NCBI GenBank assembly: GCA_026390775.1
Contig: JAPLFF010000007.1
Span: forward strand, 434,001-498,000
Length of the DNA: 64,000 nt
DNA from: Ignavibacteriales bacterium
GTDB lineage: Bacteria; Bacteroidota; Ignavibacteria; Ignavibacteriales; Melioribacteraceae
Direction of reading: 5' to 3'
The position numbers were made by a program, and so were the translations under genes. Shown here in pieces: positions 1-64,000 of the stretch. Below the pieces are notes generated by a model, which saw only the letters and a program-made list of their open reading frames with translations, did not search any database and was not told where the DNA came from. Numbering within the stretch: the first letter of the stretch is position 1; each line of letters begins with the position of its first letter.

Positions 1-25
1 AAACTTTATCTATTCTATGAGTCAT
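1..25 (-). CDS. rbfA: Start of probable ribosome-binding factor A (partial)
   Basis: Only the first eight codons lie in the window. They read M-T-H-R-I-D-K-V on the minus strand and run off the left edge. The ATG shares one base with the infB stop codon (TAATG), which suggests translational coupling. RbfA, a 30S maturation factor, commonly follows infB in bacteria and often starts with a short basic stretch of this kind. The call therefore rests mainly on gene order; eight residues cannot prove it. Confidence 0.45.
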
Positions 26-2649
26 TACTCTAATTTCTTTTTGGTTTCTATCATTTTATAAGCTTCAACAACATCGCCTACTTTAATATCATTAAAGTTT
101 GCAATGCTGAGACCGCATTCATAACCTTTCTCAACTTCACGGACATCATCTTTAAATCTTCTTAATGAACTGATCTCGCCTTCGTAAACAGCAATTCCTT
201 CTCTGAACAACCGTACTTTATTTCCTCTAGTAATTTTACCATCTTGAACAGAACATCCGGCAATTGTTCCCGCTTTCGGAACTTTGAAAATATCTCGGAC
301 TTCAAGAGTAGCAACAACTTCTTCGGAAACAACAGGAGAGAGTAATCCTTCTAGAGCAGATTTGACTTCGTTGATTGCATCATAAATAACATTGTAGAGA
401 CGAATGTCTACTTTTTCGGCTTCAGCAAGTTTTCTTGCATTTGTATTTGGGCGTACGTGGAATCCAACTATAATAGCACCGGATGCTGCCGCTAAAAGAA
501 CATCACCTTCTGAAATTGCACCAACACCTTTGTGAATAACACGAACCGAAACTTCTTGATTTGATAATTTCATTAACGAATCTGATAATGCCTCAATAGA
601 ACCATCCACATCGCCTTTAACGATTACCGGAAGTTCCTTAAATCCGCCATGACTAATTTGACTTGCAATTTCGTCAAGAGTAATATGATGTACTTGACGA
701 TGATCTTGTTCGCGTTTCAACTGCATTCGTTTCAAACTAATTTCGCGCGCTTCTCTTTCAGATTCTGCAACTGTAAAATTATCTCCTGCTTGAGGTGCTG
801 ATTCAAAACCAAGCACAAGTACAGGTGTTGATGGTCCGGCTTCAAAAACTTTTTTATTCCGTTCATCGAACATTGCTCGCACACGTCCGTGTACAACACC
901 AGCAATGAACGGATCGCCTATCCTTACAATGCCTTTTTGAACAAGGACAGTGGCAGTAATGCCTTTTCCTTTATCGAGCTGAGATTCAATGATTGTACCG
1001 CGTCCCAACCGTGCCGGGTTTGCTTTTAATTCCAGCAATTCTGCTTCAAGAGCAATTTTTTCTAAAAGAAGGTCAACATTTTTTCCGGATTTGGCAGAGA
1101 TTTCAACACACTGATATTTTCCGCCCCATTCCTCAACTAAAACATTTCTATCAGCAAGCTGTTGTTTGATCTTTTCTATGTTGGAATTCGGTTTATCTAT
1201 TTTATTGATAGCAATTATTATTGGAACATTTGCCGCTTGAGCATGATTGATCGCTTCGACAGTTTGAGGCATCACTGCATCATCTGCGGCTACGACCAAA
1301 ACTACAATATCTGTAACTCTTGCACCGCGTGCACGCATAGCAGTAAATGCTTCGTGACCAGGAGTATCGAGAAATGAAATTTGTTTGCCGTCTTCGGTGA
1401 TTACTTTGTAAGCACCTATGTGCTGAGTTATTCCGCCGGCTTCACCAGCAACTACGTTGGCTCTGCGGATGTAATCCAGCAAAGATGTTTTACCGTGATC
1501 AACGTGGCCCATAATTGTAACAACAGGCGGACGGGGCTTGAGCGACTCAATAGTATCCGGAACATCTGCATCAATATCAGCTTGATATGCAGCTTGAAGT
1601 TCAATTTCAAATCCAAATTCATCAGCAACAAGTGTAATTGTTTCAACATCTAGCCGTTGATTAATAGAAACCATCAATCCAAGTGAAATACATTTTGAAA
1701 TTACATCGCTTACTGAAACACTCATAAGATTTGCAAGTTCGTTAACAGCAATGTATTCCGTTACTGAAATTTTTGTTTTGTCTAATTCTTTCTGCTGTAG
1801 AATCTGATCTTGAATATCTTGTTTCTCTTTTCTCTTTCTTTTACGGATTGATGCTCTATCTCCAACTGCAGATTCATCCATACTTAGTAATGTTCGCTTA
1901 ATTGCATCTTCAACTTCACGTTTATCAATTTCCAGACGTTTTATTTTTCTTTTCTTCTTAGCAACTGTAACTTCCTCGGGACCTTCACCGGGTCCGGCTG
2001 TTTTTTTCTTGGACTTTAGAACTTTCTTTTTCTTCTTACTTTTCTTGTCGGCATCTTTATCTCCCGCAGCAACTTCTGATGGTTTAACCTGAGGAGCTGT
2101 TGAAACTGTTTCCGGTTTTTCTCTCCGTTCCTTCAGATCCATCTTGCCAACAATAGTTAATCCTTTCCTTCTTCCTTCAATAGCAATTTCAGTTTCTGTT
2201 TTATAAGATTTTAATTCTTCAGAAACTTCTTCAATTTTTTCATCAGCCGGCTCAGCTTCAGTAACGGTTTCTGTAATTTCAGCGGCTTGAACAGTTGCTG
2301 CCGATTCTGCAACAGTATCTTTTCCTTTGAATAGATCACTTTCTTTTTCTCCGGTCTGTTTTTTTCCAGCAGCTTTCTTTGATGATTCTAAAGCGGCTTC
2401 CGCTTCATCGTGGTCACTTCTCTTTTTCTGAAAATCCGAAATTTTCTTATAATGCTTTTCAGCTTTCTCAATATCCTTTTTGAAAAATGACTTTATATCA
2501 GCCACCATTTCATCGGTCAACAGAGCCATATGAGATTTTACTTCGTAACCATTCTTTTGTAAAAACTCAACTAAAGTTTCAGTAGCAAGATTATGCTCAG
2601 TAGCAAATTTGTATAGTCGTAATTTTTTGTCTTTTACTGTTTCCGGCAT
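25..2649 (-). CDS. infB: Translation initiation factor IF-2
   Basis: IF-2 is the GTPase that places initiator fMet-tRNA on the 30S subunit and promotes subunit joining. The 874-residue protein starts with a short N-terminal IF2N-like helical domain (about 1-55). A long, highly charged Lys/Glu-rich linker follows (about 60-290), then a second IF2N-like segment (about 295-350). The G domain has G1 GHVDHGKT (381-388), G3 DTPGH (428-432) and G4 NKID (482-485). Domains II to IV complete the C-terminal half. Length and order are normal for the long IF-2 form. It lies 29 bases downstream of nusA in the rimP-nusA-infB cluster and overlaps the next start by one base. No clear Shine-Dalgarno sequence precedes the ATG. 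Function is certain; only the linker is lineage-specific. Confidence 0.98.
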   Translation of the reverse strand: MPETVKDKKLRLYKFATEHNLATETLVEFLQKNGYEVKSHMALLTDEMVADIKSFFKKDIEKAEKHYKKISDFQKKRSDHDEAEAALESSKKAAGKKQTGEKESDLFKGKDTVAESAATVQAAEITETVTEAEPADEKIEEVSEELKSYKTETEIAIEGRRKGLTIVGKMDLKERREKPETVSTAPQVKPSEVAAGDKDADKKSKKKKKVLKSKKKTAGPGEGPEEVTVAKKKRKIKRLEIDKREVEDAIKRTLLSMDESAVGDRASIRKRKRKEKQDIQDQILQQKELDKTKISVTEYIAVNELANLMSVSVSDVISKCISLGLMVSINQRLDVETITLVADEFGFEIELQAAYQADIDADVPDTIESLKPRPPVVTIMGHVDHGKTSLLDYIRRANVVAGEAGGITQHIGAYKVITEDGKQISFLDTPGHEAFTAMRARGARVTDIVVLVVAADDAVMPQTVEAINHAQAANVPIIIAINKIDKPNSNIEKIKQQLADRNVLVEEWGGKYQCVEISAKSGKNVDLLLEKIALEAELLELKANPARLGRGTIIESQLDKGKGITATVLVQKGIVRIGDPFIAGVVHGRVRAMFDERNKKVFEAGPSTPVLVLGFESAPQAGDNFTVAESEREAREISLKRMQLKREQDHRQVHHITLDEIASQISHGGFKELPVIVKGDVDGSIEALSDSLMKLSNQEVSVRVIHKGVGAISEGDVLLAAASGAIIVGFHVRPNTNARKLAEAEKVDIRLYNVIYDAINEVKSALEGLLSPVVSEEVVATLEVRDIFKVPKAGTIAGCSVQDGKITRGNKVRLFREGIAVYEGEISSLRRFKDDVREVEKGYECGLSIANFNDIKVGDVVEAYKMIETKKKLE

Positions 2650-2678
2650 TTTGTAATTACCTGTATTTGTGCAATTGG

Positions 2679-3926
2679 TTATTCTTCTTCTTCAAATTGA
2701 TTTTCAAGAGTTTCAATTATCTGCTTGGCTTTTTCTTCATCAACGCCTTCAATTTCTTTTAACTTATCAATACCGGCTCCAAGAACTTCAAGCGCAGTAT
2801 CTAATCTGTTATTAATCAAGAGATCAACTACTTCAGATCCTAACTCTTCTTTTAATTCAACAAGTTCTATATCTTCATCATATTCTTCAAATGGTTTTTC
2901 TTGTCTGATAACTTCGATCTCATAACCGCTGAGTTTAATTGCAAGCCGGATATTAACACCGTTACGACCAACAATTAATGATACTTGATCACTATCGGCA
3001 GTAACAACACACTTTTTAGCTTCTTCATCAACTTCGATTTGCTTTAGCTTAGCCGGTGCAAGACATCTTTGAATAAATACAATCGAGTCATCGGTATAAT
3101 TTATAACATCAATATTCTCATTGTTCAATTCACGTACGATTGCATGAATTCGAACACCTTTCATACCAACGCAAGCTCCAACCGCATCTATACGGGCATC
3201 ATTTGATTCAACAGCAATTTTTGCTCTTTCGCCAGGTTCACGTGCAATTCCTTTTATCTCTATTACTCCGTCATAGATTTCGGGGATTTCAATTTCAAAT
3301 AATCTTCTTAAGAAAAGATTATCTCCGCGTGATATTACAATAAGCGGTCCGTTCGGAGTTTTTCTAACATCCTTAATGACTGCGCGGATTGTATCACCTT
3401 TTCTGTATTTCTCTCTTGGTATTTGTTCGTTACGCGGAAGAATAAGTTCATTCTTATTGTGATTGATAAGTACATCATTTCTTCTAACTTGATAAATATC
3501 TCCAACAACGATCTCGCCGAGCATTTCGCTGTATTCATTATAAACTAATTCTTTTTCGATCTCGCGGATCTTTTGGTTTAAACTTTGGCGTGCTAGATTA
3601 ATCAATCTTCTTCCAAATTCTTTTAGCTCGATCTTTTCAACAAAGTCTTCCCCGACTTCAAGATTGTCCGCATTCCCTTTTTCGTTAACTTCAACAATGC
3701 TGATTTCGGTACCGGGATCATTAACTGTTTCAACAATTGTTCTTTCAAGAAATATTTCTATATCGCCCTTATCCATATTAACGACCACATCATACTTAGC
3801 TTCAAGTCCATATTTTTTCTTAACCATAATTCCAAAAATTTCTTCAATGATTCCTGCAAGAACATCTTTGTCAAGACTTTTCTCCCGGACCATCTGAGCA
3901 AAGGATTCTACTATCTCGGTGTTCAT
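2679..3926 (-). CDS. nusA: Transcription termination/antitermination factor NusA
   Basis: NusA binds RNA polymerase and nascent RNA and modulates pausing, intrinsic termination and antitermination. The 415-residue protein has the N-terminal polymerase-binding domain (about 1-125), an S1 domain (about 130-200) and tandem KH domains (about 215-345). The KH region includes the family signature G-E-R-A-K-I-A-V and V-G-A-C-V-G-M-K-G-V-R-I. A C-terminal helix-hairpin-helix-like stretch ends in an acidic F-E-E-E-E tail. This is the compact form without the second acidic repeat of E. coli NusA. An AGGAGT Shine-Dalgarno sequence sits just upstream of the ATG. The gene is 16 bases downstream of rimP, as in most bacteria. 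Confidence 0.97.
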   Translation of the reverse strand: MNTEIVESFAQMVREKSLDKDVLAGIIEEIFGIMVKKKYGLEAKYDVVVNMDKGDIEIFLERTIVETVNDPGTEISIVEVNEKGNADNLEVGEDFVEKIELKEFGRRLINLARQSLNQKIREIEKELVYNEYSEMLGEIVVGDIYQVRRNDVLINHNKNELILPRNEQIPREKYRKGDTIRAVIKDVRKTPNGPLIVISRGDNLFLRRLFEIEIPEIYDGVIEIKGIAREPGERAKIAVESNDARIDAVGACVGMKGVRIHAIVRELNNENIDVINYTDDSIVFIQRCLAPAKLKQIEVDEEAKKCVVTADSDQVSLIVGRNGVNIRLAIKLSGYEIEVIRQEKPFEEYDEDIELVELKEELGSEVVDLLINNRLDTALEVLGAGIDKLKEIEGVDEEKAKQIIETLENQFEEEE

Positions 3927-3942
3927 TTTTACTCCTGTGTGA

Positions 3943-4389
3943 TCAAAAACTGATTAATACTTTTGCTATGATAATTTTATTAAAATTTATTTTATACTCT
4001 AAGTTTTTTTCAGTGAAGAAAAGGTCTTCACCTTCCATACGGATTAATTTTGCGTTCAACTTTTTGATTTCTTCGGCATCATTGAATTCAATTTCAAATT
4101 TTCTATTGATGTGCTTACCGTACTGAACTAAAAATTTAAGCGGTCTTTCAACACCCGGAGAAGAAACATCCAGTCTATAATGAGAATCAATAAGTTTTTC
4201 AGATTCGATAATTTCGTTCAACATTCGGCTAACATTAGAACAGTCAACAGTAGTGATTCCTTTTTCGTTATCTATATATACTTCGATAATACGAAGGTGG
4301 TTATCGCCGCGTGTAACTAAATCGATAAGAACAAAGCCTTGAGTCTTAACAATTTCTTCGAATCTGTTGAAAATTTGCTGTTTTTCCAT
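3943..4389 (-). CDS. rimP: Ribosome maturation factor RimP
   Basis: RimP helps assemble the 30S subunit. From the ATG at 4389 the protein is 148 residues, the usual family size. It carries V-D-C-S-N-V-S-R (RimP typical D-C-x-x-x-S-R) and the Y-R-L-D-V-S-S-P-G-V-E-R-P-L signature. The reading frame stays open 75 bases further upstream to 4464. Those residues would translate through a strong hairpin with a T-run (4398-4422) and have no counterpart in RimP, so the internal ATG is preferred. The gene is first in the rimP-nusA-infB unit and its transcription is probably affected by that upstream hairpin. Confidence 0.95.
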   Translation of the reverse strand: MEKQQIFNRFEEIVKTQGFVLIDLVTRGDNHLRIIEVYIDNEKGITTVDCSNVSRMLNEIIESEKLIDSHYRLDVSSPGVERPLKFLVQYGKHINRKFEIEFNDAEEIKKLNAKLIRMEGEDLFFTEKNLEYKINFNKIIIAKVLISF

Positions 4390-4397
4390 ATTCCATA

Positions 4398-4422
4398 AAT
4401 AAAAATCGCCCTCGAGGGGCGA
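4398..4422 (-). terminator. Terminator-like hairpin in the rimP leader
   Basis: Perfect 6-bp arms (4406-4411 with 4417-4422, sequence TCGCCC/GGGCGA) enclose a 5-base loop. On the minus strand they are followed directly by five T and an AT-rich stretch. It ends only nine bases before the rimP ATG. It could terminate the upstream SIMPL transcript or act as an attenuator for rimP-nusA-infB. Confidence 0.7.
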
Positions 4423-4488
4423 AATAGACAATGCAAAGGTAGAAAGATTAGCTTGAATAAGCAAACAATAATAGCCAATAGCTTTTAG

Positions 4489-5220
4489 CTATTTGATTTC
4501 AAATGATGCGCTTACAACGGCAGTTATTTCTTTTTCTATAGATGTCGCATCGTTCATTCCATAATCTGAAACTAAATTTGAGTTGCGCGGGGTAATTTGA
4601 ATGACTCCCATTCTTGCATTACGAAGCGGACCAAGACTTCTGCCTGTTGCTTCTGCAATTTTAACCGCACGATCCATTGCGTTCTTTGATGCAGCAGCCT
4701 GTACTTCAATTTTCAAGTCATCAATTTTAGTATAAAGATATTCCGGGGCTTCAACATTTATATCCAAACCTTTTTCAACTAGAGAACTGAGTGAAACCGA
4801 AAGTTCCTTTATTTTTTTTACATCATTGGATTTTATTTCGAAGCGCTGGCTGTAAACATAATGAGATACTTTTTGCGTTTGCACCCCATTCTCGGCAACT
4901 TCAAAAACCGGGGAACCATTTATTCCAAAAACTTCAATTTGATCTTTCTTAAATTCTTGTGCTTCCAAATATTTTAGAATTGTCGGCATTTGCTGTTGAA
5001 CAACCTGATAAGCATTTTGTCTGATGGAACTTGTTGCTTGTAACGTTCCACGTAAAATACCGAGATCTGAAACAATTTCTTTCTTTGCGGAACCAGTAAC
5101 AGTTATAGTTTGATCCGCATTCTTTGTTGATTTCCAAACAAATGAAAAAATAATTACGGAGAGAAGAATGGCTGCCGCAAGAATAGAAACCGGGATAATG
5201 TATTTGAATTTCTCGTTCAT
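4489..5220 (-). CDS. SIMPL-domain (DUF541) protein
   Basis: The 243-residue protein has one N-terminal transmembrane anchor (about 8-30) and then a SIMPL/DUF541 periplasmic-type domain. Visible family features are I-T-V-T-G-S-A near the start of the domain, the helical repeat over the middle and A-x-x-N-A-M-D-R-A about two thirds along. Proteins of this family are membrane-anchored or periplasmic; some are linked to oxidative stress or to outer-membrane proteins, but no general biochemical role is agreed. It precedes rimP on the same strand, with a terminator-like hairpin between them, so it may be a separate transcript. The family assignment is good; the function is unknown. Confidence 0.85.
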   Translation of the reverse strand: MNEKFKYIIPVSILAAAILLSVIIFSFVWKSTKNADQTITVTGSAKKEIVSDLGILRGTLQATSSIRQNAYQVVQQQMPTILKYLEAQEFKKDQIEVFGINGSPVFEVAENGVQTQKVSHYVYSQRFEIKSNDVKKIKELSVSLSSLVEKGLDINVEAPEYLYTKIDDLKIEVQAAASKNAMDRAVKIAEATGRSLGPLRNARMGVIQITPRNSNLVSDYGMNDATSIEKEITAVVSASFEIK

Positions 5221-5280
5221 AATTAACTCGACTTTTGGTTAGTTATAAGATAATATATGTTTTCAAAAAGTGAAGTTAAT

Positions 5281-7008
5281 TTATTTTATCAAAACCATTT
5301 TTTTTGTTACTACATAATTGTCTGCCATCAATGTATAGAAATAAATTCCGCTTGGCAATTGAGAATTTCGAATTGAAAAATTAGTATTGTAATTACCCGT
5401 TTGCTGATATTCATCAACAAGAATCGCAACTTCTCTTCCAAGTAAATCGTAGACTTTTAATGTTACATAACTAAATGCTGAAAGCTGATAGCTTATTGCT
5501 GTTGACGGATTAAATGGGTTGGGATAGTTTTGGTTTAAGGAAAATTTGGCAGGAACAGAATTAATTCTATCATCAACATCAGTCAATACTTCAGGATAAC
5601 GATACAAACTATCTCTGTAAATATTTGTAATAAATCTCGTATAATCTTTCAATTCTTTTACTGCATCAAGTCTATCTTGTCCCATCGCTGCTATTTCAGC
5701 AATAACTAATTCTTGAGTTTCATTAGGTGCTAAATTAAACGGACCGGTAGACATACTGAAATATCGATCACTTGCTGGATATTGAATTCCATCAATCCAC
5801 CCTGTCTCCGCAATAGGGTCGCCGCTGAGAGTGTATTTTGTCTTTCCTCCGCCAAATTCTGAGGGTACTTGAAAGTAGTCGTTTGTGTTAGGGTGTAATC
5901 CTTGAAAATAATTATACCATACCAAATTTGATCCGGGCCTTCCAATACCAGGACAAGGGAAAATAGTTCCACCACATGTGAAGTAAACGAAAGCATTCAT
6001 CCCAAGATTTTTTTGAACGTTATATTTTATTTGATTATATATACCAACATCTGAACCATTGCCGCCTACTATTGGTCCCTGAACAACCACAAACCCCACA
6101 GCAGGGGGAGTTGTTCCATAAACGACATCAACATCTTTACTATGATAAGCATATCCTAAATTTAATGTAGTGTCGCAACCGGCAAAATCTTTAGCACCAT
6201 CTCCAATATCGGGATCAACAAAGAATGCAAGGTACATATTGTTAATAACTGTATTTTTTTTGTTTGTAATTTTATACTTTTTGAAAATTGTATTACCAAG
6301 AGCGTAAGATTTGTTATATGCCCAAACTGTTGTTTGTAATTCTAAACCGAGCGGGGCGCTTATTGCTATGCTATAAGATTTAACATTATCAAAATCATTT
6401 GCAGCATACCAAATAGTTTGATTTGCACCGGGAACCCCAGGAATATCTACTTGCGGATCATAAATCCCATCTTTATTAACATCTTTGTAAGGAGCGCCGT
6501 CATTTGCCGGCCATTCATTCCAATCCTTTTCATATTGGGTTTTTATTTGATCGGCACTTCCCTCTCCGTCTGCCATTTCGTTCGCAAATGTACTAGTCTT
6601 ATAATCGGGGCGTACACGGTAAATCCTAACATTGGGCAAATTAGGACTTTGCGGAGTACCATCTTGTAAAATTTTTCCAGGAGTTATTCCGCTTCTATAA
6701 TAAACTCCGCCTACTAAAACACTTCCTCCACTAATTCCACCCCACAATAAATTAGAAGTGAAAACTGCAGTCTTTCCGCTTGACCTTGGATAGACAAAAC
6801 CAGCACGATTAGTACTCTTATTAAAATCATCCACACCATCATTTTGAATGATGGTAGAAATATTGTTAATGTTCATTTTTGTTAGGCTTGGGCTACCAAG
6901 TTGTTTGGCAAGTGGCGAGTATTTTGGACAATCATCTTGTGCAAAACAAATTATTGCATTAAAAAAAACGAAGAAAAATAAAAACAAAAAATATTTTACT
7001 TTTTTCAT
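5281..7008 (-). CDS. Secreted protein with type IX secretion C-terminal sorting domain
   Basis: The 575-residue protein begins with a signal peptide (about 1-23, ending C-F-A-Q). It ends in an ~80-residue T9SS type A sorting domain that starts around N-Q-N-Y-P-N-P-F-N-P-S-T and includes V-Y-D-L-L-G-R-E-V, L-P-S-G-I-Y-F-Y and V-T-K-K-M-V-L-I-K. Such proteins cross the outer membrane by the type IX system, and the sorting domain is usually removed on export. The body (about 25-490) is rich in Gly, Asn and aromatic residues and has a D-x-N-x-D-G-x-Y-D Ca-binding-like loop (D-V-N-K-D-G-I-Y-D). I recognise no catalytic motif. An AGGGG Shine-Dalgarno sequence precedes the ATG. Function is unknown beyond cell-surface or extracellular location. 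Confidence 0.9.
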   Translation of the reverse strand: MKKVKYFLFLFFFVFFNAIICFAQDDCPKYSPLAKQLGSPSLTKMNINNISTIIQNDGVDDFNKSTNRAGFVYPRSSGKTAVFTSNLLWGGISGGSVLVGGVYYRSGITPGKILQDGTPQSPNLPNVRIYRVRPDYKTSTFANEMADGEGSADQIKTQYEKDWNEWPANDGAPYKDVNKDGIYDPQVDIPGVPGANQTIWYAANDFDNVKSYSIAISAPLGLELQTTVWAYNKSYALGNTIFKKYKITNKKNTVINNMYLAFFVDPDIGDGAKDFAGCDTTLNLGYAYHSKDVDVVYGTTPPAVGFVVVQGPIVGGNGSDVGIYNQIKYNVQKNLGMNAFVYFTCGGTIFPCPGIGRPGSNLVWYNYFQGLHPNTNDYFQVPSEFGGGKTKYTLSGDPIAETGWIDGIQYPASDRYFSMSTGPFNLAPNETQELVIAEIAAMGQDRLDAVKELKDYTRFITNIYRDSLYRYPEVLTDVDDRINSVPAKFSLNQNYPNPFNPSTAISYQLSAFSYVTLKVYDLLGREVAILVDEYQQTGNYNTNFSIRNSQLPSGIYFYTLMADNYVVTKKMVLIK

Positions 7009-7098
7009 TTCAACCCCTAGATAATTTCTAATTGAAAGCTACGATTAATAGATTAAAACGCAACTCAAATAATTTGGTAAATAAGGCAAGAACTCTTT

Positions 7099-8253
7099 TT
7101 AAGTATAAAATTTGATGAGTATCTCATCGCAAACAGCATAACCTTTTGGTGTGAATTTAATCAACCCATCTTTTTCGATAAGAAATTTTTCTTGTTTAAG
7201 TTGATCCAAATAATTTTTGTTTTTCATTAGCCATTCATTTCCGAAAAAATTATTCAGTTCGAGCAGATCAAGTCCTTTGCTGCGAAGTGCAAGCATAATA
7301 TATTCGTTCAATTTTTCTTTTTCGGAAAGAATTTCTTCTCCAATTACTGCATTCCCTTTTAATTCAATAGCCGCATTATAAAAATTCAATGCTGAATAAT
7401 TCCACCAGCGTTTTCCGCCTGCCTTGCCGGTAGGCAGGTTTACGAATGAATGTGCCGATGTACCAAAGCTTAGGTAATCTTTGTATCTCCAATATGCATT
7501 GTTATGTATGCATTCAAATCCTTTTTTAGAAAAGTTGGAAACTTCATACTGTTCAAATCCTTGTTGAGTTAGAAAATCAATTGTTAATTCATAAAGGTCG
7601 GCATCGTAATCTTCATTTTGCATTTTTACTTTACCATCAAGAACCATTTTATTAAGAATTGTTCCTTTCTCTAAAATTAAACTGTAAGCAGATATGTGTT
7701 TGATCGGCAGTTTAATCGCTTGATCTAAATTGTATTGCCATTTCTTTTTTGTTTGAGAAGGTAAGTTAAAAATTAGATCAACACTTATGTTTTCAAATCC
7801 AATTGCAGCAGCATCACGAACAGTTTGAATTGCAGTTTGCGAATTGTGTATTCGAGTTAGGAATTTTAACTCATCTTCGTTGAATGATTGTATTCCAATG
7901 CTAATACGGTTGATACCGATTTTTCTGAATTCGGCTAACTTTTCAATATTGACTGTTCCGGGATTTGTTTCGAGTGTTATTTCTGCAGCTTCATTCACAG
8001 AAAATTTTTCTTTAATGTGTTGTATAATTTCAGAAATGTAATGAGGTTCCATAAAAGATGGAGTTCCGCCGCCAAAGAAAATGGAAATTATTTTCCTTCC
8101 TTCGGAATATTGCGCAGAGTAAAAATCAATTTCTTTTTTTAATGCTTTTAAGTAAGAAGAAACATTATCGTAAGAAATAATTGAGTAAAAATCGCAATAG
8201 ATACATTTGTGATCACAGAATGGAATATGAATATATATTGCAGTTTCTCTCAA
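7099..8253 (-). CDS. hemW: Radical SAM heme chaperone HemW
   Basis: HemW is a radical SAM protein that binds heme and delivers it to hemoproteins. It is often misannotated as coproporphyrinogen III oxidase. The cluster motif is C-D-H-K-C-I-Y-C-D-F with Cys13, Cys17 and Cys20. The residue after C-x-x-x-C-x-Y-C is followed by Phe and lacks the fourth Cys of true HemN, which favours HemW. The S-I-G-I-Q-S-F and F-F-G-G-G-T-P-S motifs and the C-terminal HemN_C winged-helix region are present, and 384 residues is normal. About seven extra residues (L-P-T-G-K-A-G) sit before K-R-W-W-N and are encoded by a small GC-rich palindrome at 7418-7438. They probably extend a surface loop without stopping the frame. 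Confidence 0.92.
   Translation of the reverse strand: MRETAIYIHIPFCDHKCIYCDFYSIISYDNVSSYLKALKKEIDFYSAQYSEGRKIISIFFGGGTPSFMEPHYISEIIQHIKEKFSVNEAAEITLETNPGTVNIEKLAEFRKIGINRISIGIQSFNEDELKFLTRIHNSQTAIQTVRDAAAIGFENISVDLIFNLPSQTKKKWQYNLDQAIKLPIKHISAYSLILEKGTILNKMVLDGKVKMQNEDYDADLYELTIDFLTQQGFEQYEVSNFSKKGFECIHNNAYWRYKDYLSFGTSAHSFVNLPTGKAGGKRWWNYSALNFYNAAIELKGNAVIGEEILSEKEKLNEYIMLALRSKGLDLLELNNFFGNEWLMKNKNYLDQLKQEKFLIEKDGLIKFTPKGYAVCDEILIKFYT
7418..7438. repeat. In-frame GC-rich palindromic element within hemW
   Basis: This 21-bp element has perfect 7-bp arms (CCTGCCT at 7418-7424, AGGCAGG at 7432-7438) around a TGCCGGT centre. It is far richer in G/C than the surrounding gene. It is a close variant of the perfect palindrome at 44205-44228. 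It encodes an apparent seven-residue insert in HemW and keeps the frame, consistent with a small dispersed repeat that tolerates coding sequence. Confidence 0.75.
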
Positions 8254-8282
8254 TTTATGCCCGGTGAAATAATAATAGGAAA

Positions 8283-8316
8283 ATACAAAAAGAAAAGGGG
8301 CTTGTTCAGCCCCCTT
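8283..8316 (-). terminator. Intrinsic terminator after the outer-membrane-like gene
   Basis: A G/C-rich hairpin (AGGGGCT-like arm around 8296-8302, AGCCCC(C)T around 8308-8315, one unpaired C) is followed on the minus strand by a T-rich tract (8283-8296). It lies 20 bases past the stop of the 8336-9397 gene and separates it from hemW. Confidence 0.75.
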
Positions 8317-8335
8317 AATGGAAAATTAATTTTTG

Positions 8336-9397
8336 CTATAATCCAAATGAAATACCTGCACTAGCTGTTTTTGTTTTAGCTAATTTATAATCAGCATTAA
8401 TGTTAACTGCAGCAAGATGAAGAGTAAATCCTACAACAGCAGAGCTTGTATTTTCACCTTCAATTTCAAAGGCAATATTAATTGGTGGAACAGTAGCTCC
8501 GCTCACAACTTGATTGGATTGGTAATTATATGAAACAGTTGTTTTAGAGGTTTCCATTGTTAATCCGGCATAAGGAGTAAAAGAAATAATCGCTCCAAAG
8601 GTTTTACTAACATAAACTCCAAACTGAGATGTTGTACTTTCAAACATACTTCCGACTTTCATTTTTTGAATAAAGTATCCTATACCAAAATCGACCGGTA
8701 TTGGATTTGGGAACCAAACTCCAGGGTTGTGAATTAATCCAGCACCCCAAAAACTAAATTTGCCCATATCTTTAATATCCACATCAGGGAAATAACGGAA
8801 CGCAAAATTAGTCCCGAAAACTGTTCCAACAGTAACTTGAGCCGCTGCTGTAGGTAAAACCGGAAGTTCATCTAAAAATCCGCTAACACCAGACATACTA
8901 AATGTTGTCGCAGGTAAATTGTATCCTTGAAAAGATTGTCCGGGAAAAATAATGTTCAGATTTTGATTCTTTTTCCCTACAATAGTAGGACCGGAAAATG
9001 TTACGCTCATTGGTGTATTTTGAAGTTGAGATCTTAGTAGAACATAAGTCGGCGATCCTTGTGCCAGACCAGTCGTATTATTCAGAATTGCAGAAGCTTG
9101 ATCCTGAGAAAAATAGAACTGACCGGTTTCAACAAAGTTTTTTACATCATCCGAAAAAAATGACCCCATTGCAATAATTTTTACATCAAGATGAAATTCC
9201 AATTTACTTGCGGATGGTGCATTTGTAACCCAGCCTGAATTTAGATTTGAGCCAAATGCTGAAATTACCGGTTTTACATATTGCGCCCCAACAGTAGATG
9301 ACAATTTGGAAAGAGTTTCTTGCAAACTTTGTGCTTTCAGATTAACTGAAAAAAATAAACCACTCACAATAAATAAAGAAAGTATTCTCTTAATCAT
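8336..9397 (-). CDS. Outer-membrane-like protein, DUF6588-type
   Basis: The chosen ATG at 9397 has a GGAGGT Shine-Dalgarno sequence four bases upstream and gives a signal peptide (M-I-K-R-I-L-S-L-F... ending L-K-A-Q). The frame is open to 9457, but that extension would put 20 unrelated residues before the signal peptide. The 353-residue product is rich in Gly, Ser, Phe and alternating beta-type sequence and ends A-G-I-S-F-G-L. It resembles the DUF6588 proteins of Bacteroidota, which look like outer-membrane beta-barrels of unknown role. It is monocistronic between recN and hemW, with its own terminator. The family name is given with moderate confidence and the function is unknown. Confidence 0.8.
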   Translation of the reverse strand: MIKRILSLFIVSGLFFSVNLKAQSLQETLSKLSSTVGAQYVKPVISAFGSNLNSGWVTNAPSASKLEFHLDVKIIAMGSFFSDDVKNFVETGQFYFSQDQASAILNNTTGLAQGSPTYVLLRSQLQNTPMSVTFSGPTIVGKKNQNLNIIFPGQSFQGYNLPATTFSMSGVSGFLDELPVLPTAAAQVTVGTVFGTNFAFRYFPDVDIKDMGKFSFWGAGLIHNPGVWFPNPIPVDFGIGYFIQKMKVGSMFESTTSQFGVYVSKTFGAIISFTPYAGLTMETSKTTVSYNYQSNQVVSGATVPPINIAFEIEGENTSSAVVGFTLHLAAVNINADYKLAKTKTASAGISFGL

Positions 9398-9503
9398 ACA
9401 ACCTCCGCTATTATTGATTTCCTTTGCTCTGAATTTAATGAACAAAATTTTCATCACAAAGGAAATATTGTTGGAAAAACAGAATTGTGCTAAAAAACAA
9501 TTT

Positions 9504-11216
9504 TTAGTTTTTAGATAATCCCATTAGCTCACGCGCACCATTTAGAGTTGCTTCGGTTACTTTCTCACCGCTCATTAGTTTTGCAACTTCTTTAATGCGC
9601 TCTTCACCCTTTAGAATTCGTATCGAACTTACTACGCGATCTCCGGCTTTTTTCTTTTCGACTGCATAATGGAAATCCGAAAGTCCAGCAATTTGAGGCA
9701 AATGAGTTATGGCAATAATTTGGTGATATGATGCAAGCGATTTCAAAACTTGTCCTACTTTCTGAGCAATACGTCCGCTTACACCTGTATCAATTTCGTC
9801 AAAAATGAGAATAGGAAGTTTATCCGATTTTGCAAGTATGGATTTTAGCCCAAGCATTATGCGCGAGACTTCACCGCCCGATGCAACTTTAACTAGCGGT
9901 TTGGGATCTTCGCCGGTATTTGTTGAAATGAAAAATTCTATGTTATCAAAACCATGCTCGTTGAATTTATAATTCTTTCCATCTGCTATAATAAAATTCT
10001 CCGCTGCATTCGAGACGATTTCATTTTCTAATTTTACTTTGAAAACAGAATCGGCAATTCCTAGATACTTCAATGCATCTTCAATTTCTTTTTTAATTTT
10101 ATTTGAAACTATTTTTCTTTCTTGCGAAAGTTTTTTTGCCAGCAAGCCGCATTCTTTTCTTGAATTATCTATTTTCTTTTCGAGCTGAGTTATCTTTAAG
10201 GAAAAGTTCTCTGCTAGTTCAAACTCAGCACCAATCTTCTCCCGATGATCAAGTACGGATTTAAGCGAACCGCCATATTTTTTCTTCAGTAGAATTAGTG
10301 CGCCGAGACGTTCTCTTATCTCTTCCAAACGATTTGGGTCAATATCAATTCTGTCTTTGTAACTCCGCATGAAAGACGAGATATCAACTAGAGAAGCCAA
10401 GATTGAATCAACTTCGTTCAAATTTTCATTAAATGATTTATCAATTTTCGTGAGTTCTAAAATTTTATTTTTAACATCTGCAATTTGTTCTTGAATGGAA
10501 TGTTCATTTTCATAAATCGCATTATAAATATCATTTGTCAACGAAAGAAGTTTTTCTGAATTTTCTAAAATTTTTAATTCGTCAGAAAGTTTTTCTTCCT
10601 CTCCTTCTTGAGGCGAAACCGCATCTATTTCTTTAATCTGAAATTCATATAATTCTTTTTTCTCTTTCAGTATATTTTCTTTTTGAATTAATTCCCGTAG
10701 CTCTTTCGACAAAGCAGAAAGCTGCCGTGACGCCGATCTAAATTCATTCAATTGTGTTTCGAGATTTGCAAATTCATCCAGCATTTCGATATGTGTTTCC
10801 GCTCGTAATAAAGATTGATGTTCATGCTGTCCGTGAAGATCTACCAAGAGGTCGCCCGTTTCTTTAATTAGATTAAGAGGAACAGGAGTATCATTCAAAA
10901 AACATCTGTTAGTTCCTTTTAAGGAAATCTCACGCCGAATTATTAATTCTGAATTGAATTCAATTTCATTCGCTGTAAGAAGCTGCTGTACTTTTTTATT
11001 CCCCGTTACATCAAAGAGACCTTCCACAACAGATTTCTCGGAACCTTTTCTTACAACTTCAGTAGATGCACGTTCACCGAGTAATAATCCCATTGCATCA
11101 ATTAAGATAGATTTACCAGCGCCCGTTTCTCCGGTAATTATATTTAGACCTTTACCGAATTCAACTTCGATGTTTTCTATGAGTGCATAATCTTTAATGA
11201 GAAGTGTCTTGAGCAT
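9504..11216 (-). CDS. recN: DNA repair protein RecN
   Basis: RecN is an SMC-like ATPase that acts early in double-strand-break repair and holds DNA ends together. The 570-residue protein has the Walker A motif GETGAGKS (29-36) right after the M-L-K-T-L-L-I-K-D-Y-A-L-I start that is typical of RecN. Coiled-coil arms flank the centre. Near the C terminus are the ABC signature region L-V-K-V-A-S-G-G-E-V-S-R and Walker B I-L-I-F-D-E-I-D-T-G. Length and order match the family. It lies downstream of the initiator tRNA, separated by a strong terminator, so it must have its own promoter in 11217-11303. Confidence 0.97.
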   Translation of the reverse strand: MLKTLLIKDYALIENIEVEFGKGLNIITGETGAGKSILIDAMGLLLGERASTEVVRKGSEKSVVEGLFDVTGNKKVQQLLTANEIEFNSELIIRREISLKGTNRCFLNDTPVPLNLIKETGDLLVDLHGQHEHQSLLRAETHIEMLDEFANLETQLNEFRSASRQLSALSKELRELIQKENILKEKKELYEFQIKEIDAVSPQEGEEEKLSDELKILENSEKLLSLTNDIYNAIYENEHSIQEQIADVKNKILELTKIDKSFNENLNEVDSILASLVDISSFMRSYKDRIDIDPNRLEEIRERLGALILLKKKYGGSLKSVLDHREKIGAEFELAENFSLKITQLEKKIDNSRKECGLLAKKLSQERKIVSNKIKKEIEDALKYLGIADSVFKVKLENEIVSNAAENFIIADGKNYKFNEHGFDNIEFFISTNTGEDPKPLVKVASGGEVSRIMLGLKSILAKSDKLPILIFDEIDTGVSGRIAQKVGQVLKSLASYHQIIAITHLPQIAGLSDFHYAVEKKKAGDRVVSSIRILKGEERIKEVAKLMSGEKVTEATLNGARELMGLSKN

Positions 11217-11303
11217 ACTTTCTGTAATAATTTTGTTACGAATATTGTGAATGAAAGGTTAAGTATCAAGTTTTAATGAGAGAGGAAATTATTCATAGAA
11301 TGT

Positions 11304-11335
11304 AAAAAGCCTGATCTCAAAACAAATCAGGCTTT
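11304..11335 (-). terminator. Terminator downstream of the initiator tRNA
   Basis: Perfect 10-bp arms AAAGCCTGAT (11306-11315) and ATCAGGCTTT (11326-11335) enclose a 10-base loop. On the minus strand the hairpin is followed by a run of five T. It sits just past the tRNA 3' end and could work weakly in both directions. Confidence 0.85.
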
Positions 11336-11340
11336 CTTTG

Positions 11341-11413
<73 letters not shown>

Positions 11414-11556
11414 ATGTAATTTTTATTTGTATAAAAACGTTTTTCTTTACTTGGGGCACAAATATATCGAAGGAATGCCCGAATGTCAAATAACACTATA
11501 TCAGACGTTGTATTACAAGATTGAAGAATGAATTAATAAGTCATCTTAAGCAAAGT

Positions 11557-11646
11557 GTCATTCTGAACGGAACGAAGTGGAGTGAAGAATCTCTTTACGT
11601 TATAAAATTGAGATGTTTCTCCCGATGAATCGGGATCAACATGACA
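11557..11646. repeat. Degenerate intergenic palindromic repeat
   Basis: The stretch starts GTCATTCTGAACGGAACGAAG, ends ATCAACATGAC, and contains a smaller hairpin TCCCGAT/ATCGGGA (11620-11626 with 11629-11635). It resembles the dispersed GTCATTCTGAAC...GAATCTC repeats seen between genes in many Bacteroidota and environmental genomes. It lies in the roughly 310-base gap between the tRNA and the small barrel gene. I see no gene in the rest of that gap. Confidence 0.55.
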
Positions 11647-11727
11647 ATTGTTAATTTTTCAGAAGTCTCTTAATATTAATATTATTAAATTTTGATCGGT
11701 ACTTATTCGAACATTAAGGAGATAGTT

Positions 11728-12258
11728 ATGCGTAAAATTAAATTCTCAATATTTTTTCTTTTTATAATTCTTCCCGTAATAACCAATGCACAATTTGAAG
11801 TTGGAAAACATCATCTCGGTCCTTCATTAGGATTATCTTTTCTTGGTACAGTTCCACAAATCGGATTTAATTACGAGTACGGAATTAACTTAAAAAATTT
11901 TGGCGATGTAGGTTTTGGCGGAATCCTTCGTTACTGGTCTTTTAATGATTCGTTTGTTGGAGGAGAATGGGGTTATCAAGATTTTTTAATCGGTGCACAA
12001 GGTAATTACCATTTTAAGTTAACGAATGAAAAAATTGATCTATGGGCGGGTCTTATTCTTGCCTTTGATGCCGGATATGTAAAATACAAAGGGAATACTT
12101 CCGGTATGTATCCATCGCCGTCTCACGGAGGTTTGTGGCTTGGATTTCAAGGCGGAGGAAGATATTGGGTATCATCAACTTTTGCAATTTCAGGCAGACT
12201 GGGTTTCGGAACATTAAAATATGGCTCTTTAGAAATTGGATGTGATTGGAAATTATAA
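11728..12258 (+). CDS. Small outer-membrane beta-barrel-like protein
   Basis: The ATG at 11728 follows an AAGGAG Shine-Dalgarno sequence (11716-11721) and starts a clear signal peptide (M-R-K-I-K-F-S-I... ending T-N-A-Q). The frame is open to 11692 through a poor leader, so the later start is preferred. The 176-residue product alternates aromatic and Gly-rich strands (for example G-F-G-G-I-L-R-Y-W-S-F and L-W-L-G-F-Q-G-G-G-R-Y-W) and ends in a short hydrophobic strand. This fits a small barrel of the OmpW/OmpA-like size class. No specific family is recognised. A strong terminator follows, so it is probably transcribed alone. Confidence 0.75.
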   Translation: MRKIKFSIFFLFIILPVITNAQFEVGKHHLGPSLGLSFLGTVPQIGFNYEYGINLKNFGDVGFGGILRYWSFNDSFVGGEWGYQDFLIGAQGNYHFKLTNEKIDLWAGLILAFDAGYVKYKGNTSGMYPSPSHGGLWLGFQGGGRYWVSSTFAISGRLGFGTLKYGSLEIGCDWKL

Positions 12259-12280
12259 GATTGCCGAAGCAATTATTTCT

Positions 12281-12311
12281 AAATCCTCAACATTTTAGTT
12301 GAGGATTTTTT
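12281..12311 (+). terminator. Intrinsic terminator of the small barrel gene
   Basis: Perfect 11-bp arms AAATCCTCAAC (12281-12291) and GTTGAGGATTT (12298-12308) enclose a 6-base loop and run into a T tract (to 12311). It lies 22 bases past the stop codon. Confidence 0.88.
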
Positions 12312-12385
12312 ATTCTCGATAATTATTTATAGTACCTGTATTCAAAACTTGAATTCAAAAAAGTATTTTTTATAAAGAATTACAA

Positions 12386-13318
12386 TTAAGAATCCCCGCT
12401 GGCACGAATAATTTTATTTATTTGTCTCTCTCTGTACAACTGTCCTATCTCAGCACCAACAATAAATAAACATGCAGAATAAAAGAGCCATAATAAAATT
12501 GCAATGATCAAAACAAAAGCTCCATACAACGGATTTGAGCTTAATATATTATTAACGTAATAACCAAAAACACTGCGGGCGATTTCCCAAAGTAATGTCG
12601 TCCATAATGCACTTACTGCTGCAACTTTTTTCCCTAATTGTTCATAAGGAATTAAATAATAGAGAGCGAAGAATAATCCAAACATTAATAATAGCGAGAC
12701 TCCATAAACTAAAATATTCCAAATTGAGCTTTGAGTATAAGATTGAACAAATTCATAATTTTTAGTTAATTCATAAATGATATTTAATGCGGGAACAATA
12801 AAAGTGAAAATTGTAATGATAAAGACTAATAGAATTACCATAAGAATATCACGTATTAATCCATACAGGTAACCTTTCCGTATTTTAACATGATAGATAT
12901 GATTCAAAATTGTTCTTATGCTGCTGAAGATCCATGTTGAAGTAAACAATAATCCAATAACACCAACATACCCCGCTAATGTTTTGTATTCAATTACTTC
13001 AGGCAAACGCGAACTTATCATTCGTTTGATATAATTTGCATACGCCGCGTATGGAATTGTCTGATCTATAAAATTATTTACTTGAGATTCAATCACCGAA
13101 GAATCAAAAATATTTCCTAGAAGAGAAAATACAAGTAGTAGAAATGGAATCATACCAAGTAAAAGAGAAAAAGAAATCCCGGCTCCGGCAAAAAAAGTAT
13201 TGTTCTCATCCATTTTTTTGAAAAGTCCAAGAACATAATGTTTTAGAAAAGAAATTATCTTTCTGTAGGTTAATGAAGAAATTACAGAACCGATTGATTT
13301 TAATATCTTATTGCGCAA
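12386..13318 (-). CDS. YihY/virulence factor BrkB family membrane protein
   Basis: The 310-residue integral membrane protein has about six hydrophobic segments. Typical YihY features are the early [19 protein letters not shown] stretch and the late [19 protein letters not shown] segment. The family was once called ribonuclease BN, an assignment now known to be wrong; its true role is unsettled (transport or envelope function). Its start overlaps the purL stop by 11 bases, so it is co-transcribed and probably translationally coupled to purL. No functional link to purine synthesis is evident. Confidence 0.88.
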
Positions 13319-15536
13319 AATCCATTCTCTTTTGAATTGTAGAATAATAAAGATCTATTAACTGGTTAATTGGAAAATCATACTGATCATTAACATTCAA
13401 ACTTGTTCCTTCAACTTTTCCCAACAACAAAAACGGGGTAAAACTTTTTGAAACTATTTTTTCAAATTTTTCTTGCGATGCGGGATCAACCGAAACAATA
13501 ACTCTTGATTGTGATTCGGAGAAAAAAGAAAAATCCTCACGCTTCTTTATTGGAATTTTTACTTTTGCACCCAATGCTTTTTCCGGATTGATTATACAGC
13601 TTTCGGCGATAGCAGTAATTATTCCGCCGTCTGAAATATCGTGAGCAGAATTAAGTAATCCGTTATCAATAAGATGAAGAACAAGTTTGTGAAGATCTTT
13701 TTCTGTTTGAAGATCAATCCGCGGAATTTCACCGGTAACTAAATTGTGAATCAATTTTAAATATTCGCTTCCGCCAACTTCTTCGTAATCTTCGCCAAGC
13801 AAGTAGATCAAATCATTTTCTTTTTTGAATTCTGCTGTTGTAATATTTTCTAAATTTTCAATCAGTCCTACCATACCAATAACCGGAGTGGGAAAAACTG
13901 AAGTATCAGGACTTTCATTATAGAAACTAACATTACCGCCGGTTACAGGCGTGTTGAAGAATCTGCATGCTTCTCCCATTCCTTCAATAGCTTTTTTGAA
14001 AGTCCAGAACATTTCGGGTTTGTATGGATTGCCGAAGTTCAAACAGTTTGTAATTGCAAGAGGAATTGCGCCGCTGCAAACTACATTGCGTGCAGATTCT
14101 GCAACAGCAATCTTGGTTCCCTCTTTCGGATTTAGATAAACATATCTTCCGTTACAATCAGTTTTTGCCGCGATGGCTTTATTTGTATCTTTTATATAAA
14201 TCACAGCTGAATCGGAACCCGGACCAACAATTGTATTTGTTCTAACCATTGAATCATATTGTTGGTATACCCATCGTTTAGATGCAATATTTGGTGATGA
14301 AAATATTTTTTCGAATACTTCACCTAAACTTTCCGGCTCCGGTAATTTTCTGCAATTAAATTTTCTTGTCTCTTCAAGATATTTTGGCTCTGCGGTTTCT
14401 CTAAAATAAACAGGTGCATTACCGCCAAGTACAAGTTCGATCGGAGAAATTTCTGCTTTCTTCTCGCCATTATAATTAATAATTACTTTTTGCTTATCCG
14501 TTACCTCACCGATTATTTCGCAGTGTAAATCCCACTTAGAAAAAATTTCTCTAACTCTTTCTTCGCATCCTTTCTTTGCAACAACCAGCATTCTTTCCTG
14601 GCTTTCCGAAAGCATAATTTCATAAGCAGTCATTGAATCTTCGCGAAGAGGAACTTTGTTCAGATCTATTATCATTCCCGATTCACCTTTAGCGCTCATT
14701 TCGGAAGTTGAACATGAAATTCCTGCCGCACCCATATCTTGTATTCCAACAACTAAATCCTCTTTGATAATCTCAAGTGTAGCTTCAAGTAAAAGTTTTT
14801 CTGTAAAAGGATCACCTACTTGAACCGATGGACGTTTTGCTTCCGACTTTTCAGAAATTTCTTCCGATGCAAATGTAGCACCGTGAATTCCATCGCGTCC
14901 TGTTGATGAACCAACTATCATTACAGGATTACCATTTCCTTTTGCGGTAGCTGAGATAACATGTTTAGTATCAACAATTCCGATAGCCATTGCATTTACA
15001 AGCGGATTACCTTTATAGGAGTCATCGAAATAAACTTCTCCGGCTACTGTAGGAACTCCAAAACAATTTCCGTAATCGCCAATTCCTTTTACAACTCCTT
15101 CGAAAAGATATTTTGTTCTAGGATCGGTTAATGGACCAAATCGTAATGAGTTCAAACATGCTATCGGACGTGCGCCCATAGTAAAAATATCTCTTAGAAT
15201 TCCTCCGACACCGGTAGCCGCTCCTTGATAAGGTTCCACTGCTGATGGATGATTATGACTTTCTATTTTAAAAGCTATTGCAAGTCCATCCCCGATATCA
15301 ACTAATCCGGCGTTTTCTTCTCCGGCATTAACAAGTAATCTTCCGCCGCTTCGTGGTAAAGTTTTAAGAAGGGCAATCGAATTTTTATAACTGCAATGCT
15401 CGCTCCACATAACACTAAAAATACCAAGTTCAGTAAAAGTTGGAACGCGACCCAATCGTTCGCAAATCCAACCGTATTCTTCGTCAGTTAATCCATGCTC
15501 GCGGGCTAAGTTTATGTTTACTTCGGGTTCTTTCAT
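13308..15536 (-). CDS. purL: Phosphoribosylformylglycinamidine synthase subunit PurL
   Basis: PurL converts FGAR, ATP and glutamine-derived ammonia to FGAM in purine biosynthesis. From the ATG at 15536 the protein is 742 residues, the size of the small Bacillus-type PurL. That form lacks the glutaminase domain and works with PurQ and PurS, which are not in this window. It begins M-K-E-P-E-V-N and carries [11 protein letters not shown], the E-S-H-N-H-P-S metal/ATP region, [12 protein letters not shown] and the repeated AIRS-like fold. The frame is open 48 bases further to 15584, where AGAGAGA precedes an alternative ATG, so the longer start remains possible. yihY overlaps its 3' end. Confidence 0.96.
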
Positions 15537-15682
15537 CAGCAAATAAAATTTTCTCTTTTGATTGTGTAATATAACATTTTTCATTCTCTCTTAGAAAAAG
15601 TGCTGATTGATACTAACTGTAAACATTTCTATTTTTAAGCCGTCTTAACAAACAACAATAAGAATATTAAACGGATATAAAA

Positions 15683-18106
15683 ATGAAAGCATCATTCAAA
15701 GACCACAGGTTTTGGTTAATCTCCGGGATTGCTCTTCTTGCATTAATTATTGTGTTATATCCATTAGGTGTTTACAATAGTTTGAGTATGAAACTTACTC
15801 GTCCCGAAGCAATTGATGTTGCTACCAAGTTTCTTGCTGAACAAAATACCAACATAAATGGATTTTCGACTGAAGCTTTCATAGACAATTCACCTGTTGA
15901 AATGCGTTACCTCATAAAAAAATTGGGAGGTAAAGGTTTTAAGGAATACTTGAAAACTCACCCGACTAATCTTAGTTGGACTGTGATGGTTCATCAAAAC
16001 TTACCAAAACAAATTCAACAGACTACTTACCATATTGATGTTGCACAAGACGGTTCAATATTTGGTTATAGAAGGGAAATTCCCGATTCAATTGAAATGA
16101 AATCTTTAGCTAAGACAGAAGCAACTGATCTTATTAATTCATTCTTGATGAAAAAATATGGAAGTGCGTTCAACAGTTTTAAATTGGTAGAATCTAAAGA
16201 AGAACAATATAGGAAGAGAACTGATTATTCTTTCCGATGGGAAAAAGAAGAAGCCGATGTCAATGCAAAAACAATATTAACAGCAAAAGTTCAGGGTGAC
16301 CAGGTCGGGTCATACAATTATTATTTTGAGGTACCGCAGGCGGATAGAGAATATTTCCGTGCTGCAGATGCAATCTTCGGAACAATTTCTGTTGTCTTTG
16401 TAGTTTTTTTAATGATGATCGCATATTTCCTTTTCTTAAAAAAATATCATCAAGGTGAAATTTGGGTAAATGTCGGCCGTTCTATTTTTATTGTTTTCTT
16501 TCTGTTATCATTAGTTGATGTAATAAACATGTGGCCCGGTTTAGGACAAGGTACTACGATTGGTAACATATCATTCCTCTTCACAAAGATTATTATTCTA
16601 TTGATGAATGGATTAATTCTTCAATTTTTTATTGCACTTCTTGTCTTTGCAAGCTGGACAGTTGGTGAATCTTATGCGAGATCTCTCTGGCCGGAAAAAC
16701 TTAAAGGGGTTGATTCTTTCATTAAGGGACATATTTTTTCTATCCATTCCGGTGCCGGATTAATGAAAGGAATGGTAATCGGAATGGCGATTGCATTAAG
16801 TTTTCTTTTTGGTGGAATTATTCTTAACAAACCTGAAGGCAATCTTTATATTGTACCAAGTCATTCAATGGAAATATTTATCGGATGGTTTCCGGCTGTT
16901 AGTGTAATATTAGGTGCATTCATAACGGCTTCTCTTGCAAGTATTGCAATAACTTTCTTTATTGTAAATATTTCTTATCAGCGTTGGAAAAAGAAATGGG
17001 TTTCCATTTTACTTTCCGGATTAGTAACAGTTTTAGGAATTACTATTGCTTCTACTCCTCCATCACTTAATAATTTTGCAGTTGATCTGCTTTCATATTT
17101 TTTGTTCGGATCTTTTTTAGCTTATCTCTATTTTCGTTTTGATCTATTAACAATTGCAAGTGCTCTTTTCTACACTACACTTACAACACATTCTTATGCA
17201 TTATATGCAGCAAATAATTCTTTCTACACAATAAATTTTGTTTTAGTCGGTATTGTCTTTTTTATTCCTCCAATTATTTATCTCGTCAGCAGATTTAAGA
17301 ATCAAGAATTTGTTCTCGAGAATTACGGTATGCCTTCACACATTCAAAGGATTTCTGAAAGAGAACGGTTAAAGAAAGAATTAGAGATTGCAGCTAAAGT
17401 TCAGTTGAGTTTGCTTCCTAAAGAAGAACCGAAAATTCCAGGATACGAAATTTCTGCAATCAGCATTCCGGCAGTTGAAGCAGGCGGAGATTATTTTGAT
17501 TTCGTAAAACTTAGCGGGAATAAGCTTGGCATTGCAATCGGTGATGTTTCCGGTAAAGGTATCGGAGCTGCAATTTATATGACGTTAACAAAGGGAATTC
17601 TTCAAGCACATGCGGAAGAAGATGTTTCTCCAAAAAATGTTTTAGGAAAAGTTAATCGTCTTCTTTACAAAACAATTGAGAAAAATTCTTTTGTAAGTAT
17701 GTTCTATGCAATTCTTGATACAAGCAATAATCATATAATTTATTCTCGTGCCGGGCATAATCCCGGGATTCTTTGTAGCGAACGTGGCGGAAAAACAAAA
17801 TTACTTTTTAGCAAAGGTATGGCACTTGGTCTTGAAGAAGGAAGTGTCTTTAGCTCTACACTTTTAGAAGAAGAGATCGTATTGAATAACGGAGATATTT
17901 TTGTTCTTTATACCGATGGCTTTACTGAAGCAATGAATGAAAGACAAGAATTATATGGAGAAGAAAGATTAATCAAACTGATAGAGAACAACAGAAATAT
18001 TTCTTCTAAAGATTTATTAAATCTTATTCTAAAAGAAGTGAAAAAGTTTGTGGATAATTACCCTCAGCACGATGATATGACCTTGGTTATTTTAAAACGG
18101 TTGTGA
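15683..18106 (+). CDS. Membrane-bound SpoIIE/PP2C-type serine phosphatase
   Basis: The 807-residue protein has an N-terminal membrane segment (about 12-32) and a roughly 190-residue extracytoplasmic region. A large multi-helix membrane block follows (about 225-540), with eight or more hydrophobic segments. The C-terminal PP2C domain of the RsbU/SpoIIE class (about 560-807) starts with the E-L-E-I-A-A-K-V-Q-L-S-L-L-P linker helix. Metal-binding motifs are visible: G-G-D-Y-F-D, G-D-V-S-G-K-G, Y-T-D-G-F-T-E-A and the C-terminal H-D-D-M-T. Such phosphatases dephosphorylate anti-sigma-factor antagonists in partner-switching systems. No such partner lies nearby. It is divergent from purL and appears monocistronic. 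The domain call is firm; the input signal and target are unknown. Confidence 0.92.
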   Translation: MKASFKDHRFWLISGIALLALIIVLYPLGVYNSLSMKLTRPEAIDVATKFLAEQNTNINGFSTEAFIDNSPVEMRYLIKKLGGKGFKEYLKTHPTNLSWTVMVHQNLPKQIQQTTYHIDVAQDGSIFGYRREIPDSIEMKSLAKTEATDLINSFLMKKYGSAFNSFKLVESKEEQYRKRTDYSFRWEKEEADVNAKTILTAKVQGDQVGSYNYYFEVPQADREYFRAADAIFGTISVVFVVFLMMIAYFLFLKKYHQGEIWVNVGRSIFIVFFLLSLVDVINMWPGLGQGTTIGNISFLFTKIIILLMNGLILQFFIALLVFASWTVGESYARSLWPEKLKGVDSFIKGHIFSIHSGAGLMKGMVIGMAIALSFLFGGIILNKPEGNLYIVPSHSMEIFIGWFPAVSVILGAFITASLASIAITFFIVNISYQRWKKKWVSILLSGLVTVLGITIASTPPSLNNFAVDLLSYFLFGSFLAYLYFRFDLLTIASALFYTTLTTHSYALYAANNSFYTINFVLVGIVFFIPPIIYLVSRFKNQEFVLENYGMPSHIQRISERERLKKELEIAAKVQLSLLPKEEPKIPGYEISAISIPAVEAGGDYFDFVKLSGNKLGIAIGDVSGKGIGAAIYMTLTKGILQAHAEEDVSPKNVLGKVNRLLYKTIEKNSFVSMFYAILDTSNNHIIYSRAGHNPGILCSERGGKTKLLFSKGMALGLEEGSVFSSTLLEEEIVLNNGDIFVLYTDGFTEAMNERQELYGEERLIKLIENNRNISSKDLLNLILKEVKKFVDNYPQHDDMTLVILKRL

Positions 18107-18393
18107 TAATTTTCTTAAGTTAATGCTATTTTGATCATTGATTTTTCTTACCTCTAGCTTCTTGCCTCTTACCATTTGACTAGAATTAATTTTTACTTTA
18201 AGTTGCATTAGTAACAAAGGCGTGCCCGCAATGGGGAAACGATTTCAAATAATCCTTTCATATAAACACTTGCTAATTATAAGTCGTAAGACTTTATATA
18301 TATAAAAAAATTTATTATTTCTTTTTTCTTTTATTTTGACTCTTCAATAATTGTTAAATTAATATAATTATGTTTTATTAAATAGAGGAAATT
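18107..18393 (+). other. Gene-free stretch
   Basis: No credible ORF or RNA gene is visible. The sequence is AT-rich with one imperfect small hairpin near 18278-18297 and a more G/C-rich patch near 18218-18240. It presumably holds the terminator of the phosphatase gene and the promoter of the following gene, but I cannot place either with confidence. Confidence 0.4.
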
Positions 18394-19743
18394 ATGCAGA
18401 AGTATTTATTATTCTTCTTCTTAATGTTTGCTTTTAATTTTATTTACCCTCAAGATATTGATAACCTTAAGAAAGAAGTTGAAGCTAAAGAATTTAATCT
18501 TAGTTCAAAAGCAAATGATCTATCAAAATTAGAATTAAAATACCCTTTGTTTAAAATTACTGGTGAAATAAAAGATCGGGATCGTGAATTATCTTTTATT
18601 CAATTATGGGGCATCGCTTATCCTGTAAATCAAGATTTTAATACATATGGTTCTTTAATTCAAAATGGGAATATCATTGTTCAGAATCCATTGAAATCTA
18701 ATATGCAGTATAATTATTATACTGAGGGTGAACATTATTTTATTGAAAAGAGATATAGTAAAAATACATTTGGTGGTGATGTGGTTGTATTTGTATTTGG
18801 CGATATTCCAGATAAGGAAGCATCAGTAAAAATGGAGAATTTAAGAAATGCAATTAGTACTCTTAAATCAGAAATAAAATCAATGGAAACTCGTATATCA
18901 GAATTAGAGTATTTATCAGTCATTAAGAAGGCTGAACATTTTTCCGAGAATAAACAATACCAAAATTCAATTGATTCTTATGTTGAGGCATTGTCTATAA
19001 ATATTTCTGATAAAAAGGGTTTATCCCAAATAATTTTTAATCTTTCAATTGAACAATCAAAGGAATTTCAACCTAATGATCTCAACAATTCTATTGAAAT
19101 ATTGAAAAAATCCTTATTATTAAAATATATTGATGATGAGACTAAAATGAAATTAAAAAATCAAATTGCTATTCATTATAAAGAAATAGCTAATACATGT
19201 ATGAATTCTAATAATTATAAAGAAGCAATTATATCATACGAAAAAGCAGTTTCCTATGATTCTCATGTTTTCGATTCTAATGAAAATCTTTTAGCTAAGT
19301 CAAACTATTTATTAGGCATAGAAGAACTAGATTATAATATACCTAATGGAATGATAAATCTTACTGCTGCATCAAATTTGGATAATTCATATAAAATCAA
19401 ATCATTAGAATTATTATCTAGTTATAAAAGATCTATTATACATAGTTATCTTTCTATAATTCCTGGTTTAGGCGAGATAACTCAAGGAGAATTTGGTACT
19501 GCTTTAATAAATATTGGATTAATGGGCATTGCAGTATATGGCGGAATTCAGACTAAAGATAAAAATAATTCACAACTTTGTTATGATGCTGCTGGATTAG
19601 TTTATATTTTTAGCATAATTAATACTATATCGATAAGAAATACTTATAATAAACAATTTGAATTATTAGGGAATCGAGATATATCCATATATCCGATTAT
19701 AAATTACAAAAATATTTATTTTTGTATTAATGTAAAATTATAA
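18394..19743 (+). CDS. Exported TPR-containing protein of unknown function
   Basis: The 449-residue protein has a signal peptide (about 1-19, ending I-Y-P-Q), then a coiled-coil-rich region (about 20-60 and 150-185). TPR-like helical repeats follow (about 185-310), including Y-Q-N-S-I-D-S-Y-V-E-A-L and Y-K-E-A-I-I-S-Y-E-K-A-V. Hydrophobic helices near the C terminus (about 350-410) include L-S-I-I-P-G-L-G-E-I-T-Q-G-E-F-G-T-A, which resembles the DUF5683-type P-G-x-G-Q-x-x-x-G motif. The gene is visibly more AT-rich than its neighbours, with a strong bias to A/T third positions, so it may have been acquired. An AGAGGAAA sequence precedes the ATG. Function is unknown; envelope location is likely. 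Confidence 0.8.
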   Translation: MQKYLLFFFLMFAFNFIYPQDIDNLKKEVEAKEFNLSSKANDLSKLELKYPLFKITGEIKDRDRELSFIQLWGIAYPVNQDFNTYGSLIQNGNIIVQNPLKSNMQYNYYTEGEHYFIEKRYSKNTFGGDVVVFVFGDIPDKEASVKMENLRNAISTLKSEIKSMETRISELEYLSVIKKAEHFSENKQYQNSIDSYVEALSINISDKKGLSQIIFNLSIEQSKEFQPNDLNNSIEILKKSLLLKYIDDETKMKLKNQIAIHYKEIANTCMNSNNYKEAIISYEKAVSYDSHVFDSNENLLAKSNYLLGIEELDYNIPNGMINLTAASNLDNSYKIKSLELLSSYKRSIIHSYLSIIPGLGEITQGEFGTALINIGLMGIAVYGGIQTKDKNNSQLCYDAAGLVYIFSIINTISIRNTYNKQFELLGNRDISIYPIINYKNIYFCINVKL

Positions 19744-19887
19744 TGAAATATAATCCGTTCTGACAGTTCGTATTAATATATTTATTCAGTTTTCTTCCTT
19801 TTGTAATTCAACTATAATAATTGTTGCGTTTTTGTTGATTAATAAATATTAAGTTGTTTTAGTAAGAGGTTCAAATTTGTAAGCTCT

Positions 19888-19920
19888 TAAAAAAGAGCTG
19901 GTCGCAAAACGCGACCAGCT
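19888..19920 (-). terminator. Strong minus-strand terminator with no adjacent minus-strand gene
   Basis: Perfect 10-bp arms AGCTGGTCGC (19896-19905) and GCGACCAGCT (19911-19920) enclose a 5-base loop. On the minus strand the hairpin runs into CTTTTTT. The nearest minus-strand gene upstream of it is GWxTD, which stops at 20512 about 590 bases away, with the DUF559 module between. A second overlapping hairpin, AGCTCTT/AAGAGCT (19882-19899), could compete with it. The surrounding gap 19744-20097 holds no gene. Confidence 0.8.
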
Positions 19921-20000
19921 TAAAAACAATAGCGGTAAAAAAAAACATTGATAGATTTCCAGAAGGTTTTTTGTTTCATATAAACAAAGCGAGGAGTCTA

Positions 20001-20080
20001 ACCCCACCCTGCCCTCCCCTTTTTTAAAGGGGAGGGTTTTTAAACTCCCTCCCTTTGTTAAAGGGAGGGCTGGGGTGGGT
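20001..20080. repeat. Paired G/C-rich hairpins with terminal inverted repeats
   Basis: Two strong hairpins stand side by side. The first has arms CCCTCCCCTTT (20012-20022) and AAAGGGGAGGG (20026-20036). The second has arms CCCTCCCTTT (20047-20056) and AAAGGGAGGG (20060-20069). The whole block is bounded by ACCCCACCCTGCCCTCCC (20001-20018) and its near inverted copy GGGAGGGCTGGGGTGGGT (20063-20080). Its composition is unlike the AT-rich surroundings. It ends 17 bases before the DUF559 start codon and looks like a small mobile palindromic element. Confidence 0.8.
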
Positions 20081-20097
20081 TCGAAAAAGGCTGTGGT

Positions 20098-20445
20098 ATG
20101 ACTGAACACTTTAACAAAAAAGAAATGAAAAAACGACGAAGGCAACTTCGTGTGAGTATGACTTATTGTGAAAAACTTATCTGGATGTATCTTCGCAAAA
20201 GACAAATGAAGGAAAGATTTCTTCGTCAATACTCAGTTGATAATTACGTTATTGATTTTTTCTGCCCGAAACTCAAATTAGCTGTTGAGATAGACGGTGA
20301 CGTTCACAAACTTGAAGACCAAAAAGTCTATGATAAAGAAAGACAAAAATACCTTGAAGACTTTGGCCTTGGGTTTATCAGAATTACAAATGAAGAACTT
20401 CTTGCCAACGCGAATAAAGGTTTGAAAAAATTGAAAATGAAATAA
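20098..20445 (+). CDS. DUF559 (PD-(D/E)XK endonuclease-like) protein
   Basis: The 115-residue protein matches the DUF559 pattern. It has an N-terminal basic helix, the M-T-Y-C-E-K-L-I-W-M-Y-L-R-K-R-Q segment (family: T-x-A-E-x-x-L-W-x-x-L-R-x-x-Q), F-L-R-Q-Y-S-V-D-N-Y-V-I-D-F-F-C-P, and the core L-A-V-E-I-D-G-D-V-H. The Asp in I-D-F-F and the E-x-D pair in V-E-I-D-G correspond to the nuclease-like active-site region shared with Vsr-type proteins. DUF559 is predicted to be an endonuclease, but its biological role is not established. It directly follows the paired hairpins, an association typical of a small mobile unit. An overlapping antisense ORF is spurious. Confidence 0.88.
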   Translation: MTEHFNKKEMKKRRRQLRVSMTYCEKLIWMYLRKRQMKERFLRQYSVDNYVIDFFCPKLKLAVEIDGDVHKLEDQKVYDKERQKYLEDFGLGFIRITNEELLANANKGLKKLKMK

Positions 20446-20511
20446 AAAGATTACAACAAATAGATTGGACCGAATAGAAAAATAGTTTACTAACTTTATA
20501 ATCTATAATGA

Positions 20512-22638
20512 TCAATTCGTCCAATCAATTACAGTTTGTGCACTAACTTTTGAACCGTCAACTTTATCTTTAACCGTGATAGTTATTAAATACTTACCCG
20601 TCTTAGCTTTCGATAAATCAAGCTGATAATATATTTGCGGATTAACTTCAGCAGATTGATAGTTCGAAGAAAACGAAATGCCTTCTCCCTTACCAAATCC
20701 CAAAAACTTACCGATATCTGAAATAGTTTTTTCTAACCCTGATCCATTCTCTTCAGAGTATTCTTTCACTTCAACTTCCTGTTCAAAGTCGGTTAATCCG
20801 GAAGAATTCTTTTTTAAATTATAGATTTCATAATAAACGTAAGTTGGTGCACCTTTCATAAACTGCTTGGTTGGATTTGGTAATATGCTGATCTTATTTC
20901 TATTAATACTGTATTTAGATTGACTTCCGGTTTCAACTCTTGATGCAAGAATAATATCGCTAATATCTAAATGTATATTGCTAAACTTTTTTATTCCAAT
21001 TCTTCCACGGTTGGAGGAAACTCCTTTATCAACATTTCTCAAAACTTCCAAAGAGTAATAACCGGAATCAGTAATTGCCGATACTTGCAAAGTATTTGTA
21101 TAAAGTATCGGGTGAGTAATTGTACTTACTATATTTCTTGAGCCGAGTGATTTGAAATGTTCTTTCTTTTTTATTTGTTCTTCAGAATTATTATTAAAAA
21201 AGAAAAATGCAGCATCATGTTCAACGTTAAGTATTCCATTATTGACCAAACTATCAATTGGATTCAATCCGTAATTAATATATATGTCTGTGTGGTTTCT
21301 CAACTCGTTGCTTTTGAATTGAAAGAATTCATAAACTATATCGAACTTTGGCCCTTCATATTTAGGTTCGTAGTAAGTGAAGTATCCACGTCTCAGATCA
21401 TTCATAAAAGTTTGAGTGTCGCCGTTAAATTGCGGGGCTGTTTTATCTTTTTCCCCGGCAGGTGCGGCAAAAATAAAGTTGCCGCTTTGCGCCATATCCG
21501 TAAAGCCAAGCGTGAATCCGTTATAATCCCAAACTTCTGTTTTCATATTTACTTTGTTGCCCATTGATGGTCTGATTCTCATCCAGTTCAAAGGTTCACC
21601 GTAACGTAAAATAACTTCACCTTGATTTGATTTCCATCCCACAACATTCATTGAAGGAACACTAAAATTAAGATTAGCATAAGCAACACGGGAATAATGT
21701 TCGAGCAAACGTTCGTTGTAATCTGTTATATAAAGCGGATCGGAAACTTTCCAATAGAGATCAATAAATTCTTTCAGTTCATAATCGCTCATCTCTTTCA
21801 TAACATAATCATAAGCAGGCTGCAATAAAGATTTTACAGAATTAAAAGTGAAATCTTCTCTTTCATTTTCCGGCATCAACTCAATTGCTATCTGATATTC
21901 CGTAAAACATTCTTTGAGTTTTGAAGTTTTGTAATATAAAAGTCCAAGTGCAAGATGAATTTCTTTATCAGCTTTATTTATTTTAATTAATCTTTGTAAA
22001 AAAGGAACTCCTTTTTCCGGTTTATTCCCTTTATCATACATCAAACTTAATTTGAGAATTGTTTGATAATTAACCGAATCAATCTTCAAAGCATTCAGAT
22101 AATATTTTTCTGCTTCGCTAAAATCTTCATCGGCATATTCTTGAAGCGGTGCCATAAATCCATCCAAGTTACGGACAGAATTATTATACTCGGTGAAGTC
22201 TTCATCTTTTAACAACCCAAGATTATACCATGCATCAACCTGGCTGCTGTCTAATTCTAAAATTTTATGGTATTGATCGAAAGAAGTGAAGCGTGCAAAA
22301 CTTTTGCAGATGTTTGCATAAAAATAATTGTACTCTAAATTTTTGGGCTCTTTCCAAACAGCCATGTGCGAATTTTCAAATGCGAGATTTCTAGAATTAA
22401 AAGTGTTATGATGAAATTGAATCTTGGCAAGTTCATAATATGAAGCTGCATCTGAATTTTCCCAAATTGATTCTTTAAAATATTTTTCTGCATTGAGCGT
22501 GTCTTTGTATCGAATAGCTTCTATCCCCTTTTTATACAGTTCTTTTGATTGATCATCACTATCAATATTTAATCCTTTTAGGTAACTATTTAAAAAGAAG
22601 ACAAGACTAAATAAACAATATATTAATGCACGTTTCAT
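20512..22638 (-). CDS. GWxTD-domain protein with TPR repeats
   Basis: The 708-residue protein has a signal peptide (about 1-22) and TPR repeats (about 30-270), including Y-Y-E-L-A-K-I-Q-F-H-H-N-T and L-A-L-G-L-L-Y-Y-K-T-S-K. The GWxTD domain follows: the lead-in L-Y-W-K-V-S-D-P and Y-S-R-V-A-Y-A-N-L-N-F, then G-W-K-S-N-Q-G-E-V-I-L-R-Y-G-E-P, where S replaces the T of the family name. The C-terminal half is beta-rich. GWxTD proteins occur in Bacteroidota, Acidobacteria and relatives, and their function is unknown; an envelope role is likely. It is divergent from the DUF5916 gene across a 150-base region containing a perfect palindrome. Its natural terminator may now lie beyond the DUF559 module. 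Confidence 0.88.
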   Translation of the reverse strand: MKRALIYCLFSLVFFLNSYLKGLNIDSDDQSKELYKKGIEAIRYKDTLNAEKYFKESIWENSDAASYYELAKIQFHHNTFNSRNLAFENSHMAVWKEPKNLEYNYFYANICKSFARFTSFDQYHKILELDSSQVDAWYNLGLLKDEDFTEYNNSVRNLDGFMAPLQEYADEDFSEAEKYYLNALKIDSVNYQTILKLSLMYDKGNKPEKGVPFLQRLIKINKADKEIHLALGLLYYKTSKLKECFTEYQIAIELMPENEREDFTFNSVKSLLQPAYDYVMKEMSDYELKEFIDLYWKVSDPLYITDYNERLLEHYSRVAYANLNFSVPSMNVVGWKSNQGEVILRYGEPLNWMRIRPSMGNKVNMKTEVWDYNGFTLGFTDMAQSGNFIFAAPAGEKDKTAPQFNGDTQTFMNDLRRGYFTYYEPKYEGPKFDIVYEFFQFKSNELRNHTDIYINYGLNPIDSLVNNGILNVEHDAAFFFFNNNSEEQIKKKEHFKSLGSRNIVSTITHPILYTNTLQVSAITDSGYYSLEVLRNVDKGVSSNRGRIGIKKFSNIHLDISDIILASRVETGSQSKYSINRNKISILPNPTKQFMKGAPTYVYYEIYNLKKNSSGLTDFEQEVEVKEYSEENGSGLEKTISDIGKFLGFGKGEGISFSSNYQSAEVNPQIYYQLDLSKAKTGKYLITITVKDKVDGSKVSAQTVIDWTN

Positions 22639-22721
22639 TCAATCATCCTGTAAAAAACTTACAAACAAACATTCTCAGAATCAATTCGATATAAGCTCTC
22701 CATAATTTATTACCTATTAAG

Positions 22722-22740
22722 AAAGGTTATCGTAACCTTT
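22722..22740. promoter_or_regulatory. Operator-like palindrome between two divergent genes
   Basis: AAAGGTTA (22722-22729) and TAACCTTT (22733-22740) are perfect 8-bp arms with a 3-base centre. It sits between the starts of the GWxTD gene (22638) and the DUF5916 gene (22789). No T-run follows the arms in the manner of a terminator, so a protein-binding site is the better reading. Confidence 0.45.
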
Positions 22741-22788
22741 TCATTTTGGAAAACGTCTAAAGTTCAAAACAAAATTAAGGGCTGAGTT

Positions 22789-24939
22789 ATGAAAAAATAT
22801 CTTACCATTTTACTTTTCCTTCCGATTATAATATCAGCTTCAAATAATGAAAAAGTTCTTAAACTAAAAAAAATTGATTCTCCAATAAAAATTGACGGAT
22901 ATATAGATGATGCGTGGAGTAAAGCAGACTCGGCAACAAATTTTTTCCAGCTTCAACCTTATGTTGGAAAAGAACCTTCTAGAAAAAGTTATGCTAAAGT
23001 ACTAACTACAGAAACTGCTCTCTATTGCTTAATAGTCTGTTACGATGAAAAAGCAAATATACAACAGCATACAGGTAAGCTTGATGATGGAGGCGGCGAT
23101 ATTGTATCAATAATGCTTGATACATTTAACGATAGAAGAACAGCTTACAAGTTTGCTGTTAATGCTGCCGGTGCCAGAGCTGATTGTCGTTTGCTAGACG
23201 ATGCTCGCGATAGGGATTACAGTTGGGATGGTATCTGGTTTTCTGCAGCAAAAATTTACGATTGGGGCTATGTGGTAGAAATGGAAATCCCGTATAAATC
23301 TATTCAGTATGATGAAAAATTAACTTCATGGGGATTAGATTTTGACCGGTGGAGACCTATCAATTCAGAAGACTTATATTGGTGCGAATATGAACAGAAT
23401 GAAGGTCAACGTATTTCTAAATTTGGAAAACTCGTTTTCGAAGATTTTCATCCTACTATAAAAGGTTTAAATCTTGAATTATACCCTGTCGTGTTCGGAA
23501 AGATAGATTACCTTGGCAACAACAAATATAAAGTTGATCCTCACGCCGGTTTAGATGTTTTCTACAATCCCTCTCCACAGTTAACTTTTCAGGCAACAGC
23601 AAATCCCGATTTTGCGCAGATCGAAGCCGATCCATACACATTTAATATCTCACGTTATGAAACATATTACAGCGAGCGCCGGCCATTTTTTATTCAAGGT
23701 AACGAAATTTTTATGCCTTCCGGTAAACAGCGCAACACCGGTTTCTATAGCCCGCTGGATCTTTTTTATTCACGCAGAATTGGAAGGAAATTACCGGACG
23801 GTTCCGAGGTTCCACTTTCATTCGGCGCAAAAGCTTTCGGCAGATTTAATGATTGGGAGTATGGCGGATTTGTTGCACGAACCGGAGAAATGGATTACAC
23901 GGATTTAGACGGATCAAAAGCGACCGAACCTTCAGCAGTATTTGTTGCAGGAAGAGTGAAAAAACAGATCATGGAAAATTCATCACTCGGTGTTTTGTTC
24001 GTAGGAAAGCAAACTGCCAATAACACATATGGTGTTATTGATATAGACGGAGCTTTAAGGGAATCTGATTGGCAGCTTGCGTATCAATTTTCACGTTCAA
24101 TAAAAAATTCTGAAGGAGATTATGCCGCTTCTGCCGGATTCACGCAGTTCGGAACTTCTTGGGTTACGATGATTCGCAGCAGATATGTCGGTAGTAATTT
24201 TGATATCAATCAAGTAGGATTTGTTCCTTGGCTTGGAACAGCTGAGTTAACAGGAATATCTGGACCGATCTGGTATCCAAAGGATGGAGAAATTTCTCAG
24301 ATACTTATTTTCGGTGGTGCGTCACTCAATTATAAAAAAATTGAAGGGTACACCGATCATTCAGCAGTTTTCGTTTATAATATGCAGTTCAAAAGTAATT
24401 GGGGCTTCGAAATTGATATGTCCGCCGGCAGATCCAAAGATTCCGGCATTCAATACGATTCATACGAGATTGATCCGAACATGTGGATCAACCAAGCAAA
24501 ATGGAATGCAAATCTGTACGGCAGTTACAGCAAGACTTACAATTTTTACAGAAACTATCTTGGCTCTTTCGGATCTATAGGCGGACAGTTTTCATGGAAA
24601 GCTTTGGATGTTCTCGAAGTCGGGTCATCGTTCAATATCTGGATGGAAAGAAAACCGGACGGAAATATAGAAGACATAACATACAACGCCCGTCCATTTT
24701 TCACTTTAACTCCGATCAATGATATGAGCGCAACTATTTATGTTGATAATCTTTATGTACGTTCCACAGATAGAATGGAAAGAATTTTCATCGGTGGTTT
24801 GTTTGCTTATCAATTTTCTCCAAAGAGTTGGATCTATTTTGCTTTGAACGAAGTGCATGATAGAAACAATCCAATGGGAACATTGGATATGACGGATCGT
24901 GTGTCAGTCTTCAAAATAAAATATCTTTATTACTTCTAA
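22789..24939 (+). CDS. DUF5916 outer-membrane protein with CBM9-like N-terminal domain
   Basis: The 716-residue protein has a signal peptide (about 1-17) and a CBM9-like carbohydrate-binding fold (about 25-215). The latter is marked by I-K-I-D-G-Y-I-D-D-A-W-S-K-A-D and later D-D-G-G-G-D and M-L-D-T-F-N-D. A DUF5916 beta-barrel-like region runs to the end, with N-P-D-F-A-Q-I-E-A-D, the typical Y-Y-S-E-R-R-P-F-F-I-Q-G-N-E-I-F junction, and a terminal strand K-I-K-Y-L-Y-Y-F that looks like an outer-membrane barrel signal. Family members are predicted outer-membrane proteins; the substrate is unknown. It is divergent from the GWxTD gene and ends at a strong bidirectional terminator. Confidence 0.9.
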   Translation: MKKYLTILLFLPIIISASNNEKVLKLKKIDSPIKIDGYIDDAWSKADSATNFFQLQPYVGKEPSRKSYAKVLTTETALYCLIVCYDEKANIQQHTGKLDDGGGDIVSIMLDTFNDRRTAYKFAVNAAGARADCRLLDDARDRDYSWDGIWFSAAKIYDWGYVVEMEIPYKSIQYDEKLTSWGLDFDRWRPINSEDLYWCEYEQNEGQRISKFGKLVFEDFHPTIKGLNLELYPVVFGKIDYLGNNKYKVDPHAGLDVFYNPSPQLTFQATANPDFAQIEADPYTFNISRYETYYSERRPFFIQGNEIFMPSGKQRNTGFYSPLDLFYSRRIGRKLPDGSEVPLSFGAKAFGRFNDWEYGGFVARTGEMDYTDLDGSKATEPSAVFVAGRVKKQIMENSSLGVLFVGKQTANNTYGVIDIDGALRESDWQLAYQFSRSIKNSEGDYAASAGFTQFGTSWVTMIRSRYVGSNFDINQVGFVPWLGTAELTGISGPIWYPKDGEISQILIFGGASLNYKKIEGYTDHSAVFVYNMQFKSNWGFEIDMSAGRSKDSGIQYDSYEIDPNMWINQAKWNANLYGSYSKTYNFYRNYLGSFGSIGGQFSWKALDVLEVGSSFNIWMERKPDGNIEDITYNARPFFTLTPINDMSATIYVDNLYVRSTDRMERIFIGGLFAYQFSPKSWIYFALNEVHDRNNPMGTLDMTDRVSVFKIKYLYYF

Positions 24940-24962
24940 AAATTTAATTCGGTCTGAAAAAC

Positions 24963-25006
24963 AAAAAGCCCCGCACCTCGAGCGTAGTCGAGAGACGGGG
25001 CTTTTT
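24963..25006. terminator. Bidirectional terminator between convergent genes
   Basis: Arms AAAAAGCCCCG (24963-24973) and CGGGGCTTTTT (24996-25006) are perfect over 11 bp. The loop itself contains a second stem CTCGA/TCGAG (24977-24981 with 24988-24992). It lies between the DUF5916 gene and the convergent lipoprotein gene, 18 bases from the latter's stop, and can serve both strands. Confidence 0.92.
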
Positions 25007-25024
25007 AATCACAAAAATATTATA

Positions 25025-25756
25025 TCAGCACGGGTTCGGAAATTTTGATGAGAAGTCAGTCCATTTTGTAACTTGATCACCTGTTAATTTACTGGCAATA
25101 TCAGTAAACAAAGTTGCTCTTAATGCACACATACTTGCTTTAATTGTTTGTGAAGCAGCATTATCATTAATTTTTTGGCGAGTATCATCATTCAAAACTT
25201 TTAATTTTGCAGCGGCTTCTTGCCTGGTTATTTTACCGGCTCTTAGATCTTCAACTATAAGTTTGCGCGCTTCGTTTGCAGCTTTAATTATATCAGCATT
25301 TGCATCTCTAAACTGTTGAACTAAAGGTTTCATATCATCATGAAATTTCACCATAAGCGCTTTTAAATCGGATTTTTGTTGATCACTTAAATTAAGTCTT
25401 CTAAAGAACAACCCAAGATGTTTTCCAAAATCAAATTTCATTATCCAATTGGTTCCACCACCATTGACAGACATCATTCCGCCGTTCATCATACCGGAAG
25501 CATTTCCTTGCACAAAACTGGACATGCTTAAGAATCCATAAGAATAAAGCGAATTATCGTAGGTCATATCATTATTCAGTGTTGCATCTTCAACACCGTT
25601 CATTAGATCGGTATAATCAATTACTGCATATTGAGGTGAGTCGAAATTTATTTGGTTTGGTCCGTTAACCTCGCTTTTATTACTACAAGCTGTGAAATAA
25701 ATAAGCGGAAGAGTTAATAATGCAGCTAAAATTAATAATGATTTGAATCTTTTCAT
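25025..25756 (-). CDS. Lipoprotein with Spy/CpxP-like (LTxxQ) helical region
   Basis: The 243-residue protein has a lipoprotein signal peptide with Cys24 in I-Y-F-T-A-C-S, a lipobox of the loose Bacteroidota kind. A low-complexity Gly/Met/Asn section follows (about 80-105). The helical C-terminal half contains L-N-L-S-D-Q-Q-K-S-D-L-K-A-L, which resembles the LTxxQ motif of Spy/CpxP periplasmic chaperones, and a further L-T-G-D-Q-V-T-K-W motif near the end. Spy-like proteins bind misfolded proteins or metal-stressed clients; here that role is inferred only. An AAAAGGAA Shine-Dalgarno sequence precedes the ATG. A palindrome 64 bases upstream may be its operator. Confidence 0.78.
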   Translation of the reverse strand: MKRFKSLLILAALLTLPLIYFTACSNKSEVNGPNQINFDSPQYAVIDYTDLMNGVEDATLNNDMTYDNSLYSYGFLSMSSFVQGNASGMMNGGMMSVNGGGTNWIMKFDFGKHLGLFFRRLNLSDQQKSDLKALMVKFHDDMKPLVQQFRDANADIIKAANEARKLIVEDLRAGKITRQEAAAKLKVLNDDTRQKINDNAASQTIKASMCALRATLFTDIASKLTGDQVTKWTDFSSKFPNPC

Positions 25757-25819
25757 TTTACGTTCCTTTTATTAGTTCTTTTCGAAATTTTGACAAACAA
25801 CTAATCTCAAAGGTTTAAA

Positions 25820-25845
25820 TAAGTATCATAATTTTTTGATACTTA
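25820..25845. promoter_or_regulatory. Operator-like inverted repeat in a divergent promoter
   Basis: TAAGTATCA (25820-25828) and TGATACTTA (25837-25845) are perfect 9-bp arms with an 8-base AT spacer. It sits midway between the Spy-like lipoprotein gene (minus) and the alpha/beta hydrolase gene (plus), and could bind a dimeric repressor controlling either. Confidence 0.45.
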
Positions 25846-25931
25846 CTAATAAGAGATTAAATTTGCCACCGGAAACTGGGAGAAATTTACTAATAATTTT
25901 TTTCAAGTTATATTAAAAAGAAAGGTTGAAT

Positions 25932-26723
25932 ATGAAAGTTTCGATTAATAGTCTATCTGTTAATACATTCGGGGATGAGAACAATCAGCCAATAATATTT
26001 ATTCATGGATTTCCGTACGATCACACTATGTGGGAAAATCAAATTAACATTCTAAAAGAAAAATATTTCTGTGTTGCTTATGATGTCCGCGGACTTGGAG
26101 AGAGTTACGTCGGTGATGGTCAATATACGATGGAAGCTTATGTAAATGATCTTTTTTCAATTATTAATGAATTAAAATTGAAGGGCCCAATTCTATGCGG
26201 TCTATCAATGGGTGGATATATTGCTTTGCGCTCCGTTGAACGAAGTATGGAAATATTCAAAGGATTGATCTTATGCGATACTAAATCTGAAGCCGATGAC
26301 GATGCCGCAAAGTTGAAACGCGCAGCAGGTATTAATCAAATTAATACTGAAGGATTAATAAAATTTGTTGAGGCATTTGTAACAAATTGTTTTGCGGAAG
26401 AAACTCCCAAAGAACAGGAAAAAATGTTCCTATTAACATTATTCAAAGCTCACAAACACGATCCGATCGGAGTTAAAGGTGCGTTTATTGCAATTATGAG
26501 TAGAACAGATACAACTTCTTTCTTACACAAAATAAATATTCCTACTCTTGTTCTCTGCGGTTCATTCGATAAACTTACACCGCCGTTAGTTATGCGCGCT
26601 ATGTCAGAAAAAATTCCAAGATCTGAGTTTGCAATCATTCCGCGTGCAGGACATATGTCCCCGCTTGAAAATCCCGAATGCGTTAATGATTTAATATTGG
26701 GCTTTCTGAAAAGAAAAGTTTAG
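25932..26723 (+). CDS. Alpha/beta-fold hydrolase
   Basis: The ATG at 25932 lies six bases after AAAGG; an in-frame TTG two codons earlier is less likely. The 263-residue protein has the oxyanion motif I-H-G-F-P-Y-D, the nucleophile elbow C-G-L-S-M-G-G (Ser92), the acid in C-G-S-F-D-K-L-T-P and the catalytic His in R-A-G-H-M-S-P-L-E-N-P-E. This is a soluble esterase/lactonase type close to 3-oxoadipate enol-lactonase-like and haloperoxidase-like enzymes. The substrate cannot be told from sequence. It is convergent with the next gene, with 16 bases between stops. Confidence 0.88.
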   Translation: MKVSINSLSVNTFGDENNQPIIFIHGFPYDHTMWENQINILKEKYFCVAYDVRGLGESYVGDGQYTMEAYVNDLFSIINELKLKGPILCGLSMGGYIALRSVERSMEIFKGLILCDTKSEADDDAAKLKRAAGINQINTEGLIKFVEAFVTNCFAEETPKEQEKMFLLTLFKAHKHDPIGVKGAFIAIMSRTDTTSFLHKINIPTLVLCGSFDKLTPPLVMRAMSEKIPRSEFAIIPRAGHMSPLENPECVNDLILGFLKRKV

Positions 26724-26739
26724 TTATTAAGAAATGATA

Positions 26740-27306
26740 TTATTTCTTTTTTTCTTTTATTATACTTTCAATGCTCTTGAAATGTTTTGAATCTTTACCT
26801 TCATTGGGAATTAACTTCTTTTTTGTTCCGGCTTTATTCCCCGCTATTACACTATCAATATTTCTGAAATTCTGTGAAGTAGTATCTACTTTGGGTTTTA
26901 GTTGATTCTTAATCTCATTTGTAATTTCATTAACTTTTTTTTCAATCTGAACCGGTTTCAAATCAACATTAAATAGATATGGATCAACGAACCCAAAAGA
27001 ACCAACAGTCAAAGCTATAGTTAATAATAGTGAACAAAAGATCGGCACAAGATATCCAAGCAGTAAACGAATAAGTCTTCCGCCGGATTTCTTATCTATT
27101 CTTTTAGCTGTTCTTATTATGATAAACGTAAGGACCCAGCATATTATGACGCCCAATGAAAGAATTGATAAGAATAAAATTTTTCTTTGTGAGCTAACAG
27201 CCCCGAGAACAAATACCGAAAAAACTATCAAGAATATTATTAACCGCTGATATAATAAATTTTCGGCAGCAGTTGATTCTTGGTTCAAGTTCGAATTGGT
27301 AGACAT
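26740..27306 (-). CDS. Small membrane protein of unknown function
   Basis: The 188-residue protein has three predicted membrane helices (about 22-42, 46-66 and 83-107). A soluble, Lys-rich tail of about 75 residues follows, with a near-repeat of F-R-N-I-D-S-V-I and F-K-S-I-E-S-I-I near its end. I do not recognise a family. It lies 78 bases downstream of mgtA on the same strand and could be co-transcribed with it, but no functional link is visible. Confidence 0.65.
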   Translation of the reverse strand: MSTNSNLNQESTAAENLLYQRLIIFLIVFSVFVLGAVSSQRKILFLSILSLGVIICWVLTFIIIRTAKRIDKKSGGRLIRLLLGYLVPIFCSLLLTIALTVGSFGFVDPYLFNVDLKPVQIEKKVNEITNEIKNQLKPKVDTTSQNFRNIDSVIAGNKAGTKKKLIPNEGKDSKHFKSIESIIKEKKK

Positions 27307-27384
27307 TATAATTCCTGAATTACATCCAAATATATTTAATACTAGTCTTACATGCTCTCAATAAATTCAACTAATTATCTTCTG

Positions 27385-30027
27385 CTAAAAACCGTCCGGA
27401 ATAAATCTCTTGATCAATGAAACTTTTACAAATTGTGTAAGCATCAAATAAGAAATTAAAATCATAGCAAGTAAAGGCCAATACAACGCCGGCAAAGCAA
27501 CAAGGGATAAACCTTTGGCAAATGGAGAAAACGGAAGCCAAATTCCAATTATCATTATTAAAAATGTTGTTGCAATTAATTGAATACTTGCGCGACTTTG
27601 AATAAATGGTATTTTATTTGTTCTAATAACATGAATGATAAGCGTTTGAGTAAGCAGAGATTCTACGAACCACCCGGTTTGAAACAATGAAGATTTTCCT
27701 AAATCCCAACATCCAAAAACATAAAGCATTATAAAAAAGGTAGCGTAATCAAAAATTGAACTGATTGGACCAATGAACAAAATAAATTTTGATATTGCAC
27801 CCATTGACCACGGTCTTGGTTTTGCAATAAGTTCAGGATCAACACCATCAGTTGGAATCGGTACTTGTGAAAAATCATACAATAGATTGTTCGCTAAAAT
27901 TTGAATTGGCATCATTGGTAAAAACGGTAGAATAATACTTGCGCCGAGAACGCTGAACATGTTCCCGAAATTTGAACTGGCGCCCATACGAATGTATTTA
28001 AGAATGTTAGCAAAAACTTTTCTCCCTTCCTGAACTCCTTCTTCAAGCACCATTAAGCTTTTCTTTAATAGAATTACATCTGCAGTTTCTTTTGCAATAT
28101 CAACGGCTGAGTCAACAGAAATTCCAACATCAGCAACTCGCAGTGCCGGGGCATCATTCATTCCATCGCCTAAAAATCCAACCGTATGCCCTCGCTTTTG
28201 TAATATTTTTACAATTTTCTGTTTATCCGTAGGTGAGTGCCGCGCAAAAATTGTTGTCTCATCTACAGCATTTGATAATTCATCGTCAGTCATCCGTTCA
28301 GTGTCCGTACCGAGTAAAACTTTATCAGTGGAGATTCCAACTTCTTTACAAACTTTCATAGTTACTAATTCATTATCGCCCGTGATAACTTTGATGCTAA
28401 TCCCATGATTTTGAAGAGCAACAATTGCAGCTGCTGCAGTTTCCTTCGGAGGGTCGAGAAATGCGAGATACCCTATTAGAGTAAGATTTGATTCGTCATC
28501 TTTATTGTAAGCTTCTTTCTTTTCCAAATCTTTATACGCCAACGCCAGAACTCTAAATCCATCTTTACTCAAATCATCATATTCCTCTTTTAAATCAGAG
28601 ATTAATACTGATTCGACCGGCAATATTTCGCCGTCCAGCTCAAAATGTGTGCACCTGGAAAATATCTCCTCAGGCGCTCCTTTTGTAATTATTTGGTGTA
28701 CCCCATTAGGAGTTTCTACTACAACCGACATAATTTTTCGTGAAAAGTCGAATGGAATTTCATCAACCTTTTTGTAATTGGCTATATGTAATTCATCTTC
28801 AGCTTCTTTATGAACAAGAATTGCCCTATCAAGAATATTTTTCAATCCGGTTTGAAAATAACTATTCAAATAAGCCATTTGAAGAACACCTTCATCATCT
28901 TTTCTAACAACATCACAATGTTTTTCCAGAATTACTTTATCAATTGTTAATGTGCCGGTTTTATCAGTACATAAAACATCCATAGCGCCAAGATTTTGAA
29001 TTGCATTTAATCGCTTCATGATTACTTTTTTCTTAGACATTGCCATAGCACCTTTAGACAAACATACAGTTACTATCATTGGCAGCATTTCAGGTGTCAA
29101 TCCAACAGCAACAGCCAGGGCAAAGAAGAATGCTTCGTGCCAGTTGTGTTTAGTCAATCCGTTTATCAAAAAAACTAGGGGAACCATTACCATCATAAAT
29201 TTTATCATTAGCCACGTAAAACTTTTTACACCTTTATCAAAACTTGTCTGAACTTGTTCTGTAGTAATTGCGCTTGCCATTTTGCCTAAATAAGTATTTG
29301 CACCCGTCGTAACAACAATCCCGGTAGCGCTTCCGCTTTCAACACTTGTTCCCAGGAAACAAATATTTTTTATTTCTAAAGAGGACTTAGAATTGGAATC
29401 ATCATTTGTCTCGAATTTCTCTACAGGTATAGACTCGCCGGTAAGAGCGCTTTGTATGATAAACAAGTCCTTGCTTGATAAAATTCTGAGATCTGCGGGG
29501 ATCATATCGCCGGCTGATAATTTGACAATATCGCCTGGAACCAATTTTGACAACGGAATTTCTTCTTCTATTCCATTTCTAATCACTGTTGCAGTTACAT
29601 GAATCATTGCTTTCAATTTAGCGGCGGCATTATCAGCTTTATATTCTTGAACAAAACGCAGCACTAATCCAAGAAGGACCATTATGAAAATTATTATTGC
29701 AGTTTCATAATCATGAGTAAGTATTGAAACAATTCCAATAACAGAAAGTAGAATTACCAGTGGATTCAATACCGCATCTATTATCAATTTTATCCACGTA
29801 CTCTTCTTTTCTTTTACAACAACATTAAGTCCGTAGTTTTCCAAGCGGATTTCAGCTTCTTGATTAGTTAAGCCAAGTAGAGAAGTTTTAAGTCTATCGA
29901 AGACTTCTTGATGTTTGAGTTGTGATATTTCAATTAGTTGAGAGGAGACTTGAATACTTGATAATTGGTTTTTTTTAGCCGGAGGAATTACTTTTGGGAA
30001 AACGTTTGTTTGAAAAAAATTTCGCAT
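27385..30027 (-). CDS. mgtA: Magnesium-translocating P-type ATPase
   Basis: This is an inner-membrane P-type ATPase of the MgtA/MgtB group (P3B), which imports Mg2+ with ATP. The 880-residue protein has the actuator motif L-T-G-E-S (195-199), the phosphorylation motif D-K-T-G-T-L-T with Asp355, and the hinge G-D-G-M-N-D-A-P-A-L. MgtA-specific membrane sequence includes N-N-L-L-Y-D-F-S-Q-V-P-I-P-T-D and S-N-F-G-N-M-F-S-V. The N-terminal cytosolic cation-ATPase region (about 35-80) is present. The leader to the upstream Nudix gene is only 43 bases, so there is no room for the Mg-sensing leader RNA found in enterics. Transport direction and ion are inferred from the family. Confidence 0.93.
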   Translation of the reverse strand: MRNFFQTNVFPKVIPPAKKNQLSSIQVSSQLIEISQLKHQEVFDRLKTSLLGLTNQEAEIRLENYGLNVVVKEKKSTWIKLIIDAVLNPLVILLSVIGIVSILTHDYETAIIIFIMVLLGLVLRFVQEYKADNAAAKLKAMIHVTATVIRNGIEEEIPLSKLVPGDIVKLSAGDMIPADLRILSSKDLFIIQSALTGESIPVEKFETNDDSNSKSSLEIKNICFLGTSVESGSATGIVVTTGANTYLGKMASAITTEQVQTSFDKGVKSFTWLMIKFMMVMVPLVFLINGLTKHNWHEAFFFALAVAVGLTPEMLPMIVTVCLSKGAMAMSKKKVIMKRLNAIQNLGAMDVLCTDKTGTLTIDKVILEKHCDVVRKDDEGVLQMAYLNSYFQTGLKNILDRAILVHKEAEDELHIANYKKVDEIPFDFSRKIMSVVVETPNGVHQIITKGAPEEIFSRCTHFELDGEILPVESVLISDLKEEYDDLSKDGFRVLALAYKDLEKKEAYNKDDESNLTLIGYLAFLDPPKETAAAAIVALQNHGISIKVITGDNELVTMKVCKEVGISTDKVLLGTDTERMTDDELSNAVDETTIFARHSPTDKQKIVKILQKRGHTVGFLGDGMNDAPALRVADVGISVDSAVDIAKETADVILLKKSLMVLEEGVQEGRKVFANILKYIRMGASSNFGNMFSVLGASIILPFLPMMPIQILANNLLYDFSQVPIPTDGVDPELIAKPRPWSMGAISKFILFIGPISSIFDYATFFIMLYVFGCWDLGKSSLFQTGWFVESLLTQTLIIHVIRTNKIPFIQSRASIQLIATTFLIMIIGIWLPFSPFAKGLSLVALPALYWPLLAMILISYLMLTQFVKVSLIKRFIPDGF

Positions 30028-30070
30028 TAATCTGAAACTCCGTAAAGAAATTTACAATCGGATATGATTT

Positions 30071-30529
30071 TTAATAAAATTCTACATTATGACTTTTCAA
30101 AATTCCATTTTTATAAATAAACTTTGCACTGAAAAACTTATCATCCAAAAGCCATGGAATAAATATCTGGTCGCCTTCCCATAAATTCAGTTTGAGAAGT
30201 TGATTGTTCTGTATCCATTCAAGTTTTCCTTCATGCGAATCAATTAATTTTCCTTTGAACTCTCTCGCTGTAAATAGAAAAACATACCAATCCTTCTTTC
30301 CGTCAAACATTGGGAAAGTTATAAAACCGTGCATCTTTGGACTCTTTATCAGCAAACCGCTTTCTTCTTTTACTTCACGAATGATACATTCTTCCGGAGT
30401 TTCACCGTGTTCAAACTTACCGCCGAGCCCATTCCACTTTCCTTCATGCACATCATCTTTCTTTTTTATTCGATGAAGCATTAAAGTTTTATCTTTATCT
30501 ATAATGTAACAAAGAGTTGCTAATTGCAT
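30071..30529 (-). CDS. Nudix hydrolase (MutT-like)
   Basis: The 152-residue protein has a complete Nudix box, G-x5-E-x7-R-E-V-x-E-E-x-G, from Gly37 (G-K-F-E-H-G-E-T...) to Gly58, which holds the catalytic metals. The preceding W-N-G-L-G-G-K and the start M-Q-L-A-T-L-C-Y-I resemble MutT/8-oxo-dGTP diphosphatase-type enzymes. Substrate choice among oxidised nucleotides and other NDP-X compounds cannot be fixed from sequence. It sits between the S23-like gene and mgtA on the same strand, close enough for one transcript. Confidence 0.88.
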   Translation of the reverse strand: MQLATLCYIIDKDKTLMLHRIKKKDDVHEGKWNGLGGKFEHGETPEECIIREVKEESGLLIKSPKMHGFITFPMFDGKKDWYVFLFTAREFKGKLIDSHEGKLEWIQNNQLLKLNLWEGDQIFIPWLLDDKFFSAKFIYKNGILKSHNVEFY

Positions 30530-30567
30530 TGCTTCTTCTTAGTCCTCTCTTCTTGTGAAGTAAATTT

Positions 30568-30924
30568 TTAATGATTAATTGATGATGCTAGTATTGAGGA
30601 AATGTCGTCAAGTTCGTCTAAGAACCATTTTACTTTTTCTGCTTTTGCACGTTTGCTATCGCGGACTAATGCCAGCCAAAGTTTTGTTTCATTAGCAAAT
30701 TTGAGAGATGCAATTGTGTAATTGTTCAATTCTTTTTTTGTTGACGAGGCAGTGGCTTCAATAAAATTACTGATTACGCTTGTCCCGCTCCCGAATAGCT
30801 GATCGCCGATTCTTTGAGAAACATTATCCTTGGGAAGTGAATCTATAAACTCAATCAACTTTAACGTGAAAAAGTAAATTCTTTTTCTAAACTCTCCTCT
30901 GGATCTAGTTGTTTCAAGCTGCAT
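30568..30924 (-). CDS. Four-helix-bundle (S23/IVP-type) protein
   Basis: The 118-residue protein is all-helical and matches the bacterial four-helix-bundle family first found in 23S rRNA intervening sequences. Marks include F-R-K-R-I-Y-F-F-T-L-K-L-I-E-F-I near the start, the I-G-D-Q-L-F-G-S-G-T-S-V-I-S-N-F-I-E-A turn, the F-A-N-E-T-K-L-W-L segment and a helical end. The biochemical role is unknown. Members often stand alone between unrelated genes, as here: it lies eight bases after hldD and before the Nudix gene. The tight spacing implies co-transcription with hldD. Confidence 0.85.
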   Translation of the reverse strand: MQLETTRSRGEFRKRIYFFTLKLIEFIDSLPKDNVSQRIGDQLFGSGTSVISNFIEATASSTKKELNNYTIASLKFANETKLWLALVRDSKRAKAEKVKWFLDELDDISSILASSINH

Positions 30925-30932
30925 ACTTTCCT

Positions 30933-31916
30933 CTACTCTTTACTCATTCCTAAATAAATATCTTTTAAGAGATAATTTTTTACGTAGTCTGTAACACCAT
31001 CACGGGCGTTCAGAATATTTTTATCATAACCGGCATTTCTTAATTTTTTCATATTTGCTTCAGTGAAATATTGATACTTCTCTCTAATCTCATCCGGCAT
31101 ATCAATAAATTCTATATTAACCGGCTTCCCAACTGCATCGAACAACGCTTTTACAAGTTCGGCCCATGTTTGAGCATGTCCGGTACCGATATTAAAAATT
31201 CCGTTCTTATCCTGATGATCAAGAAAATATAAAGTCATATCAACAGCGTCTTTCACATAAATAAAATCACGTTTCTGTTCACCATCCTTAAATTCCGGTT
31301 TATAAGATTTAAAAAGCCGGACTTTTCCTGTATCTCTCACTTGTTCAAAAGCTTTGTGAACTACGCTTCTCATCTCGCCTTTATGATATTCATTTGGTCC
31401 ATACACATTGAAATATTTTAGTCCAACAACTTTATCAGCAAGACTATTTCTCTTGATCCAAGTATCAAATAAATGTTTTGAATAACCATACATGTTCATT
31501 GGTCTTAACTCGCCAAGTGAATTTTCATCATCGTTATATCCATTAGATCCGTCGCCATAAGTAGCGGCAGAAGATGCATAAATAAATCTAACTCCGTTTT
31601 CTAAACAATACTTTGCAAGTTCTTGCGAGTAATGATAATTGTTGTCCATAAGAAAGTCGGCATCTTTTTCTGTTGTTGAAGAACATGCACCCAGATGAAT
31701 TATTGAAGTTGCTTTGAAAGGAAGACCTCGCTGTAAAACCAATCCCATAAAATCATCTTTATTGTAAAAATCAGAATACTTAAGCCCGTTAAGATTTTTC
31801 CATTTTTCATCTTTGCCGAGTTCATCAACAATAATAATCTTATCATACCCTAACTTGTTTAACTTCCATACAATCGCACTACCGATAAATCCTGCACCGC
31901 CGGTAACTACTATCAT
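30933..31916 (-). CDS. hldD: ADP-L-glycero-D-manno-heptose 6-epimerase
   Basis: HldD interconverts ADP-D-glycero- and ADP-L-glycero-manno-heptose, the last step in making the heptose donor for LPS-type glycans. The 327-residue protein has the Rossmann motif T-G-G-A-G-F-I-G-S at the N terminus and the SDR catalytic pair Y-G-Y-S-K (Tyr143, Lys147). Family sequence includes L-K-Y-F-N-V-Y-G-P-N-E-Y-H-K-G-E-M-R-S-V and Q-K-R-D-F-I-Y-V-K-D. The length is close to the E. coli enzyme. It heads a minus-strand run with the S23-like, Nudix and mgtA genes. A GT9 heptosyltransferase-like protein at 52854-53921 would be a natural user of its product. Confidence 0.93.
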   Translation of the reverse strand: MIVVTGGAGFIGSAIVWKLNKLGYDKIIIVDELGKDEKWKNLNGLKYSDFYNKDDFMGLVLQRGLPFKATSIIHLGACSSTTEKDADFLMDNNYHYSQELAKYCLENGVRFIYASSAATYGDGSNGYNDDENSLGELRPMNMYGYSKHLFDTWIKRNSLADKVVGLKYFNVYGPNEYHKGEMRSVVHKAFEQVRDTGKVRLFKSYKPEFKDGEQKRDFIYVKDAVDMTLYFLDHQDKNGIFNIGTGHAQTWAELVKALFDAVGKPVNIEFIDMPDEIREKYQYFTEANMKKLRNAGYDKNILNARDGVTDYVKNYLLKDIYLGMSKE

Positions 31917-32037
31917 TATCTTCTCTATTATTTATTATATTTGAGTGAAAATATATCACTATTAAAAATGAAATAAAATAGAACGCAGATACTTATGATT
32001 TATTGATCAATCATAATTATCTGATTTCCTATTAGAA

Positions 32038-35000
32038 ATGGAATTAATGAATAATAATCTTGCAATACTTTCAAAACTCTTATTAGAAAGAATTTTACTG
32101 CTCGACGGACCGAAAGGGACATTGATACAAAGCTATAAACTTTCGGACACTGATTTCCGCGGGAAAAGATTTAAGGATCATCCGGTTGATCTCAAAGGAA
32201 ATAACGATATTCTTGTTTTAACACAGCCGGAAATAATTAAAAATATTCATCATCAGCATCTCGATGCCGGTTCGGATTTTATCGGGACAAACACATTTAA
32301 CGGTACTTCAATATCTCAGGCAGATTATCAAACTGAAAATCTTTCTTACGAGATAAATTTTGAAGCGGCAAAAATAGCAAGAGAAGCTGCCGACGAATAC
32401 ACAAAAAAGAATTCAGGAAAACCGAGATTTGTAACCGGGACGATCGGTCCGACAAACAAGTCTTTGTCAATGTCGCCGAAAGTTGATGACCCGGGGTATA
32501 GAGCTGTAACTTTTAATCAAATGGCTGCTTCATTTAAGGAACAAGCGCGCGGGTTAATTGACGGCGGCGCTGATGTTATGCTTGTTGAGACAATGATAGA
32601 CACACTAAATGCTAAAGCTGCTCTTTATGGAATTATGGAATTGTGTGAAGAAACAAAGAATAATATTCCAATAATGGTATCGGGTTCCATTATTGATTTG
32701 AGCGGAAGAACATTAAGCGGACAAAACACAGAAGCATTTTGGAATTCAATCTCTCACACAAAAAATTTATTGAGTGTTGGACTTAATTGTTCGCTTGGAC
32801 CAAAGCAAATGCGTCCCTTCATTTCGGAATTATCGTGTATTGCAAATGTTTTTATCAGCTTATATCCGAATGCCGGTTTACCAAATGAGTTCGGCGGATA
32901 TGATGAATCGCCGGAAGTCATGTCTAAAGTTCTGGAAGAATATGCAAGTGAAGGATTTTTAAATATCGTTGGCGGATGCTGCGGAACAACTCCCGAACAT
33001 ATAAAAGCATTTGCAGAGATCGCAAAAAAATATCCGCCGAGAAAAATTCCTGATGTAAAAAAATATTTGAGATTAAGCGGACTTGAACCGCTCACACTAC
33101 GACCTGACACAAATTTTATAAATATCGGTGAACGCACAAACGTAACCGGCTCTCGTAAATTTGCACGGCTCATTAAAGAGAATAAATATGAAGATGCTTT
33201 ATCCGTAGCCAAAGAACAAGTTGAAAACGGTGCACAAATCCTCGATATAAATATGGATGAAGGATTGATCAACTCCGAAGAAGCGATGACAAAGTATTTA
33301 AAACTTCTTGCTGTTGAACCTGATATTGCAAGAGTTCCGATAATGCTTGATTCTTCTAAGTGGAGTGTTATTGAAGCAGGGTTAAAATGTTTGCAAGGCA
33401 AAGGAATTGTTAATTCAATTTCTATGAAAGAAGGTGAAGAAATTTTTAAGGAACACGCACGGAAAATTTTACGTTATGGTGCGGCGGTTGTTGTTATGGC
33501 ATTCGATGAACAAGGACAAGCAGATACACTCGAAAGAAAAATTTCGATTTGCGAACGTGCATATAAAATTTTAACCGAAGAAGTTGGTTTCCCTCCGCAA
33601 GATATTATTCTCGATCCAAATATCTTTGCAGTTGCAACGGGAATTGAAGGACATAATCAATACGCTCTCAACTATATTGAAGCAGTCCGATGGATAAAGA
33701 AAAATTTACCTCATGCAAAAGTTAGCGGCGGTGTCAGCAATATTTCATTTTCATTTCGGGGAAACGATTTTGTCCGGGAAGCTATGCATTCGGCTTTTCT
33801 TTATCATGCCATAGAAGCAGGAATGGATATGGGAATTGTGAATGCGGGACAACTTACTGTCTATGAAGAAATCCCGAAAGACTTTCTGGAACGCGTTGAA
33901 GATGTTTTGTTGAATAGAAGACCGGATGCAACTGAAAGATTAGTTGAGTTTGCTAACACTTTATCGCAAGAAGTAAAAAGCGAGAAGCAAGAGGGTGAGT
34001 GGAGAAAGGGTTCAGTAGAAGATAGACTGAAACACGCTCTAGTAAAAGGTATTGTTGATTACATTGACCAAGATATTGAGGAAGCCAGACAAAAATATTC
34101 TAAACCGCTGGATGTAATTGAAGGTCCATTAATGACGGCTATGAATGTTGTTGGAGATTTATTTGGTTCGGGAAAAATGTTTTTACCTCAGGTTGTAAAA
34201 AGCGCACGCGTCATGAAAAAAGCTGTCGCTTATTTAATTCCCTTTATCGAAGTTGAGAAAGAACAAAGCGGTATGACAAAAGCAAAAGGAAAAATTTTGC
34301 TTGCTACTGTGAAAGGTGATGTACACGATATAGGGAAAAATATTGTAGGAGTTGTTCTCGGTTGCAACAATTATGATATCATTGATCTTGGAGTGATGGT
34401 TCCATCAGATAAAATTTTATCTACCGCAATTGAAAAAAATGTTGATGTAATTGGTCTAAGCGGATTAATAACTCCTTCCCTTGATGAGATGGTTCATATT
34501 GCAAAAGAGATGGAGCGGATGAAGATTGATCTGCCGCTTCTTATCGGAGGCGCTACAACTTCAAGACTTCACACAGCTGTAAGAATTTCTCCCGCATTCA
34601 GCGGAATAACAGTGCATGTGCTGGATGCATCGAAGAGTGTTGGCGTTGTCAGCAGTCTTTTAAATAAAGATGCCAAAGAAATGTTTTCCAAAGGAATAAA
34701 AGAAGAATACGGTAAACTGAAATTGGGACATGCAAAGAAACAATCTGAAAAAGATTTTTTAACAATCGAACGAGCCCGCAAGAATAAACTCAACATTGAT
34801 TGGTCAAACTACCGAATTAAAAAGCCGAAAAAACTCGGTGTAAAAGTTTTGCAAAATTATTCACTGGAAGAAATCCGTAAGTATATTGACTGGACACCAT
34901 TCTTTATGACTTGGGAATTAAAAGGAAAGTACCCTGAAATTTTTGATAACACTAATTACGGAAAAGAAGCAAAGAAAATTTTTGATGATGCAAATCAGTT

Positions 35001-35745
35001 GCTGGATAATATAATTCAGAATAAACTTTTAACTGCAAATGGCGTTTGCGGACTTTTTGCCGCCAACTCTTTTGATGATGATATAGAAATTTATACTGAT
35101 GAATCACGGACAGGTATTCTTGAAAAATTAAATACTATCCGTCAGCAATCCGTTAAGTCAGGCGGAATTCCAAATATTGCATTAGCAGATTACATTTCTC
35201 CGAAAGAAAATGACTCGGAAGATTACATAGGAATGTTTGCTGTTACTACAGGTATAGGAATTGAAAAGATTATCGAACAATTTGAAAAACAGCACGACGA
35301 TTACAATTCGATTATGACAAAAGCTGTTGCAGACAGACTTGCCGAAGCATTTACAGAATTGCTTCATGAAAAAGTAAGAAAGGATTTCTGGGGTTATACA
35401 GCAAATGAAAAATTGTCTAACAAAGATCTTATTGATGAGAAATATATAGGTATTCGTCCTGCACCCGGTTATCCTTCTCAACCTGACCATACTGAGAAAT
35501 TAAAAATTTGGAAATTGCTTAATGCTGAAAAAAATACTTCAATAATATTAACAGAAAGTTTAGCTATGTTTCCTGCCGCATCTGTCTGCGGTTTATACTT
35601 TGCTCATACGGATTCTAAATATTTTACAGTTGGAAAGATCGGCAAAGATCAAGTAGAAGATTACCGAAAACGTAAAGGAATAAGTTTAAAAGAAGCCGAG
35701 AAATGGCTTAGACCAATTTTAAATTACGACGAGGAGATTGGTTAA
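32038..35745 (+). CDS. metH: Cobalamin-dependent methionine synthase
   Basis: MetH transfers the methyl group from 5-methyltetrahydrofolate to homocysteine through methylcobalamin. All four modules are present in 1235 residues. The homocysteine domain (about 15-330) has zinc ligands Cys251 (L-N-C-S-L-G) and Cys314/Cys315 (G-G-C-C-G). The pterin-binding domain (about 355-615) has [12 protein letters not shown]. The cobalamin domain (about 655-890) has D-V-H-D-I-G (His763 as lower ligand). The C-terminal SAM activation domain (about 920-1230) has R-P-A-P-G-Y-P. An alternative start is Met4. The upstream divergent region to hldD is about 120 bases and shows no cobalamin riboswitch. The next gene starts immediately after its stop codon. 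Confidence 0.97.
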
Positions 35746-36219
35746 ATGGAAAGAACATTCCGCCCCGGTGCAATCGGTGCATTGTTGGATGAATACGAGC
35801 GTGTTGCACTCGAATTAAAAAATCTTTTGAGTACAATTTCTCAAGAAGAGTTTATTAAAGTTTTTGATCCGTACACTCGAGATGAAAACTGCCGTTCAAT
35901 TCAATCTATAATGAAACATGTGGTAAGCGCCGGATATAGATATGCAGATCAAATTTGTGATTTCCTAAAAAGACCGGCTGTAAATCATAACTATCATATC
36001 TATAACGTTGTTCACGCAATAGATGAATTGGAAAATTTTATTTTCTTTACAGCCGAAATTGTAAAAGAAAATTTAAAGATGACTCGCGAAGAGATCGCAG
36101 CAACTAAAACGGAAACACGTTGGGGTTTATACAATATTGAAATGATGTTTGAGCATGCTATTGTTCATATTCTAAGACATAGAAGACAAATTGAAAAGTT
36201 TATGGCTTCACAAAAATGA
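35746..36219 (+). CDS. DinB-like four-helix-bundle protein
   Basis: The 157-residue helical protein fits the DinB/YfiT-like metal-binding four-helix family. It has an N-terminal L-L-D-E-Y-E-R-V-A-L-E-L helix and candidate metal-binding His residues in I-M-K-H-V-V-S-A-G-Y-R-Y and F-E-H-A-I-V-H-I-L-R-H-R-R-Q-I. DinB-superfamily proteins include thiol transferases and many members without known function. Its ATG follows the metH TAA directly with no gap, so the two are surely in one transcript. A role with MetH in thiol or methyl metabolism is possible but is inference only. Confidence 0.75.
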   Translation: MERTFRPGAIGALLDEYERVALELKNLLSTISQEEFIKVFDPYTRDENCRSIQSIMKHVVSAGYRYADQICDFLKRPAVNHNYHIYNVVHAIDELENFIFFTAEIVKENLKMTREEIAATKTETRWGLYNIEMMFEHAIVHILRHRRQIEKFMASQK

Positions 36220-36286
36220 AACCGGTGCTGATTTATTTAACAATTTTTAACTGTGATTAATCTCCATATTCTCTAATTTAACTTTT

Positions 36287-36307
36287 ATGAGAATCCATGG
36301 TTCTCAT
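36287..36307. promoter_or_regulatory. Palindrome upstream of the M28 peptidase gene
   Basis: ATGAGAA (36287-36293) and TTCTCAT (36301-36307) are perfect 7-bp arms around TCCATGG. A few bases later comes AAAATTTTT. It could be a weak terminator for metH-dinB or an operator for the peptidase gene. Confidence 0.4.
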
Positions 36308-36342
36308 TAAAATTTTTCTTAACAATTCAGTACGGAGTTATC

Positions 36343-37905
36343 ATGAAAAGTAAAAAGTTACTGTTAGTGATCTTCTCTTTAATCTTCTCAATTCAAATTT
36401 TCTCTCAAGAAAAAATTGATTACCAAATGATGCAGCGTATTCGTCAAGAGGGACTTCAAAATTCCAAGGTGATGGAATTAATGAGTTATCTCTGTGATAT
36501 ATATGGACCTCGGCTTGCAGCATCACCACAATTCCGCCAAGCAGGTCAATGGGTTGTTGGTAAATTAAAAGAATACGGTCTTGAAAATGCAAATATGGAA
36601 TCATGGGGAACTCTTGGCAGAGGTTGGGAATTAAAAAAGTTTTATGCTGCTATGACTTCACCGCAATACATGCCGTTTATTGCTTATCCTAAAGCATGGA
36701 CTCCGGGTTTGGAAGGAGTTGTAAAAGGAAATGCTGTGCTAATGGATATTAAATCTGAAGCAGATTTAGATGCATTCAAAGGAAAATTAAAAGGCGCGAT
36801 TGTTCTTTCACGCGGAGAACAACCGATAACTCTTGGAATGGATGCTGATGGAAAACGTTATAATGACGAAGATTTAAAAAAATTACAACTTGCTCAAGAA
36901 GGCGGCGGGAGAAATTTTGATCCGGCTCAAAGAGCAACGCTTCAGGCGCAAAGAGAACTGCAACAAAAAGTTGCAAAGTTTTTAAAAGATGAAGGCGCTT
37001 TAGTTGTACTTGAACCATCCCGAGGAACCGACGGAACAATTTTCGTTCAGAGCGGAGGATCTTACAAAAAAGGTTCTGAAATGCCATTACCTTCAATTGT
37101 TGTTTCTGTAGAACAGTATAATAGGATGGTTCGCATCGCACAAAAAAATGTTCCGGTAACTTTAGAATTTGAAATTCAAGCTAACTTTGTTGACACAGAT
37201 TCTCTCGGTTATAATGTTATTGCAGAAATTCCCGGCACAGATAAAAAATTAAAAGATGAAGTAGTAATGCTTGGCGGACATTTTGATTCGTGGCATTCAG
37301 GAACCGGTGGAACTGATAACTCTTCCGGAAGTGTAATTGCTATGGAAGCTGTGCGTATTCTTAAAGCACTTAATGTTAAGCCAAGAAGAACTATAAGAAT
37401 TGCTTTATGGGATGCAGAAGAAGAAGGTTTGATCGGATCCCGTAATTATGTTAAGAATCATTTTTTTGATGCAGAGAAAAAAGAAAAGAAACCGGATTAC
37501 GATAAATTAGCTGCTTATTTTAATTATGATAACGGTTCAGGAAAAATTCGCGGTATTTACACACAAGGTAATTTTGCAGTTATGCCGATCTTTGAAGAGT
37601 GGTTAAAACCATTCAATGATCTTGGCGCTTCTACCGTTACATTAAGAAATACAGGAGGAACGGATCACCAATCGTTTGATAGTGCAGGTCTTCCCGGTTT
37701 CCAATTCATACAAGATCAATTAGAATATGATACGAGAACGCATCACTCCAATATGGATGTTTACGATCATACAAGCAGAGCTGATTTAGTTCAATCGGCA
37801 ACTATTATGGCAGCATTTGTTTATAATGCGGCAATGCGCGACGAAAAATTACCAAGAAAATATTTCGATCCGAATACAGTACAGCAACGCAGACCACAGT
37901 TTTAA
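36343..37905 (+). CDS. Secreted M28-family zinc peptidase
   Basis: The 520-residue protein has a signal peptide (about 1-21, ending I-F-S-Q). A peptidase-associated PA-like insert (about 120-270) precedes the M28 catalytic domain. Candidate zinc ligands are His313 (G-G-H-F-D-S-W) and Asp325 (G-G-T-D-N-S-S-G). Also conserved are Glu359/Glu360 (W-D-A-E-E-E-G-L-I-G-S), Asp396 (F-N-Y-D-N-G-S-G) and a late His (442 or 467/468, T-H-H-S-N-M-D). The pattern is that of bacterial glutamate-carboxypeptidase/aminopeptidase-like enzymes of the periplasm. Substrate specificity is not readable. GGAGTT lies just before the ATG. It is followed by a short tandem repeat and the kinase-RapZ fusion. Confidence 0.92.
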   Translation: MKSKKLLLVIFSLIFSIQIFSQEKIDYQMMQRIRQEGLQNSKVMELMSYLCDIYGPRLAASPQFRQAGQWVVGKLKEYGLENANMESWGTLGRGWELKKFYAAMTSPQYMPFIAYPKAWTPGLEGVVKGNAVLMDIKSEADLDAFKGKLKGAIVLSRGEQPITLGMDADGKRYNDEDLKKLQLAQEGGGRNFDPAQRATLQAQRELQQKVAKFLKDEGALVVLEPSRGTDGTIFVQSGGSYKKGSEMPLPSIVVSVEQYNRMVRIAQKNVPVTLEFEIQANFVDTDSLGYNVIAEIPGTDKKLKDEVVMLGGHFDSWHSGTGGTDNSSGSVIAMEAVRILKALNVKPRRTIRIALWDAEEEGLIGSRNYVKNHFFDAEKKEKKPDYDKLAAYFNYDNGSGKIRGIYTQGNFAVMPIFEEWLKPFNDLGASTVTLRNTGGTDHQSFDSAGLPGFQFIQDQLEYDTRTHHSNMDVYDHTSRADLVQSATIMAAFVYNAAMRDEKLPRKYFDPNTVQQRRPQF

Positions 37906-37942
37906 TGAAAGCAACTGAGTGCCTGAGTAACTAAGATGTAAT

Positions 37943-37985
37943 CTCAGGAACTAAGGCACTCAGGAACTAAGACACTCAGGAACTT
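37943..37985 (+). repeat. Short tandem repeat (16-bp unit, nearly three copies)
   Basis: Units begin at 37943, 37959 and 37975, each starting CTCAGGAACT; the first two are identical except one base. A partly inverted copy (ACTGAGTGCCTGAGTAACTAAG) lies just upstream at 37915-37936. The last unit supplies AGGA about 11 bases before the ATG at 37993, so the repeat may provide that gene's ribosome binding site. Confidence 0.8.
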
Positions 37986-37992
37986 AAAATAG

Positions 37993-39423
37993 ATGCAATC
38001 AATAAATCATTTAGAAAAACTTTTTAAGAAATGGAGCGGAGAAAAAAAAATTAGTATCTCTCCCCTTCCGGAATCCGGTTCATCACGAAAATATTTTAGA
38101 ATTACAAGTAACAATAAATCTGCAATAGGTGTTTATAATACCGATAAACGCGAAAATCGTGCTTTCATTTATCTCACCAAACAATTTCTAAGTTTGAAGC
38201 TCAATGTTCCAAAAATTTACTCTCATGATTTAGAGAACAATATTTATTTAATAGAAGATCTCGGCGATGTAACTTTATTTTCTTTCACCGAGCTAAACCG
38301 AAACGGGAATTTATTTAATGGAGACGTTATTGAACTGTACAAAAATATTTTAGAACTACTTCCCCGATTTCAAATAACCGCATCAAAAAAATTAAACTTC
38401 AATAACTGTTATCCGCGCAGTAAATTTGATTCTCAATCAATTATGTGGGACTTGAATTATTTCAAACACTATTTTCTTAAACTTGCGAAGATAGAATTTG
38501 ATGAACAGAAACTTGAAAATGATTTTAACATCCTTACAAATTTTCTTTTAAGTGCTGATTGCAATTATTTCTTATACCGCGATTTTAACTCGCGTAACAT
38601 AATGATCAAGAATGGTGAACCATATTTTATAGATTACCAGGGTGGGCGCAAAGGCGCACTTCAATATGATATTGCTTCACTACTCTTTGATTCGAAAGCA
38701 AGCTTACCTCAAAATCTTAGAGAGGAATTTTTAGATCATTACATCGCATCAGCAAATAAAATTAAGCGGATTAATAAAAAAGAATTCTTGAAATATTACA
38801 ATGGATATGTTTTAATTCGTTTACTTCAAATGTTCGGGGCTTACGGTTACCGCGGTTATTTTGAAGGCAAAGCTCATTTCTTAGAAAGTATTCCCTACGC
38901 TGTAAAGAATCTAGAATGGCTTTTATTGAAATCAAAAATTAAAAGCACGGTTAAATTACCGGAATTGTATAATACATTAGAACAAATAATAAAATCTAAA
39001 GAACTTCAAAAGTTTAATTGGAAAGATTCACCTGCAGGGAAACTTACTGTTCGCATCAATAGTTTTTCTTATCGTGATAAAATACCAATGGATATTTCAG
39101 GCAACGGCGGCGGATTTGTTTTTGATTGCAGAGCAATTCCAAATCCCGGACGATATGAAAAATATAAATCCTTAAACGGTACCGATAAACCTGTTCAAGA
39201 TTTTTTAGCAATTCAACCTGAGGTTCAATTATTTTTGAATGAAACTTTCGATCTCATAGATAAAACCGTTGAGAATTATATTGGACGCGGATGGTCCGAT
39301 CTTATGGTAAATTACGGATGCACCGGAGGACAACACAGATCTGTTTATTGTGCGATTAAATTATCCGATCATTTGAAAAAGAAATTTGATGTCAATGTTA
39401 TTTTAAACCATACAAAATTTTAA
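37993..39423 (+). CDS. Sugar kinase-like / RapZ C-terminal domain fusion
   Basis: The 476-residue protein joins two domains. The N-terminal part (about 20-310) is an aminoglycoside-phosphotransferase-fold kinase with Y-R-D-F-N-S-R-N-I-M (Asp197) and F-I-D-Y-Q-G-G (Asp214). It is like AmgK, the MurNAc/GlcNAc anomeric kinase. The C-terminal part (about 351-476) is a RapZ C-terminal domain with F-V-F-D-C-R, G-R-G-W-S-D-L-M-V-N-Y-G and the signature G-C-T-G-G-Q-H-R-S-V. In E. coli RapZ this domain senses glucosamine-6-phosphate; the P-loop half of RapZ is absent here. The MurU-like gene starts two bases after the stop. The context supports amino-sugar (peptidoglycan) recycling; substrate and any sensing role are inferred. 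Confidence 0.88.
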   Translation: MQSINHLEKLFKKWSGEKKISISPLPESGSSRKYFRITSNNKSAIGVYNTDKRENRAFIYLTKQFLSLKLNVPKIYSHDLENNIYLIEDLGDVTLFSFTELNRNGNLFNGDVIELYKNILELLPRFQITASKKLNFNNCYPRSKFDSQSIMWDLNYFKHYFLKLAKIEFDEQKLENDFNILTNFLLSADCNYFLYRDFNSRNIMIKNGEPYFIDYQGGRKGALQYDIASLLFDSKASLPQNLREEFLDHYIASANKIKRINKKEFLKYYNGYVLIRLLQMFGAYGYRGYFEGKAHFLESIPYAVKNLEWLLLKSKIKSTVKLPELYNTLEQIIKSKELQKFNWKDSPAGKLTVRINSFSYRDKIPMDISGNGGGFVFDCRAIPNPGRYEKYKSLNGTDKPVQDFLAIQPEVQLFLNETFDLIDKTVENYIGRGWSDLMVNYGCTGGQHRSVYCAIKLSDHLKKKFDVNVILNHTKF

Positions 39424-39425
39424 GC

Positions 39426-40151
39426 ATGCGCGCATTTCTTTTATCAGCCGGGTTAGGTACAAGACTAAAACCTTTAACCGATACAACACCCAAAGCATTA
39501 GTTCAAATTAACGGGGTTACTCTTCTTGAGCATATAATTAAACGATTAATTTCATTCGGATTTGATTCCATTATTATCAATGTTCATCATTTTGGGGATC
39601 AAGTAATTAATTTTTTAAAAGAAAAAAACAATTTCGGCGTTGATATTAAAATTTCAGATGAGCGGGATCAATTGTTAGATACCGGCGGCGGATTAAAAAA
39701 AGTTTCTGAATTTTTCAATGATGATAAGCCTTTTCTTGTTCATAATGTTGATATACTCTCAGATCTAAATTTATTCGAGCTTTATCATTATCATCTAAGA
39801 TCAAATTCTATTGCAACTCTTGCAGTACAAAACAGAAAATCATCCAGATATTTTTTGTTTGATGAAGATAAAAATCTCTGCGGATGGAAAAATGAAAAAC
39901 CACTTGAGACAAAAATTGCCCGTCAACAAATCGGCTCATTAATACAACTTGCGTTCAGTGGTATCCAAATTATCGATCCTAAAATTTTTCAATTTATGCC
40001 TGAGAAAAATATTTTTTCTCTTATTGATCTATATTTGTCCATCGCTTCTAAAGAACGAATCTCTTATTTTGATCACAGCGGATCATTATTTATTGATCTT
40101 GGGAAAACAGAGAATTTGATGGAAGCAGAAAAAATCATTAAAGTAATTTAA
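39426..40151 (+). CDS. MurU-like sugar-1-phosphate nucleotidyltransferase
   Basis: The 241-residue protein starts with the nucleotidyltransferase P-loop-like motif L-S-A-G-L-G-T-R-L-K-P-L-T-D-T-T-P-K-A-L and continues with V-H-N-V-D-I-L-S-D (metal-binding Asp) and D-T-G-G-G-L-K-K. It ends F-I-D-L-G-K-T-E-N-L. This is the size and pattern of MurU, which makes UDP-MurNAc from MurNAc-1-phosphate after AmgK, and of related mannose-1-phosphate guanylyltransferases. The two-base gap to the kinase-RapZ gene makes the AmgK-MurU reading attractive. The substrate is inferred from context. Confidence 0.85.
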   Translation: MRAFLLSAGLGTRLKPLTDTTPKALVQINGVTLLEHIIKRLISFGFDSIIINVHHFGDQVINFLKEKNNFGVDIKISDERDQLLDTGGGLKKVSEFFNDDKPFLVHNVDILSDLNLFELYHYHLRSNSIATLAVQNRKSSRYFLFDEDKNLCGWKNEKPLETKIARQQIGSLIQLAFSGIQIIDPKIFQFMPEKNIFSLIDLYLSIASKERISYFDHSGSLFIDLGKTENLMEAEKIIKVI

Positions 40152-40163
40152 AAGGAAATTAAA

Positions 40164-42038
40164 ATGAAAAAAATATTCACTTTTATTCTTTCAATTATAT
40201 TGTTTTATTCTTTTACATCCTCATTTGCACAAGGCATTGATTGGATCAAAGAACATTACATAAAAAAAGATTACCGCATTGAAATGCGCGACGGAATAAA
40301 ATTGTTTACTTCTGTCTATTCTCCTAAAGACACTACAAAAAATAATCCTATCCTCATGTTACGAACTCCATATACTGTTGCGCCATATGGTGAAGATAAA
40401 TACCCGCAGAACTTGGGACCAAATGAAACATTTGCAAGAGATGAATTCATTTTTGTTTTTCAAGATGTACGCGGTATGTTTTTGAGCGAAGGCAAATTCG
40501 ACAACATGCGGGCATACATACCAAACAAAAAAAGCAATAAAGATATTGACGAAACTACGGATACATACGATACTATAGACTGGCTTGTTAAGAATTTAAA
40601 ACACAACAACGGTAACGTTGGCATTTGGGGAATTTCTTATCCCGGATTTTATGCTGCAATGTCACTTATTGATTCTCATCCCGCACTAAAAGCGGCATCG
40701 CCTCAAGCGCCGATTGCAGATTGGTTTATTGGCGACGATATGCATCATGGCGGTGCTTTAACACTTTCAATGTCGTTTAATTTTTTCAAAGGATTTGATC
40801 AGCAGCGCGATTCTTTAACAACAACTTGGAAGCCAGCACCTAAATATGATTCACCTGATATGTACAATTTCTTTTTACAACTTGGACCACTGTCAAATGC
40901 CAATGAAAAATATTTAAAAGGTAAACTTCCATTTTGGAATGAAATGTTAAAGCATGGTAATTACGATGAATTCTGGAAATCGCGTAGCAATCTTCCCTAT
41001 TTCAAAAATGTAAAACCGGCTGTACTGATTGTTGGCGGTTGGTACGATTCCGAAGATTTATACGGACCACTTCATATTTACAAATCCATCGAAGAGAAAA
41101 ATTCAAAAAACCAAACCCATATTGTAATGGGTCCGTGGTATCACGGCGGTTGGTCTCGTAGCGATGGAAGTTCATTCGGCGATTTTAAGTTTGGAGAAAA
41201 TACAAGTGAGTACTACAACAAAAATATTCTTCTTCCCTTTTTCAATTATTATTTGAAAGGAACCGGCGTATTAAATTTACCCGAAGCGATTATATTCAGA
41301 ACAGGTTCTAACACTTGGGTTAATTATGATAAATGGCCGCCAATTAATGTAGAAAAAAAATCTATCTATCTCTCGCCAAACAATAAACTGAATTGGAATA
41401 AGCCGACTGAAAAGAAAAATTTATTCGGTGAATATTTAAGCGATCCAAGTAAACCGGTTCCTTATTCTTGGAAATTTCATGACTCCGGATTGCATTACTA
41501 TAGAACTTACATGAGTGATGATCAACGTTTTGCATCTGCCCGCCCCGATGTTCTTGTTTATGAAACCGAACTGCTTGAAAAAGACATAACTGTTGCCGGA
41601 CCAATACTAGCAGATCTATTTGTCGCCACCACCGGAACTGATGCCGATTGGGTTGTGAAAGTGATTGATGTATATCCTGATGGTGCTATTAATCCGGATC
41701 CAAATCCTAATAATATTGAAATGGGCGGTTATCAACGATTGATACGTTTCGAAGTATTGAGAGGTAAGTTTAGAAATAGTTTTGAAAAACCGGAACCTTT
41801 TGTCCCTAATAAAGTAACTGAAGTGAAGATTAATTTGAATGATGTTGACCATACATTTTTGAAAGGACATAAAATAATGGTTCAAATTCAGAGCAGTTTT
41901 TTCCCGTTCATTGACCGTAATCCGCAAAAATTTGTTGATATTTATAACGCCAAGGAAAGTGATTTCCAGAAAGCATTTAACCGGGTATATTTTTCAAAAC
42001 AGTATCCGTCTAACATCTCGCTTGGTGTTATGAAATAA
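40164..42038 (+). CDS. CocE/NonD-family serine hydrolase (X-Pro peptidase-like)
   Basis: The 624-residue protein has a signal peptide (about 1-22, ending S-F-A-Q). A peptidase S15-type alpha/beta-hydrolase domain follows, with the nucleophile elbow G-I-S-Y-P-G (Ser158), the acid in G-G-W-Y-D-S-E-D and the His in G-P-W-Y-H-G-G-W. The C-terminal jelly-roll X-Pro-dipeptidyl-peptidase domain (about 430-620) is present. Relatives hydrolyse acyl esters, N-terminal acylated amino acids or X-Pro peptides. The mature enzyme is likely periplasmic. AAAGGAAA precedes the ATG, which lies 12 bases after the MurU-like gene, so it may belong to the same transcript. Confidence 0.92.
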   Translation: MKKIFTFILSIILFYSFTSSFAQGIDWIKEHYIKKDYRIEMRDGIKLFTSVYSPKDTTKNNPILMLRTPYTVAPYGEDKYPQNLGPNETFARDEFIFVFQDVRGMFLSEGKFDNMRAYIPNKKSNKDIDETTDTYDTIDWLVKNLKHNNGNVGIWGISYPGFYAAMSLIDSHPALKAASPQAPIADWFIGDDMHHGGALTLSMSFNFFKGFDQQRDSLTTTWKPAPKYDSPDMYNFFLQLGPLSNANEKYLKGKLPFWNEMLKHGNYDEFWKSRSNLPYFKNVKPAVLIVGGWYDSEDLYGPLHIYKSIEEKNSKNQTHIVMGPWYHGGWSRSDGSSFGDFKFGENTSEYYNKNILLPFFNYYLKGTGVLNLPEAIIFRTGSNTWVNYDKWPPINVEKKSIYLSPNNKLNWNKPTEKKNLFGEYLSDPSKPVPYSWKFHDSGLHYYRTYMSDDQRFASARPDVLVYETELLEKDITVAGPILADLFVATTGTDADWVVKVIDVYPDGAINPDPNPNNIEMGGYQRLIRFEVLRGKFRNSFEKPEPFVPNKVTEVKINLNDVDHTFLKGHKIMVQIQSSFFPFIDRNPQKFVDIYNAKESDFQKAFNRVYFSKQYPSNISLGVMK

Positions 42039-42093
42039 ATTTTATTCTATAAATTTTTTGATTATGTTATAATAACTAAACTTGGAGGTTAGA

Positions 42094-42621
42094 ATGAAAA
42101 AGTTGTTTACCGTAATAATATTAATAATTGTTGCTGGAACAATTAACGCTCAAAGTATAGCAATCGGGGCACAAGGAGCTTACGTAAAATCGCAAGATGC
42201 TGACGGTGTAATTATGCCCGCTGCTGCAGTAAGAATTGGTCTTGGCGGATTATCCGTTGAAGGCTCTATCGGATATAAATCCGACAAATATTTGGACGGT
42301 GCAATCAAAACAACAACCTACCCAATGATGCTTACCGGTTTTCTTGGCTTATTGCCATTTATACATTTAGAAGCCGGAATCGGTTGGTATAATACAAAAG
42401 TTGAATACAGCGGAATATTTGCTGGCGCTCCTTCAGAAACATATAGCGATATTGGCTACCATGCCGGTGCCGGTGCCGAGATACCATTAGGAAACATTAT
42501 ATTGACAGGGGATATACGCTATGTAATAGAAAAGGCAAAATTTAATAATGTTAGAACTACATCTGATTTAAAAAGCGACTTTTACATGATTGTCGTTGGA
42601 TTAATGTTTAAGCTGTACTAA
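42094..42621 (+). CDS. Small outer-membrane beta-barrel-like protein
   Basis: The ATG at 42094 is preceded five bases upstream by GGAGGT. An in-frame TTG at 42082 overlaps that site and is not a good start. The 175-residue product has a signal peptide (M-K-K-L-F-T-V-I... ending I-N-A-Q) and alternating Gly/aromatic strands such as G-L-S-V-E-G-S-I-G-Y-K-S. It ends V-V-G-L-M-F-K-L-Y, as expected for a barrel of about eight strands. No named family is recognised. It stands alone between the CocE-like and YhcH genes. Confidence 0.78.
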   Translation: MKKLFTVIILIIVAGTINAQSIAIGAQGAYVKSQDADGVIMPAAAVRIGLGGLSVEGSIGYKSDKYLDGAIKTTTYPMMLTGFLGLLPFIHLEAGIGWYNTKVEYSGIFAGAPSETYSDIGYHAGAGAEIPLGNIILTGDIRYVIEKAKFNNVRTTSDLKSDFYMIVVGLMFKLY

Positions 42622-42659
42622 ACAACTTATTATCTTTCAAAAATAATTCTTGAGGTTGT

Positions 42660-43157
42660 ATGGTTTTCGATCGTCTCAAAAATGCTAACCAATATTTTCC
42701 ACTTGGTGAAAGAATTACTAAAGCTCTTCAATATTTATCACAAACAGATTTTACAAATCTTGAGCCTGGCAAATATGAAATTGACGGCGAAAATATTTTT
42801 GCTCTGGTTCAGACATATAACACAAAACCGTTTAGCTCTGGCAAATGGGAAGCACACAAAAAATATATAGATGTTCAATACATTGTTTCCGGTAAAGAAA
42901 AAATAGGATTTACAGAAACAACTAAAGTTATTGTTATGGAAGAATACAATGAAGAAAATGACTATGCTATATATAAAGGTGAAGGAAATTTTCTAATTGC
43001 CGATGAAGGACATTTTGCAATATTCTTTCCTTCAGATGTACATATGCCCGGTATGGCAATTAATATTCCGAAAGAAGTTAGAAAGGTTGTTGTGAAAGTG
43101 AAACTTGAAGGTAAAGAAGAAACTATTAATCAAGAACCTGCAAACGAACCTACTTAA
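42660..43157 (+). CDS. YhcH/YjgK/YiaL family protein
   Basis: The 165-residue cupin-like protein matches the YhcH (DUF386) family. It has W-E-A-H-K-K-Y-I-D-V-Q-Y-I-V-S-G, F-A-I-F-F-P-S-D-V-H-M-P-G with a candidate metal-binding His, and V-R-K-V-V-V-K-V near the C terminus. E. coli YhcH (NanQ) acts as a sialic-acid anomerase in sugar catabolism, and other members lie with sugar-acid genes. A sugar mutarotase or anomerase role is plausible. The residues after about 150 are a Glu/Asn-rich tail. It is convergent with the FKBP gene. Confidence 0.9.
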   Translation: MVFDRLKNANQYFPLGERITKALQYLSQTDFTNLEPGKYEIDGENIFALVQTYNTKPFSSGKWEAHKKYIDVQYIVSGKEKIGFTETTKVIVMEEYNEENDYAIYKGEGNFLIADEGHFAIFFPSDVHMPGMAINIPKEVRKVVVKVKLEGKEETINQEPANEPT

Positions 43158-43167
43158 TAATTTTGTT

Positions 43168-43210
43168 ATTGGTGGTTGGTGATTTTAAAAACTAAGAACC
43201 AGTCACCAAT
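43168..43210. repeat. Inverted repeat between convergent genes
   Basis: TTGGTGA (43176-43182) and TCACCAA (43203-43209) pair over 7 bp, with extra partial copies of the same word (ATTGGTGG at 43168, CAATAACTAATCAC after 43206). It lies between the convergent yhcH-like and FKBP genes and may act as a weak bidirectional terminator or be a simple repeat. Confidence 0.4.
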
Positions 43211-43219
43211 AACTAATCA

Positions 43220-43987
43220 CTATTTTACAATATCAAGCAACTCAACTTCAAAGATTAAAACAGAAGCCGGTGGAATTGTTTCTCCCTTTCCTTCTTCGCC
43301 ATAAGCAAGTTGATAGGGAATATAGAATTCAAATTTGTCGCCGACATGCATTAGTTGTAACCCTTCGGTCCATCCTTTTATAACTTGATTAAGAGGAAAT
43401 TCTGCCGGTTGATTGCGTTTATAAGAGCTATCGAATTCTTTTCCATTTAATAGTTTTCCTGCATAATGTACTTTTACTTTACTTGTATCTTTAGGTGATG
43501 GTCCTGTACCGCTTACAAGAACTTTGTATTGCAGCCCGCTGGCTGTGGTTTTAACACCTTCCTTATTTTTATTTTCAGCAAGGAATGCTTCACCATCTTT
43601 TTTATTTTTTTCTATAATAGGAGCCATCTCAGCTTTTTTCTTTTCATTCTCTATTTTTTGCATTGCTGCCTGTCGTTCTTGTCCTCTTTTATTGAGAGCA
43701 GTTAATACTTCTATAACCTTTTCTTTGGTCATATCGGATTTACCGTTCATTGCATCTTGAATAGATTTTATCAGAACATTAAAGTTTATTTGTAAGAATG
43801 GATCGGTCAAATTTTGGAATATATTTTGACCAATTGCATAACTAACGGAATCACCCTGTGTTTTTAATGTTACCGATGATTGAGCTTTCACTTTCGATGG
43901 TGATTTCTCTTTTGTTTGATTTTTATTTTGTGCAAATGTTACCGATAATCCAAGAAGGATTATTAAAATAACTTTTAATGGCTTCAT
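43220..43987 (-). CDS. FKBP-type peptidyl-prolyl isomerase, exported
   Basis: The 255-residue protein has a signal peptide (about 1-19, ending T-F-A-Q), a helical dimerisation-type region (about 45-145) and a C-terminal FKBP domain (about 150-255). The FKBP domain includes G-L-Q-Y-K-V-L-V-S-G-T-G, V-H-Y-A-G-K-L-L-N-G-K-E-F-D-S-S, V-I-K-G-W-T-E-G-L-Q-L-M and I-P-Y-Q-L-A-Y-G-E-E-G-K-G. The layout matches FkpA/Mip-type periplasmic chaperone-isomerases. GGAGAAG precedes the ATG. It stands alone between convergent yhcH and divergent DUF1028 genes. Confidence 0.95.
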   Translation of the reverse strand: MKPLKVILIILLGLSVTFAQNKNQTKEKSPSKVKAQSSVTLKTQGDSVSYAIGQNIFQNLTDPFLQINFNVLIKSIQDAMNGKSDMTKEKVIEVLTALNKRGQERQAAMQKIENEKKKAEMAPIIEKNKKDGEAFLAENKNKEGVKTTASGLQYKVLVSGTGPSPKDTSKVKVHYAGKLLNGKEFDSSYKRNQPAEFPLNQVIKGWTEGLQLMHVGDKFEFYIPYQLAYGEEGKGETIPPASVLIFEVELLDIVK

Positions 43988-44157
43988 TTCTTCTCCAATA
44001 GTTCATATTAATATTTATGGGTTGTGAAAATAAGCTCATTGGTTATTATTAGCAAATTGATTATCGATTTTTGGGATTTAAACTTTTTCAATGTTTAGTA
44101 AGTTGTTGGTTGATAAGAAATAATTTAATTTGATTTAGATTTTTATTGGAGGTAAAA

Positions 44158-45168
44158 ATGAAACCCAAATTCCAATTAGGTTTATTTTTCATAGTACTAT
44201 TCGCAACCTGCCTGCCGGCAGGCAGGTTCTCAATTATTAACGCTCAATTCTATAAACCAGATTCACCTTTCGCACACACATATTCCATCGTTGCATTTGA
44301 TGAGAAGACCGGCGATATGGGTGTTGCGGTTCAGTCGCATTGGTTCTCAGTTGGAACAATTGTTACATGGGGCGAAGCTGGAGTTGGCGTTGTTGCTACA
44401 CAATCATTTGTTAATCCTGCCTTTGGACCAGGCGGTTTAGATTTGTTAAGTAAAGGAAAGACACCCCAAGAAGCGGTTGATGAATTATTAAAGAGTGATG
44501 AAGGTAGGGAATTCCGCCAGCTTGCAATTCTTGATTCAAAAGGTAACGCTGCTTCATTTACTGGTAAATTATGCATTCAACCCGCCGGAAATATTGTTGG
44601 TAAAAATTTTTCTGTACAGGCAAACTTAATGTCTAACGATAAAATTTGGCCTGCTATGGCAGAAGCATTTCAAAAATCAAAAGGACCACTTGCAGAAAGA
44701 ATGCTCGCTGCACTTGAAGCTGCAGAAAAAGCCGGCGGTGATGTGCGCGGAAAACAATCTGCAGCACTTCTTGTTGTGCGTGCTAAATCAACCGGAAAAA
44801 TTTGGGAAGATCGTTTAGTTGATATCCGCATTGATGATAGTTCCGCACCGCTTCCCGAATTGAGAAGACTTCTAAAAGTTCACCGGGCATATGAACACAT
44901 GAACAATGGTGATCTTGCAGTAGAGAAAAATGATATGGATAAAGCAATGATGGAATATTCTTCAGCAATGAAAATGTTTCCGGATAATCTTGAAATGAAA
45001 TTTTGGACAGCAGTTGCGTTAGCAAATAAAGGAATGATGAAAGAAGCTGTTCCAATGTTCAAAGAAATTTTTAAGAGAGATAAGAATTGGAAAGATCTAA
45101 CTCCGCGTCTGCTTCCAAATGGATTATTAAAAGTAACCGGAAAACAACTTGAGGAAATACTTGACTAA
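44158..45168 (+). CDS. Secreted DUF1028 (Ntn-hydrolase-like) protein
   Basis: The ATG at 44158 lies four bases after GGAGGT; the in-frame TTG at 44146 overlaps that site. The 336-residue protein has a signal peptide into which a GC-rich palindrome encodes C-L-P-A-G-R (about residues 18-23), just before F-S-I-I-N-A-Q. The DUF1028 domain (about 35-240) shows T-Y-S-I-V-A-F-D-E-K-T-G-D-M-G-V-A-V-Q-S and N-P-A-F-G-P-G-G-L-D-L-L. A short TPR-like tail follows (about 240-330). DUF1028 proteins resemble Ntn hydrolases and often occur with peptidases; their substrate is unknown. The inserted residues could alter export or cleavage. It lies 24 bases before the MFS gene. Confidence 0.88.
   Translation: MKPKFQLGLFFIVLFATCLPAGRFSIINAQFYKPDSPFAHTYSIVAFDEKTGDMGVAVQSHWFSVGTIVTWGEAGVGVVATQSFVNPAFGPGGLDLLSKGKTPQEAVDELLKSDEGREFRQLAILDSKGNAASFTGKLCIQPAGNIVGKNFSVQANLMSNDKIWPAMAEAFQKSKGPLAERMLAALEAAEKAGGDVRGKQSAALLVVRAKSTGKIWEDRLVDIRIDDSSAPLPELRRLLKVHRAYEHMNNGDLAVEKNDMDKAMMEYSSAMKMFPDNLEMKFWTAVALANKGMMKEAVPMFKEIFKRDKNWKDLTPRLLPNGLLKVTGKQLEEILD
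44205..44228. repeat. 24-bp perfect palindrome inside the DUF1028 signal peptide
   Basis: The 12-bp half-site AACCTGCCTGCC (44205-44216) is followed immediately by its exact reverse complement (44217-44228). It is strongly G/C-rich in an AT-rich gene. It is a relative of the element in hemW at 7418-7438 but is read in a different frame there. The gene stays open through it, encoding C-L-P-A-G-R. Confidence 0.85.
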
Positions 45169-45192
45169 TCATTTCATGATTCCGAATAACAA

Positions 45193-46422
45193 ATGATAAA
45201 CAACGATGCCTATGCGGCGCTTAGAATAAAAGATTACCGCTGGTTTATCATTGCGCGCGTAACACTCACGTTTGCAATTCAAATTCAATCTGTTATAGTT
45301 GGATGGCAAGTTTATGAATTAACACACGATGCACTTTCGCTTGGAATGATCGGACTTGCAGAAGCAATTCCATATTTATGCATTGCATTGTTTGCCGGTC
45401 ACATAGCCGATACAATCAATCGAAAAAAAATTATTCTTTATGCCGGATCAATTTATTTACTCTGCGCTATTTTGCTGTTTTTTGTTTCGACAGAATTACA
45501 CCCAATACTTATTAAGTTTGGTGTATACCCAATCTTTGCAATCATCTTTATTACCGGATTAGCACGGGGATTCATTTCTCCGGCACTAAATGCTTTTGCC
45601 GCACAACTTGTACCAAGACATTTATTCGGTAATGCCTCAACGTGGAATAGCATGCTATGGCAAACAGCTGCAATAACAGGTCCGGCATTCGGCGGTTTAG
45701 TTTATGGCTTCTGGGGAATTGGTCAAGCATACTTCTTTGTTGTTTTCTTCAGTGCACTTAGCTGGTTTTTCTTTTTTCTAATTAAAAAGAAACCGATGCC
45801 TGAAAGAACAAAAGAAGAAAATATTTGGCAGAGTTTATCAACCGGATTAAAATTTGTATTTAACGATCAGGTCATACTCGGTGCAATCAGTTTGGATATG
45901 ATCGCTGTTTTTTTCGGAGGAGCTATTTCCATTCTGCCAATTTTTGCAGATAAAATTTTACACTCTGGCGCTGAAGGTTTAGGATTGTTGAGAGCCGCAC
46001 CTGCAGTCGGTGCTTTAATCATGTCGTATGTTCAAGCACATAATCCGCTTTTTAAGAATGCCGGAAGAAATTTACTAATCTGTGTTTTAGGATTTGGTGT
46101 AACTACAATTCTCTTTGCATTATCAAATAACATCTATCTTGTTTTCTCCTTACTGATGTTAGGCGGAATGTTCGATAATGTCAGCGTAATAATTCGCCAG
46201 ACAATTGTTCAATTATTCACACCGGATGAAATGCGTGGAAGAGTTTCTTCAATCAATGGAATTTTTATCGGCTCTTCGAATGAATTGGGTTCTTTCGAAT
46301 CCGGAGTTGCTGCAAAACTGCTGGGTTTGATTCCTTCAATTATTTTTGGCGGAAGTATGACAGTTGCGACTGTAAGTGTTATGAGTTATATCTCACCAAA
46401 ACTAAGAAAATTAAAAATGTAA
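45193..46422 (+). CDS. MFS transporter (EntS-like exporter group)
   Basis: The 409-residue integral membrane protein has about 12 hydrophobic segments. It includes the MFS motif between helices 2 and 3, A-G-H-I-A-D-T-I-N-R-K-K-I, and the late D-E-M-R-G-R-V-S-S-I-N-G-I-F that marks the MFS_3/EntS-type exporters. Family members export siderophores or drugs; the substrate here is unknown. It begins 24 bases after the DUF1028 gene and may share its transcript. Confidence 0.92.
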   Translation: MINNDAYAALRIKDYRWFIIARVTLTFAIQIQSVIVGWQVYELTHDALSLGMIGLAEAIPYLCIALFAGHIADTINRKKIILYAGSIYLLCAILLFFVSTELHPILIKFGVYPIFAIIFITGLARGFISPALNAFAAQLVPRHLFGNASTWNSMLWQTAAITGPAFGGLVYGFWGIGQAYFFVVFFSALSWFFFFLIKKKPMPERTKEENIWQSLSTGLKFVFNDQVILGAISLDMIAVFFGGAISILPIFADKILHSGAEGLGLLRAAPAVGALIMSYVQAHNPLFKNAGRNLLICVLGFGVTTILFALSNNIYLVFSLLMLGGMFDNVSVIIRQTIVQLFTPDEMRGRVSSINGIFIGSSNELGSFESGVAAKLLGLIPSIIFGGSMTVATVSVMSYISPKLRKLKM

Positions 46423-46510
46423 ACTCCCGCAAAAAATAAAAACTTAATAACTAAAATGGGAACTCTTCTTTGTATTATATTACATTCAAGATAATTTCCA
46501 TGGAGTAAAA

Positions 46511-46918
46511 ATGTTTTCAATTTTTGAGACAGAAATAATTGTGCGCCCGGATGATATTGATATGAACAATCATGTTCACAATTCAAAATATTTAGATTAC
46601 CTCTTGATGGCGCGATATGATCAAATGAAAAAAGATTATAAAGTACCTATGGAAGTTTTTGTTGAGCGCGGATATTCCTGGGTAGCTTCTACAACACATA
46701 TTGATTTTAAGAGAGAGATAAAATTAGGTGATAAAATTGTAGTGCGAACGCAGGTAAATACTTTTGAAGGCGCTCAAGTAAAAGTAAATTTTTGGATTAT
46801 TAAAGTAGAAACGAATAAAGTAGCAGCGGAAGGATGGTCAGTATACACTTTAATTTCTATTGCAAATGGAAAACCGGCTAGAATTCCTGAAGATATAATC
46901 CAAAAGTACAATGTGTGA
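46511..46918 (+). CDS. Acyl-CoA thioesterase, 4HBT hotdog fold
   Basis: The 135-residue protein is the size of a single-hotdog thioesterase. It carries R-P-D-D-I-D-M-N-N-H-V-H-N-S-K-Y, the 4HBT active-site segment with the catalytic Asp before N-H, followed by the Y-L-L-M-A-R helix. Relatives (YbgC, FadM, 4-hydroxybenzoyl-CoA thioesterase) cleave acyl-CoA or acyl-ACP. Chain-length preference is not readable. It lies 88 bases after the MFS gene with its own AT-rich leader. The 142 bases after it hold no gene. Confidence 0.88.
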   Translation: MFSIFETEIIVRPDDIDMNNHVHNSKYLDYLLMARYDQMKKDYKVPMEVFVERGYSWVASTTHIDFKREIKLGDKIVVRTQVNTFEGAQVKVNFWIIKVETNKVAAEGWSVYTLISIANGKPARIPEDIIQKYNV

Positions 46919-47060
46919 AAATCAAAACAGAAAATTTTGAAACTTAAGTAGAGATATTTATCACAAAAATTATTATGGATAAGTTAATTATGGAACCAGA
47001 ATAATTTTTTCGAAATAGCATTTTAAACCTTGATAAAATTGGAGTGCAATAATAAAAAAG

Positions 47061-48845
47061 TCAAAGTGGAATACGTAAATATTGAGAATCTTTTTTCAGT
47101 CTTTTAAATATATAATTACCTTTTACTTTTCTAGCTAATCCGCGCACAGTTGTATTTGGGAATAATCCAATTCTTCTTATTTGAAAAATATCTTCATGCA
47201 AGCCAAGTGGCGCATTATCCGTAGCATAAACCAATTTATAACCAGTTTCACGGGCAATCTTTTTTGCTTCCTCGTTACAATTACCGTATGGAAAAGCAAA
47301 TGACTTTATTTCCCTCCCCAATTTTTCTTCCAGTATTTTTTTTGATTCTGCTAATTCATTTTTTGCTTCCTCATATGAAATTTTTGTTAAATCAGAATGT
47401 GTAAGAGTGTGAGATCCAAATTCAATTCCATAATTTTGCATTTCTAGGATTTGCTGCCTGTTCATCATTTTTAACTTCGGCTCATTACTTTTCAAATCCC
47501 ATGAATTATATTCCAATCCGGCAACTAAAAATATAATTGCTTTAAAACCATATTTCTTTAAGATCGGAAATGCTAATCGGTAATTATCTTCATATCCGTC
47601 ATCGAATGTTATAATTACAAATTTTCCTTCGGATCGGTTCCTTTTTATTTCAAGTGCTTCTTCAAAAGTAATTGTTTTATAGCCGCTTCTTTTAAGATAG
47701 CTCAAGTGCTTATCGAATTGTTCTGCGGTAACATAAATACCATGTTTACCTGCTTCATCCAACCTTTCTACTATTCTGTGATAATATATTATCGGGATTT
47801 CCTTTTTATAATAACGAACTACCACACTCTGAAAAATAAATTCAAGACGGCTAACATTCTTTTCTAGATCACACTCATCTCTAACTTTATCAAACACTTT
47901 ACTATCACATCTTTTCTGATCAAGTGATACTTTTAGATCGTTGATAATTTTCTCAAAGTCAAAAATCTTTTCAATTACGTTCATATCGCCGAAATTTGTT
48001 TCAAGAACAAAATTGAGATTGTTTTTATTTACCAATCCTATTGTGCATGCCTCGCCGATTGCTATTAATGGTTTATTAAGCAGAATTGTTTCAATGGCAA
48101 TTCTACCCGAACCAATTACAACCGAGGATTCGTTAATTACTTTTTCTAAATTTTCCACAAATCCTCTAAACACAAATTGATTGGTAAATTTTTGAAATCT
48201 TTCCGGTATTACTTGTCCGCCGACAACTTGAAACTTCACATTCTTAAATTCATTTAAGCGGGATGAAATATATTCCAACAATTTATATGCAAGATCACCT
48301 TTAGGCCCGGAAAGTCGAGTGATAAATGAAACAGTTTTTTGTTTCGTAATTTCTTGCGACGGCTTGATAATTTCCAAATCAAAACAGTTTCTAAAAATTT
48401 CCATCTTATCCGGATGAACTTTGAACACATCACTCAACTGTTCTTGTAATTTCTCGCAGATTGGTAAAGTATAATTACCATAAGCATGAAATATTTTCCT
48501 TGACAAAAAAGTTGCCTGTCTTCCGTGGACAAAAACGACTAATGGAATTTTTGTAAGCTTACACGCTAGAGAAGAAACCCAAGCGCTTGCTCTTGAATGT
48601 GCATTTACAATATGAATATTATTCTCGAGAATAAATTTTCTAAGAAATAAAATATTTTTAATTCTAAATAATAAAGTACGTTTGGATAATGGTGTGGGAA
48701 TATACTTTGCTTGCGTTTTTTTTGTTAACGTATCTGAGATGATAAATACTTTGTGACCTCTAGAAATTAACTCATCAGCAATTGATACTGCGAACACCTC
48801 TGCGCCGGTAACTTCAAGTTGAGAAAGTGTCATCAAAATATTCAT
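47061..48845 (-). CDS. Glycosyltransferase / polysaccharide deacetylase fusion
   Basis: The 594-residue protein joins a GT4-like glycosyltransferase (about 1-335) to a NodB-type polysaccharide deacetylase (about 348-594). The GT part has the early L-E-V-T-G-A-E-V-F-A, N-A-H-S-R-A-S-A-W, V-F-V-H-G-R-Q-A and the F-I-T-R-L-S-G-P-K-G donor-domain start. The NodB part has the metal triad Asp416 (T-F-D-D-G-Y), His479 and His483 (H-T-L-T-H-S-D), then F-A-F-P-Y-G-N. Such a protein could add and then de-N-acetylate an amino sugar on a surface glycan. It lies 23 bases after the GT2 gene on the same strand. The combination is uncommon, though both halves are intact. Confidence 0.9.
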   Translation of the reverse strand: MNILMTLSQLEVTGAEVFAVSIADELISRGHKVFIISDTLTKKTQAKYIPTPLSKRTLLFRIKNILFLRKFILENNIHIVNAHSRASAWVSSLACKLTKIPLVVFVHGRQATFLSRKIFHAYGNYTLPICEKLQEQLSDVFKVHPDKMEIFRNCFDLEIIKPSQEITKQKTVSFITRLSGPKGDLAYKLLEYISSRLNEFKNVKFQVVGGQVIPERFQKFTNQFVFRGFVENLEKVINESSVVIGSGRIAIETILLNKPLIAIGEACTIGLVNKNNLNFVLETNFGDMNVIEKIFDFEKIINDLKVSLDQKRCDSKVFDKVRDECDLEKNVSRLEFIFQSVVVRYYKKEIPIIYYHRIVERLDEAGKHGIYVTAEQFDKHLSYLKRSGYKTITFEEALEIKRNRSEGKFVIITFDDGYEDNYRLAFPILKKYGFKAIIFLVAGLEYNSWDLKSNEPKLKMMNRQQILEMQNYGIEFGSHTLTHSDLTKISYEEAKNELAESKKILEEKLGREIKSFAFPYGNCNEEAKKIARETGYKLVYATDNAPLGLHEDIFQIRRIGLFPNTTVRGLARKVKGNYIFKRLKKDSQYLRIPL

Positions 48846-48868
48846 TAGAAATACTTTTCCTTAGATTC

Positions 48869-49507
48869 TTATTCGATTGTTGAACAAATACTATCCGGTG
48901 TATCACGGTAATAAATGTACGAAGGAAAATTTACCTTGGCGATTTTGTATTTTGTTTCAGCTCGTTCGAAAAAATCCGAGTCGTCGCTATAAACTAAATT
49001 TTTAAATCCATCCAATTCAAAAAAAACATTCCGTTTCCCGAAAAAAGTTCCCCCGATAACACATTCGGAAAGATGAATCTCTTTAGTTAAATCATTTTTA
49101 TCTTTCACAAACGGATGTCCGATAATTTCAACACCGCCGTGAATGAGATCAATATCCGGATGTGCTTGCAAAAATTCAATCCGTTGTTTCAAATAATCCG
49201 GTTTCCATTCATCATCACTACACAAAAATGCTATAACTTCCCCGCATGATGCAAGTATTCCCGCGTTAGTTGTAAGAGGAGTGCGGCGCTTCGAATGTTT
49301 CATATATCGAATGTTTTCATACTTAAGCAAATATTCATCAATGATCTTAAATGTATTGTCCAGGCTTCCGTCATCTACAATTATTAATTCCCAATCTTTA
49401 AAAGTCTGGTTTAACACGGATTCAATTGATCTTTTTAAGTAGCCTGCGCGGTTGAAAGAAGGCATAATAATGGAAACAACCGGCTTATATGATTTGTAAA
49501 CCTGCAT
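48869..49507 (-). CDS. Glycosyltransferase family 2
   Basis: From the ATG at 49507 the protein is 212 residues. It begins just before the GT-A core P-V-V-S-I-I-M-P-S-F-N-R, then I-V-D-D-G-S-L-D-N-T (nucleotide binding) and F-L-C-S-D-D-E-W (D-x-D-like metal site). The frame is open to 49603 with an extra basic, hydrophobic leader, so a longer product of up to 244 residues is possible. GT2 enzymes transfer sugars from nucleotide donors to surface glycans; donor and acceptor are unknown here. It is upstream of, and likely co-transcribed with, the GT-NodB fusion. It is divergent from the 49616 gene. Confidence 0.88.
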   Translation of the reverse strand: MQVYKSYKPVVSIIMPSFNRAGYLKRSIESVLNQTFKDWELIIVDDGSLDNTFKIIDEYLLKYENIRYMKHSKRRTPLTTNAGILASCGEVIAFLCSDDEWKPDYLKQRIEFLQAHPDIDLIHGGVEIIGHPFVKDKNDLTKEIHLSECVIGGTFFGKRNVFFELDGFKNLVYSDDSDFFERAETKYKIAKVNFPSYIYYRDTPDSICSTIE

Positions 49508-49615
49508 ATTAATTTTCTTGTTTACTGATATTAAGTGAGTCAAATATAGTTTTTTATTGAATAATTTTTTGATTAATTTCATCAACCAAAATTCGAAAAA
49601 CACAAGATTTTTTTG

Positions 49616-49861
49616 ATGAGTTCACGCGAACAAAGAGATTATTTTAGCATACTTAAACGCTATGAACGAAAGTTCGAAAGTGATGAGTTAAACGATTATA
49701 AAATGCTTGTCAAACGTCATAAAGACGATGAAGATTTAGATAAACTTTCAATGCAACGGCTAAAAAAACTTTACGATAAATATCACGCAAACAGAGATAG
49801 AAAAAATTTCGATCAGTTCTTTAAAACTCCACAAACAGATTCCGAAGACCAATCTTCATAA
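49616..49861 (+). CDS. Small charged protein of unknown function
   Basis: The ATG at 49616 gives an 81-residue, highly charged, probably helical protein. It has repeated R-Y-E-R-K-F, K-R-H-K-D-D-E-D and L-K-K-L-Y-D-K-Y segments and an acidic Ser/Gln tail. It has no signal peptide or Cys. I recognise no family. It lies 22 bases before the DUF2723 gene on the same strand, so it is probably co-transcribed. Charge composition and position support a real gene, but its role is unknown. Confidence 0.6.
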   Translation: MSSREQRDYFSILKRYERKFESDELNDYKMLVKRHKDDEDLDKLSMQRLKKLYDKYHANRDRKNFDQFFKTPQTDSEDQSS

Positions 49862-49883
49862 TTGATAATTTTTTGGTGAAATA

Positions 49884-52790
49884 ATGAATCAAAAACTTTT
49901 ACACAAAATTTTTGCAGTGGTCGTTTTTATTATTGCTGCATTGACCTTCTTTGCAACAATGCAGCCTACGGTTTCTTTTTGGGATTGCGGTGAATTTACC
50001 GCTTCATCATATTTAATGCAGGTGCCTCATCCTCCCGGAACACCATTCTTCCTTTTTCTCGGCAGATTATTTTCAATGATTCCTTTTGCTAACAATATCG
50101 GCTATAGAGTAAATACCGTATCAGTATTGGCAAGTGCATTTTCAATTTTGTTTTTATATCTAGTTGCTGTTAAGGTAATTCAGAACTATAGAAAAAAAGA
50201 ATTGGAAAATTTATTTGATGCATTTGCACTTTACATCTCTGCTGCAATCGGTGCACTTTCTTTTGCTTTCAGCGATACATTCTGGTTCAATGCGGTAGAA
50301 TCCGAAGTTTATGCAACATCAACTTTTTTTATTGCATTTGTTGTTTGGTTAATGGTTGTTTGGAATGAAAAAGCAGATGAACCCGATAGTGAAAAATATC
50401 TAGTCTTTATTTTTTATTTGATTGGCCTATCAACGGGCGTTCATTTAATGTCGGTACTTGCAATCGTTCCGGTGATGATGACAGTTTACTTCAGAAAATT
50501 TGTAACCGATGAAAAAGCGCTTGAAAAAACCGGAATACTATTTGTTGTACATACTGTTATCATTCTTGTTGTTGCAGCAGTTATTTGGGCATCGCAGACA
50601 GATACAACTAATCCAACACCTGAACAATTCGGAGGACTTGACTCACGTTTTCTAATGATTTTGGTTGCTATTACTGCTCTATTTATGGGAGCGTTATATA
50701 AAAAAATCTTTCAAAGAAATTCTTTTTACATACCAATTGTAGTGGGTGGAATTGCATTAATGGTGATTTATCCCGGACTAGTAAAATATTTACCAAAACT
50801 GATTACAATACTTGGTCAAAATGATTTCAAGATGAATATTTTTGCCGGATTTGCAATTCTCGCTGCTGTTGGTTTTGGTGTTTATTGGTCAAGCAAAAAG
50901 GGTAAACCTGTTCTTAATTTAATTTTCAAATGTTTATTTTTTGCAATTGTCGGTTCATCAAGTTTTGCAATGATTATTATTCGTGCAAACCAGGAACCGC
51001 CGATAAATATGAACAGTCCAAAAACTTTTACTGAGCTTGAATCTTATATCAACAGAGAACAATACGGTGACTTTCCTATTTTTAAAAGAAGATATTCAAA
51101 CGAACCTCATCAACAAAATATTTATACCGATTACTCAAGCGATCTCGATTTCTTATGGCGGTACCAATTAAATCATATGTTCAATCGTTATGTGTTTTGG
51201 AATTACATAGGAAGAGAATCAACCTATCAAGACAGCGGAGTTGAATGGAGCGATATGTGGGGCATTCCGTTCTTCATCGGACTGTTTGGATTGTACTATC
51301 ACTTCCGTAAAGATTGGAAAATGGCATCAGTGTTTATCATGATGTTCATCTTTCTCGGATATCTTACTGCATTCTACCAAAATCAACAGCAGCCCCAACC
51401 GCGAGAGAGAGATTATTTTTATGTCGGCGCTTTCTTTGTATTCTCATTATGGATTGCAATTGGTATGCGCGGAATAATTGAAATCCTAAAAGAAAAATTC
51501 CAAGAAAAGAAAATATTGAAACCAATTTTGATCGGAGTTATTGTTTTGGGAATTATTGGTGTTCCGGTTAATATGGCAAAAGCAAATTGGTTTGAACATA
51601 ATAGATCCCGCAACTATGTGCCGTGGGATTATGCTTATAATCTTTTGCAAAGCGTTGCGCCAAATGCAATTTTATTTACTAACGGAGACAACGATACATT
51701 TCCGCTTTGGTATATTCAAAATGTAGAAGGAGTCCGACGCGATGTTCGTGTTGCTTGTTTGAGTTTAGTGAATACACCTTGGTACGTTAAACAATTAAAA
51801 AACACTACACCGTTCGGATCACAAAAGGTTGAAATGAGTTTAAGTGATGAGGAAATTGATCGTATAGGTCTTCAACGTTGGAATCCTACTGAAGTTTCTG
51901 TTGATGTACCACCTGATGTTATGAAGGAATGGAATATTACCGATAGCGCAACTGTTAAAGACAAAAAAGTAAAATGGATAATGAAAAATACCGGCCAATC
52001 CGGAGATATTAAATTTATACGCGGACAAGATATTGTAGCATTAGATATCATCATACAAGCAAAATGGAAAAGACCGGTTTATTTTGCAGTTACATGTTCC
52101 GATGACAGTCGTTTAAATTTAGATGATTATATTGAGATGGAAGGAATGGCAATGCGTGTTGTTCCTAAAAAGAATGACGTGCGTCAGATAGAGTATATCA
52201 ATGAACCGATCTTAAGGAAACAATTGTTTGAGCAGCCGACTAATGGATTTAGCAAAGATTATCAGCCGGGATTTTTATTCCGCGGATTAAATGATAAAAC
52301 AATTTTCTTTGATGAAAATCATGAACGCTTAACTCAAAATTACCGTAACGCATTTATGCGGTTAGCTCTTCACTACTTGTATAAAGAAAAGAACAACGAA
52401 AAAACTATCAATACAATTGAAGAAATGGAAAAAAGAATACCGCGTTCGGTAATTCCTATGGATTATAGAATTAAGCACGATATTTCCAAAATTTTATATT
52501 CCGCGGGAGATATGAAACTTTACGAGATTTACGCACGTGAAGTTATTGAAGAAACAAAAAAACATTTGGAACTAAATCCGCGCGATTTTTCAAGCTGGTA
52601 TAATCCTTATGATCTTCTTCTAACTCATTACGATAATCTAAAAATGTATAAAGAAGCTGTTGCGGTTCTACAGCAGCTACAAATTTATGCCCCGGGCGAT
52701 GAAAGTGTCCGTAGTCTCTTAAATGAATTTAGAAAGAAAGCTGGAATGGAAGTTTCTGAAGTTGTTCCTAAACAGCTTAATAAGAAATAA
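49884..52790 (+). CDS. DUF2723 membrane glycosyltransferase (TMEM260-like)
   Basis: The 968-residue protein has many N-terminal membrane helices (about 8-380 and 450-560). It carries the DUF2723 hallmark near residue 30-60: F-W-D-C-G-E-F-T-A-S-S-Y, then Q-V-P-H-P-P-G-T-P-F-F, with acidic residues placed as in GT-C glycosyltransferases. A P-R-E-R-D-Y-F-Y motif follows and then a large soluble part (about 580-968) with a TPR-like C-terminal end. The family includes human TMEM260, a protein O-mannosyltransferase; bacterial members are common in Bacteroidota and probably glycosylate exported proteins or lipids. It ends at an intrinsic terminator. The donor is not determined. Confidence 0.92.
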   Translation: MNQKLLHKIFAVVVFIIAALTFFATMQPTVSFWDCGEFTASSYLMQVPHPPGTPFFLFLGRLFSMIPFANNIGYRVNTVSVLASAFSILFLYLVAVKVIQNYRKKELENLFDAFALYISAAIGALSFAFSDTFWFNAVESEVYATSTFFIAFVVWLMVVWNEKADEPDSEKYLVFIFYLIGLSTGVHLMSVLAIVPVMMTVYFRKFVTDEKALEKTGILFVVHTVIILVVAAVIWASQTDTTNPTPEQFGGLDSRFLMILVAITALFMGALYKKIFQRNSFYIPIVVGGIALMVIYPGLVKYLPKLITILGQNDFKMNIFAGFAILAAVGFGVYWSSKKGKPVLNLIFKCLFFAIVGSSSFAMIIIRANQEPPINMNSPKTFTELESYINREQYGDFPIFKRRYSNEPHQQNIYTDYSSDLDFLWRYQLNHMFNRYVFWNYIGRESTYQDSGVEWSDMWGIPFFIGLFGLYYHFRKDWKMASVFIMMFIFLGYLTAFYQNQQQPQPRERDYFYVGAFFVFSLWIAIGMRGIIEILKEKFQEKKILKPILIGVIVLGIIGVPVNMAKANWFEHNRSRNYVPWDYAYNLLQSVAPNAILFTNGDNDTFPLWYIQNVEGVRRDVRVACLSLVNTPWYVKQLKNTTPFGSQKVEMSLSDEEIDRIGLQRWNPTEVSVDVPPDVMKEWNITDSATVKDKKVKWIMKNTGQSGDIKFIRGQDIVALDIIIQAKWKRPVYFAVTCSDDSRLNLDDYIEMEGMAMRVVPKKNDVRQIEYINEPILRKQLFEQPTNGFSKDYQPGFLFRGLNDKTIFFDENHERLTQNYRNAFMRLALHYLYKEKNNEKTINTIEEMEKRIPRSVIPMDYRIKHDISKILYSAGDMKLYEIYAREVIEETKKHLELNPRDFSSWYNPYDLLLTHYDNLKMYKEAVAVLQQLQIYAPGDESVRSLLNEFRKKAGMEVSEVVPKQLNKK

Positions 52791-52797
52791 ATAATCT

Positions 52798-52828
52798 CTG
52801 AGGCGCTCAATCGGGCGTCTCAGTTTTT
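52798..52828 (+). terminator. Terminator after the DUF2723 gene
   Basis: CTGAGGCGC (52798-52806) pairs with GCGTCTCAG (52815-52823) with one G-T wobble, followed by five T (52824-52828). It lies seven bases after the stop codon and separates this gene from the GT9 gene. Confidence 0.85.
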
Positions 52829-52853
52829 AAATAATAATTATAATCCGATCTTT

Positions 52854-53921
52854 ATGAATATTCTTATTATAGCACTTTCCGGAATTGGTGATGCTTTAAT
52901 GTTTACTCCTTCACTTGTTAAACTGAGTGAAGAAATTCCAAATGCTGAACTAGATGTTCTCGTTATGTATAAAGGAGTAAAAGATATCTACGAAAAACTT
53001 CCGCAGATTTCAAAAGTTAGATATTTCGACTTTCTAAACAGTTCTAAACTCAAATCACTTTCTTATATTCTAAAGCTCAGGAATAAATATGACGCAACAA
53101 TAAATATTTATCCATCTAACAGAAGAGAATATAATTTAATTAGCAGGATCATAGGAGCGGAACGACGATTAGCAATAAAATATCTGCGCAAAGACTTTTT
53201 AAATTTTGGATTCTTAAACAATACACGTCTAGAAGAAAACGACAATCTTCATAATGTTGAAGAGAATTTCTTTTTATGCGAAAAACTAACCAGCAAGAAA
53301 TCAGACTCTATTCCAATGCTCAAGCTAAATTTAAGGAATGATGATCTTACTTTTGCAAATAACTTCTTCAAGAATAAATCAATTTCCAATAATGATATAG
53401 TAATCGGATTTCACCCCGGCTGTTCAACTTTAAAAAATCATGAAAAGAGAAGATGGGAAACAAATAAATTTGCCGAGTTAGGAAAAAAATTGATCCAAGA
53501 TTACAATGCTAAAGTACTGCTATTCGGAGGTGGTGAAGAAAAGATTTTAAAAGATATTATTTCTGCAAAGATTGATTCTCAAAATGTTTATTCGGTCAAT
53601 GCACACAGTTTATCAAACAGCGCAGCTGTTATGCAAAGGTGCAATTTATTTATCACTAACGATTCAAGCTTGATGCATGTTGCAGCGGCACTAAAACTTA
53701 ATATTGTCTTTATTATCGGACCAACAAATAAAAATTATATCTATCCATGGCAGACAAATTATAAAATAGCTTCTCTCGATCTTGACTGCTCGCCATGTTT
53801 CTATTATTCGCCAAAACCATTAACATGTTCCCGCAGTGATTTGAAATTCAAATGTATAAAAGATCTATCGGTTGATCTGGTGTATGAAAAAGCAAAAGAA
53901 TTTCTTGCTGTAAAAATTTGA
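52854..53921 (+). CDS. Glycosyltransferase family 9 (heptosyltransferase-like)
   Basis: The 355-residue protein has the GT9 N-terminal pattern N-I-L-I-I-A-L-S-G-I-G-D-A-L-M-F-T-P. The donor-side motifs are G-F-H-P-G-C-S, L-F-G-G-G-E-E-K and T-N-D-S-S-L-M-H-V-A-A-A-L, ending P-T-N-K-N-Y-I-Y-P-W. C-terminal Cys residues (D-C-S-P-C-F) are typical of the family. GT9 enzymes transfer ADP-heptose to lipid A-core-type glycans. The HldD gene at 30933-31916 could provide the donor. It has its own transcript start after the upstream terminator and is convergent with the LOG gene. Confidence 0.92.
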   Translation: MNILIIALSGIGDALMFTPSLVKLSEEIPNAELDVLVMYKGVKDIYEKLPQISKVRYFDFLNSSKLKSLSYILKLRNKYDATINIYPSNRREYNLISRIIGAERRLAIKYLRKDFLNFGFLNNTRLEENDNLHNVEENFFLCEKLTSKKSDSIPMLKLNLRNDDLTFANNFFKNKSISNNDIVIGFHPGCSTLKNHEKRRWETNKFAELGKKLIQDYNAKVLLFGGGEEKILKDIISAKIDSQNVYSVNAHSLSNSAAVMQRCNLFITNDSSLMHVAAALKLNIVFIIGPTNKNYIYPWQTNYKIASLDLDCSPCFYYSPKPLTCSRSDLKFKCIKDLSVDLVYEKAKEFLAVKI

Positions 53922-53941
53922 GTGTTAATTGTCTTTCGTAA

Positions 53942-54478
53942 TTATTTTAGTATGTTGATAATAAATTCCGCACACTCATCTATTTCACCGAAGCATTTAA
54001 TCAATCCGATTCTTCTTTTTTCTTTTATTATTTGTTCTTCCATCAAAGAAATTATTTTTGTCCACATTTTACCGTGACATGCAACCGGTTTTTGATCGAT
54101 TATTCCTTTATTTAAATATTCCCAAACAAGAGAAAGCTCCAGCATTGTTCCGGTTCCGCCTTGAAGAATAATATAAGCATCACCTATCTCAACAAGAGTT
54201 TTCAACCTATCAAATAATGTATGAGCAACAATTTGCCTGGTAAGATGTTTGCTCGCCAAAGCGTGATAAATGTCTAATGTAACTCCAACTGCTTCCGCAC
54301 CTTTCTCATTAGCTCCTTTTGAAACTGCATCCATAATACCTTGGAAACCGCCGGAACAAACATTGATTTTATTCTCAGCTAATTTTTTCCCGAGTGTGTA
54401 GGCGATTTCATATTCATCATCACCTTCACGAGATATAGAACTACCAAAGACAGTTACGAATTTTTTGTTTTCGTACAT
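53942..54478 (-). CDS. LOG-family (lysine-decarboxylase-like) protein
   Basis: From the ATG at 54478 the protein is 178 residues. It has V-T-V-F-G-S-S at the start, then C-S-G-G-F-Q-G-I-M-D-A-V-S-K-G-A and the LOG signature L-Q-G-G-T-G-T-M-L-E-L, where Gln replaces the usual Pro of P-G-G-x-G-T. LOG proteins are mostly phosphoribohydrolases acting on nucleoside monophosphates such as AMP or cytokinin-type nucleotides; the name lysine decarboxylase is historical. The start overlaps the stop of the S1/P1 nuclease gene by one base (TAATG), indicating coupling. The longer frame to 54514 would lie inside that gene. The activity is inferred. Confidence 0.85.
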   Translation of the reverse strand: MYENKKFVTVFGSSISREGDDEYEIAYTLGKKLAENKINVCSGGFQGIMDAVSKGANEKGAEAVGVTLDIYHALASKHLTRQIVAHTLFDRLKTLVEIGDAYIILQGGTGTMLELSLVWEYLNKGIIDQKPVACHGKMWTKIISLMEEQIIKEKRRIGLIKCFGEIDECAEFIINILK

Positions 54479-55308
54479 TAGTTTTCCAAGATTGGTTTGC
54501 CTGCATCTAACCAAGCAGTATAAATTAGCGAAGACAAACAGAGAGCCGCAGAGTTAATTTCAGTTATAGTAACATATTTAGTTTTGAACCAGAGTAATCT
54601 GTAATAATCTGTATCGAACTTACCGTCGGTTTTACCTGAAGCATAATTGTCTGCTGAAAGAATCATCTCAACATAATCGTTTGCTTCAACGATATAATCG
54701 AAAATGTAATCTTTGATATATTGTATGTAGTATGGCTTATTCTCTTCAAAACTATTTCCTATCACATTTAAATATTTATCCACCATATCAATTTCATAAC
54801 GGGAATGAATTCCTTTCTGCGAAGTCAACTGTCCGTTGTAATTCACGGTTGCATGAAGCGGCTGATGTCCATCCGCAACATAATGTGCTAAGTCGGAAGT
54901 ATAGAGAAGTACGTTATCTTTATTTTTTTCTTTGAATGCGTTTATCAATCTGAAAAAAGTTTCTTCAGTTGCCCATGGAAGAATTCCTTCTTTTGTAACA
55001 ACTTTCTCATCATATAATTTATTAAGTGAATCACGCGACATGATTACAATCCCATCCGTAAACTCTTTATAGTAATCAATATCAATAAAGTGCTTCGGAC
55101 CTTCTGATTTATCATCTCTTTTTCTATTATCAGGATCAACAGAATGTTCGGTGATTGCAGATTTGAATTGATCGGAGAATTTCATTTCTGCCGGAAGCAG
55201 TTTCATTGCAAATGCGGCAATAGTTTTGTGTCCTTTGTCTCCCCATCCATAAACTATTAATGATGACAATAGAATTAACAAGAACGAGGTTGAAAATATT
55301 TTTTTCAA
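54478..55308 (-). CDS. Secreted S1/P1-type zinc nuclease
   Basis: The 276-residue protein has a signal peptide (about 1-21). The predicted mature end is Trp22 in W-G-D-K-G-H, the exact N-terminal zinc-binding pattern of S1/P1 nucleases and phospholipase C. Further candidate zinc ligands are in H-Y-V-A-D-G-H-Q-P-L-H and in H-S-R-Y-E-I-D. These enzymes cleave single-stranded nucleic acids to 5'-nucleotides, some with 3'-nucleotidase activity. Location is probably periplasmic or extracellular. The LOG-family gene is coupled to it by a one-base overlap, so a nucleotide-scavenging pair is suggested. Confidence 0.92.
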   Translation of the reverse strand: MKKIFSTSFLLILLSSLIVYGWGDKGHKTIAAFAMKLLPAEMKFSDQFKSAITEHSVDPDNRKRDDKSEGPKHFIDIDYYKEFTDGIVIMSRDSLNKLYDEKVVTKEGILPWATEETFFRLINAFKEKNKDNVLLYTSDLAHYVADGHQPLHATVNYNGQLTSQKGIHSRYEIDMVDKYLNVIGNSFEENKPYYIQYIKDYIFDYIVEANDYVEMILSADNYASGKTDGKFDTDYYRLLWFKTKYVTITEINSAALCLSSLIYTAWLDAGKPILEN

Positions 55309-55339
55309 TTTAGTATCCTTTTAAGTATTTGTTTTAAGA

Positions 55340-56563
55340 TTAATTTAATTCCCCGTTGATTTCAAGGATTGATTTTTTAATTATAGCTACTGCCTCTAAC
55401 ACTTGTTCTTCGGTTATAACTAATGGCGGTGCAAAACGTATAATGTGCCCGTGAGTTGGCTTAGCAAGTAATCCGTTCTCTTTCATTTTCAAACAAACAT
55501 CCCAAGCTTCTTTTCCGTTTTTCGGTTTAATAACAATTGCATTGAGTAAACCTTTACCACGTACTAGTTTAATCATATCTGTTTTTATTTTTGATATTTC
55601 CTCGCGGAAAACTTTCCCGAGTCTTTCTGCATTCTCCGACAATTTTTCTTCTTTAAGAACTTGAAGAGCAGCAACTGCGACTTTACATGCTAATGGATTT
55701 CCCCCGAAAGTTGAACCATGTTCTCCTGGTTTAATTACAAGCATCACTTCATCATCTGCAAGAACCGCAGAGATAGGCATTGTTCCGCCGGAAAGTGCTT
55801 TCCCTAATATTAATATATCGGGTTTAACATTTTCATGATCGCATGCAAGTAATTTTCCTGTCCTCGCAAGTCCGGTCTGAACCTCATCGGCTATAAATAA
55901 AACATTTTTTTCTTTACACCTTGAATATGCTTTTGCTAGATAACCTTCGTCCGGAACAACAACGCCAGCTTCCCCTTGTATTGGTTCAACTAAAAACCCG
56001 GCAACGTTCGGGTCTTGAAGTGCTTTATCTAATGCATTCAAATCGTTATATGGAATCTTAATAAATCCAGGTGTGTAAGGACCAAAACCTTTATAAGAAT
56101 CCGGATCGCTCGACATTGATATTACGGTTATTGTTCTTCCATGAAAATTTCCATCGCAGACAATTATTTTTGCTTCGTTCTCTTTGATTCCTTTTTTATC
56201 GTATGCCCATCTTCTGCAAAGTTTTAGAGCTGTTTCATCAGCTTCGGCTCCGGAGTTCATTGGTAATATTTTATCGTATCCGAAAAAATCGGTAATAAAT
56301 TTTTCATACGGACCGAGACAAACATTATAAAAAGCTCGGGATGTTAGAGTAAGAACTTTCGCTTGATCACAAAGTGCTTCAACAATTTTTGGATGACAAT
56401 GACCTTGATTTACCGCAGAATAAGCAGAAAGAAAATCATAATATTTTTTCCCTTCGACATCCCACAAAAAAACGCCTTCGCCTTTTGTTAATACTACCGG
56501 TAGCGGATGATAATTATGCGCGCCGTATTTTTCTTCTAATAAGATGTAATCCTGAGTCAGCAT
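55340..56563 (-). CDS. rocD: Ornithine aminotransferase
   Basis: This PLP-dependent class III enzyme converts ornithine and 2-oxoglutarate to glutamate-5-semialdehyde and glutamate. The 407-residue protein starts close to the typical [11 protein letters not shown]. It shows [16 protein letters not shown], the cofactor Asp226 (A-D-E-V-Q-T-G) and the Schiff-base Lys255 (I-L-G-K-A-L-S-G-G). The Y-G-A-H-N-Y and [14 protein letters not shown] patterns favour ornithine aminotransferase over acetylornithine or GABA aminotransferases. It stands alone 31 bases upstream of the nuclease gene on the same strand; no arginine-pathway genes are nearby. Confidence 0.93.
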
Positions 56564-56713
56564 GATGTCCCAATATTTGTTTAACTGTTATATCAAATTT
56601 ATCAAAAAGAATCTATAGTTCCGAAGTACAGAAATTTGAAAATGCAGTTATCAATGCAGATTTTATTTTCTTACAAGACATTATGAAGGAAATGAATTTA
56701 AAGGAAAATATTA

Positions 56714-58963
56714 CTAAGCACGCGGCGGAATATTAAGCCATTGGTCTATTGTAATTTTTAAGAAGTGTATATTAATTGGTTTTGCAATATAATCATCCAT
56801 CCCGGCTGCAAGACACTTTTCTCTATCTTTCATACTTGAATGTGCTGTTACTGCAATTATTGGTATCTTAGAATATCTGCCGGATGATTCGCGTATTTTT
56901 TTAGTTGCTGTAATTCCATCCATATCAGTCATTTCAACATCCATTAGAGCTAAATTAAATGCTCCTGTTTTAATTGCTTCAATTGCATCATGCCCTGTAG
57001 AGACGGCTTCTACTTCATATCCAACTTCACGCAATATTTTGAGTTCAAGATTTTGACTAATCGGATTATCTTCAACTAATAATAATTTCTTTCTTTGAAC
57101 GGTTCCTGAATTTTCTTCAGAATGCTGCGTTATAATACCATCAGCAGTATGTGTTTGTCCCGAAGTTACTTTCTCCGAAATATGAAAATGCTGGTCCATA
57201 TTTATGTTCGGTTGTAATTTCATTTTTACGGAAAAATAAAATTTGCTGCCCAAACCGAGTTTGCTTTCCACATTAATTTCGCCATGCATCAACTTTACAA
57301 ACTCTTTGGAAATCATAAGACCAAGTCCGGTACCTTCTTTTGAACTTTTCTTGGTTTTCACTTGGATATAAGGTTCAAACAAAGTAGAAATTTTATCGCT
57401 TGGTATTCCTACTCCTGTATCTTCAACGCTTGTTAGTAGCTCAACAAAAAATTCAGTTTTTGCTTGAACAGATATATTAAGAGTTATTCTGCCATGTTCA
57501 GTAAATTTAATCGAATTGCTTAATAAATTGAGGATAATCTGTCTATACCTAGTTGGATCTCCGAACATTTTGTTTGGAATCTTACTATCAATATTTTTTT
57601 CAAGAGTTAATCCTTTAGCTTTGGCCGTCTGTGCAATAATAGAAAATGCCTTAACAATCTCATCGTTAATATTAAAATCAATTTCATCTAGTTCCATCTT
57701 ACCCGCTTCAATTTTAGATATATCAAGAATATTATTTATTATATCCAGAAGAGACTCAGCAGCTAAATGGGCATCTTTAGCAAATAATTTAAGTTCATCT
57801 TTACTTTCGAAAAGATCATTCTCAATCAAAGTAAGAAAACCCATAACGGAATTCATTGGTGTTCGAACTTCATGACTCATACTTGCTAGAAATTTCGATT
57901 TGAAATTACTTTCTTGCTGAGATTTTTTAGCAGCAGTTTCTGCTTTCAATTTTTCAGTCCGGAGTGCTTCAAGAGCATTCTGTTTTTCATTCTCTGCCTG
58001 AACTTGCTGCGTTATATCTTGTAAACTACCTTCATAAACATTTAGTCCGCTTTCTTCATCTTCGTTAGTTTTAACGTTCATTCGAACTGTAATTTCATCT
58101 CCATCTTTCTTCTTAAACGGAACGCGGAAGTTTCTAACTTTACCCTGTTTCTCAAGAAGTTTGGTTAATAATTCCCAATCGTTTTTTCTTTGGAGTACGT
58201 CTGATTGTAAAATTAATTTTTTAAATTCATCTTCATTTGTATACCCGAGCATTTTAATCAATGCAGGATTTATTGTAGTAAATTTTCCTTCGCGGGTTAG
58301 CTGAAAAATTCCTTCGGCGGAATTCTCAAATAAATTTCTAAATTTTTTCTCCGATTGAGAAACTTCAAAAGTTTTTATAACTGCTTCTTGTCTAAATTTA
58401 TAATTGATATAACTTGCAACGATGGCCATTATACTTATTACAATTACCAAAAAGATAGATTCGAACATATTTGGTAGTATTGTAATACTCTTACTGTTAA
58501 AAATAATTGAGACAGAAAATACAACGTTATAATAGATAGCAACTATTATCTGATTTGAAACTTCCCAGCTTAGAAATAACGCTGCTATAAAAATGATTAG
58601 ACTAATAATGTGGGAATTAAAAATTATAGTTGTTGGTATGAGATAGATCATCACACCAAAAGAACATATAATAGAAAGAAGAAGGGTATGAATTAATATT
58701 ATGGGGTGCTTTTTCCCAAAATTAAAATTTGAAATGATTAAAAGTAAAAATGCAATTAGAATTGCCGAAAGACGGGAAATATAAATTTCTACACTATGCG
58801 CTGAGAAGTATCGGACTTCCAAAATCATTGCTAAAATACCGGCTACCACGGTAAATTTTGCCAATGCTTGAAAAGGAGCTATTAAATTACGTTTACTCTC
58901 GTCTTGAAAATATTCGAAGCTTTTTCTTTCAAGAGTATTTTTAAATTTATTTTCAGTACTCAC
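56714..58963 (-). CDS. Hybrid sensor histidine kinase / response regulator
   Basis: The 749-residue protein has six or so N-terminal membrane helices (about 30-185) and a PAS domain with PAC (about 205-320). A coiled-coil linker precedes the HisKA dimerisation domain with S-M-S-H-E-V-R-T-P-M (His364). The HATPase domain carries an N box near 479-483, D-T-G-V-G-I and T-G-L-G-L. The C-terminal receiver has the acidic pair Glu631/Asp632 and phosphoacceptor Asp675 (L-A-L-M-D-V-E-M). No output domain follows, so the signal must pass to another protein. No partner regulator is adjacent. The membrane part is large and may sense a lipid or envelope signal. Confidence 0.95.
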   Translation of the reverse strand: MSTENKFKNTLERKSFEYFQDESKRNLIAPFQALAKFTVVAGILAMILEVRYFSAHSVEIYISRLSAILIAFLLLIISNFNFGKKHPIILIHTLLLSIICSFGVMIYLIPTTIIFNSHIISLIIFIAALFLSWEVSNQIIVAIYYNVVFSVSIIFNSKSITILPNMFESIFLVIVISIMAIVASYINYKFRQEAVIKTFEVSQSEKKFRNLFENSAEGIFQLTREGKFTTINPALIKMLGYTNEDEFKKLILQSDVLQRKNDWELLTKLLEKQGKVRNFRVPFKKKDGDEITVRMNVKTNEDEESGLNVYEGSLQDITQQVQAENEKQNALEALRTEKLKAETAAKKSQQESNFKSKFLASMSHEVRTPMNSVMGFLTLIENDLFESKDELKLFAKDAHLAAESLLDIINNILDISKIEAGKMELDEIDFNINDEIVKAFSIIAQTAKAKGLTLEKNIDSKIPNKMFGDPTRYRQIILNLLSNSIKFTEHGRITLNISVQAKTEFFVELLTSVEDTGVGIPSDKISTLFEPYIQVKTKKSSKEGTGLGLMISKEFVKLMHGEINVESKLGLGSKFYFSVKMKLQPNINMDQHFHISEKVTSGQTHTADGIITQHSEENSGTVQRKKLLLVEDNPISQNLELKILREVGYEVEAVSTGHDAIEAIKTGAFNLALMDVEMTDMDGITATKKIRESSGRYSKIPIIAVTAHSSMKDREKCLAAGMDDYIAKPINIHFLKITIDQWLNIPPRA

Positions 58964-59138
58964 AGCACTCTATAAGTTTATTTAAATATGGTAGAATAAT
59001 TTTCGTAAATTTTGGATAACTTAGTTAGAAAATGTGTTTTATTAACAAGAAAAACTTTACAAACTTCTTTTATCTAAGGACTTAAATAAAGAAAATTAGC
59101 TAAATAATCAAACTTAAATAAAATAGACAAGGTATTAT

Positions 59139-59732
59139 ATGTTGGAGTTTCTATATCAAATAGACTTGAAATTCCTTTATTTTATTAATCATACGTTATC
59201 TAATCCATTTTTCGATAAACTTTTCCCATTTATCACTGATGTAAAAAACTGGTATATAGCTTACATAATATTATTTTTAATTCTAATTGTTAAGGGCGGA
59301 AGAATTGGTAGAATTGCTGCTTTCGCTATGATCTTACTAATTGTTGCCACAGATCAGTTCAGCAGTTACTTTTTGAAAAATTTAGTCGGCAGAATTAGAC
59401 CCTGCAATGTTTACTCAGATTTAAATGTGCTTGTTACTTGCACAGAATCATTTTCATTTCCGTCTTCACACGCGGTAAACAATTTTGGTGCGGCAATGTT
59501 CTTTACAAAAATTTTCCCTAAATATAAATGGTCGTTTTTTAGTGTAGCAATATTAATGGCATTTTCCAGACCTTATGTAGGTGTTCATTATCCATCAGAT
59601 GCAATTGGAGGCGCTTTAATCGGTATGTTCTTCGGTTATATATTTGCTTTTATAGTTAAGAAAATAGATAGTTTTATTTCAATGAAACAAACGAAAATTA
59701 CAGATAAATATGAACGTGTAGAATTCAAATAA
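59139..59732 (+). CDS. PAP2-family phosphatase
   Basis: The 197-residue membrane protein has five to six hydrophobic segments and the three PAP2 motifs: K-N-L-V-G-R-I-R-P, P-S-S-H-A-V-N-N-F-G and S-R-P-Y-V-G-V-H-Y-P-S-D, the last two with the catalytic His residues. Such enzymes dephosphorylate lipid phosphates such as phosphatidic acid or undecaprenyl diphosphate. Substrate is not readable. It is divergent from the histidine kinase and 14 bases before the AMP nucleosidase gene, so the two are co-transcribed. Confidence 0.93.
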   Translation: MLEFLYQIDLKFLYFINHTLSNPFFDKLFPFITDVKNWYIAYIILFLILIVKGGRIGRIAAFAMILLIVATDQFSSYFLKNLVGRIRPCNVYSDLNVLVTCTESFSFPSSHAVNNFGAAMFFTKIFPKYKWSFFSVAILMAFSRPYVGVHYPSDAIGGALIGMFFGYIFAFIVKKIDSFISMKQTKITDKYERVEFK

Positions 59733-59746
59733 CTAAATGAGAAAAA

Positions 59747-60520
59747 ATGAAAACTAAACTTGAAATTGCGAAAAATTGGCTACCGCGTTACACGGGTACT
59801 AGTATTGATGGCTTAGGCGATTATTTGTTGTTAACAAATTTTCAAAATTATGTTCTAAAATTTGCAGAAAAATTTAAGTGCGATGTTCAAGGTTTGGGAG
59901 GACCTATGCAATCTGCTACTAATAGCGCCGGTTTATCAATTATAAATTTTGGAATAGGATCTGCTAATGCGGCAACAATTATGGATTTACTTGTGGCACG
60001 TGAACCAAAAGGTGTTTTGTTTCTTGGTAAATGCGGTGGATTAAAACTCTCTACGGAAATCGGACACTTTATTTTACCAATTGCTGCTATTCGGGGTGAA
60101 GGAACAAGTAATGATTATCTTCCGCCTGAAGTTCCCGCTCTTCCTTCATTCAAGTTACACAAATTTGTTTCTGATAAAATCATTTCTAAGAACATTGAAT
60201 ATCGAACCGGAGTAATTTATACAACAAACCGACGTTTGTGGGAATGGGACGAAGATTTCAAAATTTATTTAAGAAAACTGGGCGCGATTGGAATTGATAT
60301 GGAAACAGCTACAGTTTTTATAGTTGGTTATGCAAATCAAATTGCACGCGGCGCTCTCTTACTAGTTTCCGATCTACCAATGTTTCCTGAAGGAGTAAAA
60401 ACTGAAGAATCAGATCGTGCAGTCACTCAGCAGTTTGTTGATATGCACTTAAATATCGGTATTGAAGCAATGACTGAAATAGGCAGTAAAGGCGAAGCAA
60501 TAAAGCATTTTACATTCTAA
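59747..60520 (+). CDS. amn: AMP nucleosidase, short Bacteroidota-type
   Basis: AMP nucleosidase splits AMP into adenine and ribose-5-phosphate. The 257-residue protein matches the short form of Bacteroidota and lacks the N-terminal regulatory domain of the 484-residue E. coli Amn. It shows the phosphorylase-fold motifs F-G-I-G-S-A-N-A-A-T-I, F-L-G-K-C-G-G-L, I-D-M-E-T-A-T (ribose-binding Glu) and V-S-D-L-P-M-F-P-E-G-V-K. It follows the PAP2 gene closely. With the S1/P1 nuclease and LOG protein nearby, it points to nucleotide salvage in this part of the genome. Confidence 0.93.
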   Translation: MKTKLEIAKNWLPRYTGTSIDGLGDYLLLTNFQNYVLKFAEKFKCDVQGLGGPMQSATNSAGLSIINFGIGSANAATIMDLLVAREPKGVLFLGKCGGLKLSTEIGHFILPIAAIRGEGTSNDYLPPEVPALPSFKLHKFVSDKIISKNIEYRTGVIYTTNRRLWEWDEDFKIYLRKLGAIGIDMETATVFIVGYANQIARGALLLVSDLPMFPEGVKTEESDRAVTQQFVDMHLNIGIEAMTEIGSKGEAIKHFTF

Positions 60521-60670
60521 ATTACTGGCATTGATATTGAGTTCTTTATAAGTGAAAATTGGGAAACATGATTAATCTTAATGGAATTTGATATACTTCT
60601 AAACTATTATTCGTACTAAGTGAACAGAATGCGTAGTAATAAGTGGACAATGCTTAGAAAGGAAATAAAA

Positions 60671-61111
60671 ATGGAAAAAATTATGAAAAGTATATTGTTA
60701 GTCTTGATTGTTGTTATATCCGGACCAAATATTTTAGTAGCACAGAATGAATCCGAGAACGCAATGAAAACAACTTTGAACAAATTATTTGATTTCAGTA
60801 AATCGAAATCTTATGAAAAAGCTGCATCTTATATTGCGTACGATGGTGAAGATAAAAACCATATAGGAAAAGAATCTTTTAATGCTGTCAATAAAGATGA
60901 ATTAAACCAAGTGAAAAGAATTTGCAAAAAGATCTCAGCTTTAATAGATCTTAGTTCCAAACATGAATTTGGTAAATTTAATATTCAAAAGGATGTCGAA
61001 AAAGAAAGCTATACTATAGAAGTTAATTTTGTTAGCGGTGATCAAAAACTTGTTACTACATTTAGATTTATTAAAACTGCAAGCGGATTATTGTTAGCCG
61101 ATTTGAATTGA
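60671..61111 (+). CDS. Small exported protein of unknown function
   Basis: The ATG at 60671 follows AAAGGAAA and gives a 146-residue protein with a signal peptide (M-E-K-I-M-K-S-I... ending L-V-A-Q). The frame is open back to 60620 but that leader is not signal-like. The mature part has alternating Lys/Ser helices and a beta-rich end, and resembles an NTF2-like/DUF4878-type fold in length and pattern. That comparison is weak. I give no function. It stands alone between amn and the convergent DMT gene. Confidence 0.65.
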   Translation: MEKIMKSILLVLIVVISGPNILVAQNESENAMKTTLNKLFDFSKSKSYEKAASYIAYDGEDKNHIGKESFNAVNKDELNQVKRICKKISALIDLSSKHEFGKFNIQKDVEKESYTIEVNFVSGDQKLVTTFRFIKTASGLLLADLN

Positions 61112-61123
61112 TCTATAAAAGAT

Positions 61124-62035
61124 TCAACTCTTTTTCCGAACTAAAATATTTTTTTCACTTCCCTTCTTTACCAAAGTAACTCCAATTAGAATTACAACCG
61201 CTGCAAGTATAACCCATAATGATATTTTCTCATCAAGCACTAACCAACCTAAAAATAATGCTATGATTGGATTTACATAAGCGTAAGTTGCTACTAATGA
61301 AACGGGAAGATGTGCAACCGCATAAACATACGAACTGTAACCGGCTAATGATCCTACAATCACTAAATACAGATATGAATAAAAACTAGAATTCGTAAAA
61401 TGTAATCTACTTCCTTCACCCAAAATTAATCCTAGTGTAGTTATTACTACTCCGGCAATAATCATTTGCATTGCTGCGCTCATCAGCGGATGTACACTGA
61501 TTTTTTTGTATTTCGAATAAAGAGTTCCGACCGACCATAGAACAACCGCAAACATCAATCCTATAACACCTCTAAGGTATGCTGGATCAAATAACCGGAC
61601 GAAATCTTCACCGAAAATAATTCCTACACCAACTAAGCCTAGTAATAACCCAAGAAATACTGTCGAATTTATTTTTTTACCTTGCGGAATTATTGCATTA
61701 ATTCCAACAACCCAGAATGGAACTGTTGTTATTAATAAAGCTGTTAATCCGCTCGGAACCCATTGTTCTGCAAATACAACTAAACCCGTTCCGCCGCCAA
61801 GTAATAATAATCCGCTAATTGAAAGATGAAACAAGTCGTTTTTATTGGGCAGTTTATATTTTCTTAATAACAAAATTATAAGAAGCAACGGTCCGGCAGC
61901 TATAAAACGCAAACCGGTAAATAAAAACGGTGGCAAATTTTCAACTCCAATTCTAATAGCTAAATACGTTGTTCCCCAAATAATATAAATAGAGAATAAT
62001 GCAAAATATGCCCGCGTGTTTTTTTCTTTGTCCAT
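61124..62035 (-). CDS. EamA/DMT-family exporter
   Basis: The 303-residue integral membrane protein has ten hydrophobic segments arranged as two EamA repeats. It begins with the family start F-S-I-Y-I-I-W-G-T-T-Y-L-A-I-R, and the second half ends A-Y-V-N-P-I-I-A-L-F-L-G-W-L-V-L-D-E. DMT proteins of this kind export amino acids, nucleobases or drugs (RhaT/YdcZ-like). The substrate is unknown. It is convergent with the 60671 gene and divergent from the cupin gene. Confidence 0.92.
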   Translation of the reverse strand: MDKEKNTRAYFALFSIYIIWGTTYLAIRIGVENLPPFLFTGLRFIAAGPLLLIILLLRKYKLPNKNDLFHLSISGLLLLGGGTGLVVFAEQWVPSGLTALLITTVPFWVVGINAIIPQGKKINSTVFLGLLLGLVGVGIIFGEDFVRLFDPAYLRGVIGLMFAVVLWSVGTLYSKYKKISVHPLMSAAMQMIIAGVVITTLGLILGEGSRLHFTNSSFYSYLYLVIVGSLAGYSSYVYAVAHLPVSLVATYAYVNPIIALFLGWLVLDEKISLWVILAAVVILIGVTLVKKGSEKNILVRKKS

Positions 62036-62194
62036 AATTTTTCTTTCAAAAAAGAGGCTGAAAGATAATATTTTTTTTGATGTGTGAATGAATATTATTT
62101 ACTAATTCTAATTTTCTGAAAAAGGAATTAGAGATTAAAAATTTTGTAACTTTCTATCAAAGTTGTAAAACTTTTTGCGGGACTAGATGATTAG

Positions 62195-62515
62195 ATGAAC
62201 GCACTTAAAAACATATTTGAAAATCTTCCGAAAGAATTGAGAGAAGAGTATTTCGAAGAAATTATATCTACAAAAGATTTTAAACTCGAAAGAATAATTT
62301 CGGAAGGTCATACTTCCCCACCTAATTTTTGGTATGATCAGGACAAGAATGAATTTGTTATTCTTCTCAAAGGGAAAGCAAAATTAAGCTTTGATGATGG
62401 AAATAATTTTGAACTGAAGCCCGGTGATTATTTAATTATTCCGGCTCATCAAAAACATAGAGTTGATTGGACAGATCCCAATCAAAAAACTTTTTGGTTA
62501 ACAATACATCACTAA
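62195..62515 (+). CDS. Cupin-domain protein
   Basis: The 106-residue single cupin has E-G-H-T-S-P-P, then the second motif P-G-D-Y-L-I-I-P-A-H-Q-K-H-R-V-D with candidate metal-binding His residues. It is small, soluble and of the kind that often acts as a metal-dependent or small-molecule-binding protein. The substrate is unknown. Its stop is six bases before the following barrel gene, so the two are likely co-transcribed. Confidence 0.85.
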   Translation: MNALKNIFENLPKELREEYFEEIISTKDFKLERIISEGHTSPPNFWYDQDKNEFVILLKGKAKLSFDDGNNFELKPGDYLIIPAHQKHRVDWTDPNQKTFWLTIHH

Positions 62516-62521
62516 TGAATT

Positions 62522-63070
62522 ATGATTAGAGAAATATTTTTTACAATTATACTGCTTGTTGTTCTCACCGCTTCTACTAAAGCGCAAATTCAATCGCCAA
62601 GTTTAGGAGGCTCTTTACATATTGGAAACATCAGCGGAAATTCACCATCAATTTCAAGTTTGGGCGGATCTGTTGTTTTTGATTTCTATCCTTGGTTCGA
62701 AAATGTAGTTTCTTTCCGTGCATCATTCACTTATTCACAAATGGTAGAAAAATTTCTGCCGGAAAACCGTTCCGGAAAGTATTATCCTTTCTTAAAAATT
62801 TTTTCGCTAAAAGGATTTTCTCAGCAATACATTTCTTTTCCAATTTATATTGAAGAAGGAGCCGGATTAATTTATCTCAATGATAGAACATTTAGCGATG
62901 TAAATATTTGGGAAGTCGGCGTTGGCTTTAGTGCATTAGCCGGTTATGATTTTCGAAAAAATAACTTGAACGGTTTTTCTCTCAGCTTGGGCATGGATTA
63001 CGGAGTAACTTTCACTCATACAACTGCAAATTATCTTTTAGTTTTCCTTCAAACTCAGTATTACTTTTAA
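62522..63070 (+). CDS. Small outer-membrane beta-barrel-like protein
   Basis: The 182-residue protein has a signal peptide (about 1-22, ending T-K-A-Q) and Gly/aromatic strands such as F-R-A-S-F-T-Y-S-Q and G-F-S-L-S-L-G-M-D-Y. It ends in an aromatic strand V-F-L-Q-T-Q-Y-Y-F, the expected outer-membrane insertion signal. No specific family is recognised. It follows the cupin gene by six bases and is convergent with the DAHP synthase gene. Confidence 0.75.
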   Translation: MIREIFFTIILLVVLTASTKAQIQSPSLGGSLHIGNISGNSPSISSLGGSVVFDFYPWFENVVSFRASFTYSQMVEKFLPENRSGKYYPFLKIFSLKGFSQQYISFPIYIEEGAGLIYLNDRTFSDVNIWEVGVGFSALAGYDFRKNNLNGFSLSLGMDYGVTFTHTTANYLLVFLQTQYYF

Positions 63071-63076
63071 GAATCA

Positions 63077-64000
63077 CTACAACTTATACAGATCTCTCAT
63101 CAACTCTTCGAACTGCTGAAAGTACAATGCTTGTTCCGGATCGCTTAAAGCATTTGGCGGATCAGGATGAAACTCGATCATAATTCCATGTGCACCAACA
63201 ATCTTTGCCGCTTTTGCCAATGGAATAACTTTGTTCCGTTCGCCTACTGCATGCGAAGGATCAACTATAACCGGAAGATGAGTTAACTCTTTCAATACCG
63301 GAATAGCACTTAAGTCCAAAGTATTTCTTGTAGCAGTTTCAAATGTTCTAATTCCTCTTTCACACAACATTACTTGTCTGTTCCCCTGCGATAAAATATA
63401 TTCCGCCGCATTGAGCAGTTCATCTATTGAAGCCATCAATCCCCGCTTAAGCATAACAGGCCTGTGAGATTTACCAACTTCTTTCAACAAAGCAAAATTC
63501 TGCATATTGCGTGCACCAACCTGAAGTATATCTGCGGTCTTTGCAACTTCAACTACATGTTCGGTATCAAGAACTTCGGTAATAACCGGCATCTCATAAT
63601 ATTTACCGGCATCAGTTAAGAATTTTAAAGCATCTAGGCCTAATCCTTGAAAACTGTAAGGAGAAGTTCTTGGCTTAAAACATCCGCCACGTAAAATTTG
63701 TGCACCGTTTTCTTTTGCTTCAAGTGCGCATTTTAAAATCATCTCTTCCGATTCTACAGAACACGGACCAGCGATTACTATAAAATTATTTCCTCCAATA
63801 ACAACATCTTTAACTTTGATGATCGTATCATCACTTTTGTATTCCCGGCTAGCAAGTCGGTAACTTTTTGATTTTGATTTCTTCGTCGGCTGAATTTCTG
63901 TTTCTGTTTTTTGTTCGTTTGGTGCAGATTCAGAATGTTCATTTAAAATATTCAGATATTCTAATTTTGTCCGTTCAAGTTCTTGCGATGGATAACTTCC
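63077..64000 (-). CDS. DAHP synthase (3' part; 5' end beyond the window)
   Basis: The frame is open from the stop at 63077 to the right edge, so the gene is partial. The core shows I-A-G-P-C-S-V-E-S (64 bases before the Met at 63742), [41 protein letters not shown] and [10 protein letters not shown]. These are the PEP/E4P and metal sites of DAHP synthase, the first enzyme of the shikimate pathway. Upstream of the core is a basic linker ([13 protein letters not shown]), a pattern like Bacillus-type enzymes with an N-terminal regulatory or chorismate mutase domain. The further N-terminal residues do not identify that domain. Confidence 0.93.

Follow-up and report, generated by a model that had tools for sequence, protein, structure and literature searches.

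A RapZ C-terminal domain on an AmgK-like kinase in Bacteroidota: a candidate MurNAc-6P phosphatase in MurNAc salvage

The fusion gene and its MurU-like neighbor

The DNA analyzed here, the window, is a stretch of 64,000 nucleotides from an Ignavibacteriales bacterium (Bacteroidota, Melioribacteraceae; GCA_026390775.1, contig JAPLFF010000007.1, positions 434,001-498,000, forward strand). Its plus strand contains an open reading frame for a 476-residue protein (37993..39423), in which a kinase domain (PF01636) is joined to a RapZ C-terminal domain (PF22740). The full-length AlphaFold2 model has a mean pLDDT of 93.4 and a pTM of 0.76. Two bases beyond the stop codon, on the same strand, begins a gene for a MurU-like nucleotidyltransferase of 241 residues (39426..40151; PF00483). 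A promoter scan of 37850-40300 revealed no plus-strand promoter.

The kinase half, residues 1-320 (37993..38952, plus strand), matches the Pfam APH family PF01636 over residues 22-251 at 34.3 bits (cut-off 23.2). The NCBIfam AmgK model NF045759 covers residues 1-308 at 71.2 bits, under its equivalog cut-off of 550, and a second AmgK model, NF045698, scores 48.3 bits against a cut-off of 500. The top-scoring NCBIfam model for the protein is RapZ (NF003828), though also under its cut-off; after this model, which covers the other domain, AmgK is the best named one. The closest solved structure is 3csv (Foldseek E 9.6e-13), and other APH folds match as well. R196-D197-x4-N202 (38578..38598), which by the APH family we take to be the catalytic loop, and D214-x-Q216 (38632..38640), in which D214 is presumably the metal-binding Asp, retain R196, D197, N202, D214 and Q216 unchanged in all 58 aligned fusions and in all 17 kinase rows, four of them unfused. 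The kinase half is an APH fold with the catalytic Asp and Asn and the metal Asp intact.

The MurU-like protein scores 126.8 bits against the MurU model NF045761, under the cut-off of 250, yet this is its best-scoring named model; the cut-off is exceeded in none of 395 genomes of the phylum. Its closest solved relatives are 4y7t and 8hhd, the latter named MurU (E 2e-19), and it is also matched by mannose-1-P guanylyltransferases and one phosphocholine cytidylyltransferase. An earlier, sequence-only reading had recognized an AmgK-like kinase that ends in a RapZ C-terminal domain, without the P-loop half of RapZ, and two bases further on a MurU-like gene. Both statements are borne out by the domain matches (PF01636, PF22740, NF003828 positions 150-273), the two reading frames and the rank of NF045761.

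The RapZ C-terminal domain and its anion-binding loop

Residues 352-474 (39046..39414, plus strand) match PF22740 at 110.8 bits (cut-off 27, E 6e-32). The P-loop half of RapZ is absent, since NF003828 aligns only at model positions 150-273 of 278. The fusion is the single PF22740 match in the 3.01-Mb genome from which the window derives, and no full-length RapZ was found there. Modeled alone with AlphaFold2 (pLDDT 92.3, pTM 0.87), the domain resembles the C-terminal domain of E. coli RapZ (5o5s) at Z 20.4. Its loop C443-T-G-G-Q-H-R449-S450 (39319..39342, plus strand) is a C-x5-R-S anion-binding loop that lies strand-loop-helix in the model, and the E. coli counterpart holds a sulfate or malonate oxyanion (PMC5737377).

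Conservation was assessed in two samples. The phylum sample comprises the 395 genomes, of which 49, the window genome among them, carry PF22740; a further 80 named loci were selected by likeness to the kinase-RapZ_C fusion. Together they give 129 rows and 127 distinct RapZ C-terminal domains, two named loci repeating genomes of the phylum sample. The loop cysteine (C443) is unchanged in all 127 distinct domains and the loop arginine (R449) in 126, with His in the remaining one; the invariant residues take in the whole anion-binding loop. The pocket of E. coli RapZ consists of H190, T248, G249, H252 and R253 (PMC5737377, PMC9841335). The window domain keeps the last four and has Gly in place of H190. 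At K251, an RNA-contact position of E. coli RapZ, it has Gln, as do four of nine canonical RapZ proteins. The position of R238, likewise an RNA contact, is aromatic (F, W or Y) in 127/127 module domains and K or R in 9/9 canonical RapZ. The fusion protein stops three residues past H473, and the basic C-terminal tail of the E. coli type, judged by the residues that we take to form it, is missing. A role as an RNA adapter of the E. coli type was rejected, as neither R238 nor the basic tail is conserved.

In the sense of the sequence-only reading, which raised control of the kinase by amino-sugar level, the domain could be a ligand-sensing regulator: on binding a phosphorylated amino sugar such as GlcN6P or MurNAc-6P it would tune the kinase, so that salvage follows precursor supply. 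The C-terminal domain of E. coli RapZ binds GlcN6P, with a KD of 186 nM by SPR for RapZ, and then frees its RNA partner (PMC7073468). T248, G249 and H252 are kept in all 127 distinct module domains and R253 in 126, and the domain is steadily linked to one kinase. However, H190, whose replacement by Ala abolishes activity in E. coli (PMC9841335), is Gly in 126 of the 127, although the position also varies (N, Y or F) in four of the nine canonical proteins. In addition, the E. coli ligand site is itself inferred, and a pure sensor leaves the invariance of the cysteine unexplained. Sensing is a real possibility, if a doubtful one.

Outside RapZ, the folds closest to the domain model in a structure search are phosphofructokinases. 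The protein tyrosine phosphatase 3s4o appears at rank 19 among tied rows (Z 6.2, rmsd 2.8 over 90 residues), which is within noise. Pfam phosphatase and PTP families gave no match to 59 domains at E<=10, in a search whose filters discard most weak matches. A profile of the domain run against PDB sequences matched RapZ and one unrelated methyltransferase (E 0.38), and nothing else.

Fused, split and separate forms

Fused loci account for 37 of the 49 phylum carriers, the window included, and for 79 of the 80 named loci, a share that is not a frequency, since similarity to the fusion was how these loci were chosen. The recurrence of the fusion argues against a frameshift, an assembly artifact or chance as its origin, and the split forms keep the same gene order. 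Eight carriers encode the kinase, the domain and MurU separately, in three genes side by side. In three genomes the domain is a stand-alone gene that has no kinase and no MurU closer than about 6 kb, which counts against a ligand sensor that tunes the kinase.

The sequence-only reading had proposed a survey of how often MurU adjoins the fusion. MurU lies within 700 bases downstream of the domain locus in 39/49 phylum loci (30 fused, 8 split as kinase-domain-MurU and 1 as domain-MurU) and in 52/80 named loci, with a median gap among these of 4 and 3 bases, respectively. That reading was silent on the split, unfused arrangement and on catalysis. An additional conserved gene, such as a phosphatase, was sought beside the module and rejected: besides MurU, no neighbor family occurs in more than nine of the 129 loci (ORFs of at least 130 residues).

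In a survey of 390 genomes, a strong kinase (at least 250 bits) is present in 46/46 PF22740 carriers, and the domain accompanies all but one of the 47 strong kinases. Related kinases that lack it occur in 79 genomes of one family and in one further genome (G009); those of the 79-genome family adjoin MurU in the five compared. The fusion is not a mere substitute for canonical RapZ, as 8 of 12 genomes tested via named loci hold a second, canonical-type domain.

Fusion and tight operons with MurU are what would be expected of a structural or oligomerization module that joins two kinases or hands MurNAc-1P on to MurU, without ligand chemistry, and the C-terminal domain of E. coli RapZ makes a swapped dimer (PMC7199280). 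Such a module is nevertheless improbable: it does not account for a whole anion-binding loop among the invariant residues, and the related kinases of the 79-genome family and G009 exist without the domain.

Relation to MurQ and AnmK

The etherase MurQ (TIGR00274, E<=1e-40) is present in 0/10 carriers and 15/16 non-carriers of the window's family (Fisher 2e-6), and the window's own genus contains both states. In the window's order, the domain is present in 12/13 genomes lacking MurQ and in 4/27 with MurQ (Fisher 4e-6). Across the phylum, it is present in 15/16 genomes with AnmK but not MurQ and in 16/255 with both (Fisher 3e-15; all of these tests ignore the relatedness of genomes). The 15 carriers are spread over six families, with eight in one; one genome (G377) has AnmK and lacks both MurQ and the domain. 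The tie of the domain to the absence of MurQ in the window's order, and to genomes with AnmK but not MurQ phylum-wide, is new here. It is in this genomic setting that Pseudomonas requires the MurNAc-6P phosphatase MupP, which was discovered by such logic (PMC5371407). A pure sensor leaves the domain's marking of these genomes unexplained.

MurQ is retained in 20/49 carriers and in 7/8 named-locus carrier genomes tested. AnmK is not enriched in carriers phylum-wide (31/49 versus 240/346 non-carriers), and was rejected as a general partner of the module, the association appearing only where MurQ is absent. A rule that kinase and AnmK together always entail the domain (30/30 versus 16/96) was likewise rejected, as it is lost without family f26 (p 0.36). 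AnmK is missing from 18 carriers, the window genome included, and in one carrier counted as having it (G216) rests on a weak match (E 1e-10); where it is missing, MurNAc-6P would need another source. A genome-wide search of the window genome did not find AnmK, MurQ or GH3 NagZ. A BadF/NagK-like kinase adjoins an AmpG-like transporter in this genome, both under model cut-offs, and this pair is a candidate alternative source of MurNAc-6P.

The kinase-transferase pair might instead act on another sugar or on a choline-like compound, with the RapZ domain serving that pathway. The AmgK and MurU cut-offs are missed by far, the second protein has the guanylyltransferase and cytidylyltransferase matches described above, and the window genome shows the three absences just given. 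Set against this, no named model scores higher than AmgK on the first protein, the RapZ model of its other domain aside, or than MurU on the second. The module and MurQ exclude each other in the window's family and order, and with AmgK and MurU of Tannerella forsythia, also of the Bacteroidota, E. coli is able to incorporate MurNAc probes (PMC13041923). A substrate other than MurNAc is quite improbable. The peptidoglycan-recycling setting of the sequence-only reading holds, and is strengthened by the MurQ exclusion.

Proposed function of the module

Homology, operon structure and MurQ exclusion indicate that the two genes are very probably this phylum's version of anabolic MurNAc salvage. It is quite possible, though we propose it tentatively, that the module salvages UDP-MurNAc with the RapZ domain as a cysteine-dependent MurNAc-6P phosphatase. 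The sequence, the fused and split forms, the conservation and the genome distribution were observed directly; the substrate, the catalysis and the order of steps we infer. The domain would strip the 6-phosphate off MurNAc-6P just ahead of the kinase step, with C443 as the putative nucleophile; R449 and the amides of the loop would bind the phosphate. The kinase half would then convert MurNAc to MurNAc-1-phosphate, and the MurU-like enzyme would turn this into UDP-MurNAc. The RapZ domain would thereby stand in, in cis, for the MupP of Pseudomonas. MupP is a HAD-type phosphatase, and a profile search of the fusion and the MurU-like protein found no HAD domain in either.

A catalytic MurNAc-6P step would account for the genome distribution no less well than amino-sugar sensing. 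Work on E. coli RapZ bears on the same cysteine: C247A and C247S each abolish activity, a catalytic -SH was suggested, and crystals of the C-terminal domain with GlcN6P show "likely a chemically transformed product" (PMC9841335); the word "phosphatase" does not occur in that paper. The likeness of the RapZ pocket to a PTP loop is not new here, as it is already in print together with the proposal that GlcN6P hydrolysis is possible (PMC7199280). The canonical RapZ domain is not an efficient MurNAc-6P phosphatase, because E. coli murQ mutants, which bear RapZ, build up MurNAc-6P (PMC5371407). Counting against a phosphatase are the 18 carriers of 49 without AnmK, the 20 with MurQ, and kinase and MurU scores far under the equivalog cut-offs.

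More broadly, RapZ C-terminal domains may be cysteine-dependent sugar-phosphate phosphatases, the AmgK-fused or adjacent domain being an unrecognized MurNAc-6P phosphatase of Bacteroidota and several other phyla, and E. coli RapZ a relative that keeps the active-site loop; we offer this generalization with some reserve. A search of the open-licence PMC literature did not find RapZ together with AmgK, or "MurNAc 6-phosphate phosphatase" together with Bacteroid-; RapZ and peptidoglycan recycling appear together in PMC4908143. A catalytic domain would mean that a large bacterial group completes MurNAc salvage with an enzyme class other than that of MupP, and would give the question of the cysteine pocket in E. 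coli RapZ (PMC7199280, PMC9841335) a relative whose pathway is defined. With a sensor domain, the module would instead be a small salvage unit under its own regulation. In both cases, the name RapZ (RNase adapter) would mislead for the fusion protein.

Comparison with known systems

As in the cysteine-dependent phosphatases of the PTP and DSP type, C-x5-R-S lies between a strand and a helix in the window domain. Unlike them, the domain has an overall fold nearest to a phosphofructokinase subdomain, and it has no sequence match to them. With E. coli RapZ it shares PF22740 over its full length, the fold and the GCTGG-x-HRS loop. It differs in the sugar kinase that takes the place of the P-loop N-terminal half, in Gly at H190, an aromatic residue at R238 and the lack of a basic C-terminal tail, and in an insertion, five residues in alignments, before the F-D-x-R strand.

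Salvage of MurNAc by AmgK and MurU also occurs in Tannerella forsythia, where AmgK-MurU stands beside MurK-MurQ (PMC7670621, PMC13041923), whereas the window genome lacks MurQ. The MupP-AmgK-MurU pathway of Pseudomonas and Caulobacter likewise sets an APH-type kinase beside a MurU-type transferase, in place of MurQ (PMC5371407, PMC13046382). The module described here differs from that pathway in its scores under the AmgK and MurU cut-offs and in the retention of MurQ by some carriers, and where the pathway has a MupP gene, it has instead a RapZ C-terminal domain, fused to the kinase or encoded in the same operon.

Results

The window encodes a kinase-RapZ_C fusion (476 aa, + strand, 37993-39423) and, two bases downstream, a MurU-like nucleotidyltransferase (241 aa, + strand, 39426-40151). 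The N-terminal part of the fusion is an APH-type kinase (PF01636), and residues 352-474 form a complete RapZ C-terminal domain (PF22740, 110.8 bits, cut-off 27), the single PF22740 match in the entire window genome. The open reading frames and model matches confirm the arrangement claimed in the sequence-only reading, including its missing P-loop half of RapZ: the RapZ model matches the fusion in its C-terminal half alone. The AmgK model NF045759 spans residues 1-308 at 71 bits, far under the equivalog cut-off of 550, and the best named model for the downstream protein is MurU (126.8 bits, below the cut-off of 250); the names AmgK and MurU therefore denote best model matches, not passed memberships. 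Immediately before the fusion start codon, at 37941-37984, lie three CTCAGGAACTAAG-like units 16 bases apart, two of them exact 12-base matches and the third with two mismatches; the window holds 5 matches versus 2.5 expected, and at least 5 occurred in 9 of 100 shuffles. The second gene past a CocE-type hydrolase, at 42660-43157, encodes a member of the YhcH/YjgK/YiaL family that scores 124.6 bits with the N-acetylneuraminate anomerase model, under the cut-off of 160; this family is present at 7 of 129 module loci, the window counted.

PF22740 occurs in 49 genomes of the 395-genome phylum sample, in single copy apiece. The 48 non-window loci were taken with their flanks, and all 49 were scored against the window kinase, RapZ and MurU proteins. 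A fusion with MurU at most 700 bases downstream was found at 30 loci, a fusion without nearby MurU at 7, kinase, RapZ domain and MurU encoded in that order by separate genes at 8, a RapZ domain followed by MurU at one, and a RapZ domain by itself at 3; for the last four loci the kinase is encoded elsewhere in the genome. The sequence-only reading states that such fusions occur in other Bacteroidota-like genomes and proposes a survey of their proximity to MurU; fusions do recur, and those beside MurU predominate, 30 versus 7. The 80 loci from named genomes are those most like the window fusion among 591, and hence biased to fusions. They comprise 79 fusions, of which 51 have MurU, 25 are without it and 3 lie at a contig end, and one split module with MurU, under record titles of Bacteroidota, Calditrichia, Elusimicrobia, Acidobacteria and a few others. 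Together the 49 and 80 loci give 129 rows and, with two repeats, 127 distinct RapZ domains. Clustering of open reading frames of at least 130 aa across the 129 loci recovered the module itself in 126 and MurU in 86, and no additional conserved neighbour family in more than 9. Because the same three parts occur both fused and split, these arrangements point to one common function.

Split modules also occur where relatives are fused. At two loci (L150 3896-5807, titled a Calditrichaceae MAG, and L050 4982-7110) kinase, RapZ domain and MurU are three abutting genes, which suggests repeated fission or fusion. Standalone RapZ_C genes (L041 4673-6393, L037 and L038) have neither kinase nor MurU within about 6 kb; that at L041 adjoins a reading frame resembling, by eye, a membrane transporter. 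AnmK lies on the same contig as a standalone RapZ_C in two genomes, about 10 kb off in G306 and 16 kb in G271.

In E. coli, AnmK produces MurNAc-6P and MurQ breaks it down, while Pseudomonas is without MurQ and uses MupP, AmgK and MurU instead. PMC5371407 describes MurQ and AmgK-MurU as mutually exclusive in beta- and gammaproteobacteria, and MupP as discovered through a search for genes that co-occur with amgK and are missing where murQ is present. The same logic was applied to the 395 genomes, with AnmK called at E <= 0.001 and MurQ at E <= 1e-40. Phylum-wide, MurQ is found in 20/49 carriers versus 258/346 non-carriers. Within the window's family the figures are 0/10 and 15/16 (Fisher 2e-6, uncorrected for relatedness), and the window's genus holds both states: two carriers are without MurQ, and three non-carriers have it. 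Of the 40 sampled genomes of the window's order, 13 are without MurQ and 12 of them are carriers, versus 4 carriers among the 27 with MurQ (Fisher 4e-6, uncorrected for relatedness); the thirteenth, G009, combines the kinase with a MurU match and is without the RapZ domain. Genomes with AnmK and without MurQ are carriers in 15 of 16 cases (six families, 8 genomes in one), versus 16 of 255 with both (Fisher 3e-15, uncorrected for relatedness). The exception, G377, rechecked at E 0.001, gave short partial matches alone (27-29 bits). AnmK is no commoner in carriers phylum-wide (31/49, G216 being counted on a weak match alone, versus 240/346). Among eight carrier genomes reached via named loci, seven keep MurQ (titled Acidobacteria, three; Elusimicrobia, three; Calditrichia, one) and a Melioribacter is without it. 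From these counts, exclusion in the window's family and order and 20 carriers keeping MurQ, it follows that the module replaces MurQ in some lineages and supplements it in others.

A profile from 17 kinase domains matched 126 of 390 genomes (E <= 1e-30). PF22740 is present in 46 of the 47 scoring at least 250 bits, which include all 46 carriers among the 390; the sole other is G009, a member of the window's family. The remaining 79 all belong to one family, f26, at 109-149 bits, and none has PF22740, AnmK or MurQ (e.g. G362:C162:1319-2976). Their AmgK-like kinase is more distant, and a MurU match lies at most 100 bases away in all five f26 genomes compared (G048, G169, G330, G354 and G362).

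Neither AnmK, MurQ nor a GH3 (NagZ-type) enzyme was found in the window genome; MurA was. Its one full-length BadF-type kinase (L217 8095-9015) is nearest N-acetylglucosamine kinase (140.6 bits, cut-off 370), and is followed by an adjoining AmpG-like transporter (9062-10849; 112.7 bits, cut-off 350). The pair is a possible source of sugar-6-phosphate.

Discussion

The peptidoglycan-recycling setting proposed for the module is well supported by operon structure and MurQ exclusion. Less certain is the role of RapZ_C. Across the 127 distinct domains, C247, T248, G249, G250, H252 and S254 (E. coli numbering) are invariant, R253 is retained in 126, and position 190 is Gly in 126. One fusion (L133 35-1480, titled a Saprospiraceae MAG) reads GCTGGQHHS, its loop arginine replaced by His, probably a sequencing error or an inactive variant. 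Eight canonical-type RapZ domains and that of E. coli share this loop, and their residue at position 190 is H, N, Y or F. The likening of this pocket to a PTP loop is presumably due to Khan and Goerke. PMC7199280 compares it with the phosphatase loop in PTPs, which are cysteine-dependent, and suggests GlcN6P hydrolysis, so the C-x5-R-S likeness is already published. In E. coli, H190, H252 and R253 form the pocket together with the T248 and G249 backbone, and malonate or sulfate is bound there (PMC5737377). PMC9841335 reports that C247A and C247S each abolish activity, proposes a possible catalytic role for the C247 -SH, and describes density in crystals with GlcN6P as "likely a chemically transformed product". 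In an AlphaFold2 model of RapZ_C (pLDDT 92.3), the cysteine ends a strand and the arginine begins the helix that follows. In fold comparison RapZ ranks first at Z 20, ahead of phosphofructokinases at Z 6.9 and other folds, with which one PTP (3s4o, Z 6.2) is tied; this comparison speaks neither for nor against PTP kinship.

We tentatively favour, at somewhat under even chances, a catalytic RapZ_C with MurNAc-6P as substrate; the domain would act as a phosphatase in cis to the kinase. Catalysis would account for the invariant cysteine, the presence of the module in genomes with AnmK and without MurQ, and the lack of a MupP gene in the module. Its main obstacles are the carriers without AnmK (18/49, the window genome among them) and the build-up of MurNAc-6P in E. 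coli murQ mutants despite the presence of RapZ (PMC5371407). The sensor of amino-sugar phosphate proposed in the sequence-only reading accounts for the E. coli RapZ precedent, and we consider it less probable, at about one chance in three. The fusion does not simply rebuild RapZ, because canonical-type RapZ coexists with it in 8 of 12 genomes checked. Record titles place these eight (L190-L197 with L202-L209) in Acidobacteria and Elusimicrobia, except for one unplaced bacterium; their canonical-type copies are open frames of 293-473 aa, four with Y, N or F at the H190 position.

The sequence-only reading placed novelty in function, not architecture. The kinase-RapZ_C fusion is indeed common and its component families known, and MurQ exclusion is in print for proteobacteria; yet no description of the kinase-RapZ_C-MurU module or its split form was found in the open-licence PMC literature, nor a report of module-MurQ exclusion in the window's phylum or a proposal assigning RapZ_C to the MurNAc-6P step. 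Compared with E. coli RapZ, the module domains have Gly at position 190 and an insertion, differences that could alter the substrate of a catalytic RapZ_C.
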